From contig JAUXOG010000129.1 in NCBI GenBank assembly GCA_030682385.1, forward strand, positions 1 through 54,541: a stretch of 54,541 nucleotides of DNA, read 5' to 3'. The notes beneath the pieces are model-generated. The model did no database searches and had not been told where the DNA came from. It was given only the letters and a program-made list of their open reading frames with translations. The translations under genes were made by a program, and so were the position numbers. Origin of the DNA: Bacteroidota bacterium (GTDB lineage: Bacteria; Bacteroidota; Ignavibacteria; UBA10030; BY39). The number at the start of each line of letters is the position of its first letter. Position 1 is the stretch's first letter. Below, piece after piece: positions 1 through 54,541 of the stretch.

Positions 1-119
1 GAAGTTACGCAGAATCGACTTTTTGTCATGTTGAGCGAAGCGAAACATCTAAAAACAGCTCAAAATTGAGGTTTAAGATTCTTCACTTCGTTCAGAATGA
101 CTGTTCTGCGTAACTTCAG
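1..119. repeat. MITE-like palindromic element, copy 1 (left edge cut by window)
   Basis: Terminal inverted repeats GAAGTTACGCAGAA (1-14) and TTCTGCGTAACTTC (104-117) are perfect over 14 bp. The element matches the reverse complement of 50818-50938 with about eight mismatches over 117 bp. In the second copy the ends extend to CTGAAG/CTTCAG, so this copy lacks only its first two bases. Inside are two smaller hairpin units, around 26-50 and 79-103, in opposite orientation. No ORF is present, so this is a non-autonomous repeat. Confidence 0.85.
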
Positions 120-148
120 ATATTAAAGAAATTTTTATTCAAAAAGAA

Positions 149-1342
149 ATGAAAAAGAAAACTAAATTGGTCGTCGGTTTGATGTCGGGAACTTCTGCCG
201 ACGGGATAGATGCTGTTTTAGTAGAAATCAAAAATAGCGGAGTGAAAACAAAACTTCGTCAAATCGCTTTTGAAACCTATCCATACTCCCATTCTTTAAA
301 AAAATATATACTTAAAAATTCGGACGTTAGAACAGCCCGGCTCGATGACATTACTCGTTTAAACATACTACTCGGTGAGTACTTCGCTGATGCTGCGATG
401 AGAATTATTCAAAAAGCGCAATCCACATTTGGTAAACAAAATATTGATTTGATTGGAACTCACGGACAGACGATTTCGCACCTACCCGGGAAAATTAAGA
501 TGTTCGGTAAATCCATCAGAGCAACACTGCAAATCGGCGACCCGACAGTGATTGCAAAACGAACAGGAATTGTAACCGTAGGTGATTTCAGAGTTTCCGA
601 TGTTGCGGTTGGAGGCAGCGGCGCTCCGCTCGTTCCGTATTTCGATTACATTATGTTCCGATCAAATAAGCATAACCGGGGACTGTTGAATATCGGTGGA
701 ATTGCTAACATCACAGTCATACCTGTCTGCGTGCAACGCACAGGCAGACCTAAAAATGCATCCTTGAATAATGTCTTTGCATTCGATACAGGACCGGGAA
801 ACATGATTATCGATAATATTATGAGAAGATTGTTCAATAAGCCGTTCGATAAATCGGGACGTGTTGCAAGTAGAGGAAGGCTCGACACTGCTTTATTAGG
901 TTGGATGTTGAAGGGAAAATATTTTACACAGCAATCACCTAAGTCAACAGGCAGAGAAATGTTCGGAGATGAGTTTGTTGAAAAAATTTTAGGAAAAATT
1001 AAAAATATTTCTACTGAAGATATAATCACTACTGTAACCGAATTTACAGCCATTACAATTTATGATTCATATTTGAAGTTCATTAAAAACAAAGTGAAGC
1101 TTGATGAGATAATTGTAAGCGGCGGAGGAGTTCATAATTTATATTTAATGAACTCTTTAAAGATGTATTTCCATCCCATAATTGTAAAGCCGGTTGAAAA
1201 TGTTGGATATTTATCGGATGCAAAAGAGGCAATCTGTTTTGCGGTTCTGGCGAATGAAACGATTTCGGAAAATCCTGCAAATGTTCTTAATGCAACGGGT
1301 ACTTCCGAAGCAACGGTTTTAGGAAAGATATGTTTACCATAA
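149..1342 (+). CDS. anmK: Anhydro-N-acetylmuramic acid kinase AnmK
   Basis: Phosphorylates 1,6-anhydro-MurNAc to MurNAc-6-phosphate in cytoplasmic peptidoglycan recycling. The 397-aa protein shows the family signatures: [12 protein letters not shown] (residues 10-21, ATP binding), GTHGQT (103-108), [28 protein letters not shown] and FDTGPGN. The protein is slightly longer than the roughly 370 aa usual for AnmK. Part of the excess is a segment near residues 191-203 ([12 protein letters not shown]) encoded by a palindromic repeat between the IGGIANIT and FDTGPGN motifs. The 3' end overlaps the next gene by 13 nt. No other muropeptide-recycling gene is adjacent. Confidence 0.95.
722..751. repeat. 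REP-like palindrome inside anmK
   Basis: GTCTGC (725-730) pairs with GCAGAC (744-749) and GTGC (731-734) pairs with GCAC (738-741), giving a 10-bp stem with a two-base bulge and an AAC loop. The block CCTGTCTGCGTGC recurs at 51050-51062 in an intergenic palindrome. The palindrome is read in frame through anmK without a stop. Confidence 0.7.
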
Positions 1343-2424
1343 CGGACAAAAAAGAAGTCATAGCCAAAAGGCTTTCTTTTTTAGATAGATATCTAACTCT
1401 GTGGATTTTTTCTGCAATGATCATCGGAGTTTTTTTCGGTTATTTATTTCCATCTATCGTGAACTTCTGGAATTCATTTCAAAGTGGAACCACCAACATT
1501 CCTATTGCAATCGGGCTTATCTTAATGATGTATCCACCGCTTGCAAAAGTTAAGTATGAAGAACTCGGCGATGTATTCAAGAATGTCAAAGTCCTTTCTT
1601 TATCGCTGGTTCAGAATTGGATCATCGGACCAATTTTAATGTTCGTTCTTGCAATAATTTTTCTTCAAGACTACCCGCATTATATGGCTGGTTTAATACT
1701 GATTGGTTTAGCACGCTGCATCGCTATGGTAATAGTGTGGAATGAACTTGCGAAAGGGGATACTGAATATGCTGCCGGTTTGGTTGCGTTCAACTCTATT
1801 TTTCAAGTACTTTTCTTTTCAGTTTATGCTTATGTATTCTTAACTGTTTTACCATCTTGGTTAGGTTTGAAAACATTTGCAGTAGATATTACAATCGGGC
1901 AGATTGCCGAAAGTGTTTTCATATATCTCGGCATTCCTTTCATTGCCGGAATGTTCACTCGTTTTTTTCTGCTTAAATTCAAAAGTAAAGAATGGTATGA
2001 AAAGAAATTCATTCCTAAAATCAGTCCGATTACACTGATTGCATTATTGTTCACGATACTTGTGATGTTCTCCTTGAAAGGTGAATACATTGTAAAAATT
2101 CCGCTCGATGTAATTCGTATTGCAATTCCGCTTCTGTTCTACTTTGTGATAATGTTTCTTGTCTCGTTCTATATGGGAAGAAAGATCGGAGCGGATTATT
2201 CGAAGACTGCAACCCTTTCGTTTACTGCGGCGAGCAACAATTTTGAATTAGCCATTGCCGTGGCGATAGCAGTTTTTGGAATCAATTCGGGTGAAGCTTT
2301 TGCGGCAGTAATCGGACCGCTTGTAGAAGTGCCGGTGTTAATTAGTTTGGTAAATGTTGCGTTACGGTTTCGTGTAAAATACTTCGAAAACAACCCATAT
2401 TCAACAAAAATAAAAAAATGTTAA
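1330..2424 (+). CDS. acr3: Acr3-type arsenite efflux transporter
   Basis: Inner-membrane exporter of the BASS/ACR3 superfamily, expected to extrude arsenite (some members antimonite). The 364-aa product has about ten hydrophobic segments. It starts with the typical [13 protein letters not shown] and contains the Acr3 hallmark [19 protein letters not shown], whose Cys is the functionally required residue in this family. The ATG at 1330 overlaps the end of anmK by 13 nt in another frame, implying translational coupling. No arsR, arsC or other ars gene is visible, so the transporter is isolated from the usual operon. Assignment to the family is firm; the substrate is inferred. Confidence 0.9.
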
Positions 2425-2557
2425 AAATGTTCATCATAATTTTCTGCAACCAACCCCAAATGTAAGGATATATACTGTAGAGCGCCATTGAAATAAACAG
2501 ATTGCTGTTTCTAAGCAGCGACAGGGTGGATCCCTATTAGTTTAAGCAGCCCTCAGT

Positions 2558-3370
2558 TTATTGTCTGAGTCTTCGGGAGGACTCAGATTTTTTTATACTT
2601 CCAATAGGGACAAGAGCTTTCTTCCCGTTTATAATAATTGATGGATGAACTTCAATAAATTTTTTAATTAACAGGGCAGTTATCACACTATCAACTTCTT
2701 CTGCCGGAGCAACTCCTTTCAGCAACCGCCGGATTTGCGGGCGCGTAATTACTTTGCCGCTTCGGATGATAGCTAAAACGATTTCTTTTATGGCAACCTC
2801 TCTGCCGGTTTTTAAAGCTCTCCGAATGGAAATTTTATCCCAATCAACAACTGCCTGCCATACCGCGCCTTCATCTTTCTGAAAACTAACACGCGTTATC
2901 CATAATCTCTCCCATAATTTTAGTAACGCATCATCCAAAAGTTTGCGTCCCTTCTTGCCCGATAATCCGAACAAAAACATTATTGACTTTCGTGAGATGG
3001 GGGCTTGCTTTAAAATTGCTTCGTATAAATCTCTCTCAAATTTCGTGTACTTTTTTATGGAGAGTTGTTTATATACTGCGTTCTTTGCACTCCGCTCCAA
3101 AATTAATGCAAGATAGTTAGTAAAAAACTTCTTCGACACGAGAGCATTTACCCCGTTGATGGAAACGATATCAAAAGTATTTTTATTCTTTCTTATATCA
3201 TTTAGGAGTTCAGTTGAAAATATTTCCTTCTCACTTTTTATTCCGAAAAAATCACGCAAATCCGGGATTGTTAAACCGTTGTATGGTTTGAAGAAAATTA
3301 TTTCAGTTTTCTTCATCAAACCCGTTAAGCTTTTAATAAAAAATTTACTCGTCGCAGGCAATGGAGACAT
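2558..3370 (-). CDS. Protein of unknown function, possible winged-helix
   Basis: I do not recognise this 270-aa protein with confidence. It is basic, has no signal peptide or membrane segment, and is mainly predicted helical. The middle and C-terminal parts (KFERDLYEAILKQAPISRKS, VITRPQIRRLLKG) resemble helix-turn-helix or winged-helix units, and the overall look recalls uncharacterised winged-helix proteins near the AlkZ/YcaQ group, without their catalytic signature. The start is uncertain: ATG at 3370 has no clear ribosome binding site, and an internal ATG (MKKTEIIFF) about 18 codons in is an alternative. It is last in a leftward set behind a peptide transporter and an aminopeptidase, 28 nt downstream of the transporter. 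Confidence 0.55.
   Translation of the reverse strand: MSPLPATSKFFIKSLTGLMKKTEIIFFKPYNGLTIPDLRDFFGIKSEKEIFSTELLNDIRKNKNTFDIVSINGVNALVSKKFFTNYLALILERSAKNAVYKQLSIKKYTKFERDLYEAILKQAPISRKSIMFLFGLSGKKGRKLLDDALLKLWERLWITRVSFQKDEGAVWQAVVDWDKISIRRALKTGREVAIKEIVLAIIRSGKVITRPQIRRLLKGVAPAEEVDSVITALLIKKFIEVHPSIIINGKKALVPIGSIKKSESSRRLRQ
2565..2593 (+). terminator. Rho-independent terminator after acr3
   Basis: Stem CTGAGTC (2565-2571) with GACTCAG (2580-2586), followed by a T-rich run on the + strand. It lies inside the last codons of the convergent gene at 2558-3370, so that gene's C terminus (SESSRRLRQ) is encoded by the terminator. Confidence 0.75.
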
Positions 3371-3398
3371 ATTTAAATTATTTTTAAAAAAGTGATGC

Positions 3399-4682
3399 CT
3401 AATTTTTCACTGTCGCAGTCGCTGTTTTTTCGTGAGCAACAAACTTGTTATAAATCCACATTAGAATAGCTGCAAGCGTACCAACACCGGCAAGTATCAG
3501 CCAGATCATATCGGGTGTACCGGCTTCTTTTGCGAACACCTTGTAAATGTAACCGCCGAAAGCTCCGCCGAACACCCAGCCCATCGCTATCGGTAAAAAT
3601 GCGTAACCTTGGAAAAGTCCGATTTGTCCTTTGGGTGCAAGGTTAGCGATGTATTCATAATATCGGGGGGCTTGCGTCATTTCGCCGATCGCAAAGATTA
3701 CGAGCGCAGGAACAATAACCCATAAAGTAGGATTCGTGTAAATAATTATCCAAGTTAACGCTGATAAAGCGAACCCCGTTGAAATTGCAGTGATAGGAGA
3801 TAGCTTGACGGTCAAGCGATTGACTAAAACTTGAAGGAAGATTATACTCCATGCACCTGTTGATTCAACAAGCTCGAAGGGTACATCTTTTGAAATGAAA
3901 TCTCGTATAAAGTACGGAATGATAATAAAAATTTGCCAGAACATTATCCAATACAACGAGAAGATAAGTAAGAAAGTAATGAAGCGGAAGTTTTTAAGTA
4001 CATAAATCAGGTTAGATAATTTTTCTTTGAGTAAACCGCCGGGTGCATCTTCAGTTCCGCCCGGTTCTTTAAAAAATATTAATGTACTAACGAACATAAG
4101 AGCACAAGAAATTGCTGAAACTAAATAGACGTAGCTGATTCCGATGCTGTCGCGAACTAAATATGCAATCAATGGCCCGAGTGCACCGCCAACATTTACA
4201 AGCATATAATAAATCGCATAGCCGAGTGATTTCGATTGAGGAGTTGTGGTTTTGGATACCGTCCCTAAAACTGCGGGCTTAATAAATGAGCCACCGATGG
4301 CTGTGAAAATTAAAATGGCTGTTAAAGTCCAAAAGAGATGTTCTTTCGCAATCAAATCGGAAAACGGGGGAATGCCCGTTGCGCCGATTAGAAAATAACC
4401 GATTGCTAAAACAAAGAAAGCAAAAGTGAACGATTTCCGGAAACCGAATTTATCAGCTAAAGCGCCCGCAAAAATCGGCAGGAAATAAATTAATCCGCCA
4501 AATATTGAAGAAAGTTTGCCGGCTTCGAACTCATCGAAGTGCAGATGGTCGCGTAAGAAAATACTCAAGACAGCCGCCTGACCATAGTAAGCAAGCCGCT
4601 CAAATAGTTCCATAATATTTGCTACCCAGAACTGTTTCTGAAAACCTGTCCTTAAAAAATCAATCTGTTTTTGAATAGCCAC
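3399..4682 (-). CDS. MFS transporter, POT/peptide-transporter-like
   Basis: A 427-aa polytopic membrane protein with about 12 hydrophobic segments. The N terminus FWVANIMELFERLAYYG resembles the ExxER/YYG signature region of proton-dependent oligopeptide (POT/PTR) transporters. ADKFGFRKSF is the usual MFS loop 2-3 motif. It is 16 nt downstream of an M24 aminopeptidase on the same strand, which supports import of di- or tripeptides followed by cytoplasmic hydrolysis. Substrate assignment is inference; another MFS branch cannot be excluded. Confidence 0.8.
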   Translation of the reverse strand: MAIQKQIDFLRTGFQKQFWVANIMELFERLAYYGQAAVLSIFLRDHLHFDEFEAGKLSSIFGGLIYFLPIFAGALADKFGFRKSFTFAFFVLAIGYFLIGATGIPPFSDLIAKEHLFWTLTAILIFTAIGGSFIKPAVLGTVSKTTTPQSKSLGYAIYYMLVNVGGALGPLIAYLVRDSIGISYVYLVSAISCALMFVSTLIFFKEPGGTEDAPGGLLKEKLSNLIYVLKNFRFITFLLIFSLYWIMFWQIFIIIPYFIRDFISKDVPFELVESTGAWSIIFLQVLVNRLTVKLSPITAISTGFALSALTWIIIYTNPTLWVIVPALVIFAIGEMTQAPRYYEYIANLAPKGQIGLFQGYAFLPIAMGWVFGGAFGGYIYKVFAKEAGTPDMIWLILAGVGTLAAILMWIYNKFVAHEKTATATVKN

Positions 4683-4698
4683 AGTAACTCCTTTTGTT

Positions 4699-5874
4699 TT
4701 ATATTAAAACGATTTCATTCTGTACTTCGCCGGTTACGATTGCTTCACCGTTATGCTTGATGAACATATTAAGTTCACTTCGTACCGCCATTTCGCCTTC
4801 TAAATAAATTCCCGGTTCAATCGAGAAACAAGATCCCGGCATTAACAGACGTTCGTCTTTTGTTTCGAGGTTGTCGATATTTGCACCGTTGCCGTGAACC
4901 TCAACGCCGATTGAATGACCGGTTCGATGGACAAAATATTTTCCGTAGCCGGCTTTTTTCACAACATTACGGCATACATCATCCACTTCCCACCCGAAGC
5001 AAGGTTTCTTTTTTGCAAATTTTTCCTGAACAAACTTCACCGCAGCATTGCGTGCGTTCTTTGCTACATTAAATATCTCGACATACTTTGGCGGCGGATT
5101 AACGCCTATGTATCCGACCCAAGTTATATCATAATAAATTCCATTGGGCACATCTTTCTTCGCCCATAAATCAATTAATACTGTATCGCCTGTTTTGAAC
5201 TTGCGGGCGTTTTGCGGTGTCGGTTCAAAATGCGGGTTGGCAGGATGATCGTTCGTTCCGACGATTGGGGCATTGTGTGTAACTAATCCTTCTTTTTTAA
5301 ATCGCTTTAATATAAACTGCTGAACATCGTATTCGGTCAAATTCAATTTTTCTTTTACCGATTTTCCGATTAGCTCGAAAGCTTCCTCGCGGATTCTATC
5401 TATTATTTTTGATGCTTGAAGATGAAGACGATAACCTTTTTCATCTATAAACGCTTCGAACTCAGTTACCAAATCAGCCGACGATACTACCTGATGCCCG
5501 AAACTTTTTACGAGTTCGATTGTTCCGGCATCGACTATCGAGATGTATGGGATATTATTTTTTGGAGAATATTGCATAGCAATTTTCTTTTTCGGACCTA
5601 ACATTTTTTTAAGAAGCGCATGCTGCTGTTCCCAAGGTAAATAAACTTCTTTTTTGCCGGGGAGGGGATCGAGTTTAAATTTTTCGACGCTGTGAGCTAA
5701 TTTGCGGGGTTCGCCTTTTGCGGGTATAAAATAAAACCAGCGTCGCGTTGCCATTCTGGTTGAATTCAGTCCGAGTATCCGGTATGCCAGTTGATCACGA
5801 TTATGGAAATCGTAAAACAACCATCCGTCGATTCCACGTTTACGCAAAACTGTTTGTATCTTCTTCAAATCCAT
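4699..5874 (-). CDS. M24 family metallopeptidase (Xaa-Pro aminopeptidase-like)
   Basis: A cytoplasmic 391-aa peptidase with an N-terminal creatinase-type domain (about 1-145) and a pita-bread catalytic domain. Expected metal ligands are visible: Asp235 (LIDLWA), Asp249 (YYDITW), His320 (HRTGHSIG), Glu353 (SIEPGIY) and Glu367 (RSELN). It probably releases N-terminal residues from short, often proline-containing peptides. It is first in the leftward set with the POT-like transporter, and a 135-bp spacer separates it from the divergent glucan operon, where promoters for both directions must lie. Confidence 0.88.
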   Translation of the reverse strand: MDLKKIQTVLRKRGIDGWLFYDFHNRDQLAYRILGLNSTRMATRRWFYFIPAKGEPRKLAHSVEKFKLDPLPGKKEVYLPWEQQHALLKKMLGPKKKIAMQYSPKNNIPYISIVDAGTIELVKSFGHQVVSSADLVTEFEAFIDEKGYRLHLQASKIIDRIREEAFELIGKSVKEKLNLTEYDVQQFILKRFKKEGLVTHNAPIVGTNDHPANPHFEPTPQNARKFKTGDTVLIDLWAKKDVPNGIYYDITWVGYIGVNPPPKYVEIFNVAKNARNAAVKFVQEKFAKKKPCFGWEVDDVCRNVVKKAGYGKYFVHRTGHSIGVEVHGNGANIDNLETKDERLLMPGSCFSIEPGIYLEGEMAVRSELNMFIKHNGEAIVTGEVQNEIVLI

Positions 5875-6009
5875 TATAAGTCTCCTAAAAGTTTATTCAA
5901 AAATTACCATTCAAATTACATAAAGTTTTTGTTTGTTTCAAGTTCCACCGATTTGTAATTAACAATTCGTTTTAATAATTTGTAAGCAAATTTATTCAGG
6001 GGTGTAAGT

Positions 6010-7931
6010 ATGAAACATATCTCGAATCTATTGCTGCTCGAGGAGATACTTTATGAAAAATATCTTCTAACAAAAAAGGAAAAATTTAATTATTCTGTTC
6101 CGGCTCAATGGGTAATGCAACAGCACTCAGGACGGAGGGCTGTGAGAGTTCATCCGTATAAATTTTTCTTGGACTCCGTAAGATATGTAAAAAAATATAA
6201 ATCGCACAAAATACAAACTACCAAACAGGGCAATTGGACTAAAGATGCTGTAATTTACAATTTATTCGCACGAACCGGAACAGCATTCAATCACAGTCAT
6301 AATGGCAACATCGATTTGCCTGTTAATTCGGAGGGCTTCCGCGAAACCGGAACGTTTATGAAAGCGATTGCGCTTTTGCCTTATTATAAATCGTTGGGAG
6401 TGAATACTATCCATCTCCTTCCCATTACTTCGATTGGAGTTGATGGGAATAAAGGAACACTCGGCTCGCCTTATGCAATAAAAAATCCGTATGAAATCGA
6501 TACTAACCTTGCCGAGCCAAACATCGGAGTCGGCGTTGATATAGAATTTGCTGCGTTTGTCGAGGCGGCACACAAACTTGGAATACGGGTAGTTGTCGAG
6601 TTCGTTTTTAGAACGATGGCTAAGGATGGCGACTGGGTTAAAGACCATCCTGAATGGTTTTACTGGATAAATGAGAATGTTGAAGACCGCGAACCCCGTT
6701 CGACCGATGAAACAAAATACGGTTCACCGATTTTTTCAAAAGAAGAATTAGAAAAAATATTTTATGCAATCAGTCAGTACAGGTTCGATAAGCTTGTTCC
6801 TCCGCATCAGATTTACAGGGAAATGTTTTCTGACCCGCCGAAGAAAGAAACGATTCATAAAGCAGGGAACAGGTATGTTGGAATTTTAGAGGATGGAACA
6901 CGTGTACGGATTCCGGGTGCATTCGCAGATTGGCCCCCCAACGATACACAACCCCCTTGGGGCGATGTTACTTACTTAAAATTACATCAGCATCCGGATT
7001 TCAATTATATCGGTTACAACACAGTGCGGATGTATGACGAACATTTATCGAAACCTGAAAATATAAACAAGCCGCTCTGGGAAAAAATCGTAGGAATTAT
7101 TCCGCATTACCAACGTTCGTTCGGTATCGATGGTGTAATGATAGATATGGGGCACGCTCTTCCGATGGATTTGAAACATCGGATGATCAGCAAAGCACGC
7201 GAGATTAATCCTGACTTTGTATTTTGGGACGAGAATTTTTCTGTTTCAAATAAAAGCGTTGACGAAGGATATAATGCTGTTATCGGTTATTTGTGGGGCG
7301 ATCAACACAATACGGAACGGTTAAAAAAGATATTATATAATTTTTCGTGCGATGGTTATCCGATACATTTTTTTGCTACACCCGAAAGTCATAATACTCC
7401 GCGGGCAGCAGCCCGGCAGGGTGGAATTAAATTCTCGAAATATTCCTGGGTGGTAAATAATTTCCTTCCTGCCATTCCTTTCATCCATAATGGTTTTGAG
7501 ATTGGCGAGACTTTTCCGATTAATACCGGACTCGGTTTTTCGGCGGAAGACTTGCTTGAATATCCATCGCACAAGCTGCCGCTATTCAGCGAGTTTGCAT
7601 TCGATTGGAATTCTAAATATGATTTTACTAAATTTATACAACAAATATCTGAAATTCGAAAAAAACATCACAAACTGATTACAAACACAAATCCGAAAAG
7701 TTTTGTATTTTACCAGACGCAACACCCGGATTTAGTAGTATTCGAACGCAGGAATCGGAAGCGGCTTATTATTGCAGCAAACGGTAATCCCGAAAAACCT
7801 GTGAGTCTTGATGTGGATTTATCCACAAAAAAGCATGGAACGACCGATTTGATTTCAGGCAGAATTTTGAAAATAGAAAAAGGAAAATTAGTTTTGAACT
7901 TTAAACCGTTCGAGTGTTTAGTTTTAGAATT

Positions 7932-7935
<4 letters not shown>
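6010..7935 (+). CDS. GH13 alpha-amylase-family enzyme
   Basis: A 641-aa cytoplasmic glycoside hydrolase family 13 protein acting on alpha-glucans (hydrolase or glucanotransferase). A TIM barrel follows a ~80-residue N-terminal segment. Seen motifs: KDAVIYNLFARTG, LHLLP-like strand (TIHLLPITS), HPEWFYW, nucleophile Asp379 in GVMIDMGHALP and acid/base Glu408 in FWDENFS. Region IV reads TPESHNTPRA, with His461 but Asn462 where GH13 enzymes usually have the third catalytic Asp. The C-terminal ~80 residues look like the usual beta-sandwich domain. It is first in an operon with a sugar ABC importer, with its stop overlapping the binding-protein start (ATGA), so maltodextrin processing is the likely role. 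Confidence 0.88.
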
Positions 7936-9418
<1,483 letters not shown>

Positions 9419-9420
9419 AT

Positions 9421-9798
9421 ATGAAATTCAAGTTAGATGAGAATTTTGGTACACGGACTATAAATTTATTTCGTAATGCCGGTTATGATGTTTTAACTGT
9501 GTTTGATCAAAAAATTGAAGGGATTGCAGATCAACATCTTTATGAAATATGTTGTAAAGAAAAACGGAGTTTGGTTACATTAGATTTGGATTTTTCTAGT
9601 GTAATAAAATTTCCTCCCATAAAAGATATCAGTATAATTGTTTTCCGTATTCCCAAAAACCCAACTTTAAAGCAACTTGAAAATTTAGTAACCCTTTTTC
9701 TTCAAAGTCTTACAAAAATAGATGTGACTGGTAAATTGTTGATTGTAGAGATAGGAAGAATCAGAATTCATCAAACGGAAGAATATAATTTCAAATGA
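9421..9798 (+). CDS. DUF5615 PIN-like protein, putative toxin
   Basis: A 125-aa protein beginning KFKLDENFGTRTINLFRNAG, with a second acidic motif LVTLDLDFSS; both are typical of the DUF5615 PIN-like fold, in which the conserved Asp residues would bind metal. With the DUF433 gene it forms a putative type II toxin-antitoxin pair. Its TGA (9796-9798) overlaps the ATG of the following permease (9795), so permease translation is coupled to it. RNase activity is family inference only; no toxicity can be read from sequence. Confidence 0.85.
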   Translation: MKFKLDENFGTRTINLFRNAGYDVLTVFDQKIEGIADQHLYEICCKEKRSLVTLDLDFSSVIKFPPIKDISIIVFRIPKNPTLKQLENLVTLFLQSLTKIDVTGKLLIVEIGRIRIHQTEEYNFK

Positions 9799-10688
9799 AC
9801 AAGCTATCCCGAAATATTTTTATCGCATTTTTTGTCGGTCCAACAATACTCATATTGCTCGCCGTTGTATTCTATCCTTTTATTTATAACCTGATAATTT
9901 CTTTCTCAAATATGAACCTTCGGCATATCAAGGATTGGGAGCTTATCGGTTTAGTGCAGTATATAAAAGTATTTACCGATCCCACCGAGCCGACTTTCTT
10001 CAACGTATTTCTAAAAACCATCATCTGGACTTTTACAAACGTCTTTTTCCATGTTGTAATCGGAGTGTTCCTTGCATTGCTTTTAAATCAGCACATTCGT
10101 GGTAAGTCGGTTTATCGGACACTTTTAATTTTACCATGGGCAATACCGCAGTACATTGTTGCGCTAACTTGGCGCGGAATGTTTAACTACGAGTATGGGT
10201 CAATCAATTTAATCATCACAAAATATCTCTCACTCCCGGCTGTCGAATGGCTTAAAAGTCCAACCGAGGCCTTCCTCGCTTGTATTCTCACAAATATATG
10301 GCTTGGTTTTCCTTTTATGATGGTGGTGGCTTTAGGAGCGTTGCAAAGTATTCCGCACGAACTTTACGAAGCAGCCGACATCGACGGAGCTTCGTGGTTT
10401 CAAAAACTGAAGAATATTACCCTTCCGCTGATACGACCGGTTATGATTCCTGCAATTACGCTTGGAATAGTTTGGACTTTCAACAACTTGAATATCATTT
10501 GGCTTGTAAGCAACGGCGGCGAACCATCCGACCAAACTCACATTCTTATTTCCTTTGTTTACAAAGCTGCTTTTAATTTATACAGATACGGATATGCTGC
10601 CGCACTTTCGTTTGTGATTTTTATAATCCTGCTGTTTATAAGTCTTGCTTTTATGAAACGAACTAAAGCAACTGAAGGAGCGTATTGA
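9795..10688 (+). CDS. Sugar ABC transporter permease (MalF-like)
   Basis: A 297-aa inner-membrane permease of the MalF/UgpA type with six hydrophobic segments. The EAA loop, which docks the ATPase, is visible as ELYEAADIDGASWFQKLKNI followed by TLPLIRP. The start overlaps the stop of the DUF5615 gene (ATGA), and its own stop overlaps the TTG of the next permease (TTGA). No ATP-binding subunit is encoded in the operon, so a shared MalK/MsmK-type ATPase elsewhere is needed. Confidence 0.92.
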   Translation: MNKLSRNIFIAFFVGPTILILLAVVFYPFIYNLIISFSNMNLRHIKDWELIGLVQYIKVFTDPTEPTFFNVFLKTIIWTFTNVFFHVVIGVFLALLLNQHIRGKSVYRTLLILPWAIPQYIVALTWRGMFNYEYGSINLIITKYLSLPAVEWLKSPTEAFLACILTNIWLGFPFMMVVALGALQSIPHELYEAADIDGASWFQKLKNITLPLIRPVMIPAITLGIVWTFNNLNIIWLVSNGGEPSDQTHILISFVYKAAFNLYRYGYAAALSFVIFIILLFISLAFMKRTKATEGAY

Positions 10689-11530
10689 AAAACAAATTCA
10701 AATCAAAAAAGATTTTAGCAAAAATCGCAACGCATATTACGCTGATTATTTTTGCGATCATTGCTGTGTATCCTGTCTCGCAAGTGATCACTATTTCGCT
10801 GCGTCCTGCCGACCGGTTGCTTTCAACTTCATTGGAAATAATCCCCGACAACGCAACACTAAATGCTTACGTCGATCTTTTTACGAACCGTCCTTTTTTA
10901 CTCTGGACTGCTAACAGTGCATTTGTTGCGTTGGTAGTAACTTTAACCGGTGTTGTGTTTGCGGCGATGGCGGGTTATGCTTTTTCCCGTTTCAAATTCA
11001 TCGGCAAAAAAATCGGCTTATTAAGTTTGCTTGTTACTCAAATGTTCCCCGCTACAATGTTGTTGCTTCCTCTCTACATTATGTTAATATATTTGGGATT
11101 AATAAATACTTATTTCGGCATCATAATTATTTACACTGCAACCGCCCTCCCTTTTTGCGTTTGGACTATGAAAGGTTACTACGATACAATTCCATTTAGT
11201 TTAGAAGAAGCTGCAAAGATTGACGGCTGCAATCAGTTTCAGGCGTTTTACAAAATCATTGTTCCGCTTGCCTCTCCGGCGCTTGTGATCACGGGACTTT
11301 TTTCGTTCATGACGGCTTGGTCGGAATACATTGTTGCAGCACAAGTTTTACAGGATGCGCAACTATGGACTCTTCCTCTCGGACTGAAATCATTCGAGGC
11401 GAATATGACAACCGAGTGGGGGTTGTATGGGGCTGCTTCGTTTATTGTGATGATACCGGTAGTCGTCTTGTTCCTTGTTCTCAGTCGCTGGCTTGTTTCC
11501 GGTTTAACACTTGGCAGCGTGAAGGGCTAA
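10685..11530 (+). CDS. Sugar ABC transporter permease (MalG-like)
   Basis: A 281-aa permease of the MalG type, six hydrophobic segments, with the EAA loop SLEEAAKIDGCNQFQAFYKI and the following VPLASPAL. The likely start is a TTG at 10685 overlapping the MalF-like TGA by four bases. It forms the heterodimeric channel with the preceding permease for maltodextrin-like substrates. It is the last gene of the glucan operon; the next gene starts 31 nt later and is functionally unrelated. Confidence 0.92.
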   Translation: MKNKFKSKKILAKIATHITLIIFAIIAVYPVSQVITISLRPADRLLSTSLEIIPDNATLNAYVDLFTNRPFLLWTANSAFVALVVTLTGVVFAAMAGYAFSRFKFIGKKIGLLSLLVTQMFPATMLLLPLYIMLIYLGLINTYFGIIIIYTATALPFCVWTMKGYYDTIPFSLEEAAKIDGCNQFQAFYKIIVPLASPALVITGLFSFMTAWSEYIVAAQVLQDAQLWTLPLGLKSFEANMTTEWGLYGAASFIVMIPVVVLFLVLSRWLVSGLTLGSVKG

Positions 11531-11561
11531 TTTTATTATTTATCATATTTGAAACGAATTT

Positions 11562-13856
11562 ATGGCTGCATTTTTGCCAAAAAATACTACTTCGCTTGCG
11601 AAACCGACCAAGCAACAGCGTCCGACAATCAAACTTGTTTTAAAAATTTCGATCGGTTTGCTGCTCCTTTTTATTATTTCCTTGATGTTTCCTTCGACTG
11701 CATCAATCGAAATAACCTACAAAGTTGGCGCGGTATGGTCAGAAAATGACCTCATCTCGCCATTCTCGTTCCCGATTTTAAAAGATCAAAAACAATATGA
11801 AGCTGAAGTTGAAGAGGCAAAATCTAAAGTCTATAAAGTTTTTATTTTAGATAAACAGATAGCTGTTGCTCAACTCGCACATTTTAAAAGCATACTCAGT
11901 GATCTGAAGGCATTTATAAATATTCAAAAGCAATCGAAGATACAGTTCTCTGAGAATGACTCGGTGCGATTGAAAGAGATTTATTCAAAATATTCGAACC
12001 TCCTGACTGAATACAATTTAAAAATTCTTGGACGAAATTTTAATTGGGTAGAAATTGAAACCGGTCTATCCTTGCAACTCAAAGAAGTTTTTGACCGTGG
12101 TGTGCTCGATCAAAAATACAAGTCGATAGCAAACAATTATATTGCACTTCGCAAAGGGACGGTGGAAGTAATACTGCCTGCAACAAATTACTACGACCTC
12201 GACACTGCGTTGCAAAAGATCGACTACAAAATTTTCGAAAAGTTTGGTGAAAATAATTTATCAAGTTTTTTAGTTCAACTCGTTCCGCTCGTTTTAAAAG
12301 CCAATGTAATTTATAGTTCCACAGAAACCGGCAAACTGATTGCGGCAGCGGCTGAAATGGTTCCGCGCACGTTGGGCTATGTGGCGCACAACGAACGAAT
12401 CGTGAGTAAGCATGAACGAATTACTTACGAGACGAAGTTAAAATTAGAATCGTTGCATCAAGCCAAAGCCGAACAGCAAGGCGGCAAAACTCCAATATCC
12501 GAAAGATTGGGTGTTATTTTGCAGGTCGCAGTAATCCTGATGCTTTACTCGATCTACCTTTATCTATTTAGAAAGAGGATTTTTCACGATAACTCTAAAC
12601 TCCTCTTAATTTCTATTGTAATATTGATGCAGGTAACGTTCGCTTATATTTCAACGAAACTTGATAGCTCGGTTTCTTTACAATACCTGATTTTTATTCC
12701 GGCGTCGGCAATGCTTTTAACAATCATATTCGATTCGCGTGTTGCTTATTATGGAACTGTTGTAATGGCATTCTTAATTGCCGGTGTAAGAGGAAACGAT
12801 TACGAGCTTGCTTTAGCTTCGTTAGTTGCGGGGGCGTTGGCAGCTTATACGGTGCGCGACATCCGGCAGCGAACTCAAATATTCAGATCGATGGTATTTA
12901 TTTTTGTGGGATATGCTTTATCTATTACTGCATTCGGACTTCAACGCGGCGAAATATTTATCTCTATCCTCCAGGATTATGGTTTTGCACTTGCCAATGC
13001 AATTTTCTCACCGGTGCTTACATACGGGTTGTTAATATTTTTCGAAAGATCTTTTAAAATAACAACTGATTTAACATTGGTTGAGTTGACGGATCCGAAC
13101 CATCCATTGCTTCGGATGTTACGCGAAAAAACTCCGGGTACATACCATCACAGTATGATGATAGGAAATTTAGCCGAAGCAGCCGCAGATGCTATTAACG
13201 CCAACACGGTTCTTGCCCGTGTCGGGGCGTATTATCACGACATCGGAAAAACAATTAAACCTGAATATTTTGCTGAGAATGAATTTCAAAAAAAGAGCAG
13301 ACATCAAAAGTTAACTCCCCGCATGAGTGCCCGAATAATAATTATGCACGTGAAGGAAGGAATCGAAACAGCACGCGAATACAGTTTGCCCGAGGCAGTA
13401 ATTGATTTTATACCTCAGCATCACGGAACAACGCGAATCTCGTTTTTTTTCGATAAAGCATTGAAACTTGCAGCAGCCGGAAAAACCAGAGATGAAGTTC
13501 GGGACGAAGATTACCGCTATCCCGGTCCGAAGCCACAATCGAAAGAAACTGCTATCGTAATGTTAGCCGACATCGTGGAAGCATACACGCGAACGCTTTC
13601 CGAATTTACTCCCGAACGATTGGAAGCAGCGATAGATGATAGAATTAAAATGCGCTTTATTGAAGGACAACTCGATGAATGCTATTTGACTTTACGCGAC
13701 CTTACAAAAATTAAAGAGGCATTCCTTAAAATACTGATAGGCACTTACCATCAACGGATTAAGTATCCTGAACAAATTGTTAAAGAAGAAATTCCGGAAG
13801 CAACAATTAACGAAGCCGAAAACTTACCGGATAATAGTAAACAAGAAGGAGTGTAG
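11562..13856 (+). CDS. pgpH: PgpH-type cyclic-di-AMP phosphodiesterase (7TMR-HD)
   Basis: A 764-aa membrane protein of the 7TMR-HD family. After a first membrane anchor (about 27-44) comes a ~260-residue extracytoplasmic domain, then a seven-helix membrane block (about 320-500) and a cytoplasmic HD phosphohydrolase domain. Catalytic signatures are TPGTYHHSMMIGNLAEAAA and YYHDIGK with His559-Asp560, plus the later QHHGTTRISFF. Family members cleave c-di-AMP to pApA, linking turgor and cell-wall control. The C terminus is followed immediately by an AAGGAG site and the xerD-like gene, so the two are probably co-transcribed. Confidence 0.92.
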   Translation: MAAFLPKNTTSLAKPTKQQRPTIKLVLKISIGLLLLFIISLMFPSTASIEITYKVGAVWSENDLISPFSFPILKDQKQYEAEVEEAKSKVYKVFILDKQIAVAQLAHFKSILSDLKAFINIQKQSKIQFSENDSVRLKEIYSKYSNLLTEYNLKILGRNFNWVEIETGLSLQLKEVFDRGVLDQKYKSIANNYIALRKGTVEVILPATNYYDLDTALQKIDYKIFEKFGENNLSSFLVQLVPLVLKANVIYSSTETGKLIAAAAEMVPRTLGYVAHNERIVSKHERITYETKLKLESLHQAKAEQQGGKTPISERLGVILQVAVILMLYSIYLYLFRKRIFHDNSKLLLISIVILMQVTFAYISTKLDSSVSLQYLIFIPASAMLLTIIFDSRVAYYGTVVMAFLIAGVRGNDYELALASLVAGALAAYTVRDIRQRTQIFRSMVFIFVGYALSITAFGLQRGEIFISILQDYGFALANAIFSPVLTYGLLIFFERSFKITTDLTLVELTDPNHPLLRMLREKTPGTYHHSMMIGNLAEAAADAINANTVLARVGAYYHDIGKTIKPEYFAENEFQKKSRHQKLTPRMSARIIIMHVKEGIETAREYSLPEAVIDFIPQHHGTTRISFFFDKALKLAAAGKTRDEVRDEDYRYPGPKPQSKETAIVMLADIVEAYTRTLSEFTPERLEAAIDDRIKMRFIEGQLDECYLTLRDLTKIKEAFLKILIGTYHQRIKYPEQIVKEEIPEATINEAENLPDNSKQEGV

Positions 13857-13857
13857 T

Positions 13858-14763
13858 TTGCAGGAACATCTTCGTTCGTACATACATTTTTTAAGCTTGG
13901 AAAAAAATTCTTCCGATAATACGATTGCTTCATATAAACACAACGTCAGTAGGTATATTAATTTTTTAGAATCGAAAAAAATTGTATCACCCGAAAACAT
14001 CACTGAAGAAATAGTAAGTAGTTACTTGAAATCGTTATCCAGGCTGCTTTTATCGGCACGCAGTATTTCTCAAAACATATCTGCAATTAAAGGTTTCCAT
14101 AAGTATTTAATTGGGGATGAAATCACTAAAAACAATCCTGCACAGGATTTAACCACGCCCAAACTTCCCAAAAATTTGCCCGAAGTTCTGACGTTGCCAG
14201 AGGTTGATTTAATCTTAGCAAAACCTGATACGACTCAGCCGTTAGGAACAAGAGACCGAGCAATACTCGAAACATTATATGCAACAGGTATGCGTGTTTC
14301 GGAGTTGCTGATTTTAAAACAGTCAGACATTAATACTGAATTTGGAGTAGTGCGGGTTTTCGGAAAAGGGTCGAAGGAAAGATTAATTCCCATCGGCAGA
14401 TCGGCTTTGGAGTGGATTAAAACATACAAAGAAAATGTAAGAATAAATTTGATGAACGTACAAAAAAGATTACAGCACAAATCGTCGGATGTTTTATTTT
14501 TGAACTCACGCGGAAGACAAATGACGCGGATGGCGGTATGGAACATAGTTGATAGGTATACACGGGAAGCCCGCATTGAAAAGCCGGTGCATCCGCATAC
14601 TTTCCGGCATTCTTTCGCAACTCACTTGCTTGAAGGCGGCGCCGATTTGCGTGCTGTTCAGGAAATGTTAGGGCACTCCGATATTTCGACGACTGAAATT
14701 TATACGCACATTGATAAAGAATATCTGAAAGAAGTTCATAAAACATTTCATCCGAGAGGATAA
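13858..14763 (+). CDS. xerD: Tyrosine recombinase XerD/XerC
   Basis: Site-specific recombinase expected to resolve chromosome dimers at dif. I place the start at TTG 13858, 7 nt after AAGGAG and just after the pgpH stop; an upstream in-frame extension would overlap pgpH by 80 nt and carries no domain. The 301-aa product has an N-terminal SAM-like core-binding domain (about 1-90) and a catalytic domain with Arg146 (TGMRVSE), the GKGSKER lysine region, His247-x-x-Arg250 (HPHTFRHSFATH), His273 (LGHSDIST) and nucleophile Tyr282. Housekeeping rather than integrase-like: no att repeats or cargo are adjacent. Confidence 0.9.
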   Translation: MQEHLRSYIHFLSLEKNSSDNTIASYKHNVSRYINFLESKKIVSPENITEEIVSSYLKSLSRLLLSARSISQNISAIKGFHKYLIGDEITKNNPAQDLTTPKLPKNLPEVLTLPEVDLILAKPDTTQPLGTRDRAILETLYATGMRVSELLILKQSDINTEFGVVRVFGKGSKERLIPIGRSALEWIKTYKENVRINLMNVQKRLQHKSSDVLFLNSRGRQMTRMAVWNIVDRYTREARIEKPVHPHTFRHSFATHLLEGGADLRAVQEMLGHSDISTTEIYTHIDKEYLKEVHKTFHPRG

Positions 14764-14830
14764 GTGAAAAACATCAAAAATCAAAAACCAAATATCAAAA
14801 ATTTAAATTAAAAAGTAAAAAATCAGAATT

Positions 14831-16255
14831 ATGAATATTCGAAATGAAATTATTGGAATCGACACCGAGGTCCCATGTCTTGATGGGCAACACCGCAAAT
14901 ATGTATTTTTAGATAATGCTGCAAGCACACCATCGTTTAAAAGTGTTTTAAAGTGCATCGAAGATTTTATGCCTTGGTACTCGGGAGTGCATCGTGGAAC
15001 AGGATTTAAATCGCTTCTTTCAACCGAGTTGTTCGACAGTGCTCACGAGATTGCGGGTAAATTTGTAGGCGCCGATTTGGATACGAACACAGTAATATTT
15101 GTAAAAAACACAACCGAGGCAATCAATAAATTAGCAGCACGTTTCAATTTTTCACCCGACGATATTGTAGTAACAACAGCAATGGAACATCATTCGAATG
15201 ATTTACCATGGCGAAAGCATGCAAAGGTTGTTCATCTCGGCACTACCAACGATGGGCATCTCGATTTAAATCAATTTGAAAGCACGATTCGTAGATACGA
15301 CAGACGTATTAAACTTGTTGCTGTGAGCGGTGCTTCTAATATTACGGGCTACATCAATCCGATTTATGAAATTGCAAAGCTAACTCATAAAATTGGTGCA
15401 AAGATTTTCGTTGATGCTGCTCAACTTGTTCCGCACCGCCCTGTAGATGTTCGTGTTGACGATGATGAAAGTCATCTCGATTTTATTGCATACTCTTCTC
15501 ATAAAATGTACGCACCATTTGGGACCGGAGTTTTAATCGGATCGAAATTTTTTTTTGAAAACGGAGTTCCAGAAATGGTCGGCGGCGGCGTAGTCGATAT
15601 TGTAACTCTCGATGAAGTTTTCTGGAATCACCCACCATTTAAGGAAGAAGCCGGAAGTCCCAATGTCGTGGGTGGAGTTGCTCTTGCTCGGGCAATTTTA
15701 CAGCTTCAGGAAATTGGGATGGATAAAATTGCTGAACACGAAAATAATTTGTTGAATTACTCTTATGAAAAATTAAAAAAAATAACAGATGTAAAATTGT
15801 ATGGTAACATCGGTAATTTCAATTCAAAAGTTGGTGTAATTTCGTTCAACATACAAGGTAAACATCATGCACTCGTTGCAAGTATTTTGAGCTATGAGGG
15901 GGGTGTTGGAGTTCGCAACGGATGTTTTTGTGCGCATCCGTATGTTAAACATCTTTTAAACGTACCCGCCGATGAAGAAGCAAAACTTATTGATGAAATC
16001 AGCACTGGGAACAAATCGAACTTGCCGGGAATGGTACGTGCAAGCTTTGGTTGTTATAACAATGAAGAAGATGTTGATAGATTTGTGGAGATGTTGGAAA
16101 GGATCGTTAAAAATGATTATAAGGGTGAATATATCATAAATCCCGAAACAGGTGTTTACACAATAAAAGGTTTTCAGGTTAATTTACAAAAATATTTTCC
16201 AATGCACCGTAGTAGCGCAGCAACAGGAGAAAAAAAATATCCTGAATCAGCTTGA
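14831..16255 (+). CDS. Class V aminotransferase, cysteine-desulfurase-like (SufS/CsdA family)
   Basis: A 474-aa PLP enzyme. YVFLDNAASTPS, TTAMEHHSN, IFVDAAQLVPH and SSHKMYAPFGTG are class V signatures; Lys225 would bind PLP. Cys367 in NGCFCAHP corresponds to the loop cysteine that carries persulfide in SufS-type enzymes. Family members release sulfur from cysteine, although related class V enzymes with similar motifs have other substrates. The protein is longer than SufS (about 410 aa), mostly at the C terminus (about 440-474), which I cannot assign. No Suf or Isc gene is nearby, so its role in Fe-S assembly is uncertain. Confidence 0.8.
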   Translation: MNIRNEIIGIDTEVPCLDGQHRKYVFLDNAASTPSFKSVLKCIEDFMPWYSGVHRGTGFKSLLSTELFDSAHEIAGKFVGADLDTNTVIFVKNTTEAINKLAARFNFSPDDIVVTTAMEHHSNDLPWRKHAKVVHLGTTNDGHLDLNQFESTIRRYDRRIKLVAVSGASNITGYINPIYEIAKLTHKIGAKIFVDAAQLVPHRPVDVRVDDDESHLDFIAYSSHKMYAPFGTGVLIGSKFFFENGVPEMVGGGVVDIVTLDEVFWNHPPFKEEAGSPNVVGGVALARAILQLQEIGMDKIAEHENNLLNYSYEKLKKITDVKLYGNIGNFNSKVGVISFNIQGKHHALVASILSYEGGVGVRNGCFCAHPYVKHLLNVPADEEAKLIDEISTGNKSNLPGMVRASFGCYNNEEDVDRFVEMLERIVKNDYKGEYIINPETGVYTIKGFQVNLQKYFPMHRSSAATGEKKYPESA

Positions 16256-16277
16256 ATGCGTTTCTTTATGAGTTCTA

Positions 16278-16994
16278 CTACTTTCCTGTTCTTGCTTTTG
16301 CACGTTTATTATAAGGACTTGCCGGAAATTTTTCGATAAACTTCTTGTATTCTTTTATTGCTTCTTGCTTGTTTCCCATTTCCCAATGTGAATTAGCAAT
16401 CATAATAGCTGCGTCGTCTTTCTTCTCAGAAATTTTATAATTAAAAACCTTCTCGAAAAATTCAATTGCGGCTTGATAATTTTTTAAACCAAAGTTCGAT
16501 TCACCTATCCAATAGTAACAATTGTCTTCTAAATCTTTGCGGGTTCCACCATCAATTATAGCTTGTAGTTTTGTGATGGCATCTTTATAATTTTTCTTTT
16601 TGAAAAAATCGAGGGCAATTTGATAGTCCGATTCAGCCTCTTTAATTACCGGTTTTGTTGGTTCAGACAAGGTTTGAGTTCGGGGGGGAGTTTGTTGAGG
16701 AGAAGGATCTGGTGTTTTTACTTTTTCCTTTTCTTCGGATAACTGAGTTTCCAATTGAGCTGCTTTTGCCGTTAAATTACGGACGTCCTGTTCAAACCGG
16801 GTTATTTGCTGTTTAAGTTGTGCATTTTCTTTCGCAAGCGCATCAGTTTTCTGTTGTGCTAAATCAAGTTCCGACGGATCGCGTGTAACTGAATCCTGTT
16901 CGGTTGCTTCATCCGAAGATGCACATCCATTCAAAAAAAAGATGCCTATGCAAAATGATGTAAAAATTACTAATGTTGCAAACAACTTTTTCAT
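16278..16994 (-). CDS. YbgF/CpoB-like lipoprotein with coiled coil and TPRs
   Basis: A 238-aa exported lipoprotein: signal MKKLFATLVIFTSFCIGIFF and lipobox LNGC. An N-terminal coiled coil (about 45-90, heptads around LAKENAQLKQQITRFEQDV) is followed by a Pro-rich linker and three tetratricopeptide units (from about residue 123: YQIALDFFKKKNYKDAITKL). This arrangement is that of Tol-Pal-associated YbgF/CpoB proteins, which coordinate outer-membrane constriction with cell-wall synthesis. The Tol-Pal genes themselves are not nearby. Divergent from the envelope cluster that begins at 17150. Confidence 0.8.
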   Translation of the reverse strand: MKKLFATLVIFTSFCIGIFFLNGCASSDEATEQDSVTRDPSELDLAQQKTDALAKENAQLKQQITRFEQDVRNLTAKAAQLETQLSEEKEKVKTPDPSPQQTPPRTQTLSEPTKPVIKEAESDYQIALDFFKKKNYKDAITKLQAIIDGGTRKDLEDNCYYWIGESNFGLKNYQAAIEFFEKVFNYKISEKKDDAAIMIANSHWEMGNKQEAIKEYKKFIEKFPASPYNKRAKARTGK

Positions 16995-17149
16995 ACATCC
17001 TCCTTAAAATATATTGATGATGTTAATTTTTAGTCGAGTTAATTTATATAATATAGTGTTTAAAGTCAAGTTTATAGCGTAAGACATTCAAATTTTGTTA
17101 TTAATACTCGTTTTTAATATATTTTAAAAAAAAGTTTAAGAATTTTCAG

Positions 17150-18847
17150 ATGGTTAAATCATTCATTACAATCATTTTTGTTCTGTTTTTTTTAGGGGGA
17201 TGCGGCAGCACAAAACCGGAAGGCGCCCCCGGAACCAATACAATCAAAACTGTTGACCGCGAGAAGGCATTGGATCACTTTGTTAATGGTTCAATTTATG
17301 ACCAAAAAGGTGATTATGCAAAGGCGGTTCTGGAGTATCAAGATGCATTAAGATACCATCGTGATGCGGCAATCTATTTTGCATTATCGAAGAGTTATAC
17401 AGCTCTCAGGAAATTTGATTTAGCAGCGCAAGCAGCAAGCGAAGCAATAAACATAGAGCCCAAAAAGAAAGAATATTATACAAATCTTGCTGAAATTTAT
17501 ATTTCATCCGGTGCGTTCGATAGTGCAATAAAAACTTATGATAACTTAATTCAAATCGACTCGACTGATTTCAACGCTTGGTACGGTTTGGCTCGACTTC
17601 ATCAGTTTACAAGTCCGTCGAAGGCAATTCAAATTTATAACAAAATGGCAGAACGTTTCGGAGTTAGCTGGGAAGTTTCGATGCAATTAACCGACTTATA
17701 CCGGATGCTTGGAAAGATTGATGAAGCGATTTTAGAAATAAAAAAGTTACGCGCAATCGATTCCGGAAATATTGAACTTACAAAAGCGTTAGCTGAAATG
17801 TATCTCGCCTCTGGAAAAAGCGATTCAGCACTTGTTCTGTATAACGACATCATCGAACTGTTCCCAACCGATGTTGAAACAAGGGCGGCGCTAACACATC
17901 TTTATTTACTGCAACAAGATTATCAGAAAGCTGCAAGTCAGTTTGATTTTGTGATGAAAGGCGAAGTTCTTTCTATCGCAGATCAATTAAAATTCGGTCA
18001 AATATTTATTGCTTTCATACAAAAAGATTCTGCTGTTGCACCGTATGCCCTAAATCTTTTCGAAAAAATTCGTAACCAATATCCTTCCGATTGGAGACCC
18101 TACTGGTTAATCGGTGTTACAACATCAATAATGAAGTTAGATTCAGTGGCTATCGAAAATTTTAAAAAAGTTACTGAACTCGACAAGCGAAATCCGGATG
18201 GCTGGGTGTACTTGGCATCAGTCTATTATGAAAAACAAGATTTCCCAACGACTATAAAAATATTAGAAGAAGCTAAAAATTTTGTTCCTGATGAGTTCCG
18301 GGTTTATTTGCTATTAGGTGTTTCGTATCAAAGATTGCAAAAGTTAGAGAGTGCGGCGATGGTTCTTGAAAAAGCAATCGGGCTGGACGAAAAAAATGCG
18401 GATGCGTTGAGTGCGTTGGCTTTAGTTTACGACGACCTGAAACGGTATGAAGAATCGGACAGCTTGTACGAAAAAGCATTGCGGCTTTATCCTAACAATC
18501 ACCTCTTACTGAACAATTATGCCTACAGTTTGAGTGTTCGAAATGTACAAATTGACCGTGCATTGCGAATGGCTCAGGAGGCAATAAAACAGCAACCAAA
18601 GAATTCTTCCTATCTTGATACGATTGGCTGGATATATTTTCAGATCGGGGATTACAACTCAGCTTTGAAATATATTTCCCAGGCGATAGAAGCCGGCGAA
18701 GTAAGTTCTGTTGTTCTCGAACATTTGGGCGATGTATATTTCAAGTTAGGTAACAAGGATAAGGCAATCGAGAATTGGCAATCGGCGTTGCAAAAAGATT
18801 TGAACAACAAGCAATTACAGGAAAAAATTGAGCGGGGTAGTTTGTGA
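17150..18847 (+). CDS. TPR-repeat lipoprotein
   Basis: A 565-aa lipoprotein with signal MVKSFITIIFVLFF, lipobox LGGC, then tetratricopeptide repeats through most of the chain (from about residue 45; for example ALDHFVNGSIYDQKGDYAKA and SLYEKALRLYPNNHLLLNNY). TPR proteins of this type scaffold envelope complexes. The TGA overlaps the GTG of the next gene, so the two are translationally coupled, and the set continues into the EnvC-like and CHASE2 genes. The partner is unknown. Confidence 0.85.
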   Translation: MVKSFITIIFVLFFLGGCGSTKPEGAPGTNTIKTVDREKALDHFVNGSIYDQKGDYAKAVLEYQDALRYHRDAAIYFALSKSYTALRKFDLAAQAASEAINIEPKKKEYYTNLAEIYISSGAFDSAIKTYDNLIQIDSTDFNAWYGLARLHQFTSPSKAIQIYNKMAERFGVSWEVSMQLTDLYRMLGKIDEAILEIKKLRAIDSGNIELTKALAEMYLASGKSDSALVLYNDIIELFPTDVETRAALTHLYLLQQDYQKAASQFDFVMKGEVLSIADQLKFGQIFIAFIQKDSAVAPYALNLFEKIRNQYPSDWRPYWLIGVTTSIMKLDSVAIENFKKVTELDKRNPDGWVYLASVYYEKQDFPTTIKILEEAKNFVPDEFRVYLLLGVSYQRLQKLESAAMVLEKAIGLDEKNADALSALALVYDDLKRYEESDSLYEKALRLYPNNHLLLNNYAYSLSVRNVQIDRALRMAQEAIKQQPKNSSYLDTIGWIYFQIGDYNSALKYISQAIEAGEVSSVVLEHLGDVYFKLGNKDKAIENWQSALQKDLNNKQLQEKIERGSL

Positions 18848-19575
18848 AGCCGTTTTTATTATGGTTTGCTTTGTTGGCTTCGGTTTTATTTGTTGGTTGT
18901 AGTGCAACGCAAAATATTAGCCGCGAATTTAATAGTGCGGCTGAATTTGAAGAATATTTCGAAAACCGCGTTGGTGGTATTAAAACTTTTAGCGGCAGCG
19001 GCAGTCTAACAATCGAGACCCCTGAATTTTCGAATAGCGCCAATTTTAAATTGAACATAAAAAAGCCCGATTCGTTACGGCTTGAACTGGCGGGACCTTT
19101 CGGTATTTCTGTTGGAACGCTTATGATGTCGCGCCAAAATTTTGTATTTTTTAACGGTATTGAGAATCGCTCGGTGAAAGGAAAAACTGATTCTAATTTG
19201 TTAAGTTCAATTATAAATATGCCGATTACTTTTGATGAGATATTAAATATTTTTACAGGGTCATATTTCTATTCAGCAACTGATTATGCTAATGCCGAGA
19301 TGAATACAAACGAAGAGTATTATTTAATTCGTAATAATCACGAATCAACCTCCAAAGAAATTTGGATAGATAAAAAGAATTTAAATGTTACGAAACTTCT
19401 TAATATCGGAAAAGATCGGAAAATTGATTTGGAAGCGACTGCCAAAAGTTATGAAAAGGTTTCAGGCATTGAAGTTCCCAATTGGGTAAGAATAATTTTT
19501 CCGAAACAAAAACGAAGTTTAACTATAGCATACGATAATATTAAAGTGAATCAACCGGTTAAAGTGAGTGAATAA
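18844..19575 (+). CDS. LolB/LolA-fold outer-membrane lipoprotein (DUF4292-like)
   Basis: Starts with GTG overlapping the previous TGA (GTGA). The 243-aa product has a lipoprotein signal (MKPFLLWFALLASVLF, lipobox FVGC). The body matches the LolB/DUF4292 style: FSGSGSLTIETPEFSNSANF, KPDSLRLELAGPFGISVGTL, a region rich in antiparallel strands, and a late VPNWVRI segment. Proteins of this fold accept or insert lipoproteins at the outer membrane. Family membership is a motif-level judgement. Confidence 0.75.
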   Translation: MKPFLLWFALLASVLFVGCSATQNISREFNSAAEFEEYFENRVGGIKTFSGSGSLTIETPEFSNSANFKLNIKKPDSLRLELAGPFGISVGTLMMSRQNFVFFNGIENRSVKGKTDSNLLSSIINMPITFDEILNIFTGSYFYSATDYANAEMNTNEEYYLIRNNHESTSKEIWIDKKNLNVTKLLNIGKDRKIDLEATAKSYEKVSGIEVPNWVRIIFPKQKRSLTIAYDNIKVNQPVKVSE

Positions 19576-19579
19576 TTTT

Positions 19580-20794
19580 ATGAAATATACTATTTACATA
19601 TTATTAATAATTTTTACAGTTTTTACTACTGCTCAAACCCAACAAGATGAAATCAAAAAACGACAAACCGAATTAAATAAGATACGAAACGAGATAGAAG
19701 GTTGGGAAAAAAAGATACAGCAGGGCGAGAAGCAGGAGAAATCGACATTAGAAATTCTTGATTCGTTCGACAAACAACTGACCTTGCTCCGGAATCTTAC
19801 AAATAAACTTCGTGAAGAAGAAGTTGGATCCGAAAAACGAATTAATGTTATGCGCAAAAGTATCGGTGTACTTGAGGAACAACTATATTTTATCAAGAAA
19901 CAATATTCAAAATTTGTTTTGAATGCCTACAAACAGGGCAGGACACAAGACCTCGAGTTATTGGCATCTTCTAAGTCGGCGAATCAACTTGTGGTTCGTT
20001 CAACATACATGAAAAAATTTTCAGAGTACAGACAACGTGATATCGAAACAATAACTGCGAAGTATAAGGACCTCGAGAAACAAAAAATACAATTGGTAAA
20101 TCAATTGCTTGATAACCGAAGTCTGCTTGCCAGTAAGAGAGAAGAAGAAGAGAAGATTATTGAAAAAACCAAGGAGCGTAAAAAAGTTTTAGAATCGATA
20201 AAGCAAGACAAAAAAAATTATGCTAAAGAAATAGAACGGAAGAAAAAATCAGTCCAGGATTTAGAATCAATGATAAGTAAATTGATTGAATCAGACCGCA
20301 AAAAAAGCGAGCGTAAAACTCAGGCTAACGACTCTCCCGATATTTCAACTTCTTACTCATCAACGGGAGGCGGTAATTTTTTAAACAGACGCGGGACTCT
20401 ACCCTGGCCCGTCAGAAAGGGCAAATTATTGAATAAATTCGGCGAGAACCAACATCCTGTATTAAAAACTATTTCACAAAATACCGGGATCGATATTTCA
20501 GTACCGGCAGGGACCGATGTGTATTCGGTTTCCGAAGGCGAAGTAGCTACGATCTGGTGGCTGCCTTCATTCGGTAATTTAGTAATCGTTAATCATAACA
20601 ATGGCTACCGGACTGTGTATGCCCACCTTTCGGAAATCGAGGTTAGTGAAGGGCAAAAAGTTTCGGAAGGAACCCGAATCGGTAAAAGCGGTGAAACGAT
20701 AAACGGACCACTTGTGCATTTTGAAGTGTGGAAAGACCGTGAAAAACAAAACCCCGAACTTTGGCTTCATCCACAGGGCGTTTCAAAAAAATAA
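19580..20794 (+). CDS. EnvC-like murein hydrolase activator, degenerate M23 domain
   Basis: Exported protein of about 404 aa: signal MKYTIYILLIIFTVFTTAQ, a long coiled coil (about 20-245) and a C-terminal LytM/M23 domain (about 270-400). In the M23 domain the zinc His of the HxxxD motif is replaced by Asn301 (QNTGID; Asp305 kept). The first His of the usual HxH is Leu378 (LVHFEVW; His380 kept), while His349 (YAHL) remains. Loss of two key residues fits an activator of cell-wall amidases, as in EnvC/NlpD, rather than an enzyme. A GTG four codons upstream (19568), overlapping the previous gene, is an alternative start. The stop is 2 nt before the CHASE2 gene. Confidence 0.85.
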   Translation: MKYTIYILLIIFTVFTTAQTQQDEIKKRQTELNKIRNEIEGWEKKIQQGEKQEKSTLEILDSFDKQLTLLRNLTNKLREEEVGSEKRINVMRKSIGVLEEQLYFIKKQYSKFVLNAYKQGRTQDLELLASSKSANQLVVRSTYMKKFSEYRQRDIETITAKYKDLEKQKIQLVNQLLDNRSLLASKREEEEKIIEKTKERKKVLESIKQDKKNYAKEIERKKKSVQDLESMISKLIESDRKKSERKTQANDSPDISTSYSSTGGGNFLNRRGTLPWPVRKGKLLNKFGENQHPVLKTISQNTGIDISVPAGTDVYSVSEGEVATIWWLPSFGNLVIVNHNNGYRTVYAHLSEIEVSEGQKVSEGTRIGKSGETINGPLVHFEVWKDREKQNPELWLHPQGVSKK

Positions 20795-20796
20795 AT

Positions 20797-23436
20797 ATGG
20801 ATAAGAACAAACTTATTCAAATACTGATTGGTTTTGTTTCTACCTTATTTTTAATTGGGATTATTTTTTTATTCCCCTCACTATTTGGCGATTTAGATGA
20901 AAATGTTTTGCATTCTAAATTTGCGTTACGGGGTGAAATAAAGATCGATACTTCAATAGTAATTCTATATTTAGACAACGACGATATAACCGCATTAGGC
21001 GGCTGGCCCCTTAAAAGAAATTATTACGCCCTTCTTATAAACGTTCTTAACGAATTGGGAGCAAGGGTAATCGGCTTCGGCATTGCTTTAACAGAGACCA
21101 ACCAAGAGCGTCCTGAATACGACGATTTAATTGCTAACGTAGTTCAGAAAAATAATAATGTTGTTTTATCCGGCTATTTTAAATCGATAAGTAACGAGGG
21201 ACCTAATTTAACTTCACGTTTGCCCGAAGGTGTTGGTTACCGATTGGATCAAAAAAATAAACTCTTATCGGGCGAAGAAATTAATTTACCCTTTGATAAA
21301 CTATTGACTTCAGCATACTCGGTTGGTCATGAAAATTTAACTGCCGATTCCAAAGTACCTTTGTTCATCACATCCGGGACTGGTTTGATGCCGGCTTTTT
21401 CGTTCGAAATTTTAAGACGGTTTCTTGATGCCGAGAAGAGCGACGTCGTAATTGGAAAATCGAAAGCAATTATTCAAACACCGGTTCGGAGTGTTGAAAT
21501 TCCGTTCAACGATGATGCAACGGTGAACATAAATTATCCGGGTGGAGTAAATTCGTTGCAAGCGATACCCGTCGTAGAATTTTTACAAGCCTATAATTTA
21601 AGCAAGCGTGGTGGAATTACAGATATTGATGTTAATAAAATTAAAAACAAACTCGTTTTAGTAGGTGTAATCGCACAGGGCAGAAGCAGCTTCTTGTCAA
21701 CTCCGTACTCGAAGCAATTCCCGGCATTGGGAGTTCACGCTGCAATTATCCATAATGCACTTCATAATAATTTCGTAGCGGAACTTCCAAAAATTTTTGA
21801 ATATTTAATTCTGTTGTTAATCGGAACTGCCGCGAGTGTTTTAATTTTTCGTAAGAACGAACTCATAAGCTTGCTTATTTTAGGAGGGATAATTTTATTT
21901 TACACTGTGTTGTCGTATCTCTGTTTTTTAATTTTCAATCTTGATGTGCCGATAACCGGGTTTTTATTTCTTGCATTATTTTTACCTTTCGGTTTATTAG
22001 TTTACAAACATAGAATTGTAAAGCGAACGATGTATCACCTTGAATCGGAGAAGGATGCGATTGCAAAAAAATTGCGACAACGTGAAGAGCGGCTACTGCG
22101 ACTCGAAAACGAACTAAAAGAAGCAGAACTTAAGCAAGCTACAGATAAGACTACTATCCTGTTAGAGAAGATTAATAAGTACAGAAACGAACTCAAAACT
22201 CTAAAAGAAAAAGCATCCGACCTGCACATAAACATTGAAGAAGGGGCTGAGAAAGTTGAGCCGCAAAACTTTGAGGGAATAATTTATCATCCGCAAGGAC
22301 CGATGCAGCCCATAATTGAATTTGTGAAGAAGATTGCCGACAACGATGCAGCAGTATTGATATTAGGCGAAAGCGGAACCGGAAAAGAATTAATTGCGAA
22401 AGCAATTCATAAAACAAGTAAAAGATCGAACAATCCTTTTATTGCGGTCAACTGTGGTGCGCTCAGCGAAACTTTGTTAGAGAGCGAATTATTCGGGCAC
22501 GAGAAGGGCGCATTCACGGGCGCTGTTAAAGAAAAGCCGGGTAGGTTCGAGTTAGCCGACGGCGGAACAATTTTTTTAGATGAAGTTGCCGAAACGAGCG
22601 AGGCGTTTCAAGTTAAACTACTTCGTGTGTTGCAAGAAGGTGAATTTGAAAGAGTAGGCGGAATAGAAACCCGGAAAGTGAATGTGCGGGTTATTGCTGC
22701 TACAAATCGGGATTTACTTTCAGATAATTCAGCTAAAAAATTCCGACAGGATTTGTATTACCGGCTTAGCGTGTTCGTTGTTACTTTGCCACCGCTGCGC
22801 CAACGAAAATCGGATATCCCGATTCTTGCAGAATACTATGTCAACCTTGAATATCGAGGCATGAAAATAAGTCCCAATATCCTTGAAGTGTTTATGAAGT
22901 ATGATTGGCCCGGTAATATTCGCGAAATGCACAGCGCCATAAAGCGATCTGTTATTCTTGCCAAATCGGAGAACAAGGATATAATCAGTTTAAGCGATTT
23001 GCCACCGGAGATGGAAAATTTGAGACAAGAAAATATTGATATTGTAGATCGAATTATTGAATCGCTCCGTGATAAAAATTTTTCACGCAGTTCAATTTCG
23101 GAAACTGCAAAAGAGTTAGGTGGATTTAACAGGGGAACTGTTGCAGAATATTTTCGAGGTTTTTGTTTTCAAAAAATTGTTGAAAAAGATTTTAATTGGG
23201 ACGAAACAATTACAGCTATCTCCGAAACTGATAACGCCGAGGTTCGGAAAAAAGTGGTAAATAAATTGAACGAGTATCTTACAAATGCTTTGGAGTTGGT
23301 AGAAAAAAACAAGGATACTGAAGAAAACATAATCCGGAGTAAACCAAAGTTTAAAAATCTTCCACAAAAATATCATATTTATCTTGAAAAAATTATTGAA
23401 CGATATACAAAAGGCGAATTCGAAATCCCTCAATAG
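20797..23436 (+). CDS. Membrane-bound sigma-54 activator with CHASE2 sensor domain
   Basis: An 879-aa regulator. Order: transmembrane helix (about 5-30); extracytoplasmic CHASE2 domain (about 31-335; [20 protein letters not shown]); three transmembrane helices (about 340-415); coiled coil (about 420-485); AAA+ domain with Walker A GESGTGKE (524-531), sigma-54 contact loop GAFTGA (571-576) and Walker B FLDE (Asp595-Glu596); HTH near 766-786 ([20 protein letters not shown]); and an unusual ~90-residue C-terminal extension. It has no receiver domain, so it likely senses an envelope signal directly and opens sigma-54 promoters. ATG 20797 is chosen over upstream in-frame codons that overlap the EnvC-like gene. 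A sigma-54-type promoter lies 120 bp after its stop. Confidence 0.9.
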
Positions 23437-23449
23437 CTGCTGGAAATTA

Positions 23450-23481
23450 CAATTCCCGCACTTCGACTGCAATTTCCCGCA
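23450..23481 (+). promoter_or_regulatory. Paired repeats, candidate activator binding site
   Basis: Two near-identical direct repeats, CAATTCCCGCA (23450-23460) and CAATTTCCCGCA (23470-23481), lie two helical turns apart and about 75-105 bp upstream of the -24 element. The first overlaps an imperfect palindrome (GGAAATT-AC-AATTCCC). Position and spacing are those of upstream activating sequences for sigma-54 activators. Assignment to the adjacent CHASE2 regulator is inference. Confidence 0.5.
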
Positions 23482-23555
23482 TTTAAATTTCGGTTCTTCT
23501 CCTAAAATTTTAATGAGGAGTGAAGAAACTCTTCAAAAATCGCTATTTCAATATG

Positions 23556-23572
23556 TTGGCACGGGCTTTGGA
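23556..23572 (+). promoter_or_regulatory. Sigma-54 (-24/-12) promoter
   Basis: TTGGCACGGGCTTTGGA matches the sigma-54 consensus (YTGGCACGRNNNTTGCW) at every defined position except the C of the -12 GC, which is G here. It lies between the stop of the sigma-54 activator gene and the first codon of the lipoprotein at 23627. Transcription would begin near 23584. Same-strand TTGGCAC sequences noticed elsewhere lie inside genes and lack a -12 element. Confidence 0.65.
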
Positions 23573-23626
23573 CTATTCGATTGCAAGATGAAAACATTTA
23601 ATTCAAATAACATTAACAAAAAATGT

Positions 23627-24598
23627 ATGCGTAAAGTTAATTTAGTTTTCTTATTTGCAATAATACTGTCTGCAATTTTTATTATAGGTTGCGATAAAAG
23701 CACGATAGTCGATCCAAAATCAACTGATGACGATTATCTCAAACAGCAATCACTAAATGCTGAAGAGTTAGCAGGTTTTATAGCTTCAGAAGATATTTCA
23801 ATCGATGATGGTGCAGAAAGAGATATGAGCTACGACGATTTCGGCATGATGAAAACAACCTACCCAATAACTCCTCTCAAATGGGGACGCAAGGTAGATA
23901 AAGTTACAAAAACCCAAATCGTGAACCGGATAAACGACTCGATATCGGTTGTTACAATCATTAAAGATATTGAAGGAAAATTTATTATAAAAGCAGTTAA
24001 AGATTCCGGTGATGTAGTTGATACTATCAAAGTAGTCAAACCTTTCACCAGTAAAATAATTCGTAAAGTTCGTTTCCTTCGTGTCAATAACGATCGTGAT
24101 GTGCGAAAAAATTGGAGACCCATAGAGATTACTTTAGTCGAAGGTAAAACCAGTGTAAAAGATTTCAGCATCGGCACATTAGAAGTGATGTCGTCTGTCG
24201 ATACTGCAACAATCACCGACCCATTAACTTATTGGGCTCGCTTGGCACCAGGACGTGGCGGTGTTGCTACTTTGCGACCCGGCGATTCTATTTTAGTTCG
24301 ATTGACTGTAACAAGTACAAATGCAAAACCTGAATTTGCAATGTTGCGTCACGGTATTGATAATGGAATGAGCCGTCATCGTGCACGATTCAGAATGGAG
24401 CTTGTTAGCGAAACCGGTTCCGACGGAAATTACACACGCATGTATGAGAAGAAAATTGTTGCGCGACTCCCGTTAGGATTAGCACTCGGACATTACAACG
24501 CCATCGTGGATGTAATGTCGTACGACTCTATTAACGATGATGTTGCACCATTTATGAATGCTTTTTGGGGAATGCCGTATCTCGTAAAACGATTTTAA
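23627..24598 (+). CDS. Lipoprotein of unknown function
   Basis: A 323-aa exported lipoprotein: signal MRKVNLVFLFAIILSAIF, lipobox IIGC. The ATG at 23627 gives the cleanest signal; an in-frame ATG at 23588 would add 13 residues. The mature part is acidic at first (residues about 20-75), then beta-rich, with LRPGDSILVRLTVTSTN suggesting an Ig-like domain. I recognise no family. It is the first gene after the sigma-54 promoter and probably heads an operon with the next lipoprotein, the barrel-transglutaminase protein and the FecR-like protein. Confidence 0.8.
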   Translation: MRKVNLVFLFAIILSAIFIIGCDKSTIVDPKSTDDDYLKQQSLNAEELAGFIASEDISIDDGAERDMSYDDFGMMKTTYPITPLKWGRKVDKVTKTQIVNRINDSISVVTIIKDIEGKFIIKAVKDSGDVVDTIKVVKPFTSKIIRKVRFLRVNNDRDVRKNWRPIEITLVEGKTSVKDFSIGTLEVMSSVDTATITDPLTYWARLAPGRGGVATLRPGDSILVRLTVTSTNAKPEFAMLRHGIDNGMSRHRARFRMELVSETGSDGNYTRMYEKKIVARLPLGLALGHYNAIVDVMSYDSINDDVAPFMNAFWGMPYLVKRF

Positions 24599-24620
24599 AT
24601 TCGATCCGTTGAACTCCTTA

Positions 24621-24651
24621 CCCGTCTCCGGCTGTCGAAGTTGGAGACGGG
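24621..24651 (+). terminator. Intergenic hairpin, terminator or attenuator
   Basis: Perfect 9-bp stem CCCGTCTCC (24621-24629) with GGAGACGGG (24643-24651), followed by ATATTTTAAAATG. It ends 10 nt before the ATG of the next gene. The short T stretch suggests partial termination or mRNA stabilisation between the two lipoprotein genes. Confidence 0.6.
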
Positions 24652-24661
24652 ATATTTTAAA

Positions 24662-25552
24662 ATGAAAAAAATGAATAATAAAATATTTTTACTAATAATT
24701 ATCGCCTTCGTTTTAGGTTGTCAGAAACCGGGACCCGTCGAATTAATTGACGATAAAGACGATTCTAAATTAATCGATATTAAATCGACCGGTTCTGTTT
24801 CAGATACACTCTATGCAGTATCGGTTGGTGATACGAGTGGAAATTTTGGTCCTCAGAACTCACGATACTATGCAAAATTGATTTACCAAAGTATCCGTTT
24901 CGAGCGGTTGTCGAGAAAAGACAGTTTAATAAATGCTGAAGCAATATTTTTTGATAAAGACAACTCGATTAAGCATAACGATCGTATAGTTGCATTTCCG
25001 TCGTTCGATGTTGGTGCGTTAAAAATTAATGAAGATGTTTTGAACAAAATTCCACGCCGGATGATGCTTCCGATGCGAGGCGATACTTTAATAGGTTACA
25101 GATATCAACTCCGAAAAAACTACGAACTTACTACAGCTAACAAATGGACAGCAACAGGCAGCGGCTCAATTGACGCATTCGATATTTCAATCTCATCGCC
25201 GCCGACAATTAGAGTTTTAAATCTGCCTCCCCGATTTATCAACGTATCGGAACCGCTAAATATTAAGTGGGATTGTGCAAATCCGATTATTAATATTTTT
25301 ATAAGCGGTGAGGCGGGCGATTTGTTGACCCGAAGGTTAGTTCCTGTTATGCACCTGCAAATCAGGAATAAAAAAGGGGAAGTAACTATACCTGTAAAAA
25401 TTCTTGAACTGATACCAATTAAAAAGTTTTCCCGGTTCGTATTTTCATTTGTTTCAGAATCCTCAGGAACTGTGCGCATCTCAGGTTATCCCGAGGACGT
25501 TTTGGTTCATTCATCTTCTGTCCATAGCATTTTCTTAAGTGTCCGGCCGTAG
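24662..25552 (+). CDS. Lipoprotein of unknown function
   Basis: A 296-aa lipoprotein: signal MKKMNNKIFLLIIIAFV, lipobox LGC followed by QKPG. The mature chain is beta-rich; residues about 190-290 (PPRFINVSEPLNIKWDC onwards) look like an Ig-like sandwich. ATG 24662 follows a strong hairpin, and six nucleotides separate the stop from the barrel-transglutaminase gene, so the two are probably translated from one message. No family recognised. Confidence 0.78.
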   Translation: MKKMNNKIFLLIIIAFVLGCQKPGPVELIDDKDDSKLIDIKSTGSVSDTLYAVSVGDTSGNFGPQNSRYYAKLIYQSIRFERLSRKDSLINAEAIFFDKDNSIKHNDRIVAFPSFDVGALKINEDVLNKIPRRMMLPMRGDTLIGYRYQLRKNYELTTANKWTATGSGSIDAFDISISSPPTIRVLNLPPRFINVSEPLNIKWDCANPIINIFISGEAGDLLTRRLVPVMHLQIRNKKGEVTIPVKILELIPIKKFSRFVFSFVSESSGTVRISGYPEDVLVHSSSVHSIFLSVRP

Positions 25553-25558
25553 ATCAGA

Positions 25559-27583
25559 ATGCGAGTAAAATTTTATTATGAAATAATTTTCTTTATTGTC
25601 GTTATGATTTTGTTTCCCAACATAATGTTTGCACAATATCTGAGTTCTTCACGGGGTGTCGGTGTTGCGGCATTCACAGCATTATCCTCCGATGTCAGTT
25701 CCATAGATTGGAATCCGGGAGGATTAACGAACATACGTGAGTGGGAATTAAATTTTTCGAATTTTAAAAGTACATCAATTGCGAAATCCGGTTTTATTTT
25801 TCAAAGTTTCGGAATCGGGAAAAAGTTTTTTGAAAAGCATGCTGCTGCAATTCGTTATTCACCCGGTTCAAATTTGGAGTTTATTTTGCCCGCCGCTTTC
25901 AGCGTTTACGATACAGCCGGAAATATCATCGTTACAAAATTCGATAAAAGAATTTCTTTCACACAAAATTATTCGGTTGGATATGCTTACAATATTATAG
26001 ACGAATTATCATTCGGTTTTTCAGCGCGGTTGTTTGATAGCAAGGTTTCCGATACTAAGTATTTTATTGATACGAACAACGTCATCCAATCACAAGTATC
26101 AGATCACTCGGCAAGTTCGTGGGCTATTGATTTCGGAACTCAGTACAAAATAAACGACGAATGGTATTTTGGTTTGGTGTTTAAAAACCTTTTCAAAATA
26201 AATGAGGAGGAATTTACTGAAGCGATGCGGAACTACCAATTAAATTTAACTAAATCGGTTTGCTTAGGTGTGGCATATTCTTTTTCAGATAAAATCATTA
26301 CAAGTTTTGATATAGACACAAAAAATAAACTGCGGCTTGGTGCCGAATTCCCGGCTTTCGATTTTCTGCGGGTTCGAGGCGGAGTCTATACAACCGACTT
26401 TCCAAAATTTTCTCCCGAAGCTGCATCCATAGGATTCAGTATAAACTATCACCCTGTTCAGTTAAGTTTAAGTTACCTGAGGTTTTTCGAACAAACAAAC
26501 CGCCGCGGTTTTTCGAACATAGATATTTTAAATAAGTCGGGTTATGCAGATATAGATTATACACCCTTTACTACCGATCGGCTCTCGTTGTCGGTAAGCG
26601 TAAATTTAGGCAGGACAAAGGACGTTCTTGCTCGAATCGAGTTTGTTGAAATGCTAAGCGAGGTCTTCCCCGCATCATATCAAACATACGCATTCCGTCC
26701 GATTGGCAAAGCGAGAGTCCGGAATGTTTCATCAAAACCGATTGAAGCAAAAGTAAGTTTTTTTGTGGATGATTTTATGAATGCACCAACCGAAACAAAA
26801 CCGTTCCGTATAAATCCTAACGAGACAGTCGAGGTTCCGTTCCTTGCCGTTTTTAACAGTGCAATAAACGCAGTAAAAAAGTTTTCGATTTACGATGGAA
26901 CTGTTTATGTTCACGCTGAACCTGCTGCCGATTACGACGACCGTTATCAAACTCGAGTATTAGTCCGCGGCAAGAATGATTGGAACGGCGATGTGATGTT
27001 GCTGCGATACTTTATCACCCCCAACGATCCTGACATAATAAAGTTTAGCAGAAAAGTTTTGGATAAAGAGAAATCAGAGAATGATAATGGGTTGTTACTA
27101 AAATTCAAACACGCAACGATTCTATTCAACGAGTTATCGAAGCACGTTCAATATATTAACGATCCCAAACAGAGCGCCGATTTTGTTCAATATCCTGCCG
27201 AAACTATCAGTTTACGTGGCGGCGACTGCGACGATTTAACTGTTTGCTATGCGGCGCTGCTTGGCAGTATCGGTATTTCATCGGCACTCGTTGATGTAAT
27301 CCCGCCCGATGATCCGAAAAATTCACATATATATCTGATGTTCGATACTGAAATAGAAGCACCGGATGCAAACTTGATCAGTGAGAATTCTAAACGTTTC
27401 GTAATCCGGAAAAACGAAAAAGGAATCGAAACAGTGTGGCTTCCGGTTGAAACGACAGTTCTTTCAAAAGGTTTTACCGAAGCATGGAATACAGGAGCTT
27501 CAAACTATTTTCAAGATGTAATTATTAATAACGGCATCGGCAAAGGCTGGGTTCGTGTTGTCGATCTGCCAACAAGTTTTTGA
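25559..27583 (+). CDS. Outer-membrane barrel protein fused to transglutaminase-like domain
   Basis: A 674-aa exported protein. After a signal peptide (about 1-25, ending MFAQ) residues about 26-350 read as a PorV/FadL-like outer-membrane barrel: SSSRGVGVAAFTALSSDVSS, WNPGGL, then alternating strands with aromatic ends. Residues about 355-450 form an Ig-like segment (GKARVRNVSSKPIEAKVSFF). Residues about 490-670 are transglutaminase-like: GGDCDDLTVCYAALLGSIGI supplies Cys557, and NSHIYLMFD the likely His. The fold suggests a papain-like protease or acyltransferase on the cell surface or periplasmic face. The fusion is uncommon to my knowledge. Membrane side and substrate cannot be read from sequence. 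Confidence 0.75.
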   Translation: MRVKFYYEIIFFIVVMILFPNIMFAQYLSSSRGVGVAAFTALSSDVSSIDWNPGGLTNIREWELNFSNFKSTSIAKSGFIFQSFGIGKKFFEKHAAAIRYSPGSNLEFILPAAFSVYDTAGNIIVTKFDKRISFTQNYSVGYAYNIIDELSFGFSARLFDSKVSDTKYFIDTNNVIQSQVSDHSASSWAIDFGTQYKINDEWYFGLVFKNLFKINEEEFTEAMRNYQLNLTKSVCLGVAYSFSDKIITSFDIDTKNKLRLGAEFPAFDFLRVRGGVYTTDFPKFSPEAASIGFSINYHPVQLSLSYLRFFEQTNRRGFSNIDILNKSGYADIDYTPFTTDRLSLSVSVNLGRTKDVLARIEFVEMLSEVFPASYQTYAFRPIGKARVRNVSSKPIEAKVSFFVDDFMNAPTETKPFRINPNETVEVPFLAVFNSAINAVKKFSIYDGTVYVHAEPAADYDDRYQTRVLVRGKNDWNGDVMLLRYFITPNDPDIIKFSRKVLDKEKSENDNGLLLKFKHATILFNELSKHVQYINDPKQSADFVQYPAETISLRGGDCDDLTVCYAALLGSIGISSALVDVIPPDDPKNSHIYLMFDTEIEAPDANLISENSKRFVIRKNEKGIETVWLPVETTVLSKGFTEAWNTGASNYFQDVIINNGIGKGWVRVVDLPTSF

Positions 27584-27598
27584 TAAGGAGCTTTTTAT

Positions 27599-28315
27599 AT
27601 GAAAAAAATAATTTTGGTTGTAGCATTAATACTCGGATTTGCAATAAATATTTTTGCTGATATAAAATTGTTATCGACGAAGGGTGATGTTAAAATTCGC
27701 CGCGGTGTTAGTGAACAATGGCAGCAAATCAAAGCGGGCGAGATATTAAATTATGACGATGCCATTTTTATCGGCACTAAATCCACGGCAACGGTTTCTA
27801 TAAATGGGCAGAAAAAAATTGCTCTTCCCGAAAAAACGATAGTCGAGATTTCTGATTTGCGGTTCCTTACGAAAGAGGAATTACTATTAAAATTAGCAAT
27901 GGACAGGATAATTGCCGTTCCGCAGCAGGATCGAAGGGACGAGTTGATGCCGGCTCAAACTACTGTAATTCACGGAGAGAAAAAATCGGAAACATTAGCC
28001 GCAGTGAAGCCAACAGTTGAGAATGCTTTGAAAATGTTGAACGGTGCGAAGTTACTTTTCGACAATAAATTTTATGGAACCTGCGCCTTGCGGGTGCGTG
28101 AAGTTTTGAGGATTCATCCGACGATCGAAACCGGCATCGAGTATAAATTACTGACTGCAAACTCGTTGGAAAAAGCTGAACTTTACGATGAAGCATTGAG
28201 CGAGTACACAGCGATATTAAACGATGCGAAGATTGATTCTCTACGAGACCGTAGGTCGGATAGAAATATCATTGAGAAGAAAATTGAAGTTTTAAAAAAG
28301 AAAAATCAACAATAA
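27599..28315 (+). CDS. FecR-like secreted protein with C-terminal helical repeats
   Basis: A 238-aa exported protein: signal MKKIILVVALILGFAINIFA. The N-terminal half (LLSTKGDVKIRRGVSEQWQ, GEILNYDDAIFIGTKSTATV, PEKTIVEIS) matches the FecR-type beta domain. After a linker, residues about 145-238 are TPR-like helices (ALKMLNGAKLLFDNKFYGTC). It follows the barrel-transglutaminase gene by 15 nt. FecR domains often accompany CHASE2 proteins in other bacteria (from memory), so it may report envelope state to the CHASE2 regulator upstream. Confidence 0.72.
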   Translation: MKKIILVVALILGFAINIFADIKLLSTKGDVKIRRGVSEQWQQIKAGEILNYDDAIFIGTKSTATVSINGQKKIALPEKTIVEISDLRFLTKEELLLKLAMDRIIAVPQQDRRDELMPAQTTVIHGEKKSETLAAVKPTVENALKMLNGAKLLFDNKFYGTCALRVREVLRIHPTIETGIEYKLLTANSLEKAELYDEALSEYTAILNDAKIDSLRDRRSDRNIIEKKIEVLKKKNQQ

Positions 28316-28382
28316 TGTTCGTACTATTAATCATTAAACAATAAACAATTAACAATTAACAATAAACTATAGGAGGTTCAAA

Positions 28383-30338
28383 ATGTTTAAACTAACTACA
28401 TCTTTTATATTAATATTATTAGCAGTTACTTTTGTTTGGGCGCAGGGAGTTCCACCTGCACCAACAAATTTAACTGCAACAGATACCTTGATGGGCGCAA
28501 ATCTGGAATGGAATTCATCTGCTGGTGCATTTGCTTACAGAGTGTACAAAGCTGTTGATGGTTCTCCATTCATGCAGATTGCTCAGGTTGGTAGAAACCA
28601 CTTTACAGATCCAATGGTTTTTTCAGGTTTTGTGTATCGTTACTTTGTAACTGCCTTCAATCATGTTGGTGAAAGTTTACCAAGCAATGAAGTCGTGTTT
28701 ACATTAGGAGGTTCACCACCAACTCGACCACATGGGATTATCGCTGGGACAGTGGTAAACGACAGTACAGGTAACCCTGTTCCGGGCGTGCGAATCAGAT
28801 TCTTCAAGACAAATGGATTCATGTATTTCCGTGAAGCTCGTACCGATAGTTTGGGCAATTATTCTGCTCGTCTTGATACCGGTGCCTATTTTGTTTTTGC
28901 ATCGAAGTGGACATACATTCCCGAGTGGTTCGATAATTCATTAACTCGACAAGGTGCTGAACTCGTGGCTGTAACCGAAGGAAATACAAGTTATGCCAAT
29001 TTCGGTTTAACACAAGTTCCACCGCCGCCGCCGCCGCTATTGGTAACTGTCAGCGGGAATGTTACAGATAGTGCAACGGGCGCTCCAATTAGTGGTGCAT
29101 TTGTGGTTATTATGCGTACCAACCGGCAAGTGAACATAATGAATAACTATGAAGGAACCATTTTGGGCAACAGAGATGAAACTTTCTTCCTCCCCGGTTT
29201 TGGGACACTGCTTGGTGTAATGCGTGTTGCCCGAACCGACAGCAATGGAAATTATGATTTCAAAGTTCCTAACAACCAAACATACATAATGCTTGCTTAT
29301 AAGCATGGTTATTTGCCCGAATTTTATAACAATAAAACGAATCCATTCGATGCTGACCGCTTGTTAATAACAAGTGATATAAGCGGAATTAATTTCGATC
29401 TGGTTATTAATCCGAATGTTCAGAATAGTTTAGCCGGACAGGTAAAAGATGCTGATGATAATGGTGTAATATCGAAGGTCGTATTATTCAAGAAAACACC
29501 ACGCGGATTGTTCCCTGTTCGATGTGCAATAACTGATTCAGTTGGAAACTATTTCTTCAATTATCTATATTCTGGATACTACTATGCTAAAGCAGTTCCG
29601 TTTGCTAATTATGCACCGGCGTGGTACGATATAGATAGCTGCGGAATCATTCGCTGGGCTAATGCCGACAGCTTCTTCGTCGAAGGAAATCTGACCGGGA
29701 TCGATATATGCGTAAATCCAATTATACCGGGTGGATTTGCAAGCATTGCTGGTACTGTCAGAGAAACAGGATCGACCGCTGTGCAAGGAGTTACTGTTTA
29801 TGCAGTATCACCGCAAACAAATTCCATTATAAACTACGATATTACTGAAAACGATGGAACATTTGAGATTCAAAACTTGGCACCGGGCTCTTATAAGATT
29901 GTTGTTGATAAGGAAGGATACAGCAGCTCGTCTGAGCCAGTGTATTCGGTTAGTGAAGAAAATAACTACACAGTGAACAATGCAGAGTTCAGTATAACCA
30001 ATATTACTCTCGGTGCTGGTGGCGATAATAATATTGTTCCGAGTAGCTATTCGTTGAAACAGAATTATCCGAATCCCTTTAACCCGTCAACCGAGATTCA
30101 ATTTGGTTTACCACTCGCAAGTAGCGTAAATATTTCGGTGTACAATATTCTGGGTCAGCAGGTAGCAATCCTCTTCACTGGCGAACTGAATGCAGGCAAT
30201 CATTCTGTTATTTGGAATGGCACTGATGCAATTGGTAAGAGCGTTAGCAGCGGAATTTATTTCTATAAAATAACCGCTAACTCACTTAACGGAGCTAACC
30301 AATTTATAAATGTTCGCAAGATGATGTTGATTAAGTAA
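28383..30338 (+). CDS. Secreted Fn3/carboxypeptidase-regulatory-like protein, type IX sorting domain
   Basis: A 651-aa secreted protein with signal peptide (MFKLTTSFILILLAVTFVWA). A fibronectin type III domain (about 22-108: PAPTNLTATDTLMGANLEW) is followed by four carboxypeptidase-regulatory-like beta domains (from about 118, 222, 350 and 455; each with a GxVxD or GTVxE start and a DSxGNY turn). The C-terminal sorting domain begins YSLKQNYPNPFNPSTEIQF (about 563) and ends MMLIK. An AGGAGG site precedes the ATG. Probably a surface protein; ligand unknown. A strong terminator follows. Confidence 0.85.
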   Translation: MFKLTTSFILILLAVTFVWAQGVPPAPTNLTATDTLMGANLEWNSSAGAFAYRVYKAVDGSPFMQIAQVGRNHFTDPMVFSGFVYRYFVTAFNHVGESLPSNEVVFTLGGSPPTRPHGIIAGTVVNDSTGNPVPGVRIRFFKTNGFMYFREARTDSLGNYSARLDTGAYFVFASKWTYIPEWFDNSLTRQGAELVAVTEGNTSYANFGLTQVPPPPPPLLVTVSGNVTDSATGAPISGAFVVIMRTNRQVNIMNNYEGTILGNRDETFFLPGFGTLLGVMRVARTDSNGNYDFKVPNNQTYIMLAYKHGYLPEFYNNKTNPFDADRLLITSDISGINFDLVINPNVQNSLAGQVKDADDNGVISKVVLFKKTPRGLFPVRCAITDSVGNYFFNYLYSGYYYAKAVPFANYAPAWYDIDSCGIIRWANADSFFVEGNLTGIDICVNPIIPGGFASIAGTVRETGSTAVQGVTVYAVSPQTNSIINYDITENDGTFEIQNLAPGSYKIVVDKEGYSSSSEPVYSVSEENNYTVNNAEFSITNITLGAGGDNNIVPSSYSLKQNYPNPFNPSTEIQFGLPLASSVNISVYNILGQQVAILFTGELNAGNHSVIWNGTDAIGKSVSSGIYFYKITANSLNGANQFINVRKMMLIK

Positions 30339-30399
30339 GCCCAGAGAGAACTCTGACGTTTTACCGAGTTTTCATCTTTCCATTGGTGGATTAGTGGCT

Positions 30400-30438
30400 G
30401 AAAGCCGACTCTGTATTTTCGGGGTCGGCTTTCATTTT
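30400..30438 (+). terminator. Rho-independent terminator after the Fn3 protein
   Basis: Stem GAAAGCCGAC (30400-30409) with GTCGGCTTTC (30424-30433), 10 perfect pairs with a 14-nt loop, followed by ATTTT. Confidence 0.8.
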
Positions 30439-30473
30439 AAAATTAAATTTGCTAAATTTAATGTGTGATAAAA

Positions 30474-33347
30474 ATGAGAATAATGAATACAAATCGGTTT
30501 TTCATACTTACTGTTTTATTATTTACACCTTTAGTGCTTATTTCTCAAGAAACTGAGAAGCATCGCGGGGTACAAGTAAAATATTTTGAATCTTTATATT
30601 TAAATAGAAATCATCAAACCACACAATTTGTAAAACATCCGCTACCCAGTGAAAATTTCAACTCTATTTTCTCACCTACCAACACAATTATTTTTGAAGA
30701 GAGTTTTGAAGGAAGCACGGGCTTCCCGTCCGCTGGTTGGAAAACTGTAAACCGAGACGGCGGAGGTACAACCGGACCTTGGTTCCAAGGTAACACTTCT
30801 GTTTTTGAAGCATACAGCGGAAGCGGCTATGCGGCTGCAAATTATCAGGGGGCTAACGATTTCTACATCGATGAGTGGCTTATCTCTCCACGGATTTTGT
30901 CAATCAGTCAGTACGATACACTTACATTTTGGCATCGTTCTCCTGATTACTCATCATGGGACGATTCCATTGAAATCCGAATCTCATTATCTGATACCTC
31001 TATCTCCTCCTTCACTATCAAGGTCGATTATTTTAAAACATCCACAATCGGCTGGGCACAAAAGAGATATCCACTTAAAAATTATGTACCAAGCGGCAGC
31101 AATATTTACGTTGCTTTTCGATATTTGATTTACGATGGCGGTGTATCCGGATTCAGCTCGGACTATGCTGGCATCGATTTAGTTCAAATTGTTCGACCGC
31201 AGGTTCCGAAAGACATTAAAGTTTCTTCAATCGATTTTCCATTCAATAAAAGTAAGATTGGGTTGGGTGAATCAATTGAACCACAAGCCACATTTCAAAA
31301 TATCGGAAGCTCGGTGCAAACAAACATCCCTGTACGCTTTAGAATTTATCCTCCATCTGGGACAATCTACGAAGACAATCGGAACATTACCTCGTTAAAC
31401 CCGAATCAATTTTTACAGATTTCATTTGGAAGTTATATTCCAACGATGGTCGGAAAATATACGGTTAGTGCATATTCACTTCTGAGCGGCGACCAAAATA
31501 CGTTTAACGATTCATTAAGTTCCTTCTTCAATGGCGCTGTGTTATTATCCGGATCGTTCACTGTTGGAATAGGTGGAAATTTCTCTTCGATAAAAAATGC
31601 CGTTGATTCGCTGAATCAAAATATTATATCGGGCGATATTCACTTATCATTGGTTGATTCTTTTTACAATGAACCTCCTTTAAATATTGGTCCGCTCGAT
31701 TATGCGTCAGTTACTGACCGGGTTACTATAAAGCCAGCAAGTGGTAAGTCGCCTGTTATTGATATTAATTCCACGTCAAGCGAGCCATACGGATTTACGA
31801 TTCAAGGTGCTTCAAAAGTTATAATCGACGGTTCAAACTCCAATCAAAGTCAGCGAAACTTGACAATAAATGCAAAAGGTACCGATGGTAGAATTGGGAT
31901 ATTTGTGCGGGGAATCGAAGGAATGGATACAGATAGCAATATTGTCCAGAACTTAAATATTCGAACAGGTGCTGATTCTTTAACACCGTCTGATGGTTGC
32001 TATGGCATTTTGCTTTATGGTTACAGCTCGGTATATAAAAGTGTTGGGAATAAAATTTTAAATTGCGATATAACAAAACATGGTGCGGTTGGAATTGCAT
32101 CGCAGTGGCAGGATAGGATTATTATCGAAAACAATCATGTCCACGATTGGACGCAATTGAGCGGTGAAAATGATGTATGTGGAATCTGGCTTGCTGATGG
32201 AACTACGAACGCAATAGTAAGCGGGAATATTATTGGAAATATAAAGAGTCAAATTAACTATTACTGGGCGTACGGAATTGAAAATAGTTCCGGATTAGGG
32301 TCAATCATATTGTTATATAACAATATGATTTACAATATACTTTCGGCAGGTTCAGGAACAAACATCAATCGTTCGATTGGGGTTTACTCCAGCAATTTCT
32401 CAAACAGCAATGATGGCTATTATTACAACTCGATTTATCTTTCAGGTTTTGATAACTCTACATCGGCTTCAAGCCGTACTGCAGGTTTCGAGTTTATCGG
32501 TGGTTCAAATATTACAGTGAAAAATAATATCGTATATAATGAAACAAATCTTGCGGGTACATCTGAAGGGAATAAGTCATATTGTGTTTACTTGAGTTCT
32601 CTGCCAACCAATTTTATTTCCAATAATAACGATTTATTTGCACCGGGTTTAAAAGGAGTCGTCGGTTATAACTCGGGTAATAAGGTAACGATTACCGATT
32701 GGCGTAATTCTTTCACACCCAAACAAGATAGCTTAAGCATAAGCGCTGACCCGTTATTTGTTTCACCCGGTGTTGGTAATTTGCATATTCTCACGACCGA
32801 AGTTTCTCCAGTAAATGGTGCGGGAGTACCAATCGTAGGCATTATTAAAGATATTGATGGAACATATCGGAATACTTCTACGCCAGATATTGGTGCAGAC
32901 GAGTTTACTCCGGGTTCTGTAAGTAAAAATGTTTCGTACAGCAGCGGATGGAATTTAATATCTGTTCCATTGATGGTTGATGATGATAGAAAGATAACAA
33001 TTTTTCCTACGGCAATATCAGAAGCGTTTGCATACGTTGGTAGTTATTCTATTAAAACAAATTTAGAAAATGGGGTTGGATACTGGTTGAAATTTCGGTA
33101 TCCTGAAAATGTCGAGTTCGTTGGTGAACCGATATCGACTGATACTATTGATGTAAATACCGGTTGGAATTTAATTGGGTCTATTACTGACACTGTTGCA
33201 GTAAACTCCATTATCCAGATACCTCCCGAAATTATTATATCGAAGTTTTATACGTTTGATGGATCGTATGTAAGTGTAGATAAAATTATTCCCGGTAAAG
33301 GTTACTGGGTAAAAGTAAATCGTCAAGGTAAACTAGTATTGTATTGA
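30474..33347 (+). CDS. Secreted right-handed beta-helix protein with choice-of-anchor-like domain
   Basis: A secreted protein of about 957 aa. The ATG at 30474 (MRIMNTNRFF) is preferred to the in-frame GTG three codons upstream. After the signal (ending LISQ), residues about 60-240 match cleaved-adhesin/choice-of-anchor J domains (IFEESFEGSTGFPSAGW). An Ig/CARDB-like unit follows (about 245-350), then a parallel beta-helix (about 360-790; repeated IVSGNIIGN-like turns) ending PDIGADEF. The C terminus has two GWNLI..GYW units and, unlike the neighbouring secreted proteins, no NYPNPFNP sorting domain. Carbohydrate binding or cleavage is plausible but unproven. Confidence 0.8.
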   Translation: MRIMNTNRFFILTVLLFTPLVLISQETEKHRGVQVKYFESLYLNRNHQTTQFVKHPLPSENFNSIFSPTNTIIFEESFEGSTGFPSAGWKTVNRDGGGTTGPWFQGNTSVFEAYSGSGYAAANYQGANDFYIDEWLISPRILSISQYDTLTFWHRSPDYSSWDDSIEIRISLSDTSISSFTIKVDYFKTSTIGWAQKRYPLKNYVPSGSNIYVAFRYLIYDGGVSGFSSDYAGIDLVQIVRPQVPKDIKVSSIDFPFNKSKIGLGESIEPQATFQNIGSSVQTNIPVRFRIYPPSGTIYEDNRNITSLNPNQFLQISFGSYIPTMVGKYTVSAYSLLSGDQNTFNDSLSSFFNGAVLLSGSFTVGIGGNFSSIKNAVDSLNQNIISGDIHLSLVDSFYNEPPLNIGPLDYASVTDRVTIKPASGKSPVIDINSTSSEPYGFTIQGASKVIIDGSNSNQSQRNLTINAKGTDGRIGIFVRGIEGMDTDSNIVQNLNIRTGADSLTPSDGCYGILLYGYSSVYKSVGNKILNCDITKHGAVGIASQWQDRIIIENNHVHDWTQLSGENDVCGIWLADGTTNAIVSGNIIGNIKSQINYYWAYGIENSSGLGSIILLYNNMIYNILSAGSGTNINRSIGVYSSNFSNSNDGYYYNSIYLSGFDNSTSASSRTAGFEFIGGSNITVKNNIVYNETNLAGTSEGNKSYCVYLSSLPTNFISNNNDLFAPGLKGVVGYNSGNKVTITDWRNSFTPKQDSLSISADPLFVSPGVGNLHILTTEVSPVNGAGVPIVGIIKDIDGTYRNTSTPDIGADEFTPGSVSKNVSYSSGWNLISVPLMVDDDRKITIFPTAISEAFAYVGSYSIKTNLENGVGYWLKFRYPENVEFVGEPISTDTIDVNTGWNLIGSITDTVAVNSIIQIPPEIIISKFYTFDGSYVSVDKIIPGKGYWVKVNRQGKLVLY

Positions 33348-33375
33348 ACGATTTAAAAAAATAGGAGAATGAAAC

Positions 33376-33442
33376 TCCCCGCCGCAAGCAGCGGGGTATC
33401 TTGATTGTTTATATTTAGTTTTTTCGCCGCAAGCGGCGGGGA
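33376..33442. repeat. 67-bp inverted-repeat element with two GC hairpins
   Basis: Ends TCCCCGCCGC (33376-33385) and GCGGCGGGGA (33433-33442) are perfect inverted repeats, and each end is also part of its own hairpin: CCCCGC/GCGGGG at 33377-33396 and CGCCGC/GCGGCG at 33425-33438. It lies between convergent genes and could act as a bidirectional terminator. No flanking duplication is evident. The rest of this 167-bp spacer shows nothing recognisable. Confidence 0.65.
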
Positions 33443-33514
33443 ATTCAACCCTAGGTGATTAAAATTTTCACCCATTCGCCCACACTCATGTAAAGGTTAG
33501 GGCAAGTTTCGGGT

Positions 33515-34273
33515 TTATTTTCCAAGAAGCAGACGGGTAGCAAGAATTTCAGGCAGCCCTGCATCCCTGATTTTTTTTGCCGCCGCTTTTACGTCATACT
33601 CAGCGCGGATATTTTCGTAAGTCCAATTATCGGTATCCAAAATTCCAAAACTCAAACGCCAATCTTTATCTCTCGGTTGTCCCACGCTCCCCACATTGAT
33701 TATATATTTTTTCGATTTCAACAATTGGTATTTGTTAGAGAAATAATTTATTCCAACTGTACTGAGCGGTCTAATTAATTCGTCTTCGTTAGCACCCTCT
33801 TCACAAAATATTTTCGAAACGTGTGAATGCCCGATGAAACAGAGCGGTGTATCAAAATATCTGAAATTGAGGTTTGCCTCCGAATGCTTTGTTATATAAT
33901 TCCATTCGTATGGATTGTGGGGAGAGGCGTGCACAAATGTCATCCCTTCTATTTTAAGACCCATTGGGAGTAAGAGTAATTTTACTCGCTCATCATCCGA
34001 CAAAATTTTGTTTGTCCAAATAGCAGCAGTCCGGGCATTAGGTGTAAAAATATCAGTGTATCTTACATCAGCCGCCGCCTGGTCGTGGTTGCCCATAATA
34101 ATGTGGTGCGAAATTTTTCGCGTCAGCTCCAAACATTGTTTCGGATTAGCTCCATAACCGACTATGTCGCCAAGGCAAATTACTCTATCCACAGCTTTTT
34201 GTTCAATTATTTCGACAGCTTTTTGCAAAGCTTCGAGATTTGAGTGGATATCGGATATGATCGCGATAAGCAT
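33515..34273 (-). CDS. Calcineurin-like metallophosphoesterase
   Basis: A 252-aa cytoplasmic metallophosphatase. The dimetal motifs are in order: ISDIHSN (Asp8, His10), CLGDIVGYG, GNHDQ, a later FVHASPHNP and GHSHVSK. This pattern is typical of the YfcE-like/Ser-Thr-phosphatase-like family, whose substrates range from cyclic nucleotides to phosphoproteins. Monocistronic, bounded by the hairpin element downstream and an IS remnant upstream. Substrate unassigned. Confidence 0.88.
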   Translation of the reverse strand: MLIAIISDIHSNLEALQKAVEIIEQKAVDRVICLGDIVGYGANPKQCLELTRKISHHIIMGNHDQAAADVRYTDIFTPNARTAAIWTNKILSDDERVKLLLLPMGLKIEGMTFVHASPHNPYEWNYITKHSEANLNFRYFDTPLCFIGHSHVSKIFCEEGANEDELIRPLSTVGINYFSNKYQLLKSKKYIINVGSVGQPRDKDWRLSFGILDTDNWTYENIRAEYDVKAAAKKIRDAGLPEILATRLLLGK

Positions 34274-34533
34274 GTTTGATAAGTTATTAATTGGCTATAA
34301 TTTACTGGTAAAATAGAGATAATGCAAATGCTTTGGAGTGGCTTATTTTACTTGACTACAAAATATTTATTGTTTATCTTTTATCTGCACTTGGAGATTG
34401 CTGATGTTCTCCTATGTCGCCCGTTTTTGAAAATTCAATGTCTTTATGGCGGTTCCAAAAATTGCTGTTTAAAAAGTTGAGTTGTATATTAGGTGCCTAA
34501 AAAATATTTTTTGTAAAGGTATAAATACGAACT

Positions 34534-34731
34534 ATGATATCAAGTAAAAAGCAACCATCACGCGGGTTTTTCGATGAGCAAGAGCAATTAGAAAAGCTAA
34601 GCAAGCTCAAAGACCCATTAGAAAAACTGAAGAGTACCATAGATAAAGTAGTTATTGGATTAACCAACTTAGCATACAACATTTGCAGAGCAGTACAACT
34701 AATAACCATATCAAGGCAGAGGTGTGTCTAA
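34534..34731 (+). pseudogene. Internally deleted IS5-family transposase remnant
   Basis: A 65-aa frame whose first half (FFDEQEQLEKLSKLKDPLEKL) resembles the N terminus of IS5-family transposases, while the second half (IGLTNLAYNICRAVQLI) resembles their extreme C terminus. The catalytic DDE core, several hundred residues, is missing, so the two ends have been joined by an in-frame deletion. No convincing terminal inverted repeats were found. The flanks (34274-34533 and 34732-34909) show no recognisable gene. The remnant lies just upstream of an EndA gene and a 5'-truncated SdrD-type gene. Confidence 0.65.
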
Positions 34732-34909
34732 TCGGTAAATTTGATTGGATAGCAACAAAAAAACCGAAGCACTGAACAAGTAAAACAAAAAAAACAGCAA
34801 AAAGCAGGTTAGAAAAAACTATACATATAGAGATTTTAAAAAAATTATCACAAAAAAATGTAAAATTATGAAAAATGCATTTTTAGAACTGCCCTTAAGT
34901 AAAATTATT

Positions 34910-36292
34910 ATGAAAAAAATTATAACGCTCGTTTGTATTGTAAGCACAACAGTTCTAGGGCAAAACAATCAAAATAGATCTGATTATTACGAATCTGCAT
35001 ATAAATTGTATGGAACTCCGTTACAGGTTGCGCTGCATAATATTATTAAAGGTCATACGGTAGTTTCCTACGCTTCGTTATGGACACATTTTCAAACTAC
35101 GGATAAGAAAGCAAACGGCAAAGTGTGGGATATGTACTCCGATATACCCGGCAGCACGCCGCCGTATGAATTTACTTTTGTATCAAACCAATGTGGAAAT
35201 TATAGCGTTGAAGGGGATTGCTACAATAGAGAACATTCATGGCCTCAAAGTTGGTTTAACGAAGTTTCGCCTCCTGTTTCCGACATGTTTCATCTTTTTC
35301 CCACCGATGGAAAAGTGAATGGAATAAGAAGTAATTTTAACTACGGTAATGTTTCTTCTCCTTCAACCACTACAAAAAATGGAAGCAGGTTAGGACCAAA
35401 TACTTTTCCTGGATATAGTGGAACCGTTTTTGAACCTATCACGCCTTACAAAGGGGACTTAGCACGAGGACATTTCTATATGTCTGTGCGATATTATTCC
35501 GAAGATGGCGGATGGTCGCAAAATGGTGGAACAAATAAATCTGACCTGCTTCCGTGGTATGCAAATCTTTTATTCTCTTGGCACATACTTGATACCGTAA
35601 GCACAAAAGAGATCAATCGTAATAATGCAGTTTTTGGAATTCAAAAAAATAGAAATCCTTTTATTGATCATCCTGAATTTGCCGCAGAGATTTGGCAAAC
35701 TTCAATGAGTCCCGCTGTTGTTTCAATTTCTGGAAATCTTTCAACTTCGCTCATCATAGATTTTTCCCGTTATCTCGATTCTATCTCCGCTAGTACTGCG
35801 TCAAATTTTATACTTGATAATTCTGCAGGAAATCCAGTTTCAATTCAATGGGGATTAAATAACGATGTTTCAAAATTACTGCTAACATTTCCAACCCTGC
35901 ATCCAGGAACATCGTACATCCTTCAAATAAAAAATTTAAAGAGCATCAATAATATTGTAATGGCAGACACCATAATTTCATTTAAATCGAGCGGAACAAG
36001 TGAAGTTCGTTTTGATGGGAAAAATCCTAATACTTTTCAGTTAGGTCAAAACTTTCCCAATCCATTTAATCCTTCGACAACGATAACCTATCAATTACCT
36101 GCTACTGGTTATGTTACTTTGAAGGTCTATGACGTTTTAGGAAAAGAAGTAGTGTTGCTGGTGAATGAAGCAAAAACATCAGGGGAACATACTGTAACAT
36201 TCGATGCATCGCATCTCAACAGCGGAATCTATTTCTACAGACTATCTTCAGGTACATTCAGCGAAACAAAACGCATGATACTAATGAAGTAA
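34910..36292 (+). CDS. EndA/NucM-type secreted endonuclease I with type IX sorting domain
   Basis: Secreted nuclease of about 460 aa; ATG 34910 gives signal MKKIITLVCIVSTTVLGQ (an in-frame ATG at 34868 would add 14 residues). The endonuclease I domain spans about 25-250, with the catalytic His-Me motif NREHSWPQSWF and MFHLFPTDGKVNGIRSNFNYG. An Ig-like domain (about 275-370) follows, then the sorting domain FQLGQNFPNPFNPSTT (about 385-460). It degrades DNA, perhaps for nutrient use. Immediately after its stop, another frame holds the interior of an SdrD-type repeat, indicating a rearrangement. Confidence 0.88.
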   Translation: MKKIITLVCIVSTTVLGQNNQNRSDYYESAYKLYGTPLQVALHNIIKGHTVVSYASLWTHFQTTDKKANGKVWDMYSDIPGSTPPYEFTFVSNQCGNYSVEGDCYNREHSWPQSWFNEVSPPVSDMFHLFPTDGKVNGIRSNFNYGNVSSPSTTTKNGSRLGPNTFPGYSGTVFEPITPYKGDLARGHFYMSVRYYSEDGGWSQNGGTNKSDLLPWYANLLFSWHILDTVSTKEINRNNAVFGIQKNRNPFIDHPEFAAEIWQTSMSPAVVSISGNLSTSLIIDFSRYLDSISASTASNFILDNSAGNPVSIQWGLNNDVSKLLLTFPTLHPGTSYILQIKNLKSINNIVMADTIISFKSSGTSEVRFDGKNPNTFQLGQNFPNPFNPSTTITYQLPATGYVTLKVYDVLGKEVVLLVNEAKTSGEHTVTFDASHLNSGIYFYRLSSGTFSETKRMILMK

Positions 36293-36333
36293 GCGGAACG
36301 AATGTATCGGGTAGAGATTTTGGTAACTTCCAA

Positions 36334-39300
36334 TTGGGCAGTATTTCAGGAATGAAGTTCAACGATAAAAATAAAGATGGAATAAAAGCCGGCGATGTCG
36401 GACTGTCCGGATGGAAGATTAAAATTAGTGGACCAATAGTCGATTCTATTTTGACTGATGCAAACGGTAATTTTTCGTTTATCAATCTTCCTCAGGGTGA
36501 ATATACAATTACGGAAGAATTGAAATCAGGTTGGGAACAAACGTATCCCACAAATCCAAATTCACATACAATAACTATCGATGTAGGTGGAACGATTATT
36601 AATGATATTGATTTTGGTAATTACAAATTAGGAATAATTGCAGGCAAAAAATTCAACGACATAAACGGAAATGGTCAAATAGATAACGGCGAGCCTGGAT
36701 TGCCAAATTGGAAAATTAAATTATCAGGCAGCAAAACAGATTCTTTACTCACGGATAGTAATGGTAATTTCTCATTCAACAATTTACAGCCGGGTACTTA
36801 TGAATTGAGTGAAGATTTACAATTCGGATGGATGCAGACATATCCTGGGGAGCCCTTTACTCACTCAATTACATTTGATTCGAGTGGCTTTGTAAGTGAT
36901 TCAGTTTTATTCGGTAATTTCAAACTTCCAACAATTAGCGGATATAAATTCAATGACATAAACGGTAACGGCACTAAAGACACGAATGAACCCGTCTTGG
37001 AAGGTTGGCAAATAAAATTGAGCGGGGAGCGCATCGATTCCATACTTACCGACGCAACAGGCTATTACGAATTTTTAGGATTAACACCTGGAAAATATTT
37101 AATTCGAGAAGTTCAACAAAATGGATGGGTACAAAGCTCAGCAAATCCTGATTCAATTGAAGTTACTTCTGCCGGCTCGATTAATAATATTAATTTCGGA
37201 AACTTTAAACTTATGTCTATTAGTGGTCAAAAATATCACGACCTGAATGGTAACGGCTTTAAGGATTCCGGTGAGAACGGTTTGAGTGATTGGAAAATTG
37301 CAATCAACGGACCTGTTGTTGATACAGTTCTCACTGACGAAAATGGAAATTATTCATTCACTGATTTAGGACCCGGAACTTATACTTTATCTGAGGTACC
37401 GAAATCAGGCTGGCTGCAAACCTCTACCTCACCGGCAGCAATTAATGTGATGAGTGGTGAAGATGTACCGAATATTAATTTCGGCAACTTTACATCGGCT
37501 TCTATTTCCGGATATAAGTTCGAAGACCAAAACGGAAACGGGACTCAAGATAACGGCGAACAAGGTCTGCCCAATTGGACCATCTACTTGAACGGAACGA
37601 AGATAGACAGCGCACAAACAGATGGAACAGGTAAATATACATTCGGAGGATTATCTCCCGGTACTTACACAGTTTCTGAAAAACAAGTCGCCGGTTGGCA
37701 CCAAACTGCTCCACCACCTCCGGGAACTTATTCAGTCGACATTAATCAAAGCGGTCTCGTTATCGAGGGAAAAGACTTTGGTAATTATCAATCTAAATCA
37801 ATCGGTGGTCGGAAATTCCAGGACGTAAATGGCGACGGTATTGAAAACGAAAACGAACATGGACTCGATGGTTGGATTATCGTGCTACAAGGACCGACAG
37901 GAACTCAAAAAGATACTACAGATATTTATGGTTCATACCGATTTGCCGGGTTGCCCGATGGTAATTACACAATTATCGAAGAGAATCAGTATGGTTGGAT
38001 ACAAACATTACCACCACAAACTAATCCATCTCATCAAGTAACTCTTACTGGTGGACAATCGATAACTGGTAAAAATTTTGGTAACTTCTCAATTGGTATT
38101 GTGCAGGGTATCGTTTTTGAAGATTTAAATGGAAACGGAATTAAAAATCCTGAAGATGTGATTGTTGAAGGTAGAACTATTCAATTAATTCGTGGCGGTA
38201 GTATTGTTGCGTCTCGAACAACTGACAGCGAAGGCAAGTATAAATTCATTGCTGTAGATCCGGGATTGTATTCGGTGAAACTACTTCCCGCAACAGGATG
38301 GCTTACTACTTCTCCAAATGGTGCGGGTGAATATTTCGATACAATGACTGTCGGTGGTTTCCACAGGTTTAAAGATTTCGGAACATTTAAACTTGCCGTA
38401 TTAGGTGGACTAAAATTCAGAGATATAAACGGTAATGGCATTAAAGAAGCCGGTGAAGATGGTTTGGCAAACTGGAAAATTTATTTCAACGGGCCCAAAT
38501 CAGATTCTACACTAACTGATATAAACGGAAATTATCGATTTACAAATCTTAACTCCGGAACTTATGATATTACAGAAGCTTTAAAGCAGCATTGGGTGCA
38601 AACTTCTCCGCAATCAGGCAAGCATACTGTAGTTGTGTATTCAGGAATGGATAGCACAGGTTTCGATTTTGGAAATTTTGAAAAAGCTTCGATTAGCGGA
38701 GTTGTTTATTTCGATAAAAACGCCGATGGTATCCGTTCACCGGGAGATGATTATCAGAATAATTGGAAAGTAATTTTAAGAAGAAGTTCAGATGGAAAAA
38801 TCGACACAACAAGAACATCTGTAAACGGTGTTTATGGGTTCGGAGGTTTAACTCCCGACAGTTTCACAGTTTCAATCGAATATAAAACCGGCTGGCTCAC
38901 AATTGCTCCAAGTTCTGGAATTTATGGCGTAAAAGTCCAAAGTGGTCAACAAGTTAATAATCTCGATTTTGGAGCATATAAAGATTCAACATTATTCCGG
39001 ACATTTTTACAAACTGACCTTGTTCAAAAATCTGTAAATCTAAAAAAACGCCGCCCCCCTGTACTGATGCCTACAGCCGGGAATGTTCTCGATTCAACAT
39101 TCAAACGGATGGGTTGGAAAACGAGCGGGCTTTCTTTAGGAATTCCTCGCACCGATAGTGCAAAGTATTATGGCTGGGTAACTATTAAGAATCCGTTTTT
39201 CCCAGCATTTTTTAGAAGCTATATTTTCCCACACACCGGTCCTGCTCGTGGTTTCGATACTTATGATGGTAAACCGTTCAAAGGTCGCAAGGGTATGTTC

Positions 39301-40017
39301 TTTAGAAGGCAACACGACAACCATCTTGCAGGAGAATTGTTAGCTCTAAAAGTAAACCTTGCCGCAAGCGATGTTAATATTACACCATCCGGTCTGGGTA
39401 ATCTATTATTTGTTGATCCTACTCGCACAAACAATCCACTGAATGGTAAAACTATCCGGCAAATAATCAGTCATATTGATACTGTATTAACACATTATCA
39501 ATGGTTTGCTAATCGGCCGGATTATTTCAAGTTGCTCGATACTGCGTTAACCCGGATCAATCAAGCTTTTGTTGGAACAATGGAAACGCTAAAAACATCA
39601 CCGCTGAAAATTAGAGGTGTGCGTTCGTTAGAGGAAGTTCCGTTCCTGCGTCCGAACCCATTCCCGCTCGCTGTAGCTACACTGCCAATGGTTGAAGCTG
39701 AAATGGACATTCCCGAAAAATTTACTTTGTACCAAAATTATCCGAATCCTTTTAATGCAAGCACAATTATTCAATATCAATTAACACAGACTGCTGCAGT
39801 TACAATAAAGCTTTATAATATAGTAGGTCAGGAAGTAGCTACATTAGTTGATAACGAGGTGCTTGAAGAAGGCATGCACGGACTTGAATTTAATGCGAAT
39901 AATATAGCATCCGGTGTTTATTTTTACAGAATCGTTGCTGAAGGAATAAATAATGAAGATAATGAATCGCTTCCCGAAAGATTCGTTGATGTAAAAAAGA
40001 TGATCCTGCTGAAGTAA
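36334..40017 (+). CDS. SdrD B-type repeat protein, 5'-truncated, type IX sorting domain
   Basis: A 1227-aa repeat protein. Nine units of 90-100 residues start with (I/V)xGxKFxDxNxxG and carry DxNGNG calcium-binding-type loops, TDxxGxYxF turns and an xxFGNF end, as in SdrD B/prealbumin-like surface proteins. A unique region (about 880-1130) and a sorting domain (FTLYQNYPNPFNASTIIQY) follow. There is no signal peptide. The frame stays open upstream of the nominal TTG start, where codons from 36289 encode VSGTNVSGRDFGNFQLG, the tail of another repeat, so the true 5' end has been lost. Internal starts such as ATG 36352 would give a cytosolic protein. Probably a broken surface protein. Confidence 0.75.
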   Translation: MGSISGMKFNDKNKDGIKAGDVGLSGWKIKISGPIVDSILTDANGNFSFINLPQGEYTITEELKSGWEQTYPTNPNSHTITIDVGGTIINDIDFGNYKLGIIAGKKFNDINGNGQIDNGEPGLPNWKIKLSGSKTDSLLTDSNGNFSFNNLQPGTYELSEDLQFGWMQTYPGEPFTHSITFDSSGFVSDSVLFGNFKLPTISGYKFNDINGNGTKDTNEPVLEGWQIKLSGERIDSILTDATGYYEFLGLTPGKYLIREVQQNGWVQSSANPDSIEVTSAGSINNINFGNFKLMSISGQKYHDLNGNGFKDSGENGLSDWKIAINGPVVDTVLTDENGNYSFTDLGPGTYTLSEVPKSGWLQTSTSPAAINVMSGEDVPNINFGNFTSASISGYKFEDQNGNGTQDNGEQGLPNWTIYLNGTKIDSAQTDGTGKYTFGGLSPGTYTVSEKQVAGWHQTAPPPPGTYSVDINQSGLVIEGKDFGNYQSKSIGGRKFQDVNGDGIENENEHGLDGWIIVLQGPTGTQKDTTDIYGSYRFAGLPDGNYTIIEENQYGWIQTLPPQTNPSHQVTLTGGQSITGKNFGNFSIGIVQGIVFEDLNGNGIKNPEDVIVEGRTIQLIRGGSIVASRTTDSEGKYKFIAVDPGLYSVKLLPATGWLTTSPNGAGEYFDTMTVGGFHRFKDFGTFKLAVLGGLKFRDINGNGIKEAGEDGLANWKIYFNGPKSDSTLTDINGNYRFTNLNSGTYDITEALKQHWVQTSPQSGKHTVVVYSGMDSTGFDFGNFEKASISGVVYFDKNADGIRSPGDDYQNNWKVILRRSSDGKIDTTRTSVNGVYGFGGLTPDSFTVSIEYKTGWLTIAPSSGIYGVKVQSGQQVNNLDFGAYKDSTLFRTFLQTDLVQKSVNLKKRRPPVLMPTAGNVLDSTFKRMGWKTSGLSLGIPRTDSAKYYGWVTIKNPFFPAFFRSYIFPHTGPARGFDTYDGKPFKGRKGMFFRRQHDNHLAGELLALKVNLAASDVNITPSGLGNLLFVDPTRTNNPLNGKTIRQIISHIDTVLTHYQWFANRPDYFKLLDTALTRINQAFVGTMETLKTSPLKIRGVRSLEEVPFLRPNPFPLAVATLPMVEAEMDIPEKFTLYQNYPNPFNASTIIQYQLTQTAAVTIKLYNIVGQEVATLVDNEVLEEGMHGLEFNANNIASGVYFYRIVAEGINNEDNESLPERFVDVKKMILLK

Positions 40018-40026
40018 ATCTTGATC

Positions 40027-40076
40027 AAACTTCCGATTTCTGAACCAGTTTATACTCAATCAGAAATCGGAAGTTT
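40027..40076. terminator. Bidirectional terminator between convergent genes
   Basis: Perfect 17-bp inverted repeat, AAACTTCCGATTTCTGA (40027-40043) and its complement (40060-40076), with a 16-nt loop. It starts 10 nt after the SdrD-type stop and covers the last codons of nfo on the other strand. Confidence 0.8.
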
Positions 40077-40934
40077 AGATTTGTTAGCCAATTTTCGCAA
40101 CACCGCCAAATTCATTTTATCCTCCGCCAAGTCAGCCCCTTTCGGTGTTTCAAGTATTTTTGGGATTTTAACAAGCCGTTTGTCCTGCATAATAAGCCGG
40201 AATGCTTCTTTGCCGATAGTTCCTTTACCGATATGTTCGTGGCGGTCAACGCGTGAGCCGAGTTCTTTTTTCGAGTCGTTGCAGTGAATTACCGCTAACT
40301 TTTTTATACCGACAATGTTGTTAAACTCTGTCATTGTTTTTCTATAAACAATTTCATTACGGATATCGTAGCCTGCGGCAAATATGTGTGAAGTATCTAT
40401 ACAGACTTTCATTCGTTCAGGGTTATCTACACCATCAATTATTTTTCTTAATTGCTCAAATCGGTAGCCGATTGAAGAACCCTGCCCGGCGGTGGTCTCA
40501 AGAACACTTTTCACTTTAAAATTCTTAGTTTGATCGTGAGCTAAGTTTAACGATTCGATTATCTTTTTTATTCCTTCGCTTTCACCTGCACCGGTATGCG
40601 CACCGGGATGAAAAATTAAATACGGAATACCGAGCATTTCGCAGCGTCGGAGTTCTTCTGTGAAGGCGAGGCGCGATTTTTCTAAAATGTCTTGATTTGA
40701 TGCGCAAAGATTTATCAGATATGCTGTGTGAGCAGCAACTGGTTTAATCTTGAATATTTTCTGGGATGATTTGAATAACCGGATTTCTTCGTCGGTCAAA
40801 GGTTTTGCGTACCATTGGTTGTTGTTCTTCGTGAAAATCTGGATTGTGCTGCAACCGACACTAGCGCCACGCTCGAATGCGAGGTGAAGCCCGCCGGCAA
40901 TGGACATGTGGGCGCCGATTAAAGGCTGACTCAT
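40056..40934 (-). CDS. nfo: Endonuclease IV (AP endonuclease Nfo)
   Basis: A 292-aa TIM-barrel zinc enzyme that cuts 5' of abasic sites in base excision repair. Signatures: IGAHMSIAGGL, the IQIFTKNN segment, HTAYLINLCAS, IFHPGAHTG, LETTAGQGSSIG, CIDTSHIFAAGYD, HCNDSKKELGSRVDRHEHIGKG and a final LETPKG, which supply the His, Glu and Asp ligands of the trinuclear zinc site. The ATG directly follows the stop of a small antitoxin-like gene (TAAATG), so translation is probably coupled. The last codons form half of a terminator hairpin. Confidence 0.95.
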   Translation of the reverse strand: MSQPLIGAHMSIAGGLHLAFERGASVGCSTIQIFTKNNNQWYAKPLTDEEIRLFKSSQKIFKIKPVAAHTAYLINLCASNQDILEKSRLAFTEELRRCEMLGIPYLIFHPGAHTGAGESEGIKKIIESLNLAHDQTKNFKVKSVLETTAGQGSSIGYRFEQLRKIIDGVDNPERMKVCIDTSHIFAAGYDIRNEIVYRKTMTEFNNIVGIKKLAVIHCNDSKKELGSRVDRHEHIGKGTIGKEAFRLIMQDKRLVKIPKILETPKGADLAEDKMNLAVLRKLANKSKLPISD

Positions 40935-41168
40935 TTATAGGCTGATTTTCTGTGCTCGATTTTTTCGATGAAAACCAAGAGTTGTTTTTTTTCTGAAGTC
41001 GTCTAAAATAACAAACTCACCCTTTTCTATTTTTTCTCTTTCTCTTTTTAACTCTTGTGCTAAGTTAGGGTTATTACTTAAAAGCTCAACTGTTTCTTTC
41101 AGATTTTCATACTCTTCAAGTGATATTAGCACTTTTGGTTTATCGCTTTTAATGGTTATTGTATGCAT
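40935..41168 (-). CDS. Phd/YefM-like antitoxin, no toxin adjacent
   Basis: A 77-aa protein with the N-terminal pattern of Phd/YefM antitoxins (PKVLISLEEYENLKETVELL) and a charged helical tail (LAQELKREREKIEKGEF). Usually such genes precede a RelE or Doc toxin; here the next gene, with no spacer, is nfo. It is either a solitary antitoxin or a remnant whose toxin was lost. DNA binding and autoregulation are family inference. Confidence 0.65.
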   Translation of the reverse strand: MHTITIKSDKPKVLISLEEYENLKETVELLSNNPNLAQELKREREKIEKGEFVILDDFRKKTTLGFHRKNRAQKISL

Positions 41169-41237
41169 TTTATAAGTCCTGCTATTATTTATGTAGTTTA
41201 AAATACAAAATCTTTTTTTTTATTCAAACTAATTTTA

Positions 41238-41984
41238 TTACCTGCCATTTTTCTCAAACAAATCATCCGGCAAGTTCTGATTTACCAAATACTTTGTAAA
41301 CGTAATCGTTATCGTTCCGGCGCGTGGAAGTCGGCGGTGGTGAGTTTCTCTGCCAGACATATCAGGAATATCCTCGTCGCTCTCAAATAAGTTTTGCAAA
41401 CTTACGACGATGTTCGATGGCATTAAATATTTTTTATCAATCATCCCATAATCAAATACCACTGATACGTTCCTGCCTTGTGAGGTGGCAGTTTCGATTT
41501 TTCTAATCACAAAATTTTCTTTATCTATCCATAAATAACTACTCTTGTGTAAATCTTTTAAAAACAATTGTAATTTATACGATGGATAAGTTTCAATTGT
41601 ATCGAGTGAAATTAATTGGGCATCATATTTATCGTGGTGGAGTTGCGATGGAATGAACCCCAGCCCTGCCCGAGGTATTATCGCAAAACCTTCCGACTCT
41701 AAATGAAACTTGTCCGGTTGCTTGAAAAATATTTTCATCTTCCTTCTCGGTATTCGAAGCCGCTCCATCTCTACAGAAACAAGCGCCTCAGCGGTATAAT
41801 CCTGAATTTCTTTAAACCTGCTCTCAACCCGGTTTAATATTTCAGGTGCATTCAATTGAGAAAATGAAATGGATTGGAAAAAGCAAATTACAAACACTGC
41901 GAACAATATCGTTCTCTGAATTAAACCATTGAAACAGTTACGTTTAATCAAAAACTTAAAAAATTGTGATGAAAACCACTTCAC
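41238..41984 (-). CDS. LolA-like outer-membrane lipoprotein-sorting protein
   Basis: Exported protein of about 248 aa. I place the start at GTG 41984, whose GTGA overlaps the stop of the ABC permease; in-frame codons upstream lie inside the permease. The signal region is FNGLIQRTILFAVFVICFFQSISFS. The body is LolA-like: EILNRVESRFKEIQDYTAEALVSVE, FFKQPDKFHLESEGF, LFLKDLHKSSYLWIDKENFV. It would carry a hydrophobic ligand (lipoprotein or lipid) across the periplasm. The operon with an ABC-2 exporter suggests a dedicated export-and-carry pathway. Confidence 0.78.
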   Translation of the reverse strand: MKWFSSQFFKFLIKRNCFNGLIQRTILFAVFVICFFQSISFSQLNAPEILNRVESRFKEIQDYTAEALVSVEMERLRIPRRKMKIFFKQPDKFHLESEGFAIIPRAGLGFIPSQLHHDKYDAQLISLDTIETYPSYKLQLFLKDLHKSSYLWIDKENFVIRKIETATSQGRNVSVVFDYGMIDKKYLMPSNIVVSLQNLFESDEDIPDMSGRETHHRRLPRAGTITITFTKYLVNQNLPDDLFEKNGR

Positions 41985-42817
41985 GATAAAATATCCTTCC
42001 TGCGAAAAAGATACAGCGTAACTAAAAAGAACCCACCGCAATAAATACATAAGTAACTTATAGATTTGAATATTTCGTTGAAGTTCACCGGTTCTTCAAA
42101 CGCTTTTGTCCAAACAGAAGAGTATGTTGTAAAAAGATATGGCTTTATTGTTTTGAAGAATTCGATTGGCAATTCACCGATTATCAAAAATATTATCAAC
42201 ACTGCCATTGTGCCAATGATCGGACCGATAGCATTCTCGACAAAAGATGAAAAGAAAAAAGCCAGCGACGCTACAGTCCACATTGCAACGAGTGCACCAA
42301 GATATGCGAGTAAAAATCGCCACCATACTTCATCAACCGGCAAAAGTAAAATCTCTCCTCTGAAAATTATCAGGTCGCCGTCACCAAAAAACAAATGCCC
42401 AAGTCCGATACTCAAGGCTGCCAAAAAAACAACGAGTGTAGATGTGTAAAATATTGTTGTAATATATTTGATTGTCAAAACTTTTATCCTTGAAACCGGG
42501 CGAGTCAGCAAAATGCGATAAGTTCCGGAAGTTGCTTCACCGGCTAACGAATCGCCGGCAACGAGTGTAATCAAGAACGGAATGTGAACAAATAAACTAT
42601 GCATTATTAAGTGGCTGATGAACCAACCGTTGAATAAATTTCCTGTCGTAATAAATTCTTCCTGAAAATTAAACATCGCATTTTGAGTTGGATTTATTCC
42701 GCTCAATTTTAATCCGACAACTATCAGCGGGACGATTATGCCTATAGTAAGAAAGCCGATGTATGTCCGCCACTTTGTAAATATTTTGTGTGCTTCGAGG
42801 AGGACGATATTAAGCAT
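41981..42817 (-). CDS. ABC-2 type transporter permease
   Basis: A membrane protein of about 278 aa with six hydrophobic segments (MLNIVLLEAHKIFTKWRTYI start; LAGEATSGTYRILLTRPVSR between the second and third), typical of NosY/DrrB-like ABC-2 permeases. ATG 42817 overlaps the ATPase stop by 8 nt; an upstream ATG (42841) would add eight residues. It pairs with the ATPase encoded at 42810-43763 as an exporter, and its own stop overlaps the LolA-like start. Substrate unknown. Confidence 0.85.
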   Translation of the reverse strand: MLNIVLLEAHKIFTKWRTYIGFLTIGIIVPLIVVGLKLSGINPTQNAMFNFQEEFITTGNLFNGWFISHLIMHSLFVHIPFLITLVAGDSLAGEATSGTYRILLTRPVSRIKVLTIKYITTIFYTSTLVVFLAALSIGLGHLFFGDGDLIIFRGEILLLPVDEVWWRFLLAYLGALVAMWTVASLAFFFSSFVENAIGPIIGTMAVLIIFLIIGELPIEFFKTIKPYLFTTYSSVWTKAFEEPVNFNEIFKSISYLCIYCGGFFLVTLYLFRRKDILS

Positions 42818-43763
42818 TGCCAACACCTTTGGTTTTTGCATTTTGAAAAGCCGGATACGCCCGTTCAGTCATCTCGATAAAGTAATCTTCTAACGACCGG
42901 CGAGGAATTATAGAACTGACCTGCAAGTTGTGTTTTACAAATTCTGCATTTATTTCCGGAATACGGTCTATCGAAGTATAAATCAACAAGCTATTGTTAT
43001 GTCGTTCATATTTTTTAATAAAAGCGAATGACTTGATAATTTGTTCGGCGGCTTCAATCGGTTCAACCTGAATTTGCACATATTGATCGCTGCTGTTGAG
43101 TAATTCCTGAACGTATCCCTGCACTACAAGTTTTCCGTTGTTAATGATTGCCATTCTATTGGCAACTTGTTCTACTTCGGTGAGTAAGTGCGAAGAAAGA
43201 AAGATAGTTATGTTTTGCTCTTTCGATAAATTTTTTATCAGCTCACGAACTTCTCTCATACCCTGCGGGTCGAGACCGGAAGTTGGTTCATCTAAAATTA
43301 TAAGTTCGGGGTTAGCGAGTAAAGCTTGTGCAATTCCCAACCGCTGCTTCATTCCGTGCGAATAAGTTTTAACCTTGTCGTTAATCCGGTCTGAGAGTTT
43401 TACGGTTTCGAGAACTTCTTCGATTCGTTTTTTATTTACACCACCGTATAGTGAGCCGATAAATTTTAAATTATCGAATGCCGAAAGGTGTCCGTAGAAA
43501 TCCGGCTTCTCAACTAACCCACCGATGCGTTTGAGGGCTTCGCCTCTGTGTTTATCCAATCTTTTACTAAATATTGTTATAGAACCGTTGGTTGGATGAA
43601 TCAGAGAGAGCATCATTCTTATGGTGGTGCTTTTACCGGCGCCATTGGGACCTAAAAATCCGAAGACATCGCCCCTATAAACCTCTATGTTTAAATCACT
43701 TACAGCAAACCGTTTTTTGTAACGCTTCGCAAGATTGTGTGTTTGTAAAATTATTTCAGACAT
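42810..43763 (-). CDS. ABC transporter ATP-binding protein (DrrA/BcrA/NosF-like)
   Basis: An ATPase of about 317 aa starting MSEIILQTHNL at 43763 (an ATG seven codons upstream is possible). Walker A GPNGAGKST, Q-loop region, signature YSHGMKQRLGIAQA, Walker B LIILDEPTSG and the switch His in LSSHLLTEVEQ are all intact. The C-terminal ~90 residues are the extension usual in drug and lipid exporters of this class. It powers the adjacent ABC-2 permease. First gene of a three-gene operon ending with the LolA-like protein. Confidence 0.92.
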   Translation of the reverse strand: MSEIILQTHNLAKRYKKRFAVSDLNIEVYRGDVFGFLGPNGAGKSTTIRMMLSLIHPTNGSITIFSKRLDKHRGEALKRIGGLVEKPDFYGHLSAFDNLKFIGSLYGGVNKKRIEEVLETVKLSDRINDKVKTYSHGMKQRLGIAQALLANPELIILDEPTSGLDPQGMREVRELIKNLSKEQNITIFLSSHLLTEVEQVANRMAIINNGKLVVQGYVQELLNSSDQYVQIQVEPIEAAEQIIKSFAFIKKYERHNNSLLIYTSIDRIPEINAEFVKHNLQVSSIIPRRSLEDYFIEMTERAYPAFQNAKTKGVGNA

Positions 43764-43822
43764 TAATATCGGCTGTTTTTTCATTTAGAATATAAATAGA
43801 AATTTGGAGAGATGCACAAATC

Positions 43823-43893
43823 TAAAATCCCTGCCCGAACGACAGCCCGCCTGAACGAATCATTCGGGCAGGTTCGGTCGGGCGGGTAAAATC
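43823..43893. repeat. Palindromic element with flanking direct repeats
   Basis: TAAAATC occurs at 43823-43829 and again at 43887-43893, flanking 57 bp with imperfect inverted ends (CCTGCCCGAACGA against CCCGCCCGACCGA, 11 of 13). Inside, CCTGCCCGAA (43830-43839) pairs with 43863-43872, and CCCGCCTGAACGAA (43846-43859) pairs with 43873-43886 at 12 of 14, so the stems interleave. The flank is rich in AAATCCGAA repeats, which weakens the duplication claim. The 231-bp spacer otherwise carries only the start region of the antiporter gene. Confidence 0.55.
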
Positions 43894-44015
43894 CGAAACT
43901 GGTGGTGAGCGAAGACGAACCATCCGAAATCCGAAACTTGAAATCCGAATTTGTTTCCCTTGCATCTCAAAATCATTTTCCATAACTTTGAGTAGAAAAT
44001 TTAAAAGGAAGGTTG

Positions 44016-46031
44016 ATGCACGAACTCAACATACTCGGTGAACTCGTTCTGCTTCTCGCGGTGATAATAGTCGTTATTTCTATTTTTAGAAAAATTAATA
44101 TCCCACCGCTTGTTGGTTTCTTGATCAGCGGATTGATCATCGGTCCCTATGGTATTAAATTAGTCAAGAATATCGATGCAGTAAATGTTCTTGCTGAGGT
44201 GGGTGTTGTGCTTTTACTTTTTACAATCGGACTTGAGTTTTCGCTAACGCGATTAAAGCGGATTAAGAAAATTGTTTTGATAGGCGGCGGCTTGCAGGTT
44301 CTCGTTACAATTTTTGTCGTAACATTTTTACAAATGGTGATGGGTTTGGAGTTTCGGCAATCAATCTTCGTAGGCTTTTTAATCTCACTCAGCAGCACCG
44401 CAATTGTAATGAAACTGCTAACCGACAGAGCTGAAACCGACACGCCTCACGGAAAAATATCTCTCGGCATATTGTTGTTTCAAGATTTATGTATCGTTCC
44501 GATGATGCTGTTGGTGCCGGTTCTTTCGGCGGCAAGCGGAACCACGCTAACCGAAGTTTCAATAAAATTTGTAATCGCACTCGCCGGCGTCGGTGTAATA
44601 ATAGTAGCGGCAATTTACATTATGCCCAAGTTAGTCGAGTTTTTAGTGCTTGCTAAAAGTCGCGAACTGTTTGTAATCGGTGTGGTGTTTTTGAGTTTAG
44701 GAACGGCACTCGTTACTTCGTATGCCGGACTATCGCTCGCCTTAGGAGCTTTTATTGCCGGCTTAATTTTATCGGAGTCTGAATACTCGCACGAAATTGT
44801 AGGCGCAGCGCTGCCGTTCCGGGATGCACTGAGTAGTTTGTTCTTCATCTCAATCGGAATGTTGGTGAATGTTAATTTACTTTTTGAAAAATCTCTTCTG
44901 TTAATAATTGTGTCGTCAGCAATTATTGTAATAAAATTTTTTATCGCAGCTATTGTGGTTTTGTTTCTCTCCTTCCCCGCACGCACGGCTATCATAGTCG
45001 GGCTTTCACTTTCTCAAATCGGTGAGTTCTCTTTCATACTTGCACTTGCAGGAATATCGTCGGGGCTGATGAGTAACGAAATATATCAAATGTTTTTAGG
45101 GGCTTCGATAATAACTATGATGCTGACTCCGCTGTTCATTCAATTTTCTACACCGACAGCGCATCTGTTTCAAAAATTATTGCCTCATAAAATAACTTTT
45201 AATTTCTTTAATCGAATAGTTGCTGACGAAGTAATCGAAAAAATCTCCCTATCCGATTTTAAAAATCACGTGATAATTGTAGGATACGGATTGAACGGAA
45301 AAAACGTTGCCTCGGTTTTAAAGGAAACTGGAATTAAATATTTGATTGTCGATCTGAGCGGTGTTACTGTTAAGGCTGCGCGAAAGTCAGGAGAGAATGT
45401 CCTGTATGGCGATGCGACACGGAAGGAAATGCTGCTGCACTTGGGTATTGAAAATGCGCGTGTTTTAGTGATTGCGATTTCAGACTCGGATGCGATGCGG
45501 CGGATTTTAAAAACTGCCCGAAATCTAAACCCGGATTTACACATTATTTCGAGAACGAGGACGGTTGCTGATATTGAAGATTTATATAAATTAGGCTCGA
45601 ACGAAGTAATTCCCGAAGAGTTTGAGACTTCGATTGAGATTTTTACGAGAGTTCTGCGGCAGTATCATTTGCCGCGTAACATAATTGCCGCGCAAGTCGA
45701 TTTGATAAGGCGTGAAGGATACGGAATGTTCCGTGGACTGAAATTACCCGATGCGACTATGGATCAATTAACCGCAATTCTTGTTGCCGGAACTACAGAT
45801 ACATTTCTTGTTTTAAACGAATCGCCCGCTCGCGGAAAAACTTTAGCCGATTTGAATTTACGATTACTCTCGGGATGTTCTGTAATAGCAGTCGTCCGGG
45901 ATAATAAGCCGACTACAAATCCGCCTCCTGATTTCACAATTGAATCGGGAGATGTTATGGTTTTATTAGGCACGCACGCCGAGATTGATAAAGCATTCGA
46001 TTTATTAAGCCCGCCGAGGATGGAAGAATAA
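44016..46031 (+). CDS. CPA2 cation:proton antiporter with TrkA-N/TrkA-C domains (KefB/YbaL-like)
   Basis: A ~671-aa inner-membrane protein: a Na+/H+-exchanger-type membrane domain (about 1-385; IPPLVGFLISGLIIGPYG, AEVGVVLLLFTIGLEFS), an RCK/TrkA-N nucleotide-binding domain (about 417-535, HVIIVGYGLNGKNVASVL) and a TrkA-C domain (about 580-671). It likely exchanges K+ or Na+ for protons under ligand control. ATG 44016 is preferred, behind AAGGAAGG; a TTG one codon earlier is in frame. Monocistronic. Confidence 0.92.
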   Translation: MHELNILGELVLLLAVIIVVISIFRKINIPPLVGFLISGLIIGPYGIKLVKNIDAVNVLAEVGVVLLLFTIGLEFSLTRLKRIKKIVLIGGGLQVLVTIFVVTFLQMVMGLEFRQSIFVGFLISLSSTAIVMKLLTDRAETDTPHGKISLGILLFQDLCIVPMMLLVPVLSAASGTTLTEVSIKFVIALAGVGVIIVAAIYIMPKLVEFLVLAKSRELFVIGVVFLSLGTALVTSYAGLSLALGAFIAGLILSESEYSHEIVGAALPFRDALSSLFFISIGMLVNVNLLFEKSLLLIIVSSAIIVIKFFIAAIVVLFLSFPARTAIIVGLSLSQIGEFSFILALAGISSGLMSNEIYQMFLGASIITMMLTPLFIQFSTPTAHLFQKLLPHKITFNFFNRIVADEVIEKISLSDFKNHVIIVGYGLNGKNVASVLKETGIKYLIVDLSGVTVKAARKSGENVLYGDATRKEMLLHLGIENARVLVIAISDSDAMRRILKTARNLNPDLHIISRTRTVADIEDLYKLGSNEVIPEEFETSIEIFTRVLRQYHLPRNIIAAQVDLIRREGYGMFRGLKLPDATMDQLTAILVAGTTDTFLVLNESPARGKTLADLNLRLLSGCSVIAVVRDNKPTTNPPPDFTIESGDVMVLLGTHAEIDKAFDLLSPPRMEE

Positions 46032-46184
46032 TTGACAATTAGTAAAGGGCAATGATCAATTGGAATAGTGAAGGAATGGAGGAATGGAAAAATAAAAAGA
46101 AAGGGCGAAGTGGAGAATCGGTGTTTTGAAAAATCAATGTTTGTGGTTTTATACCGCACAATTTTGTATTTTGAAAACCGTAAT

Positions 46185-47024
46185 ATGAAAAACGTAATAC
46201 ATATCGATTCGCTTGAGTTAGCTGAACTCCGACCATATCGAACAATGCGGCGCGCGGTTGAGCACGTCAAGCAAGGAATTTTTGTTGCCGAAAGCGAGAC
46301 GGTTGTTAAAAAATTGTTGACTACAAATCTTGCAATCGTATCTATCTTGATAACGCAAAACCGGTTTGATGAAATCCGGCATTTAATTGACGAGAGGGGA
46401 AAAAAGGATTTTAATATTTATCTTGGCGAGAAAGAACTTTTAGAACAAATAGTCGGATTTGATTTGCACCAAGGGATAATGGCAGTTGCGAAAATTCCAG
46501 AGCCGTTATTAATCGAAGATGCAGTAAAACAATCTTCACAGCCGTACTTGTTTGTTGCATTAGATGGACTTACAAACGCGGATAACCTGGGCGTTATTGT
46601 AAGAAACTGTGTTGCGTTCGGAGTTAATGCTTTAATTGTCGGCGAAACTTCAAGCAGTCCTTATTTAAGGCGAGCAATCAGGCAGTCGATGGGGACTGTG
46701 TTTGACTTGCCAATCGTTCACACGAAAAATTTACGCGAGACTCTTATATTGTTGGAAGGAAAATTCAACACGCGGTGTTTAGCTGCCGATGCACATGCGA
46801 ATGATATTTCAATTCAAGATGCCGACCTGAAAAAAAATATCTGTATAGTTTTAGGTAGTGAGGGGAGCGGTATCCGGGAACCGGTTCTCGAAGTTTGTTC
46901 CGAGAAAATTACAATACCCATCAGCGATAAAATTGATTCACTCAATGTGGCAAGTGCGAGTGCTGTGTTTTTGTGGGAAGTAAGCAGAAAAAACCCGCTT
47001 CGTTCGCGACGGGGCAGGGTGTGA
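46185..47024 (+). CDS. SpoU/TrmH family RNA 2'-O-methyltransferase
   Basis: About 279 aa from ATG 46185 (MKNVIHIDSLELAELRPYRT); earlier in-frame codons encode an unlikely low-complexity lead. It has a substrate-binding N-terminal domain and the three SPOUT motifs: NADNLGVIVRNCVAFGVNA, IVLGSEGSGI and IPISDKIDSLNVASASAVFLWE. It transfers methyl from S-adenosylmethionine to a ribose 2'-OH of tRNA or rRNA; the exact target cannot be read. The last residues (NPLRSRRGRV) are encoded by the first partial unit of a tandem repeat, so the C terminus has been extended or replaced by repeat DNA. Confidence 0.9.
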   Translation: MKNVIHIDSLELAELRPYRTMRRAVEHVKQGIFVAESETVVKKLLTTNLAIVSILITQNRFDEIRHLIDERGKKDFNIYLGEKELLEQIVGFDLHQGIMAVAKIPEPLLIEDAVKQSSQPYLFVALDGLTNADNLGVIVRNCVAFGVNALIVGETSSSPYLRRAIRQSMGTVFDLPIVHTKNLRETLILLEGKFNTRCLAADAHANDISIQDADLKKNICIVLGSEGSGIREPVLEVCSEKITIPISDKIDSLNVASASAVFLWEVSRKNPLRSRRGRV

Positions 47025-47345
47025 GTTATTAAATTGTAGGTCGAGCAGGTTGCTCGACCAAAAAAAGGTCGACGAGACTCGTCGACCTACAAGTTGTTGG
47101 TCGGATTATGCTTGCATCCGACTTACTACAAGGCAAGCCCGATAAAAAAAAAAGCCCCGCCTCGGTTGCGCGGGGCAGGGTGTGAGTTATTAAATTGTAG
47201 GTCGAGCAGGTTGCTCGACCAAAAAAAGGTCGACGAGTTTCGTCGACCTACAAGTTGTTGGTCGGATTATGCTTGCATCCAACTTACTACAAGGCAAGCC
47301 CGATATAAAAAAAAAACCCGCCTCGTTTGCGACGGGGCAGGGTTT
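46988..47345. repeat. Tandem repeat of 161/162 bp (two full units plus a partial)
   Basis: GGGGCAGGG recurs at 47011, 47172 and 47334, giving periods of 161 and 162 bp with few mismatches. Each full unit holds two strong hairpins (first unit: GGTCGAGCA/TGCTCGACC at 47039-47059 and AGGTCGACGAG/CTCGTCGACCT at 47066-47088) and a TCGGAT/ATCCGA stem. Each also holds a GC-rich hairpin bordered by an A-run. On the - strand that last part is stem plus T-run, a rho-independent terminator (clearest at 47144-47176), and three such copies face the gene at 47614-50799. The first copy overlaps the 3' end of the methyltransferase gene. Confidence 0.85.
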
Positions 47346-47613
47346 TATAATAATTTTGTCATCTTTGTTTTTCGTTAACATTTCTACATCCTAAGCGAAG
47401 TCTCGCTTTTTTTGTAGGACGGGATGCTATCTCGTCCAAACGTATCGGTCGATTTAACCAATCGACTTACAACAACAATGTTATTAACCGCCCGCCTTCA
47501 TGCGAGGTCTCGTAAACGAGACGGACAGAGTACGCGAAGAATGCGCAGAAGTGTTTTAATAGCTATTCTGCGACCCCTCCCCTTATTAAGGGGAGGGACA
47601 CAGGGTGGGGTAT
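47346..47613. other. Non-coding hairpin-rich spacer
   Basis: No gene is seen. It contains AAGCGA/TCGCTT followed by a T-run (47393-47411), a probable + strand terminator for the methyltransferase. It also has GGACG-GAT/ATC-CGTCC, GTCGATT/AATCGAC, the perfect palindrome GTCTCGTAAACGAGAC (47507-47522) and a nested stem made of CCCTCCCC and GGGGAGGG. From about 47508 the sequence matches 51103-51215. Confidence 0.6.
47508..47613. repeat. 3'-flank repeat shared with 51103-51215
   Basis: The block runs from ACGAGACGGACAGAGTACGC through AGAAGTGTTTTAATAGCTAT and a CTCCCC/GGGGAG hairpin to GGGACACAGGGTGGGGTA. It occurs here and at about 51103-51215, in each case directly beyond the stop codon of a leftward sorting-domain gene. 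The two copies differ by an extra CCCTACC stretch in the second. Confidence 0.85.
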
Positions 47614-50600
47614 TTACTTCACCAATGTTAGCTTCCGCACTTCTACACTATTTCCACTCTGTAACTTGTAGATGTACATACCCGTGCTGAGTTTGGTTGC
47701 ATCAAACTTTACGTTGTACAACTTGCCGGCTTCGGCATTGCCGTTGAATAATATCGCAACTTCGTTTCCGAGTATGTTATAAACTTTCAACGTTGTGTAA
47801 TTGTCGGTTGCTAATTGATAATTGATAATTGTTGTTGGGTTAAACGGGTTAGGATAGTTCTGGTTTAACGCAAACACTGACGGGACTGCATCAACCGGGA
47901 CGTTAGTTGGGTTAAGCATTATTATCGGACCGAAGTAACTTACAAGTCCGTCGTTGTCCTGCTGCTTAAGCATGTATTGTTCGCTGCCGGTAGCATTTTC
48001 ATCAACCCAAGAATATTGCTGTGGCTTTAATGTTGAACCCGCACCAGCTTGGAAGCTTTCTTCGATAGTCTCGTATCCGTCAACTGACGGATTGTACTTT
48101 TGTACCCAGAAACCATAGTTGTTTACTTCGCTGATTGTTTCCCACTCAAGCTTCGCTGCGCCATCACTAACAAATCTGCCGACAAATGATGCGAGTTGGA
48201 TTGGTAAGCTCCCCGATGGGTCTGATAAATATATATCATCAAATATAGCATTGTCCGACGATCCCGTAGAGTGATTCCAAAAACATCCCATGTACCTCAA
48301 AGTTGATGCGGTGAAAGTATTATCGGATGTTGTGGATCCAATTTGAGTTGTTGTATTTCCTGGATTAGCTTGAGGGAAACTTGATGCATTACTTTCAGCG
48401 TACAACGACCAGTTATCTCCAGTTGGATTATACGTTACCTTTACGCTGATATATTCATTTCCATAATCATTACCAGAGATAATATTTGTGAAATTGGAAT
48501 TAGCGTCTGGTCCACCCGTGAAACGTGCTAATCTTATTGGGTCAGCTGTTCCTGACTGACCAATTATCACTGCATAACCGTCGCCGGTTGTAACGTCGTT
48601 CGTTGTTTTACACAAAATAAAAGCAATTCCGTAATTACCGGCATCAAAACCAGACGGGTCTGTTCTTGTTTGTCTAAAATTAAATGCCCAAGTCATAATT
48701 CCACCCGCAAGATTTAATTGTGTGGGGTAGCCAGTTAATGAATTTAAATCTATATAACAAAAATCCCTGCCCGCTGTTGTTGAACCAAGCTGCAAACGAT
48801 TTGAATTGATTTGAATGGCTGTGCTTGAAACAGTTTCAATTTCATTCCAAGTTAATGAAGTGGGAGTTGTTGGAGTGTTCCCAACAGTATTACTATTGGC
48901 CCGGTTGAAATCATCTAACTTATTAGTTGATGCTTGTATCGGTGCAGAACCAATCGTAAAGTTTGCGTTACTAATATCGTTTGTTGCAGCGTCAGCCGCA
49001 TCTGATACTCGCACTTTTACCGTTGTTGACGGAGTGTTTGGAATTGTCCATGAATAGGTACCGCTATTCGGTGTGCTTGCTGCGATAACTGTATAAGTTG
49101 TTCCATCGGTTGTGTATTCTAATTTTACGTTTGAAATTATACCGATTGTTATCCAAGTAATGTTGCGCGTTGACGCGATGGTCCAATTTTCTCCACCATT
49201 TGGTGAGGTAATGGTAAGGGAAGGTGGCGCAGTTGCTGCTGCTGCATCTACCATTCCATAACCTGTGTACCTATCCCAACCGGCGACCGATTCAACATTA
49301 ACTATATCCTGTGAAGTATTACGAAGTTGGCTACGAACTTGCTGTGAAGTCATTGACGGATATCTGGAGAAGATGAGTGCCGCTACGCCAGCAGCATAGG
49401 GTGTGGCAGCCGATGTTCCGTTAAAATATAAATCATAATCACTCGGGTCGTATCCGTTTGCTCCAACCCTGTCGGTTGTCGGGAGTATTGTTGGGGCAAT
49501 AACATCAACTGCATTAACTGCGTCTTTTGTAGTTGAACCATAATTCGACCCCCACCATCTTTCACCGTCGCAAGTATATCCGTTTGGGTCGGTGGAAACA
49601 CCAGGATTAACTTCGGTTAAGCTGCTACTGCTGCGTTTTCTATCGCCGCAATTCGAAGCAGCGCCAACGGCGACTACATTCGTGTTTGCGGCAGGATAAC
49701 TAATTGTAGATTTATTTTCATTACCCGTTGCAGCTAATACTACCGTTCCTTTATTCCAAGCATAAGTGCATGCAGTTTGGTTTGCAGCATCCTGAGTTGA
49801 AGCACCCAAGCTCATGCTTATTATTTTTGCACCCATATCGGCAGCGTAGTAGATAGCGTTATTAATATAACTGAAATACATTGCCCCGGTGTTGTCGGCT
49901 GCTTTTAGCGCCATAATTTTACATCCCGCTGCAATACCGGCAACACCTATGCTATTATTAGCAATTGCGGCCGCAACACCAGCACAAGCTGTTCCGTGTC
50001 CCGGGTCTGCGCTATTGTCATCAGGATTATTATCATTGGTTCCGAAATCCCAACCGTGCCAATCATCGACCTTACCGTTCACATCATCGTCGATACCGTT
50101 TGTTTCTTTTCCGGCGCCGGTTTCGCCAGGATTTGTCCAAATGTTTGCGGAAAGATCAGGATGCGACCACTCCACACCACCGTCGATGATAGCAATTGCT
50201 ATACTTGAACTGCCATAACCTTGCGTGTTACTCCACGCCGCTTCGGCATTTGCATCGAAGCCGACAGTACCAACCAACGGACCGTTATGTAAGTTGGTAC
50301 TCCAGTTATAACTCGGCATTTGTGCCGTGTTGTTATGCCCCCATTGTTTTGAATAATGCGGGTCGGTTGGAATAGCGGCATGATAAACTTGCCAGTCAGG
50401 ATTTGCAAACTCAACGTTTGGGTCTAAGGAATACTGATTTGCCACCGCTTCAATATCTAATGAAGTATCCACTTTTAAGAGCCAGATTCGATCGATACCA
50501 AGAATTTTTGATAACCGGACATCTTTTGGTGTGTAAATTTCATCTTTGCTTATGGAAAGTATTTTCAATTGTTGATGAAGTTGGTCGAGTGAGGTAATTC

Positions 50601-50799
50601 CCACCTGAGCTATCGTGCTGCCATTTTTTAAAACTTTAATGCCTGGAGCGATGGCTGCGCCAATATTATATTTCACAACAAGAATCCCCGGACGATAACC
50701 TTTCTTCATATTTTGGTCTTGACCGGATTTAATATTTCCGGTCATAACCACGCCGCTGAATCCGAATATTAGAAAGAGACTTATTAATAATTTATACAT
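47614..50799 (-). CDS. Secreted subtilisin-like (S8) serine protease with type IX sorting domain
   Basis: A 1061-aa secreted protease. Signal peptide (about 1-20), an inhibitor-like propeptide (about 35-140) and an S8 domain (about 145-520) with the catalytic triad Asp206 (AIIDGGVEW), His268 (GHGTACAG) and Ser463 (GTSAATPYAAG). An Asp-rich insert lies just before the His (about 234-266). An Ig-like domain follows (about 525-615, ITSPNGGENW), then a lectin/LamG-like region (about 620-840), a conserved module shared with the gene at 51216, and the sorting domain FALNQNYPNPFNPTT. A MITE sits 12 nt upstream of the start and overlaps the region of its GGAG site. It probably cleaves extracellular protein. 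Confidence 0.92.
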   Translation of the reverse strand: MYKLLISLFLIFGFSGVVMTGNIKSGQDQNMKKGYRPGILVVKYNIGAAIAPGIKVLKNGSTIAQVGITSLDQLHQQLKILSISKDEIYTPKDVRLSKILGIDRIWLLKVDTSLDIEAVANQYSLDPNVEFANPDWQVYHAAIPTDPHYSKQWGHNNTAQMPSYNWSTNLHNGPLVGTVGFDANAEAAWSNTQGYGSSSIAIAIIDGGVEWSHPDLSANIWTNPGETGAGKETNGIDDDVNGKVDDWHGWDFGTNDNNPDDNSADPGHGTACAGVAAAIANNSIGVAGIAAGCKIMALKAADNTGAMYFSYINNAIYYAADMGAKIISMSLGASTQDAANQTACTYAWNKGTVVLAATGNENKSTISYPAANTNVVAVGAASNCGDRKRSSSSLTEVNPGVSTDPNGYTCDGERWWGSNYGSTTKDAVNAVDVIAPTILPTTDRVGANGYDPSDYDLYFNGTSAATPYAAGVAALIFSRYPSMTSQQVRSQLRNTSQDIVNVESVAGWDRYTGYGMVDAAAATAPPSLTITSPNGGENWTIASTRNITWITIGIISNVKLEYTTDGTTYTVIAASTPNSGTYSWTIPNTPSTTVKVRVSDAADAATNDISNANFTIGSAPIQASTNKLDDFNRANSNTVGNTPTTPTSLTWNEIETVSSTAIQINSNRLQLGSTTAGRDFCYIDLNSLTGYPTQLNLAGGIMTWAFNFRQTRTDPSGFDAGNYGIAFILCKTTNDVTTGDGYAVIIGQSGTADPIRLARFTGGPDANSNFTNIISGNDYGNEYISVKVTYNPTGDNWSLYAESNASSFPQANPGNTTTQIGSTTSDNTFTASTLRYMGCFWNHSTGSSDNAIFDDIYLSDPSGSLPIQLASFVGRFVSDGAAKLEWETISEVNNYGFWVQKYNPSVDGYETIEESFQAGAGSTLKPQQYSWVDENATGSEQYMLKQQDNDGLVSYFGPIIMLNPTNVPVDAVPSVFALNQNYPNPFNPTTIINYQLATDNYTTLKVYNILGNEVAILFNGNAEAGKLYNVKFDATKLSTGMYIYKLQSGNSVEVRKLTLVK

Positions 50800-50810
50800 A
50801 TAAAATTTAC

Positions 50811-50945
50811 TCCATTACTGAAGTTACGCAAAAGAGTCATTCTGAACGAAGTGAAGAATCTGAAACCTCAAATTCGAGCTATTTTTAGATGTTTCGCTTC
50901 GCTCAACATGACAAAAAGTCAATTCTGCGTAACTTCAGTCCATTA
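50811..50945. mobile_element. 121-bp MITE with 7-bp target duplication
   Basis: The element (50818-50938) begins CTGAAGTTACGCA and ends with its perfect 13-bp complement. It is flanked by identical 7-bp direct repeats TCCATTA at 50811-50817 and 50939-50945, the mark of a transposition event. A second, inverted copy lies at 1-119. No ORF is present, so movement would depend on a transposase elsewhere. It sits just upstream of the protease start codon; the duplicated bases include the GGA of that gene's GGAG site. Confidence 0.88.
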
Positions 50946-50946
50946 T

Positions 50947-50997
50947 TTAAAAAAAGCCCACGACTCCCACCTGTTTCGGGCAGGTAAGTCGCGGGCT
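50947..50997 (-). terminator. Rho-independent terminator for the leftward gene at 51216
   Basis: On the - strand AGCCCGCGACT (complement of 50987-50997) pairs with AGTCGTGGGCT (complement of 50955-50965), 10 of 11, with an inner ACCTG/CAGGT stem, and is followed by a run of T residues. It lies about 220 nt beyond the stop of the gene. Confidence 0.7.
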
Positions 50998-51048
50998 AAT
51001 CTTCTAATTGCCAATAAAAATTACTTCAACCTGCGAACTTGGCGACTT

Positions 51049-51084
51049 CCCTGTCTGCGTGCCGATGCACTTCGGCAGGCAGGG
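51049..51084. repeat. REP-like palindrome related to that in anmK
   Basis: CCCTG/CAGGG (51049-51053, 51080-51084) and TGCCGA/TCGGCA (51060-51065, 51072-51077) form nested stems. The left arm CCTGTCTGCGTGC is identical to 722-734 inside anmK. A further stem, GTCCGT/ACGGAC, follows within 40 bp. Confidence 0.65.
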
Positions 51085-51102
51085 CGGCGCTTTTTGTCCG
51101 TA

Positions 51103-51215
51103 TCGTTTACGAGACGGACAGAGTACGCAGAGGACGCGTAGAAGTGTTTTAATAGCTATTCTGCGACCCCTCCCTACCCTCCCCTTTTTAAGGGGAGGGA
51201 CACAGGGTGGGGTAA
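51103..51215. repeat. 3'-flank repeat, second copy
   Basis: Matches 47508-47613: ACGAGACGGACAGAGTACGC, AGAAGTGTTTTAATAGCTAT, the CCCTCCCC/GGGGAGGG hairpin and GGGACACAGGGTGGGGTA. It ends at the stop codon of the adjacent sorting-domain gene, and the similarity continues into the coding sequence. Confidence 0.85.
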
Positions 51216-53723
51216 TTACTTTACGAGAGTCAGCTTTTTAACTTCTACGCTATTTCCGCTTTGTAATTTGTAGAAGTAAAGTCCGGTACTTAATTTTGCG
51301 CCGTCGAATGTAACTTGATGGCTGCCTGCTGCTTTATAACCGTTAACTAATGTTGCTACCTCGTTACCTAATAAGTTGTAAACCTTCAGGGTTGTGTAAT
51401 TGCCAACTGCCAACTGCCAACTGATTACTGTAGCAGGGTTAAACGGGTTTGGATAGTTCTGGTTTAATGCAAACACTGACGGTACTGCTTCGACCGGGAC
51501 GCTTGTTGGGTTTAGCATAATTGGACCGAATCGAGTTTCAAGACCGTTAAGGTCTTGTTGTAATAAATAGAACTCGGTATTATCAATAGTAGCATTCGCG
51601 TATGTCCATGTGTAAGTTGCAGGTTCTCCTTTGGCTTTTTGGAAACTTTCCTCGATTGTTTCAAACACGCCAACCGACGGTTTGTACTTTTGTATCCAGA
51701 AACCGTAGTTTTTAATTTCGCTGATAGTTTCCCACTCAAAAGTTACATCGTTTGAATTAACAAAGTAGCCGATGAATGATGCGAGTTGAACAGGCATAGC
51801 AGCAGCTTCACCCGCTGTAAAATCCGAGAAGCTTGTTACGGTTCCTGATAATGTGTTTGCATCAATATCAACTAAACCAAAAATATCCCAAACTGAACCA
51901 TTTAATTTACCCGCGTAAAGATTACTTTCGGTATTAACTACATCTGATTGAACATAATTAAACGTTGAATTGCACGAGAAATCAGTTATTCCGCTTGATG
52001 TTACAGTCCAGTACCTGTTAAGGTAATCGTTAGCGCTTGTGTTTTGTGAGTGTTTTGCATTTGCGAGTTTAACTCCTGCATAAGCTGACGAGAAAGTGCC
52101 GCTTGTAAAGTTGAGTGTAACGGGTGAATAATTAGAAGCATCGCCAACCGGATATGTGAATGAACCGATAGCTGTAAATGTTTTTCTTAATTCACCGGCA
52201 CCGGTTGCTACTATATAGTTTGAAGACGACCCACCACTTAAAGCCGCTACTGTCAAATTATTAGCACCTAAAGTAATTTTTCCGTTTGTGAGTGTAAGCG
52301 TGCCGTTGACTGCTCGTGATGCATGAAGCGTTACACCGGCAGAATTATTTATGGTTAAGTTATTTGGCGAAGTTGCAGCTGGGAACTCTACACTGCTTGT
52401 TGTCTGAGCAATGGAACCTGCGTAGACAAGCGTACCCGAGCCACCATAATTAAAAATGTTACTGCCAGTAAAGACTCCGCTTATCATAGTAAGTGTGCCG
52501 TTAATTGCTGTATTATTCGTGCTAAGTGTAGGAGCTCTGTCAACAGCAGTACCAGTTTGTATTACAAGATTGTTCAAAGCGGGAAAATCAGCATCTATAC
52601 TTATCCTGAAACCTGCACCAGATGTTGTACTGATACCATCACCTAAATAAATTGACCCACCCGAAATGCTATGGACACCTGTAGTTGCTAATCTAAATCT
52701 TATTTCGCGCCCGGTACTCGCGGGAGCTTGAAGAGGATCAACAATCGTAACAGTACCCGAACTAAAAGTAAAGTTTGCTGCTGCACCTACTTCAAAACAA
52801 TTAGATGAAGTTGCAAGCAAGTTTGTTGCTTGTGGGTCAATAATTATATTGGCACCGTTAATTGTGGCAGTGCCTAAGGTCAAATTCATCCGACCAAGAA
52901 TAGTTATTGTGCCAGCCGTGAAATTCATCGTCGGGGTACCCACCGTGGTAAAAGAATTATTGCCACTCCCCATAACAAACGTTCCGGATGTATTAACCGT
53001 AAGTGTACCAGTAACTACGATACTTGCGGCAACTGCCATATTGAGACTTCCGGAGCCGCTAAAAACCCAAGCGGCATCTGCTCCAATTGTTTGAGTGTTG
53101 CTTAAGACTGTAAATGTACCTGCAGTTTGCTCCCACGTTCCAGCTGTAAAACCAATTACTACACCATTGATTGTTACATTAATATCACAAATTACTTTAT
53201 TGCCAACAGCAGTTTTGCTAAGTGTCAAACCTCTGAATCGGGTTAATACTGGGGATGTTCCAGTAACATTTTGGTTACCATTTTTGTTAAAGGTAACACT
53301 ACATAATAACGTGGAGCCGCCTCGCGACATATCGAATGTGCCATTGTTTGTCAGGTCGCCGCCAATACTTAAAGTGTTTGTGAACGTCCCTGTTGCCTAT
53401 GTGATAAATGTACCTCCAGCTGCAACAGTAACATTACCAGTTACAGTAACTGCACGAGCCGCCACTCCATCAAATGTTAGTATGCCGCTTGTGCCTTGTC
53501 CAACTGTAATAGATGCAACCGAGACATTTGCATTTATAGTTACAGTCGCACCATCGGCAATTATAACATCGTTTGAGGCGCCTGGCACAACGTCGCCGAC
53601 CCAAGTTCCGGTAGCATTCCAGGCACCGCCAATAGTTGTGCTTGTAATTGTTTGACCGAAAGCTGTAATACTTAAAGCCAAAACAAACGCGAGCACGATT
53701 GTAAAAATTTTTAAGTTTTTCAT
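51216..53723 (-). pseudogene. Secreted beta-rich protein with sorting domain, interrupted by one in-frame TAG
   Basis: One reading frame of 835 codons from ATG 53723 (signal MKNLKIFTIVLAFVLALSIT) to 51216, broken only by TAG at 53399-53397 after GGTFIT. No frameshift is involved: both parts are in the same frame and continue each other's repeat style (GTFTNTLSIGGDLTNNGTF follows the stop). The body is Gly/Thr/Asn-rich, beta-helix-like (about 25-600), followed by the module shared with the S8 protease and the sorting domain FALNQNYPNPFNPAT. The upstream piece alone is 108 aa; the downstream piece lacks a signal peptide. A recent nonsense mutation, assembly error or readthrough are all possible. 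Confidence 0.8.
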
Positions 53724-53738
53724 AACTTACTCCTTTTC

Positions 53739-53751
53739 CCGCCAAAGGCGG
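53739..53751. promoter_or_regulatory. Leader hairpin before the 51216-53723 gene
   Basis: CCGCC-AAA-GGCGG (53739-53751) lies 16 nt upstream of the start codon on the - strand, just before a GGAG site. The next gene on the same strand has a comparable hairpin in the same place. Confidence 0.5.
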
Positions 53752-53795
53752 ATTTGTTAATTGTTAATAGTGAATAATATTAATTTAAAAAGCAT

Positions 53796-54308
53796 TTACC
53801 AAAGTCCTGCATGTTTCAAAAATTCCATTAGTTTCTCGTCGTGCTTGGCATGTTCACGGAGCGCCGCCAGGATTTTTTCTTGATTTGCAGTCAACTCTTT
53901 CGTCTGTTTCGCCACTGGAGCCAGAGCGGTTCTGCGATCCCAGATTACAAACCCAATAAGGGCAAACATACCGGCGAACATCACACCAAAACCCCAGAGG
54001 AGAAATTCTCGCAATTCGTCAATCCGCTTGTTCAGACTTGTTTCTAATCCGTCAATGCGTCTGTTCATATCATCGAACCGCTTTTCTAAATTCTTCACAC
54101 CTTCTTCAACCCGTACCAGCCCGACGGTCTGGCGGGTAAGTCGTTCGTCGCTGGTTGGGCGGGTTTGCCGTTCGCCCGCTGAAGCTTGAGCGAAGGCGGG
54201 TCCTATCGCTGTCGTGCTTAGGGTAAAGTCCCCGAGAATCAGGCTAACAAGGAGGAACATTGCAAACCCCGAAAAATTCGGGATAAATGTTTTAAAAGGG
54301 TGTTTCAT
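53796..54308 (-). CDS. Small membrane protein with coiled coil, unknown function
   Basis: A 170-aa protein: hydrophobic N terminus (about 13-40) resembling a signal peptide with cleavage near AFAQA, a coiled coil (about 65-100, VKNLEKRFDDMNRRIDGLET), one strong transmembrane helix (about 104-125, FLLWGFGVMFAGMFALIGFV) and a basic or helical tail. No family recognised beyond general similarity to small coiled-coil membrane proteins. Part of the N-terminal region (PAFAQASAGE) is encoded by a palindromic repeat at 54175-54200. Confidence 0.7.
   Translation of the reverse strand: MKHPFKTFIPNFSGFAMFLLVSLILGDFTLSTTAIGPAFAQASAGERQTRPTSDERLTRQTVGLVRVEEGVKNLEKRFDDMNRRIDGLETSLNKRIDELREFLLWGFGVMFAGMFALIGFVIWDRRTALAPVAKQTKELTANQEKILAALREHAKHDEKLMEFLKHAGLW
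54175..54200. repeat. Palindrome within coding sequence
   Basis: CCCGC (54175-54179) pairs with GCGGG (54196-54200) around a CTTGAGCGAAG-type core. It lies inside the gene at 53796-54308, at the codons for the predicted signal-peptide end. Confidence 0.5.
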
Positions 54309-54321
54309 AACAACTCTTTTT

Positions 54322-54337
54322 TCCGTCAGCTGACGGA
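54322..54337. promoter_or_regulatory. Perfect 16-bp palindrome in the leader of the 53796-54308 gene
   Basis: TCCGTCAGCTGACGGA is flanked by A-rich sequence on the - strand side and lies 13 nt before the ATG (54308). It can act as a hairpin on either strand; the T-run after it on the + strand would also make a terminator. The leader resembles that at 53739-53751. Confidence 0.55.
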
Positions 54338-54360
54338 TTTTTTGTTAGTTAATTGTAAAT

Positions 54361-54381
54361 TAGTATGTAGTATGTAGTATG
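54361..54381. repeat. Heptamer microsatellite TAGTATG x3
   Basis: Three perfect tandem copies of TAGTATG between the small membrane protein gene and the partial gene at the right end. Confidence 0.8.
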
Positions 54382-54406
54382 TATAATATTTATGATTCTC
54401 AAAGAC

Positions 54407-54541
54407 TCATCCTTTACCAATTGAAACAGTGCCAGCCGGTAATGCTTCGGCTTCAAGACGAGCGAGGTCAACAATTTTGCTCGCATGGTCAATATCAATC
54501 CCCACAAGATGCCCCTCGGTGTCAAAATCAAGAATTACTCC
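54407..54541 (-). CDS. DUF2283-like protein, C-terminal part (gene runs off the window)
   Basis: The last 44 codons of a leftward gene, stop TGA at 54409-54407. The visible protein reads VILDFDTEGHLVGIDIDHAS then KIVDLARLEAEALPAG, the pattern of DUF2283 proteins, small likely antitoxins often paired with DUF4258 toxins. Start codon and partner lie outside the window. Confidence 0.7.
   Translation of the reverse strand, partial: GVILDFDTEGHLVGIDIDHASKIVDLARLEAEALPAGTVSIGKG

Follow-up and report, generated by a model that had tools for sequence, protein, structure and literature searches.

A described counterpart of the element reported here is MITEAba12 of Acinetobacter with its partner ISAba12, a system in which a non-autonomous element of about 113 bp has ends matching those of a coresident IS, is flanked by target duplications and has been active recently; its ends are 16 bp long and of the GGCTTTGTTGCA type, and its 9-bp duplications follow no clear motif (PMC6382973). 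The ISAba11 group, part of the IS701 family, produces 5-bp duplications (PMC7885321). An ISAba11-type element of A. junii has the terminal inverted repeat (TIR) TAGGACTTACGCA, a 5-bp duplication CTTTA and an HHEK motif. The ISPepr1 subgroup of IS4 has 5'-CT ends, 7–8-bp duplications, AT-rich targets, a YREK motif and a length of 1500–1600 bp (PMC2266710).

The element described here is a MITE of the same kind as MITEAba12, from which it differs in its 13-bp ends, in its 7-bp duplications of the form TWANTWA and in that its own assembly yielded no exact-end IS. It lies in the window, the whole 54,541-nucleotide contig C72 of a 3.38-Mb genome (G000, class Ignavibacteria) assembled in 140 contigs. 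It belongs to a real MITE family of a known kind that is, as far as searched, new in sequence: literature searches on Ignavibacteria MITEs and on the sequence of the inner hairpins gave no hits in the open literature, and an earlier description is possible. Related records are from Ignavibacteriales and other Bacteroidota MAGs.

Direct reading agrees to the base with the first-pass annotation, which had described a 121-bp element with 13-bp TIRs between perfect 7-bp copies of TCCATTA (Table 1). The two TIRs match at 13 of 13 positions. The inverted copy at the contig start, put at about 93% identity, measures 94%; it is cut by the contig end, with its first two TIR bases missing and its duplication unreadable there. 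The TIR is present in the window at these two MITE copies only, and no transposon with such ends was seen there, as had been stated. No ORF of at least 100 aa overlaps positions 50818–50938, and no Rfam match was found in the window. The whole MITE forms one long imperfect palindrome, with fold z-scores of −4.7 as DNA and −6.9 as RNA. Adjoining it at 50956–50996 is a further hairpin repeat, also dispersed, GCCCACGACTCCCACCTG..CAGGTAAGTCGCGGGC; similar ones flank a copy on contig C4 of the same genome.

Table 1 Features of the window copy and its surroundings (positions in the 54,541-nucleotide window)
Feature	Position	Strand	Remarks
Second MITE copy, subfamily 2	1..119	-	Truncated at contig start
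Subtilase-like ORF, Peptidase_S8 and Por secretion tail	47614..50799	-	Start codon 18 bases from MITE; MITE 5' of ORF
Left target-site duplication, TCCATTA	50811..50817	.	Read directly; identical to 50939–50945
MITE, 121 bp, subfamily 1	50818..50938	+	99.2% identity to subfamily consensus
Left TIR, CTGAAGTTACGCA	50818..50830	+	Read directly
Left arm of inner hairpin module, GTCATTCTGAACGAAGTGAAGAATCT	50836..50861	+	Tip A, short form ACGAAGTG
Right arm of inner hairpin module, AGATGTTTCGCTTCGCTCAACATGAC	50887..50912	+	Tip B, short form
Right TIR, complement of CTGAAGTTACGCA	50926..50938	-	
Right target-site duplication, TCCATTA	50939..50945	.	Read directly

The duplication copy nearer the subtilase-like gene reads TAATGGA on the ORF strand and is followed by G, giving a Shine–Dalgarno-like GGAG. 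Duplication of a target containing a Shine–Dalgarno-like sequence just upstream of an ORF is seen both here (TAATGGA with G) and at an insertion on contig C12 (L007, TTAAGGA); the site has therefore been regenerated beside the gene. No promoter or terminator consensus was found at the window insertion. Under a simple ORF rule, 26 of the 29 G000 insertions fall in the gaps between predicted ORFs, which is what AT-rich targets would lead one to expect.

A count over the 3.38-Mb genome gave 83 occurrences of the 13-bp TIR and none of a reversed-pattern control. The TIR end together with the first inner bases matches 45 sites, sequence similarity recovers about 40, and a genome of the same genus (G001) carries about 40 related copies, so that the element, like bacterial MITEs in general, is present as multiple dispersed copies; two genomes of the same family (G002 and G004) contain no such ends at all. 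From G000 and G001, 55 distinct complete copies with readable ends were tabulated, most of them 79–140 bp long, in which the TIR is conserved at 96–100% per position. Of the ten 121-bp copies in the window's subfamily, seven match its consensus at every base; the G001 consensus shares 97.5% identity with it, and the G001 copies are nearly uniform among themselves. This near-identity within each species shows that a recent burst took place separately in each. Many contigs of G000 start or stop inside a copy, as expected of a repeat that breaks short-read assembly.

Aligned with their flanks, most of the other copies carry a 7-bp duplication; a family without such flanks was what the first-pass annotation had named as evidence against transposition. 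The duplication is exact over 7 bp in 39 of the 55 copies, against about 1.8 matches expected by chance when each left 7-mer is paired at random with the right 7-mer of another copy, and three more have 8 bp; 13 copies are without a clean duplication. The total of 42 of 55 is slightly conservative, as a 241-bp reading (L022), which a degenerate partner end had produced spuriously, was kept in the table as a duplication-less row. The pooled target is a palindromic, AT-rich 7-mer, TWANTWA, with T in 39 of 42 at position 1, A in 38 of 42 at position 3, T in 38 of 42 at position 5 and A in 35 of 42 at position 7.

Empty sites, which had been proposed as a check, were recovered in both directions between the two species, a result that favours transposition: at eight orthologous loci without the element, a single uninterrupted target is present. 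Four insertions of G000 are absent from G001, where the targets TTAAGGA, ATATTAA and TAAATTA stand in full and the fourth, TAATTCA, has a small length difference nearby; the query in this direction took in about the first 17 of the 29 sites. Conversely, four insertions of G001 are absent from G000, with TAAATAA in full and point or small differences in or beside the other three targets. A fifth G001 site (L261), at which the alignment is gapped at the junction, was not counted. The species thus differ in their insertions. No G001 counterpart of the window copy was found, and the direct proof from empty sites concerns its sister copies.

Transposases of the PF01609 family in G000, G001 and G032 were screened for ends of this type. 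Full-length transposons that share them, also named beforehand as something to look for, were found in two genomes, with exact ends in G064, of the same order, and with one mismatch in G000 itself. The resident IS of G000 (on C108) is 1181 bp long and has the ends CTGATGTTACGCA, which differ from the MITE TIR at one base, base 5 (T-type rather than A-type), a duplication TTATTAA and an intact 360-aa transposase; none of the other PF01609 transposases of G000, nor those of G001, has such ends. The exact-end IS (G064, C25), reached by a search with the resident protein, is 1074 bp long, with CTGAAGTTACGCA at both ends, a duplication TTAATAA and an intact 336-aa transposase. The two transposases are about 25% identical, and both carry a complete YREK motif (Y-2-R-3-E-6-K). 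Apart from the TIR of 13 bp and a few further bases, IS and MITE have no sequence in common, and the MITE therefore does not derive from either known IS by simple internal deletion. At its left end, the exact-end IS (L158, 1312–1410) has an inverted repeat, CATAAGCGAAATAAGG..CCTTATTCGCTTATG, that surrounds the transposase start codon and possibly limits translation.

In assembled G000, no IS bounded by exact A-type ends was detected: the exact TIR matches inspected were MITE copies, contig-end fragments, an isolated chance match inside a coding sequence (C27) and an isolated match (C103) bordering a longer element whose left end is T-type and which lacks a matching duplication. End fragments of the exact-end IS stand at contig edges in G003, of the same family, and fragments occur also in G141. 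G032 has two T-ended MITEs with other contents, 204 bp (L175) and 129 bp (L184), beside fragments of a T-type IS, which suggests that the type of end follows the transposase. Another T-ended MITE of different content, 162 bp long, was seen in G063 (C530, L317); perfect 7-bp duplications flank this element (CTGCTAA) and the 204-bp one (TTATTAA). Contig C16 of G000 (L314) holds a T-ended copy with a diverged version of the present core and the duplication TTATTTA.

Among named elements, ISAba11 is the closest to the partner IS, which resembles the ISAba11 group in transposase homology (one 41%-identical relative carries the annotation ISAba11-group transposase), in its 13-bp TIR with the common inner TTACGCA and in its length of about 1.1 kb. 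Against the NCBIfam model transpos_IS701_2 (NF049921), with a cut-off of 250 bits, the resident transposase scores 312 bits and the exact-end transposase 175. Similarity to ISAba11/IS701 transposases is thus found, whereas the HHEK motif is replaced by YREK; the ends read CTGA[A/T]GTTACGCA, and the duplication is 7 bp in both IS, in contrast to 4 bp in IS701 and 5 bp in ISAba11. Within IS4, where duplications span about one helix turn, a 7-bp duplication fits only ISPepr1, which has the same 5'-CT ends, 7–8-bp duplication class, AT-rich preference and YREK motif but a length that does not fit, and the NCBIfam IS4 models score the partner transposase below their cut-offs. Relatives at 41–43% identity from Thiothrix and from two plasmids of cyanobacteria share the CTGATGTTACGC ends but show no readable duplications. 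The partner IS would best be described as a little-described sister branch of ISAba11, IS701-like in sequence with IS4-like features by published criteria (PMC2266710), and is not firmly filed in either family.

Length classes of the MITE are set by the tips of its two inner arms. One arm ends in ACGAAGTG or ATCCGCCAGAGGCGGATG and the other in CGCTTCGCTC or CTCCCGACTAGTCGGGATC; long and short tips are present in both sequence subfamilies, one of which shows all four combinations, so the tips have been exchanged or replaced repeatedly. Across 50836–50912 of the window and in copies from both species, the swapped types are short GAAG-type tips and TCCCG..CGGGA or TCCGCC..GGCGGA palindromes. G001 has a further tip, TCCCGCTCGTAGAGCGGGAG, and deletion forms of 79–111 bp. 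The 79-bp form, without one arm, was found at four G001 sites. At three of these it is flanked by a 7-bp duplication of its own, and for two of the three the orthologous site is uninterrupted. The full inner hairpins thus seem not to be needed for movement. The simplest reading is that the 79-bp form moves as such; the same deletion recurring after insertion is a possible alternative.

Beyond this family, 15 of 98 genomes from the order contain the paired hairpin module. Inverted repeats scoring at least 10 flank seven of the 23 modules tested in genomes other than G000 and G001; shuffled flanks reach this score in 0.7% of cases. One of the seven is the present MITE family; the other flanking repeats are GCTGTCCAAAAAGT, AGGCTGTsCAAAAAG, GGyTGACTAAAAAGT (twice in one genome), AAGCCTTTGmAAAA and AACTGTCCGA, a small sample in which some repeat types may be related to each other. 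Related two-hairpin cores inside other TIRs were seen in the same order at L268, L269, L271, L283, L280 and L284. We tentatively suggest that the two-hairpin core may be a promiscuous module with exchangeable tips, wrapped independently by several unrelated IS families with their own ends, although this is less probable than not.

It is very probable, on comparison of sequences, that the element is a non-autonomous MITE moved in trans by an ISAba11-like DDE transposase. The transposase of an ISAba11-like IS would bind the 13-bp ends in trans, cut out or copy the MITE and join it to a 7-bp staggered cut at the AT-rich palindromic target TWANTWA, and gap repair would leave the 7-bp duplication. 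Against this reading count the 13 copies without a clean duplication, the absence of an exact-end IS from assembled G000, the failure to detect either transposase type in G001 despite its fresh copies, and the short stretch of sequence that IS and MITE share. There is very little chance that the element is instead a static palindrome or one of REP/REPIN type that owes its dispersal to a RAYT-like enzyme or to recombination and is flanked by heptamers that match by coincidence. The inner arms are indeed, like REP/REPIN, short palindromes widely dispersed in the order, often without these TIRs; but the TIRs are common to full transposons, exact duplications number 39 in 55 copies where 1.8 are expected, orthologous targets are uninterrupted, and REP/REPIN elements insert without target duplication. 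The contention of the first-pass annotation that transposition, not a static REP, is at work therefore stands for the TIR-bounded unit, for which the empty sites refute the REP/REPIN reading; it does not extend to the inner hairpin pair alone, a dispersed palindromic repeat of the order for which that reading is possible. Gene conversion or recombination among copies is unlikely to have added to their multiplication beside transposition: hairpin tips are reassorted between subfamilies and 13 of the 55 copies have no matching duplications, but most copies have a duplication of their own and unique flanks.

For a transposed MITE, we infer that this transposase lineage moved the present copies, the window copy among them, and likewise which of its two branches did so. 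We favour, with modest confidence, an IS with exact A-type ends that drove the copies and has since been lost or is missing from the draft assemblies, in keeping with the exact-end IS in G064 and with the end fragments at contig edges in G003 and in G141; against this, assembled G000 has no such end, although a collapsed multi-copy IS should leave ends at contig edges. The serious alternative, possible but not the probable one, is that the resident T-type IS drives the copies and tolerates the one-base difference. It is intact and the only close transposase found in G000, where one copy combines an A-type with a T-type end and the T-ended copy with the same kind of core carries its own duplication, TTATTTA. 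However, A-type ends are found on about 45 copies and T-type ends on few, G064 has an IS whose ends are exactly A-type, and G001, in which neither transposase type and hence no T-type IS was detected, carries many fresh A-type copies.

The family offers clean, recent MITE bursts in a little-studied group, together with their target motif, two-way empty sites and candidate transposases that make trans-mobilization directly testable, and it points to a sister branch of ISAba11 that carries YREK and makes 7-bp duplications. If the core is indeed a promiscuous module, MITEs here would be built as a generic core joined to IS ends and not by internal deletion of an IS; a core shared by unrelated MITEs would, if confirmed, bear on the origin of MITEs that have no internal similarity to any IS.
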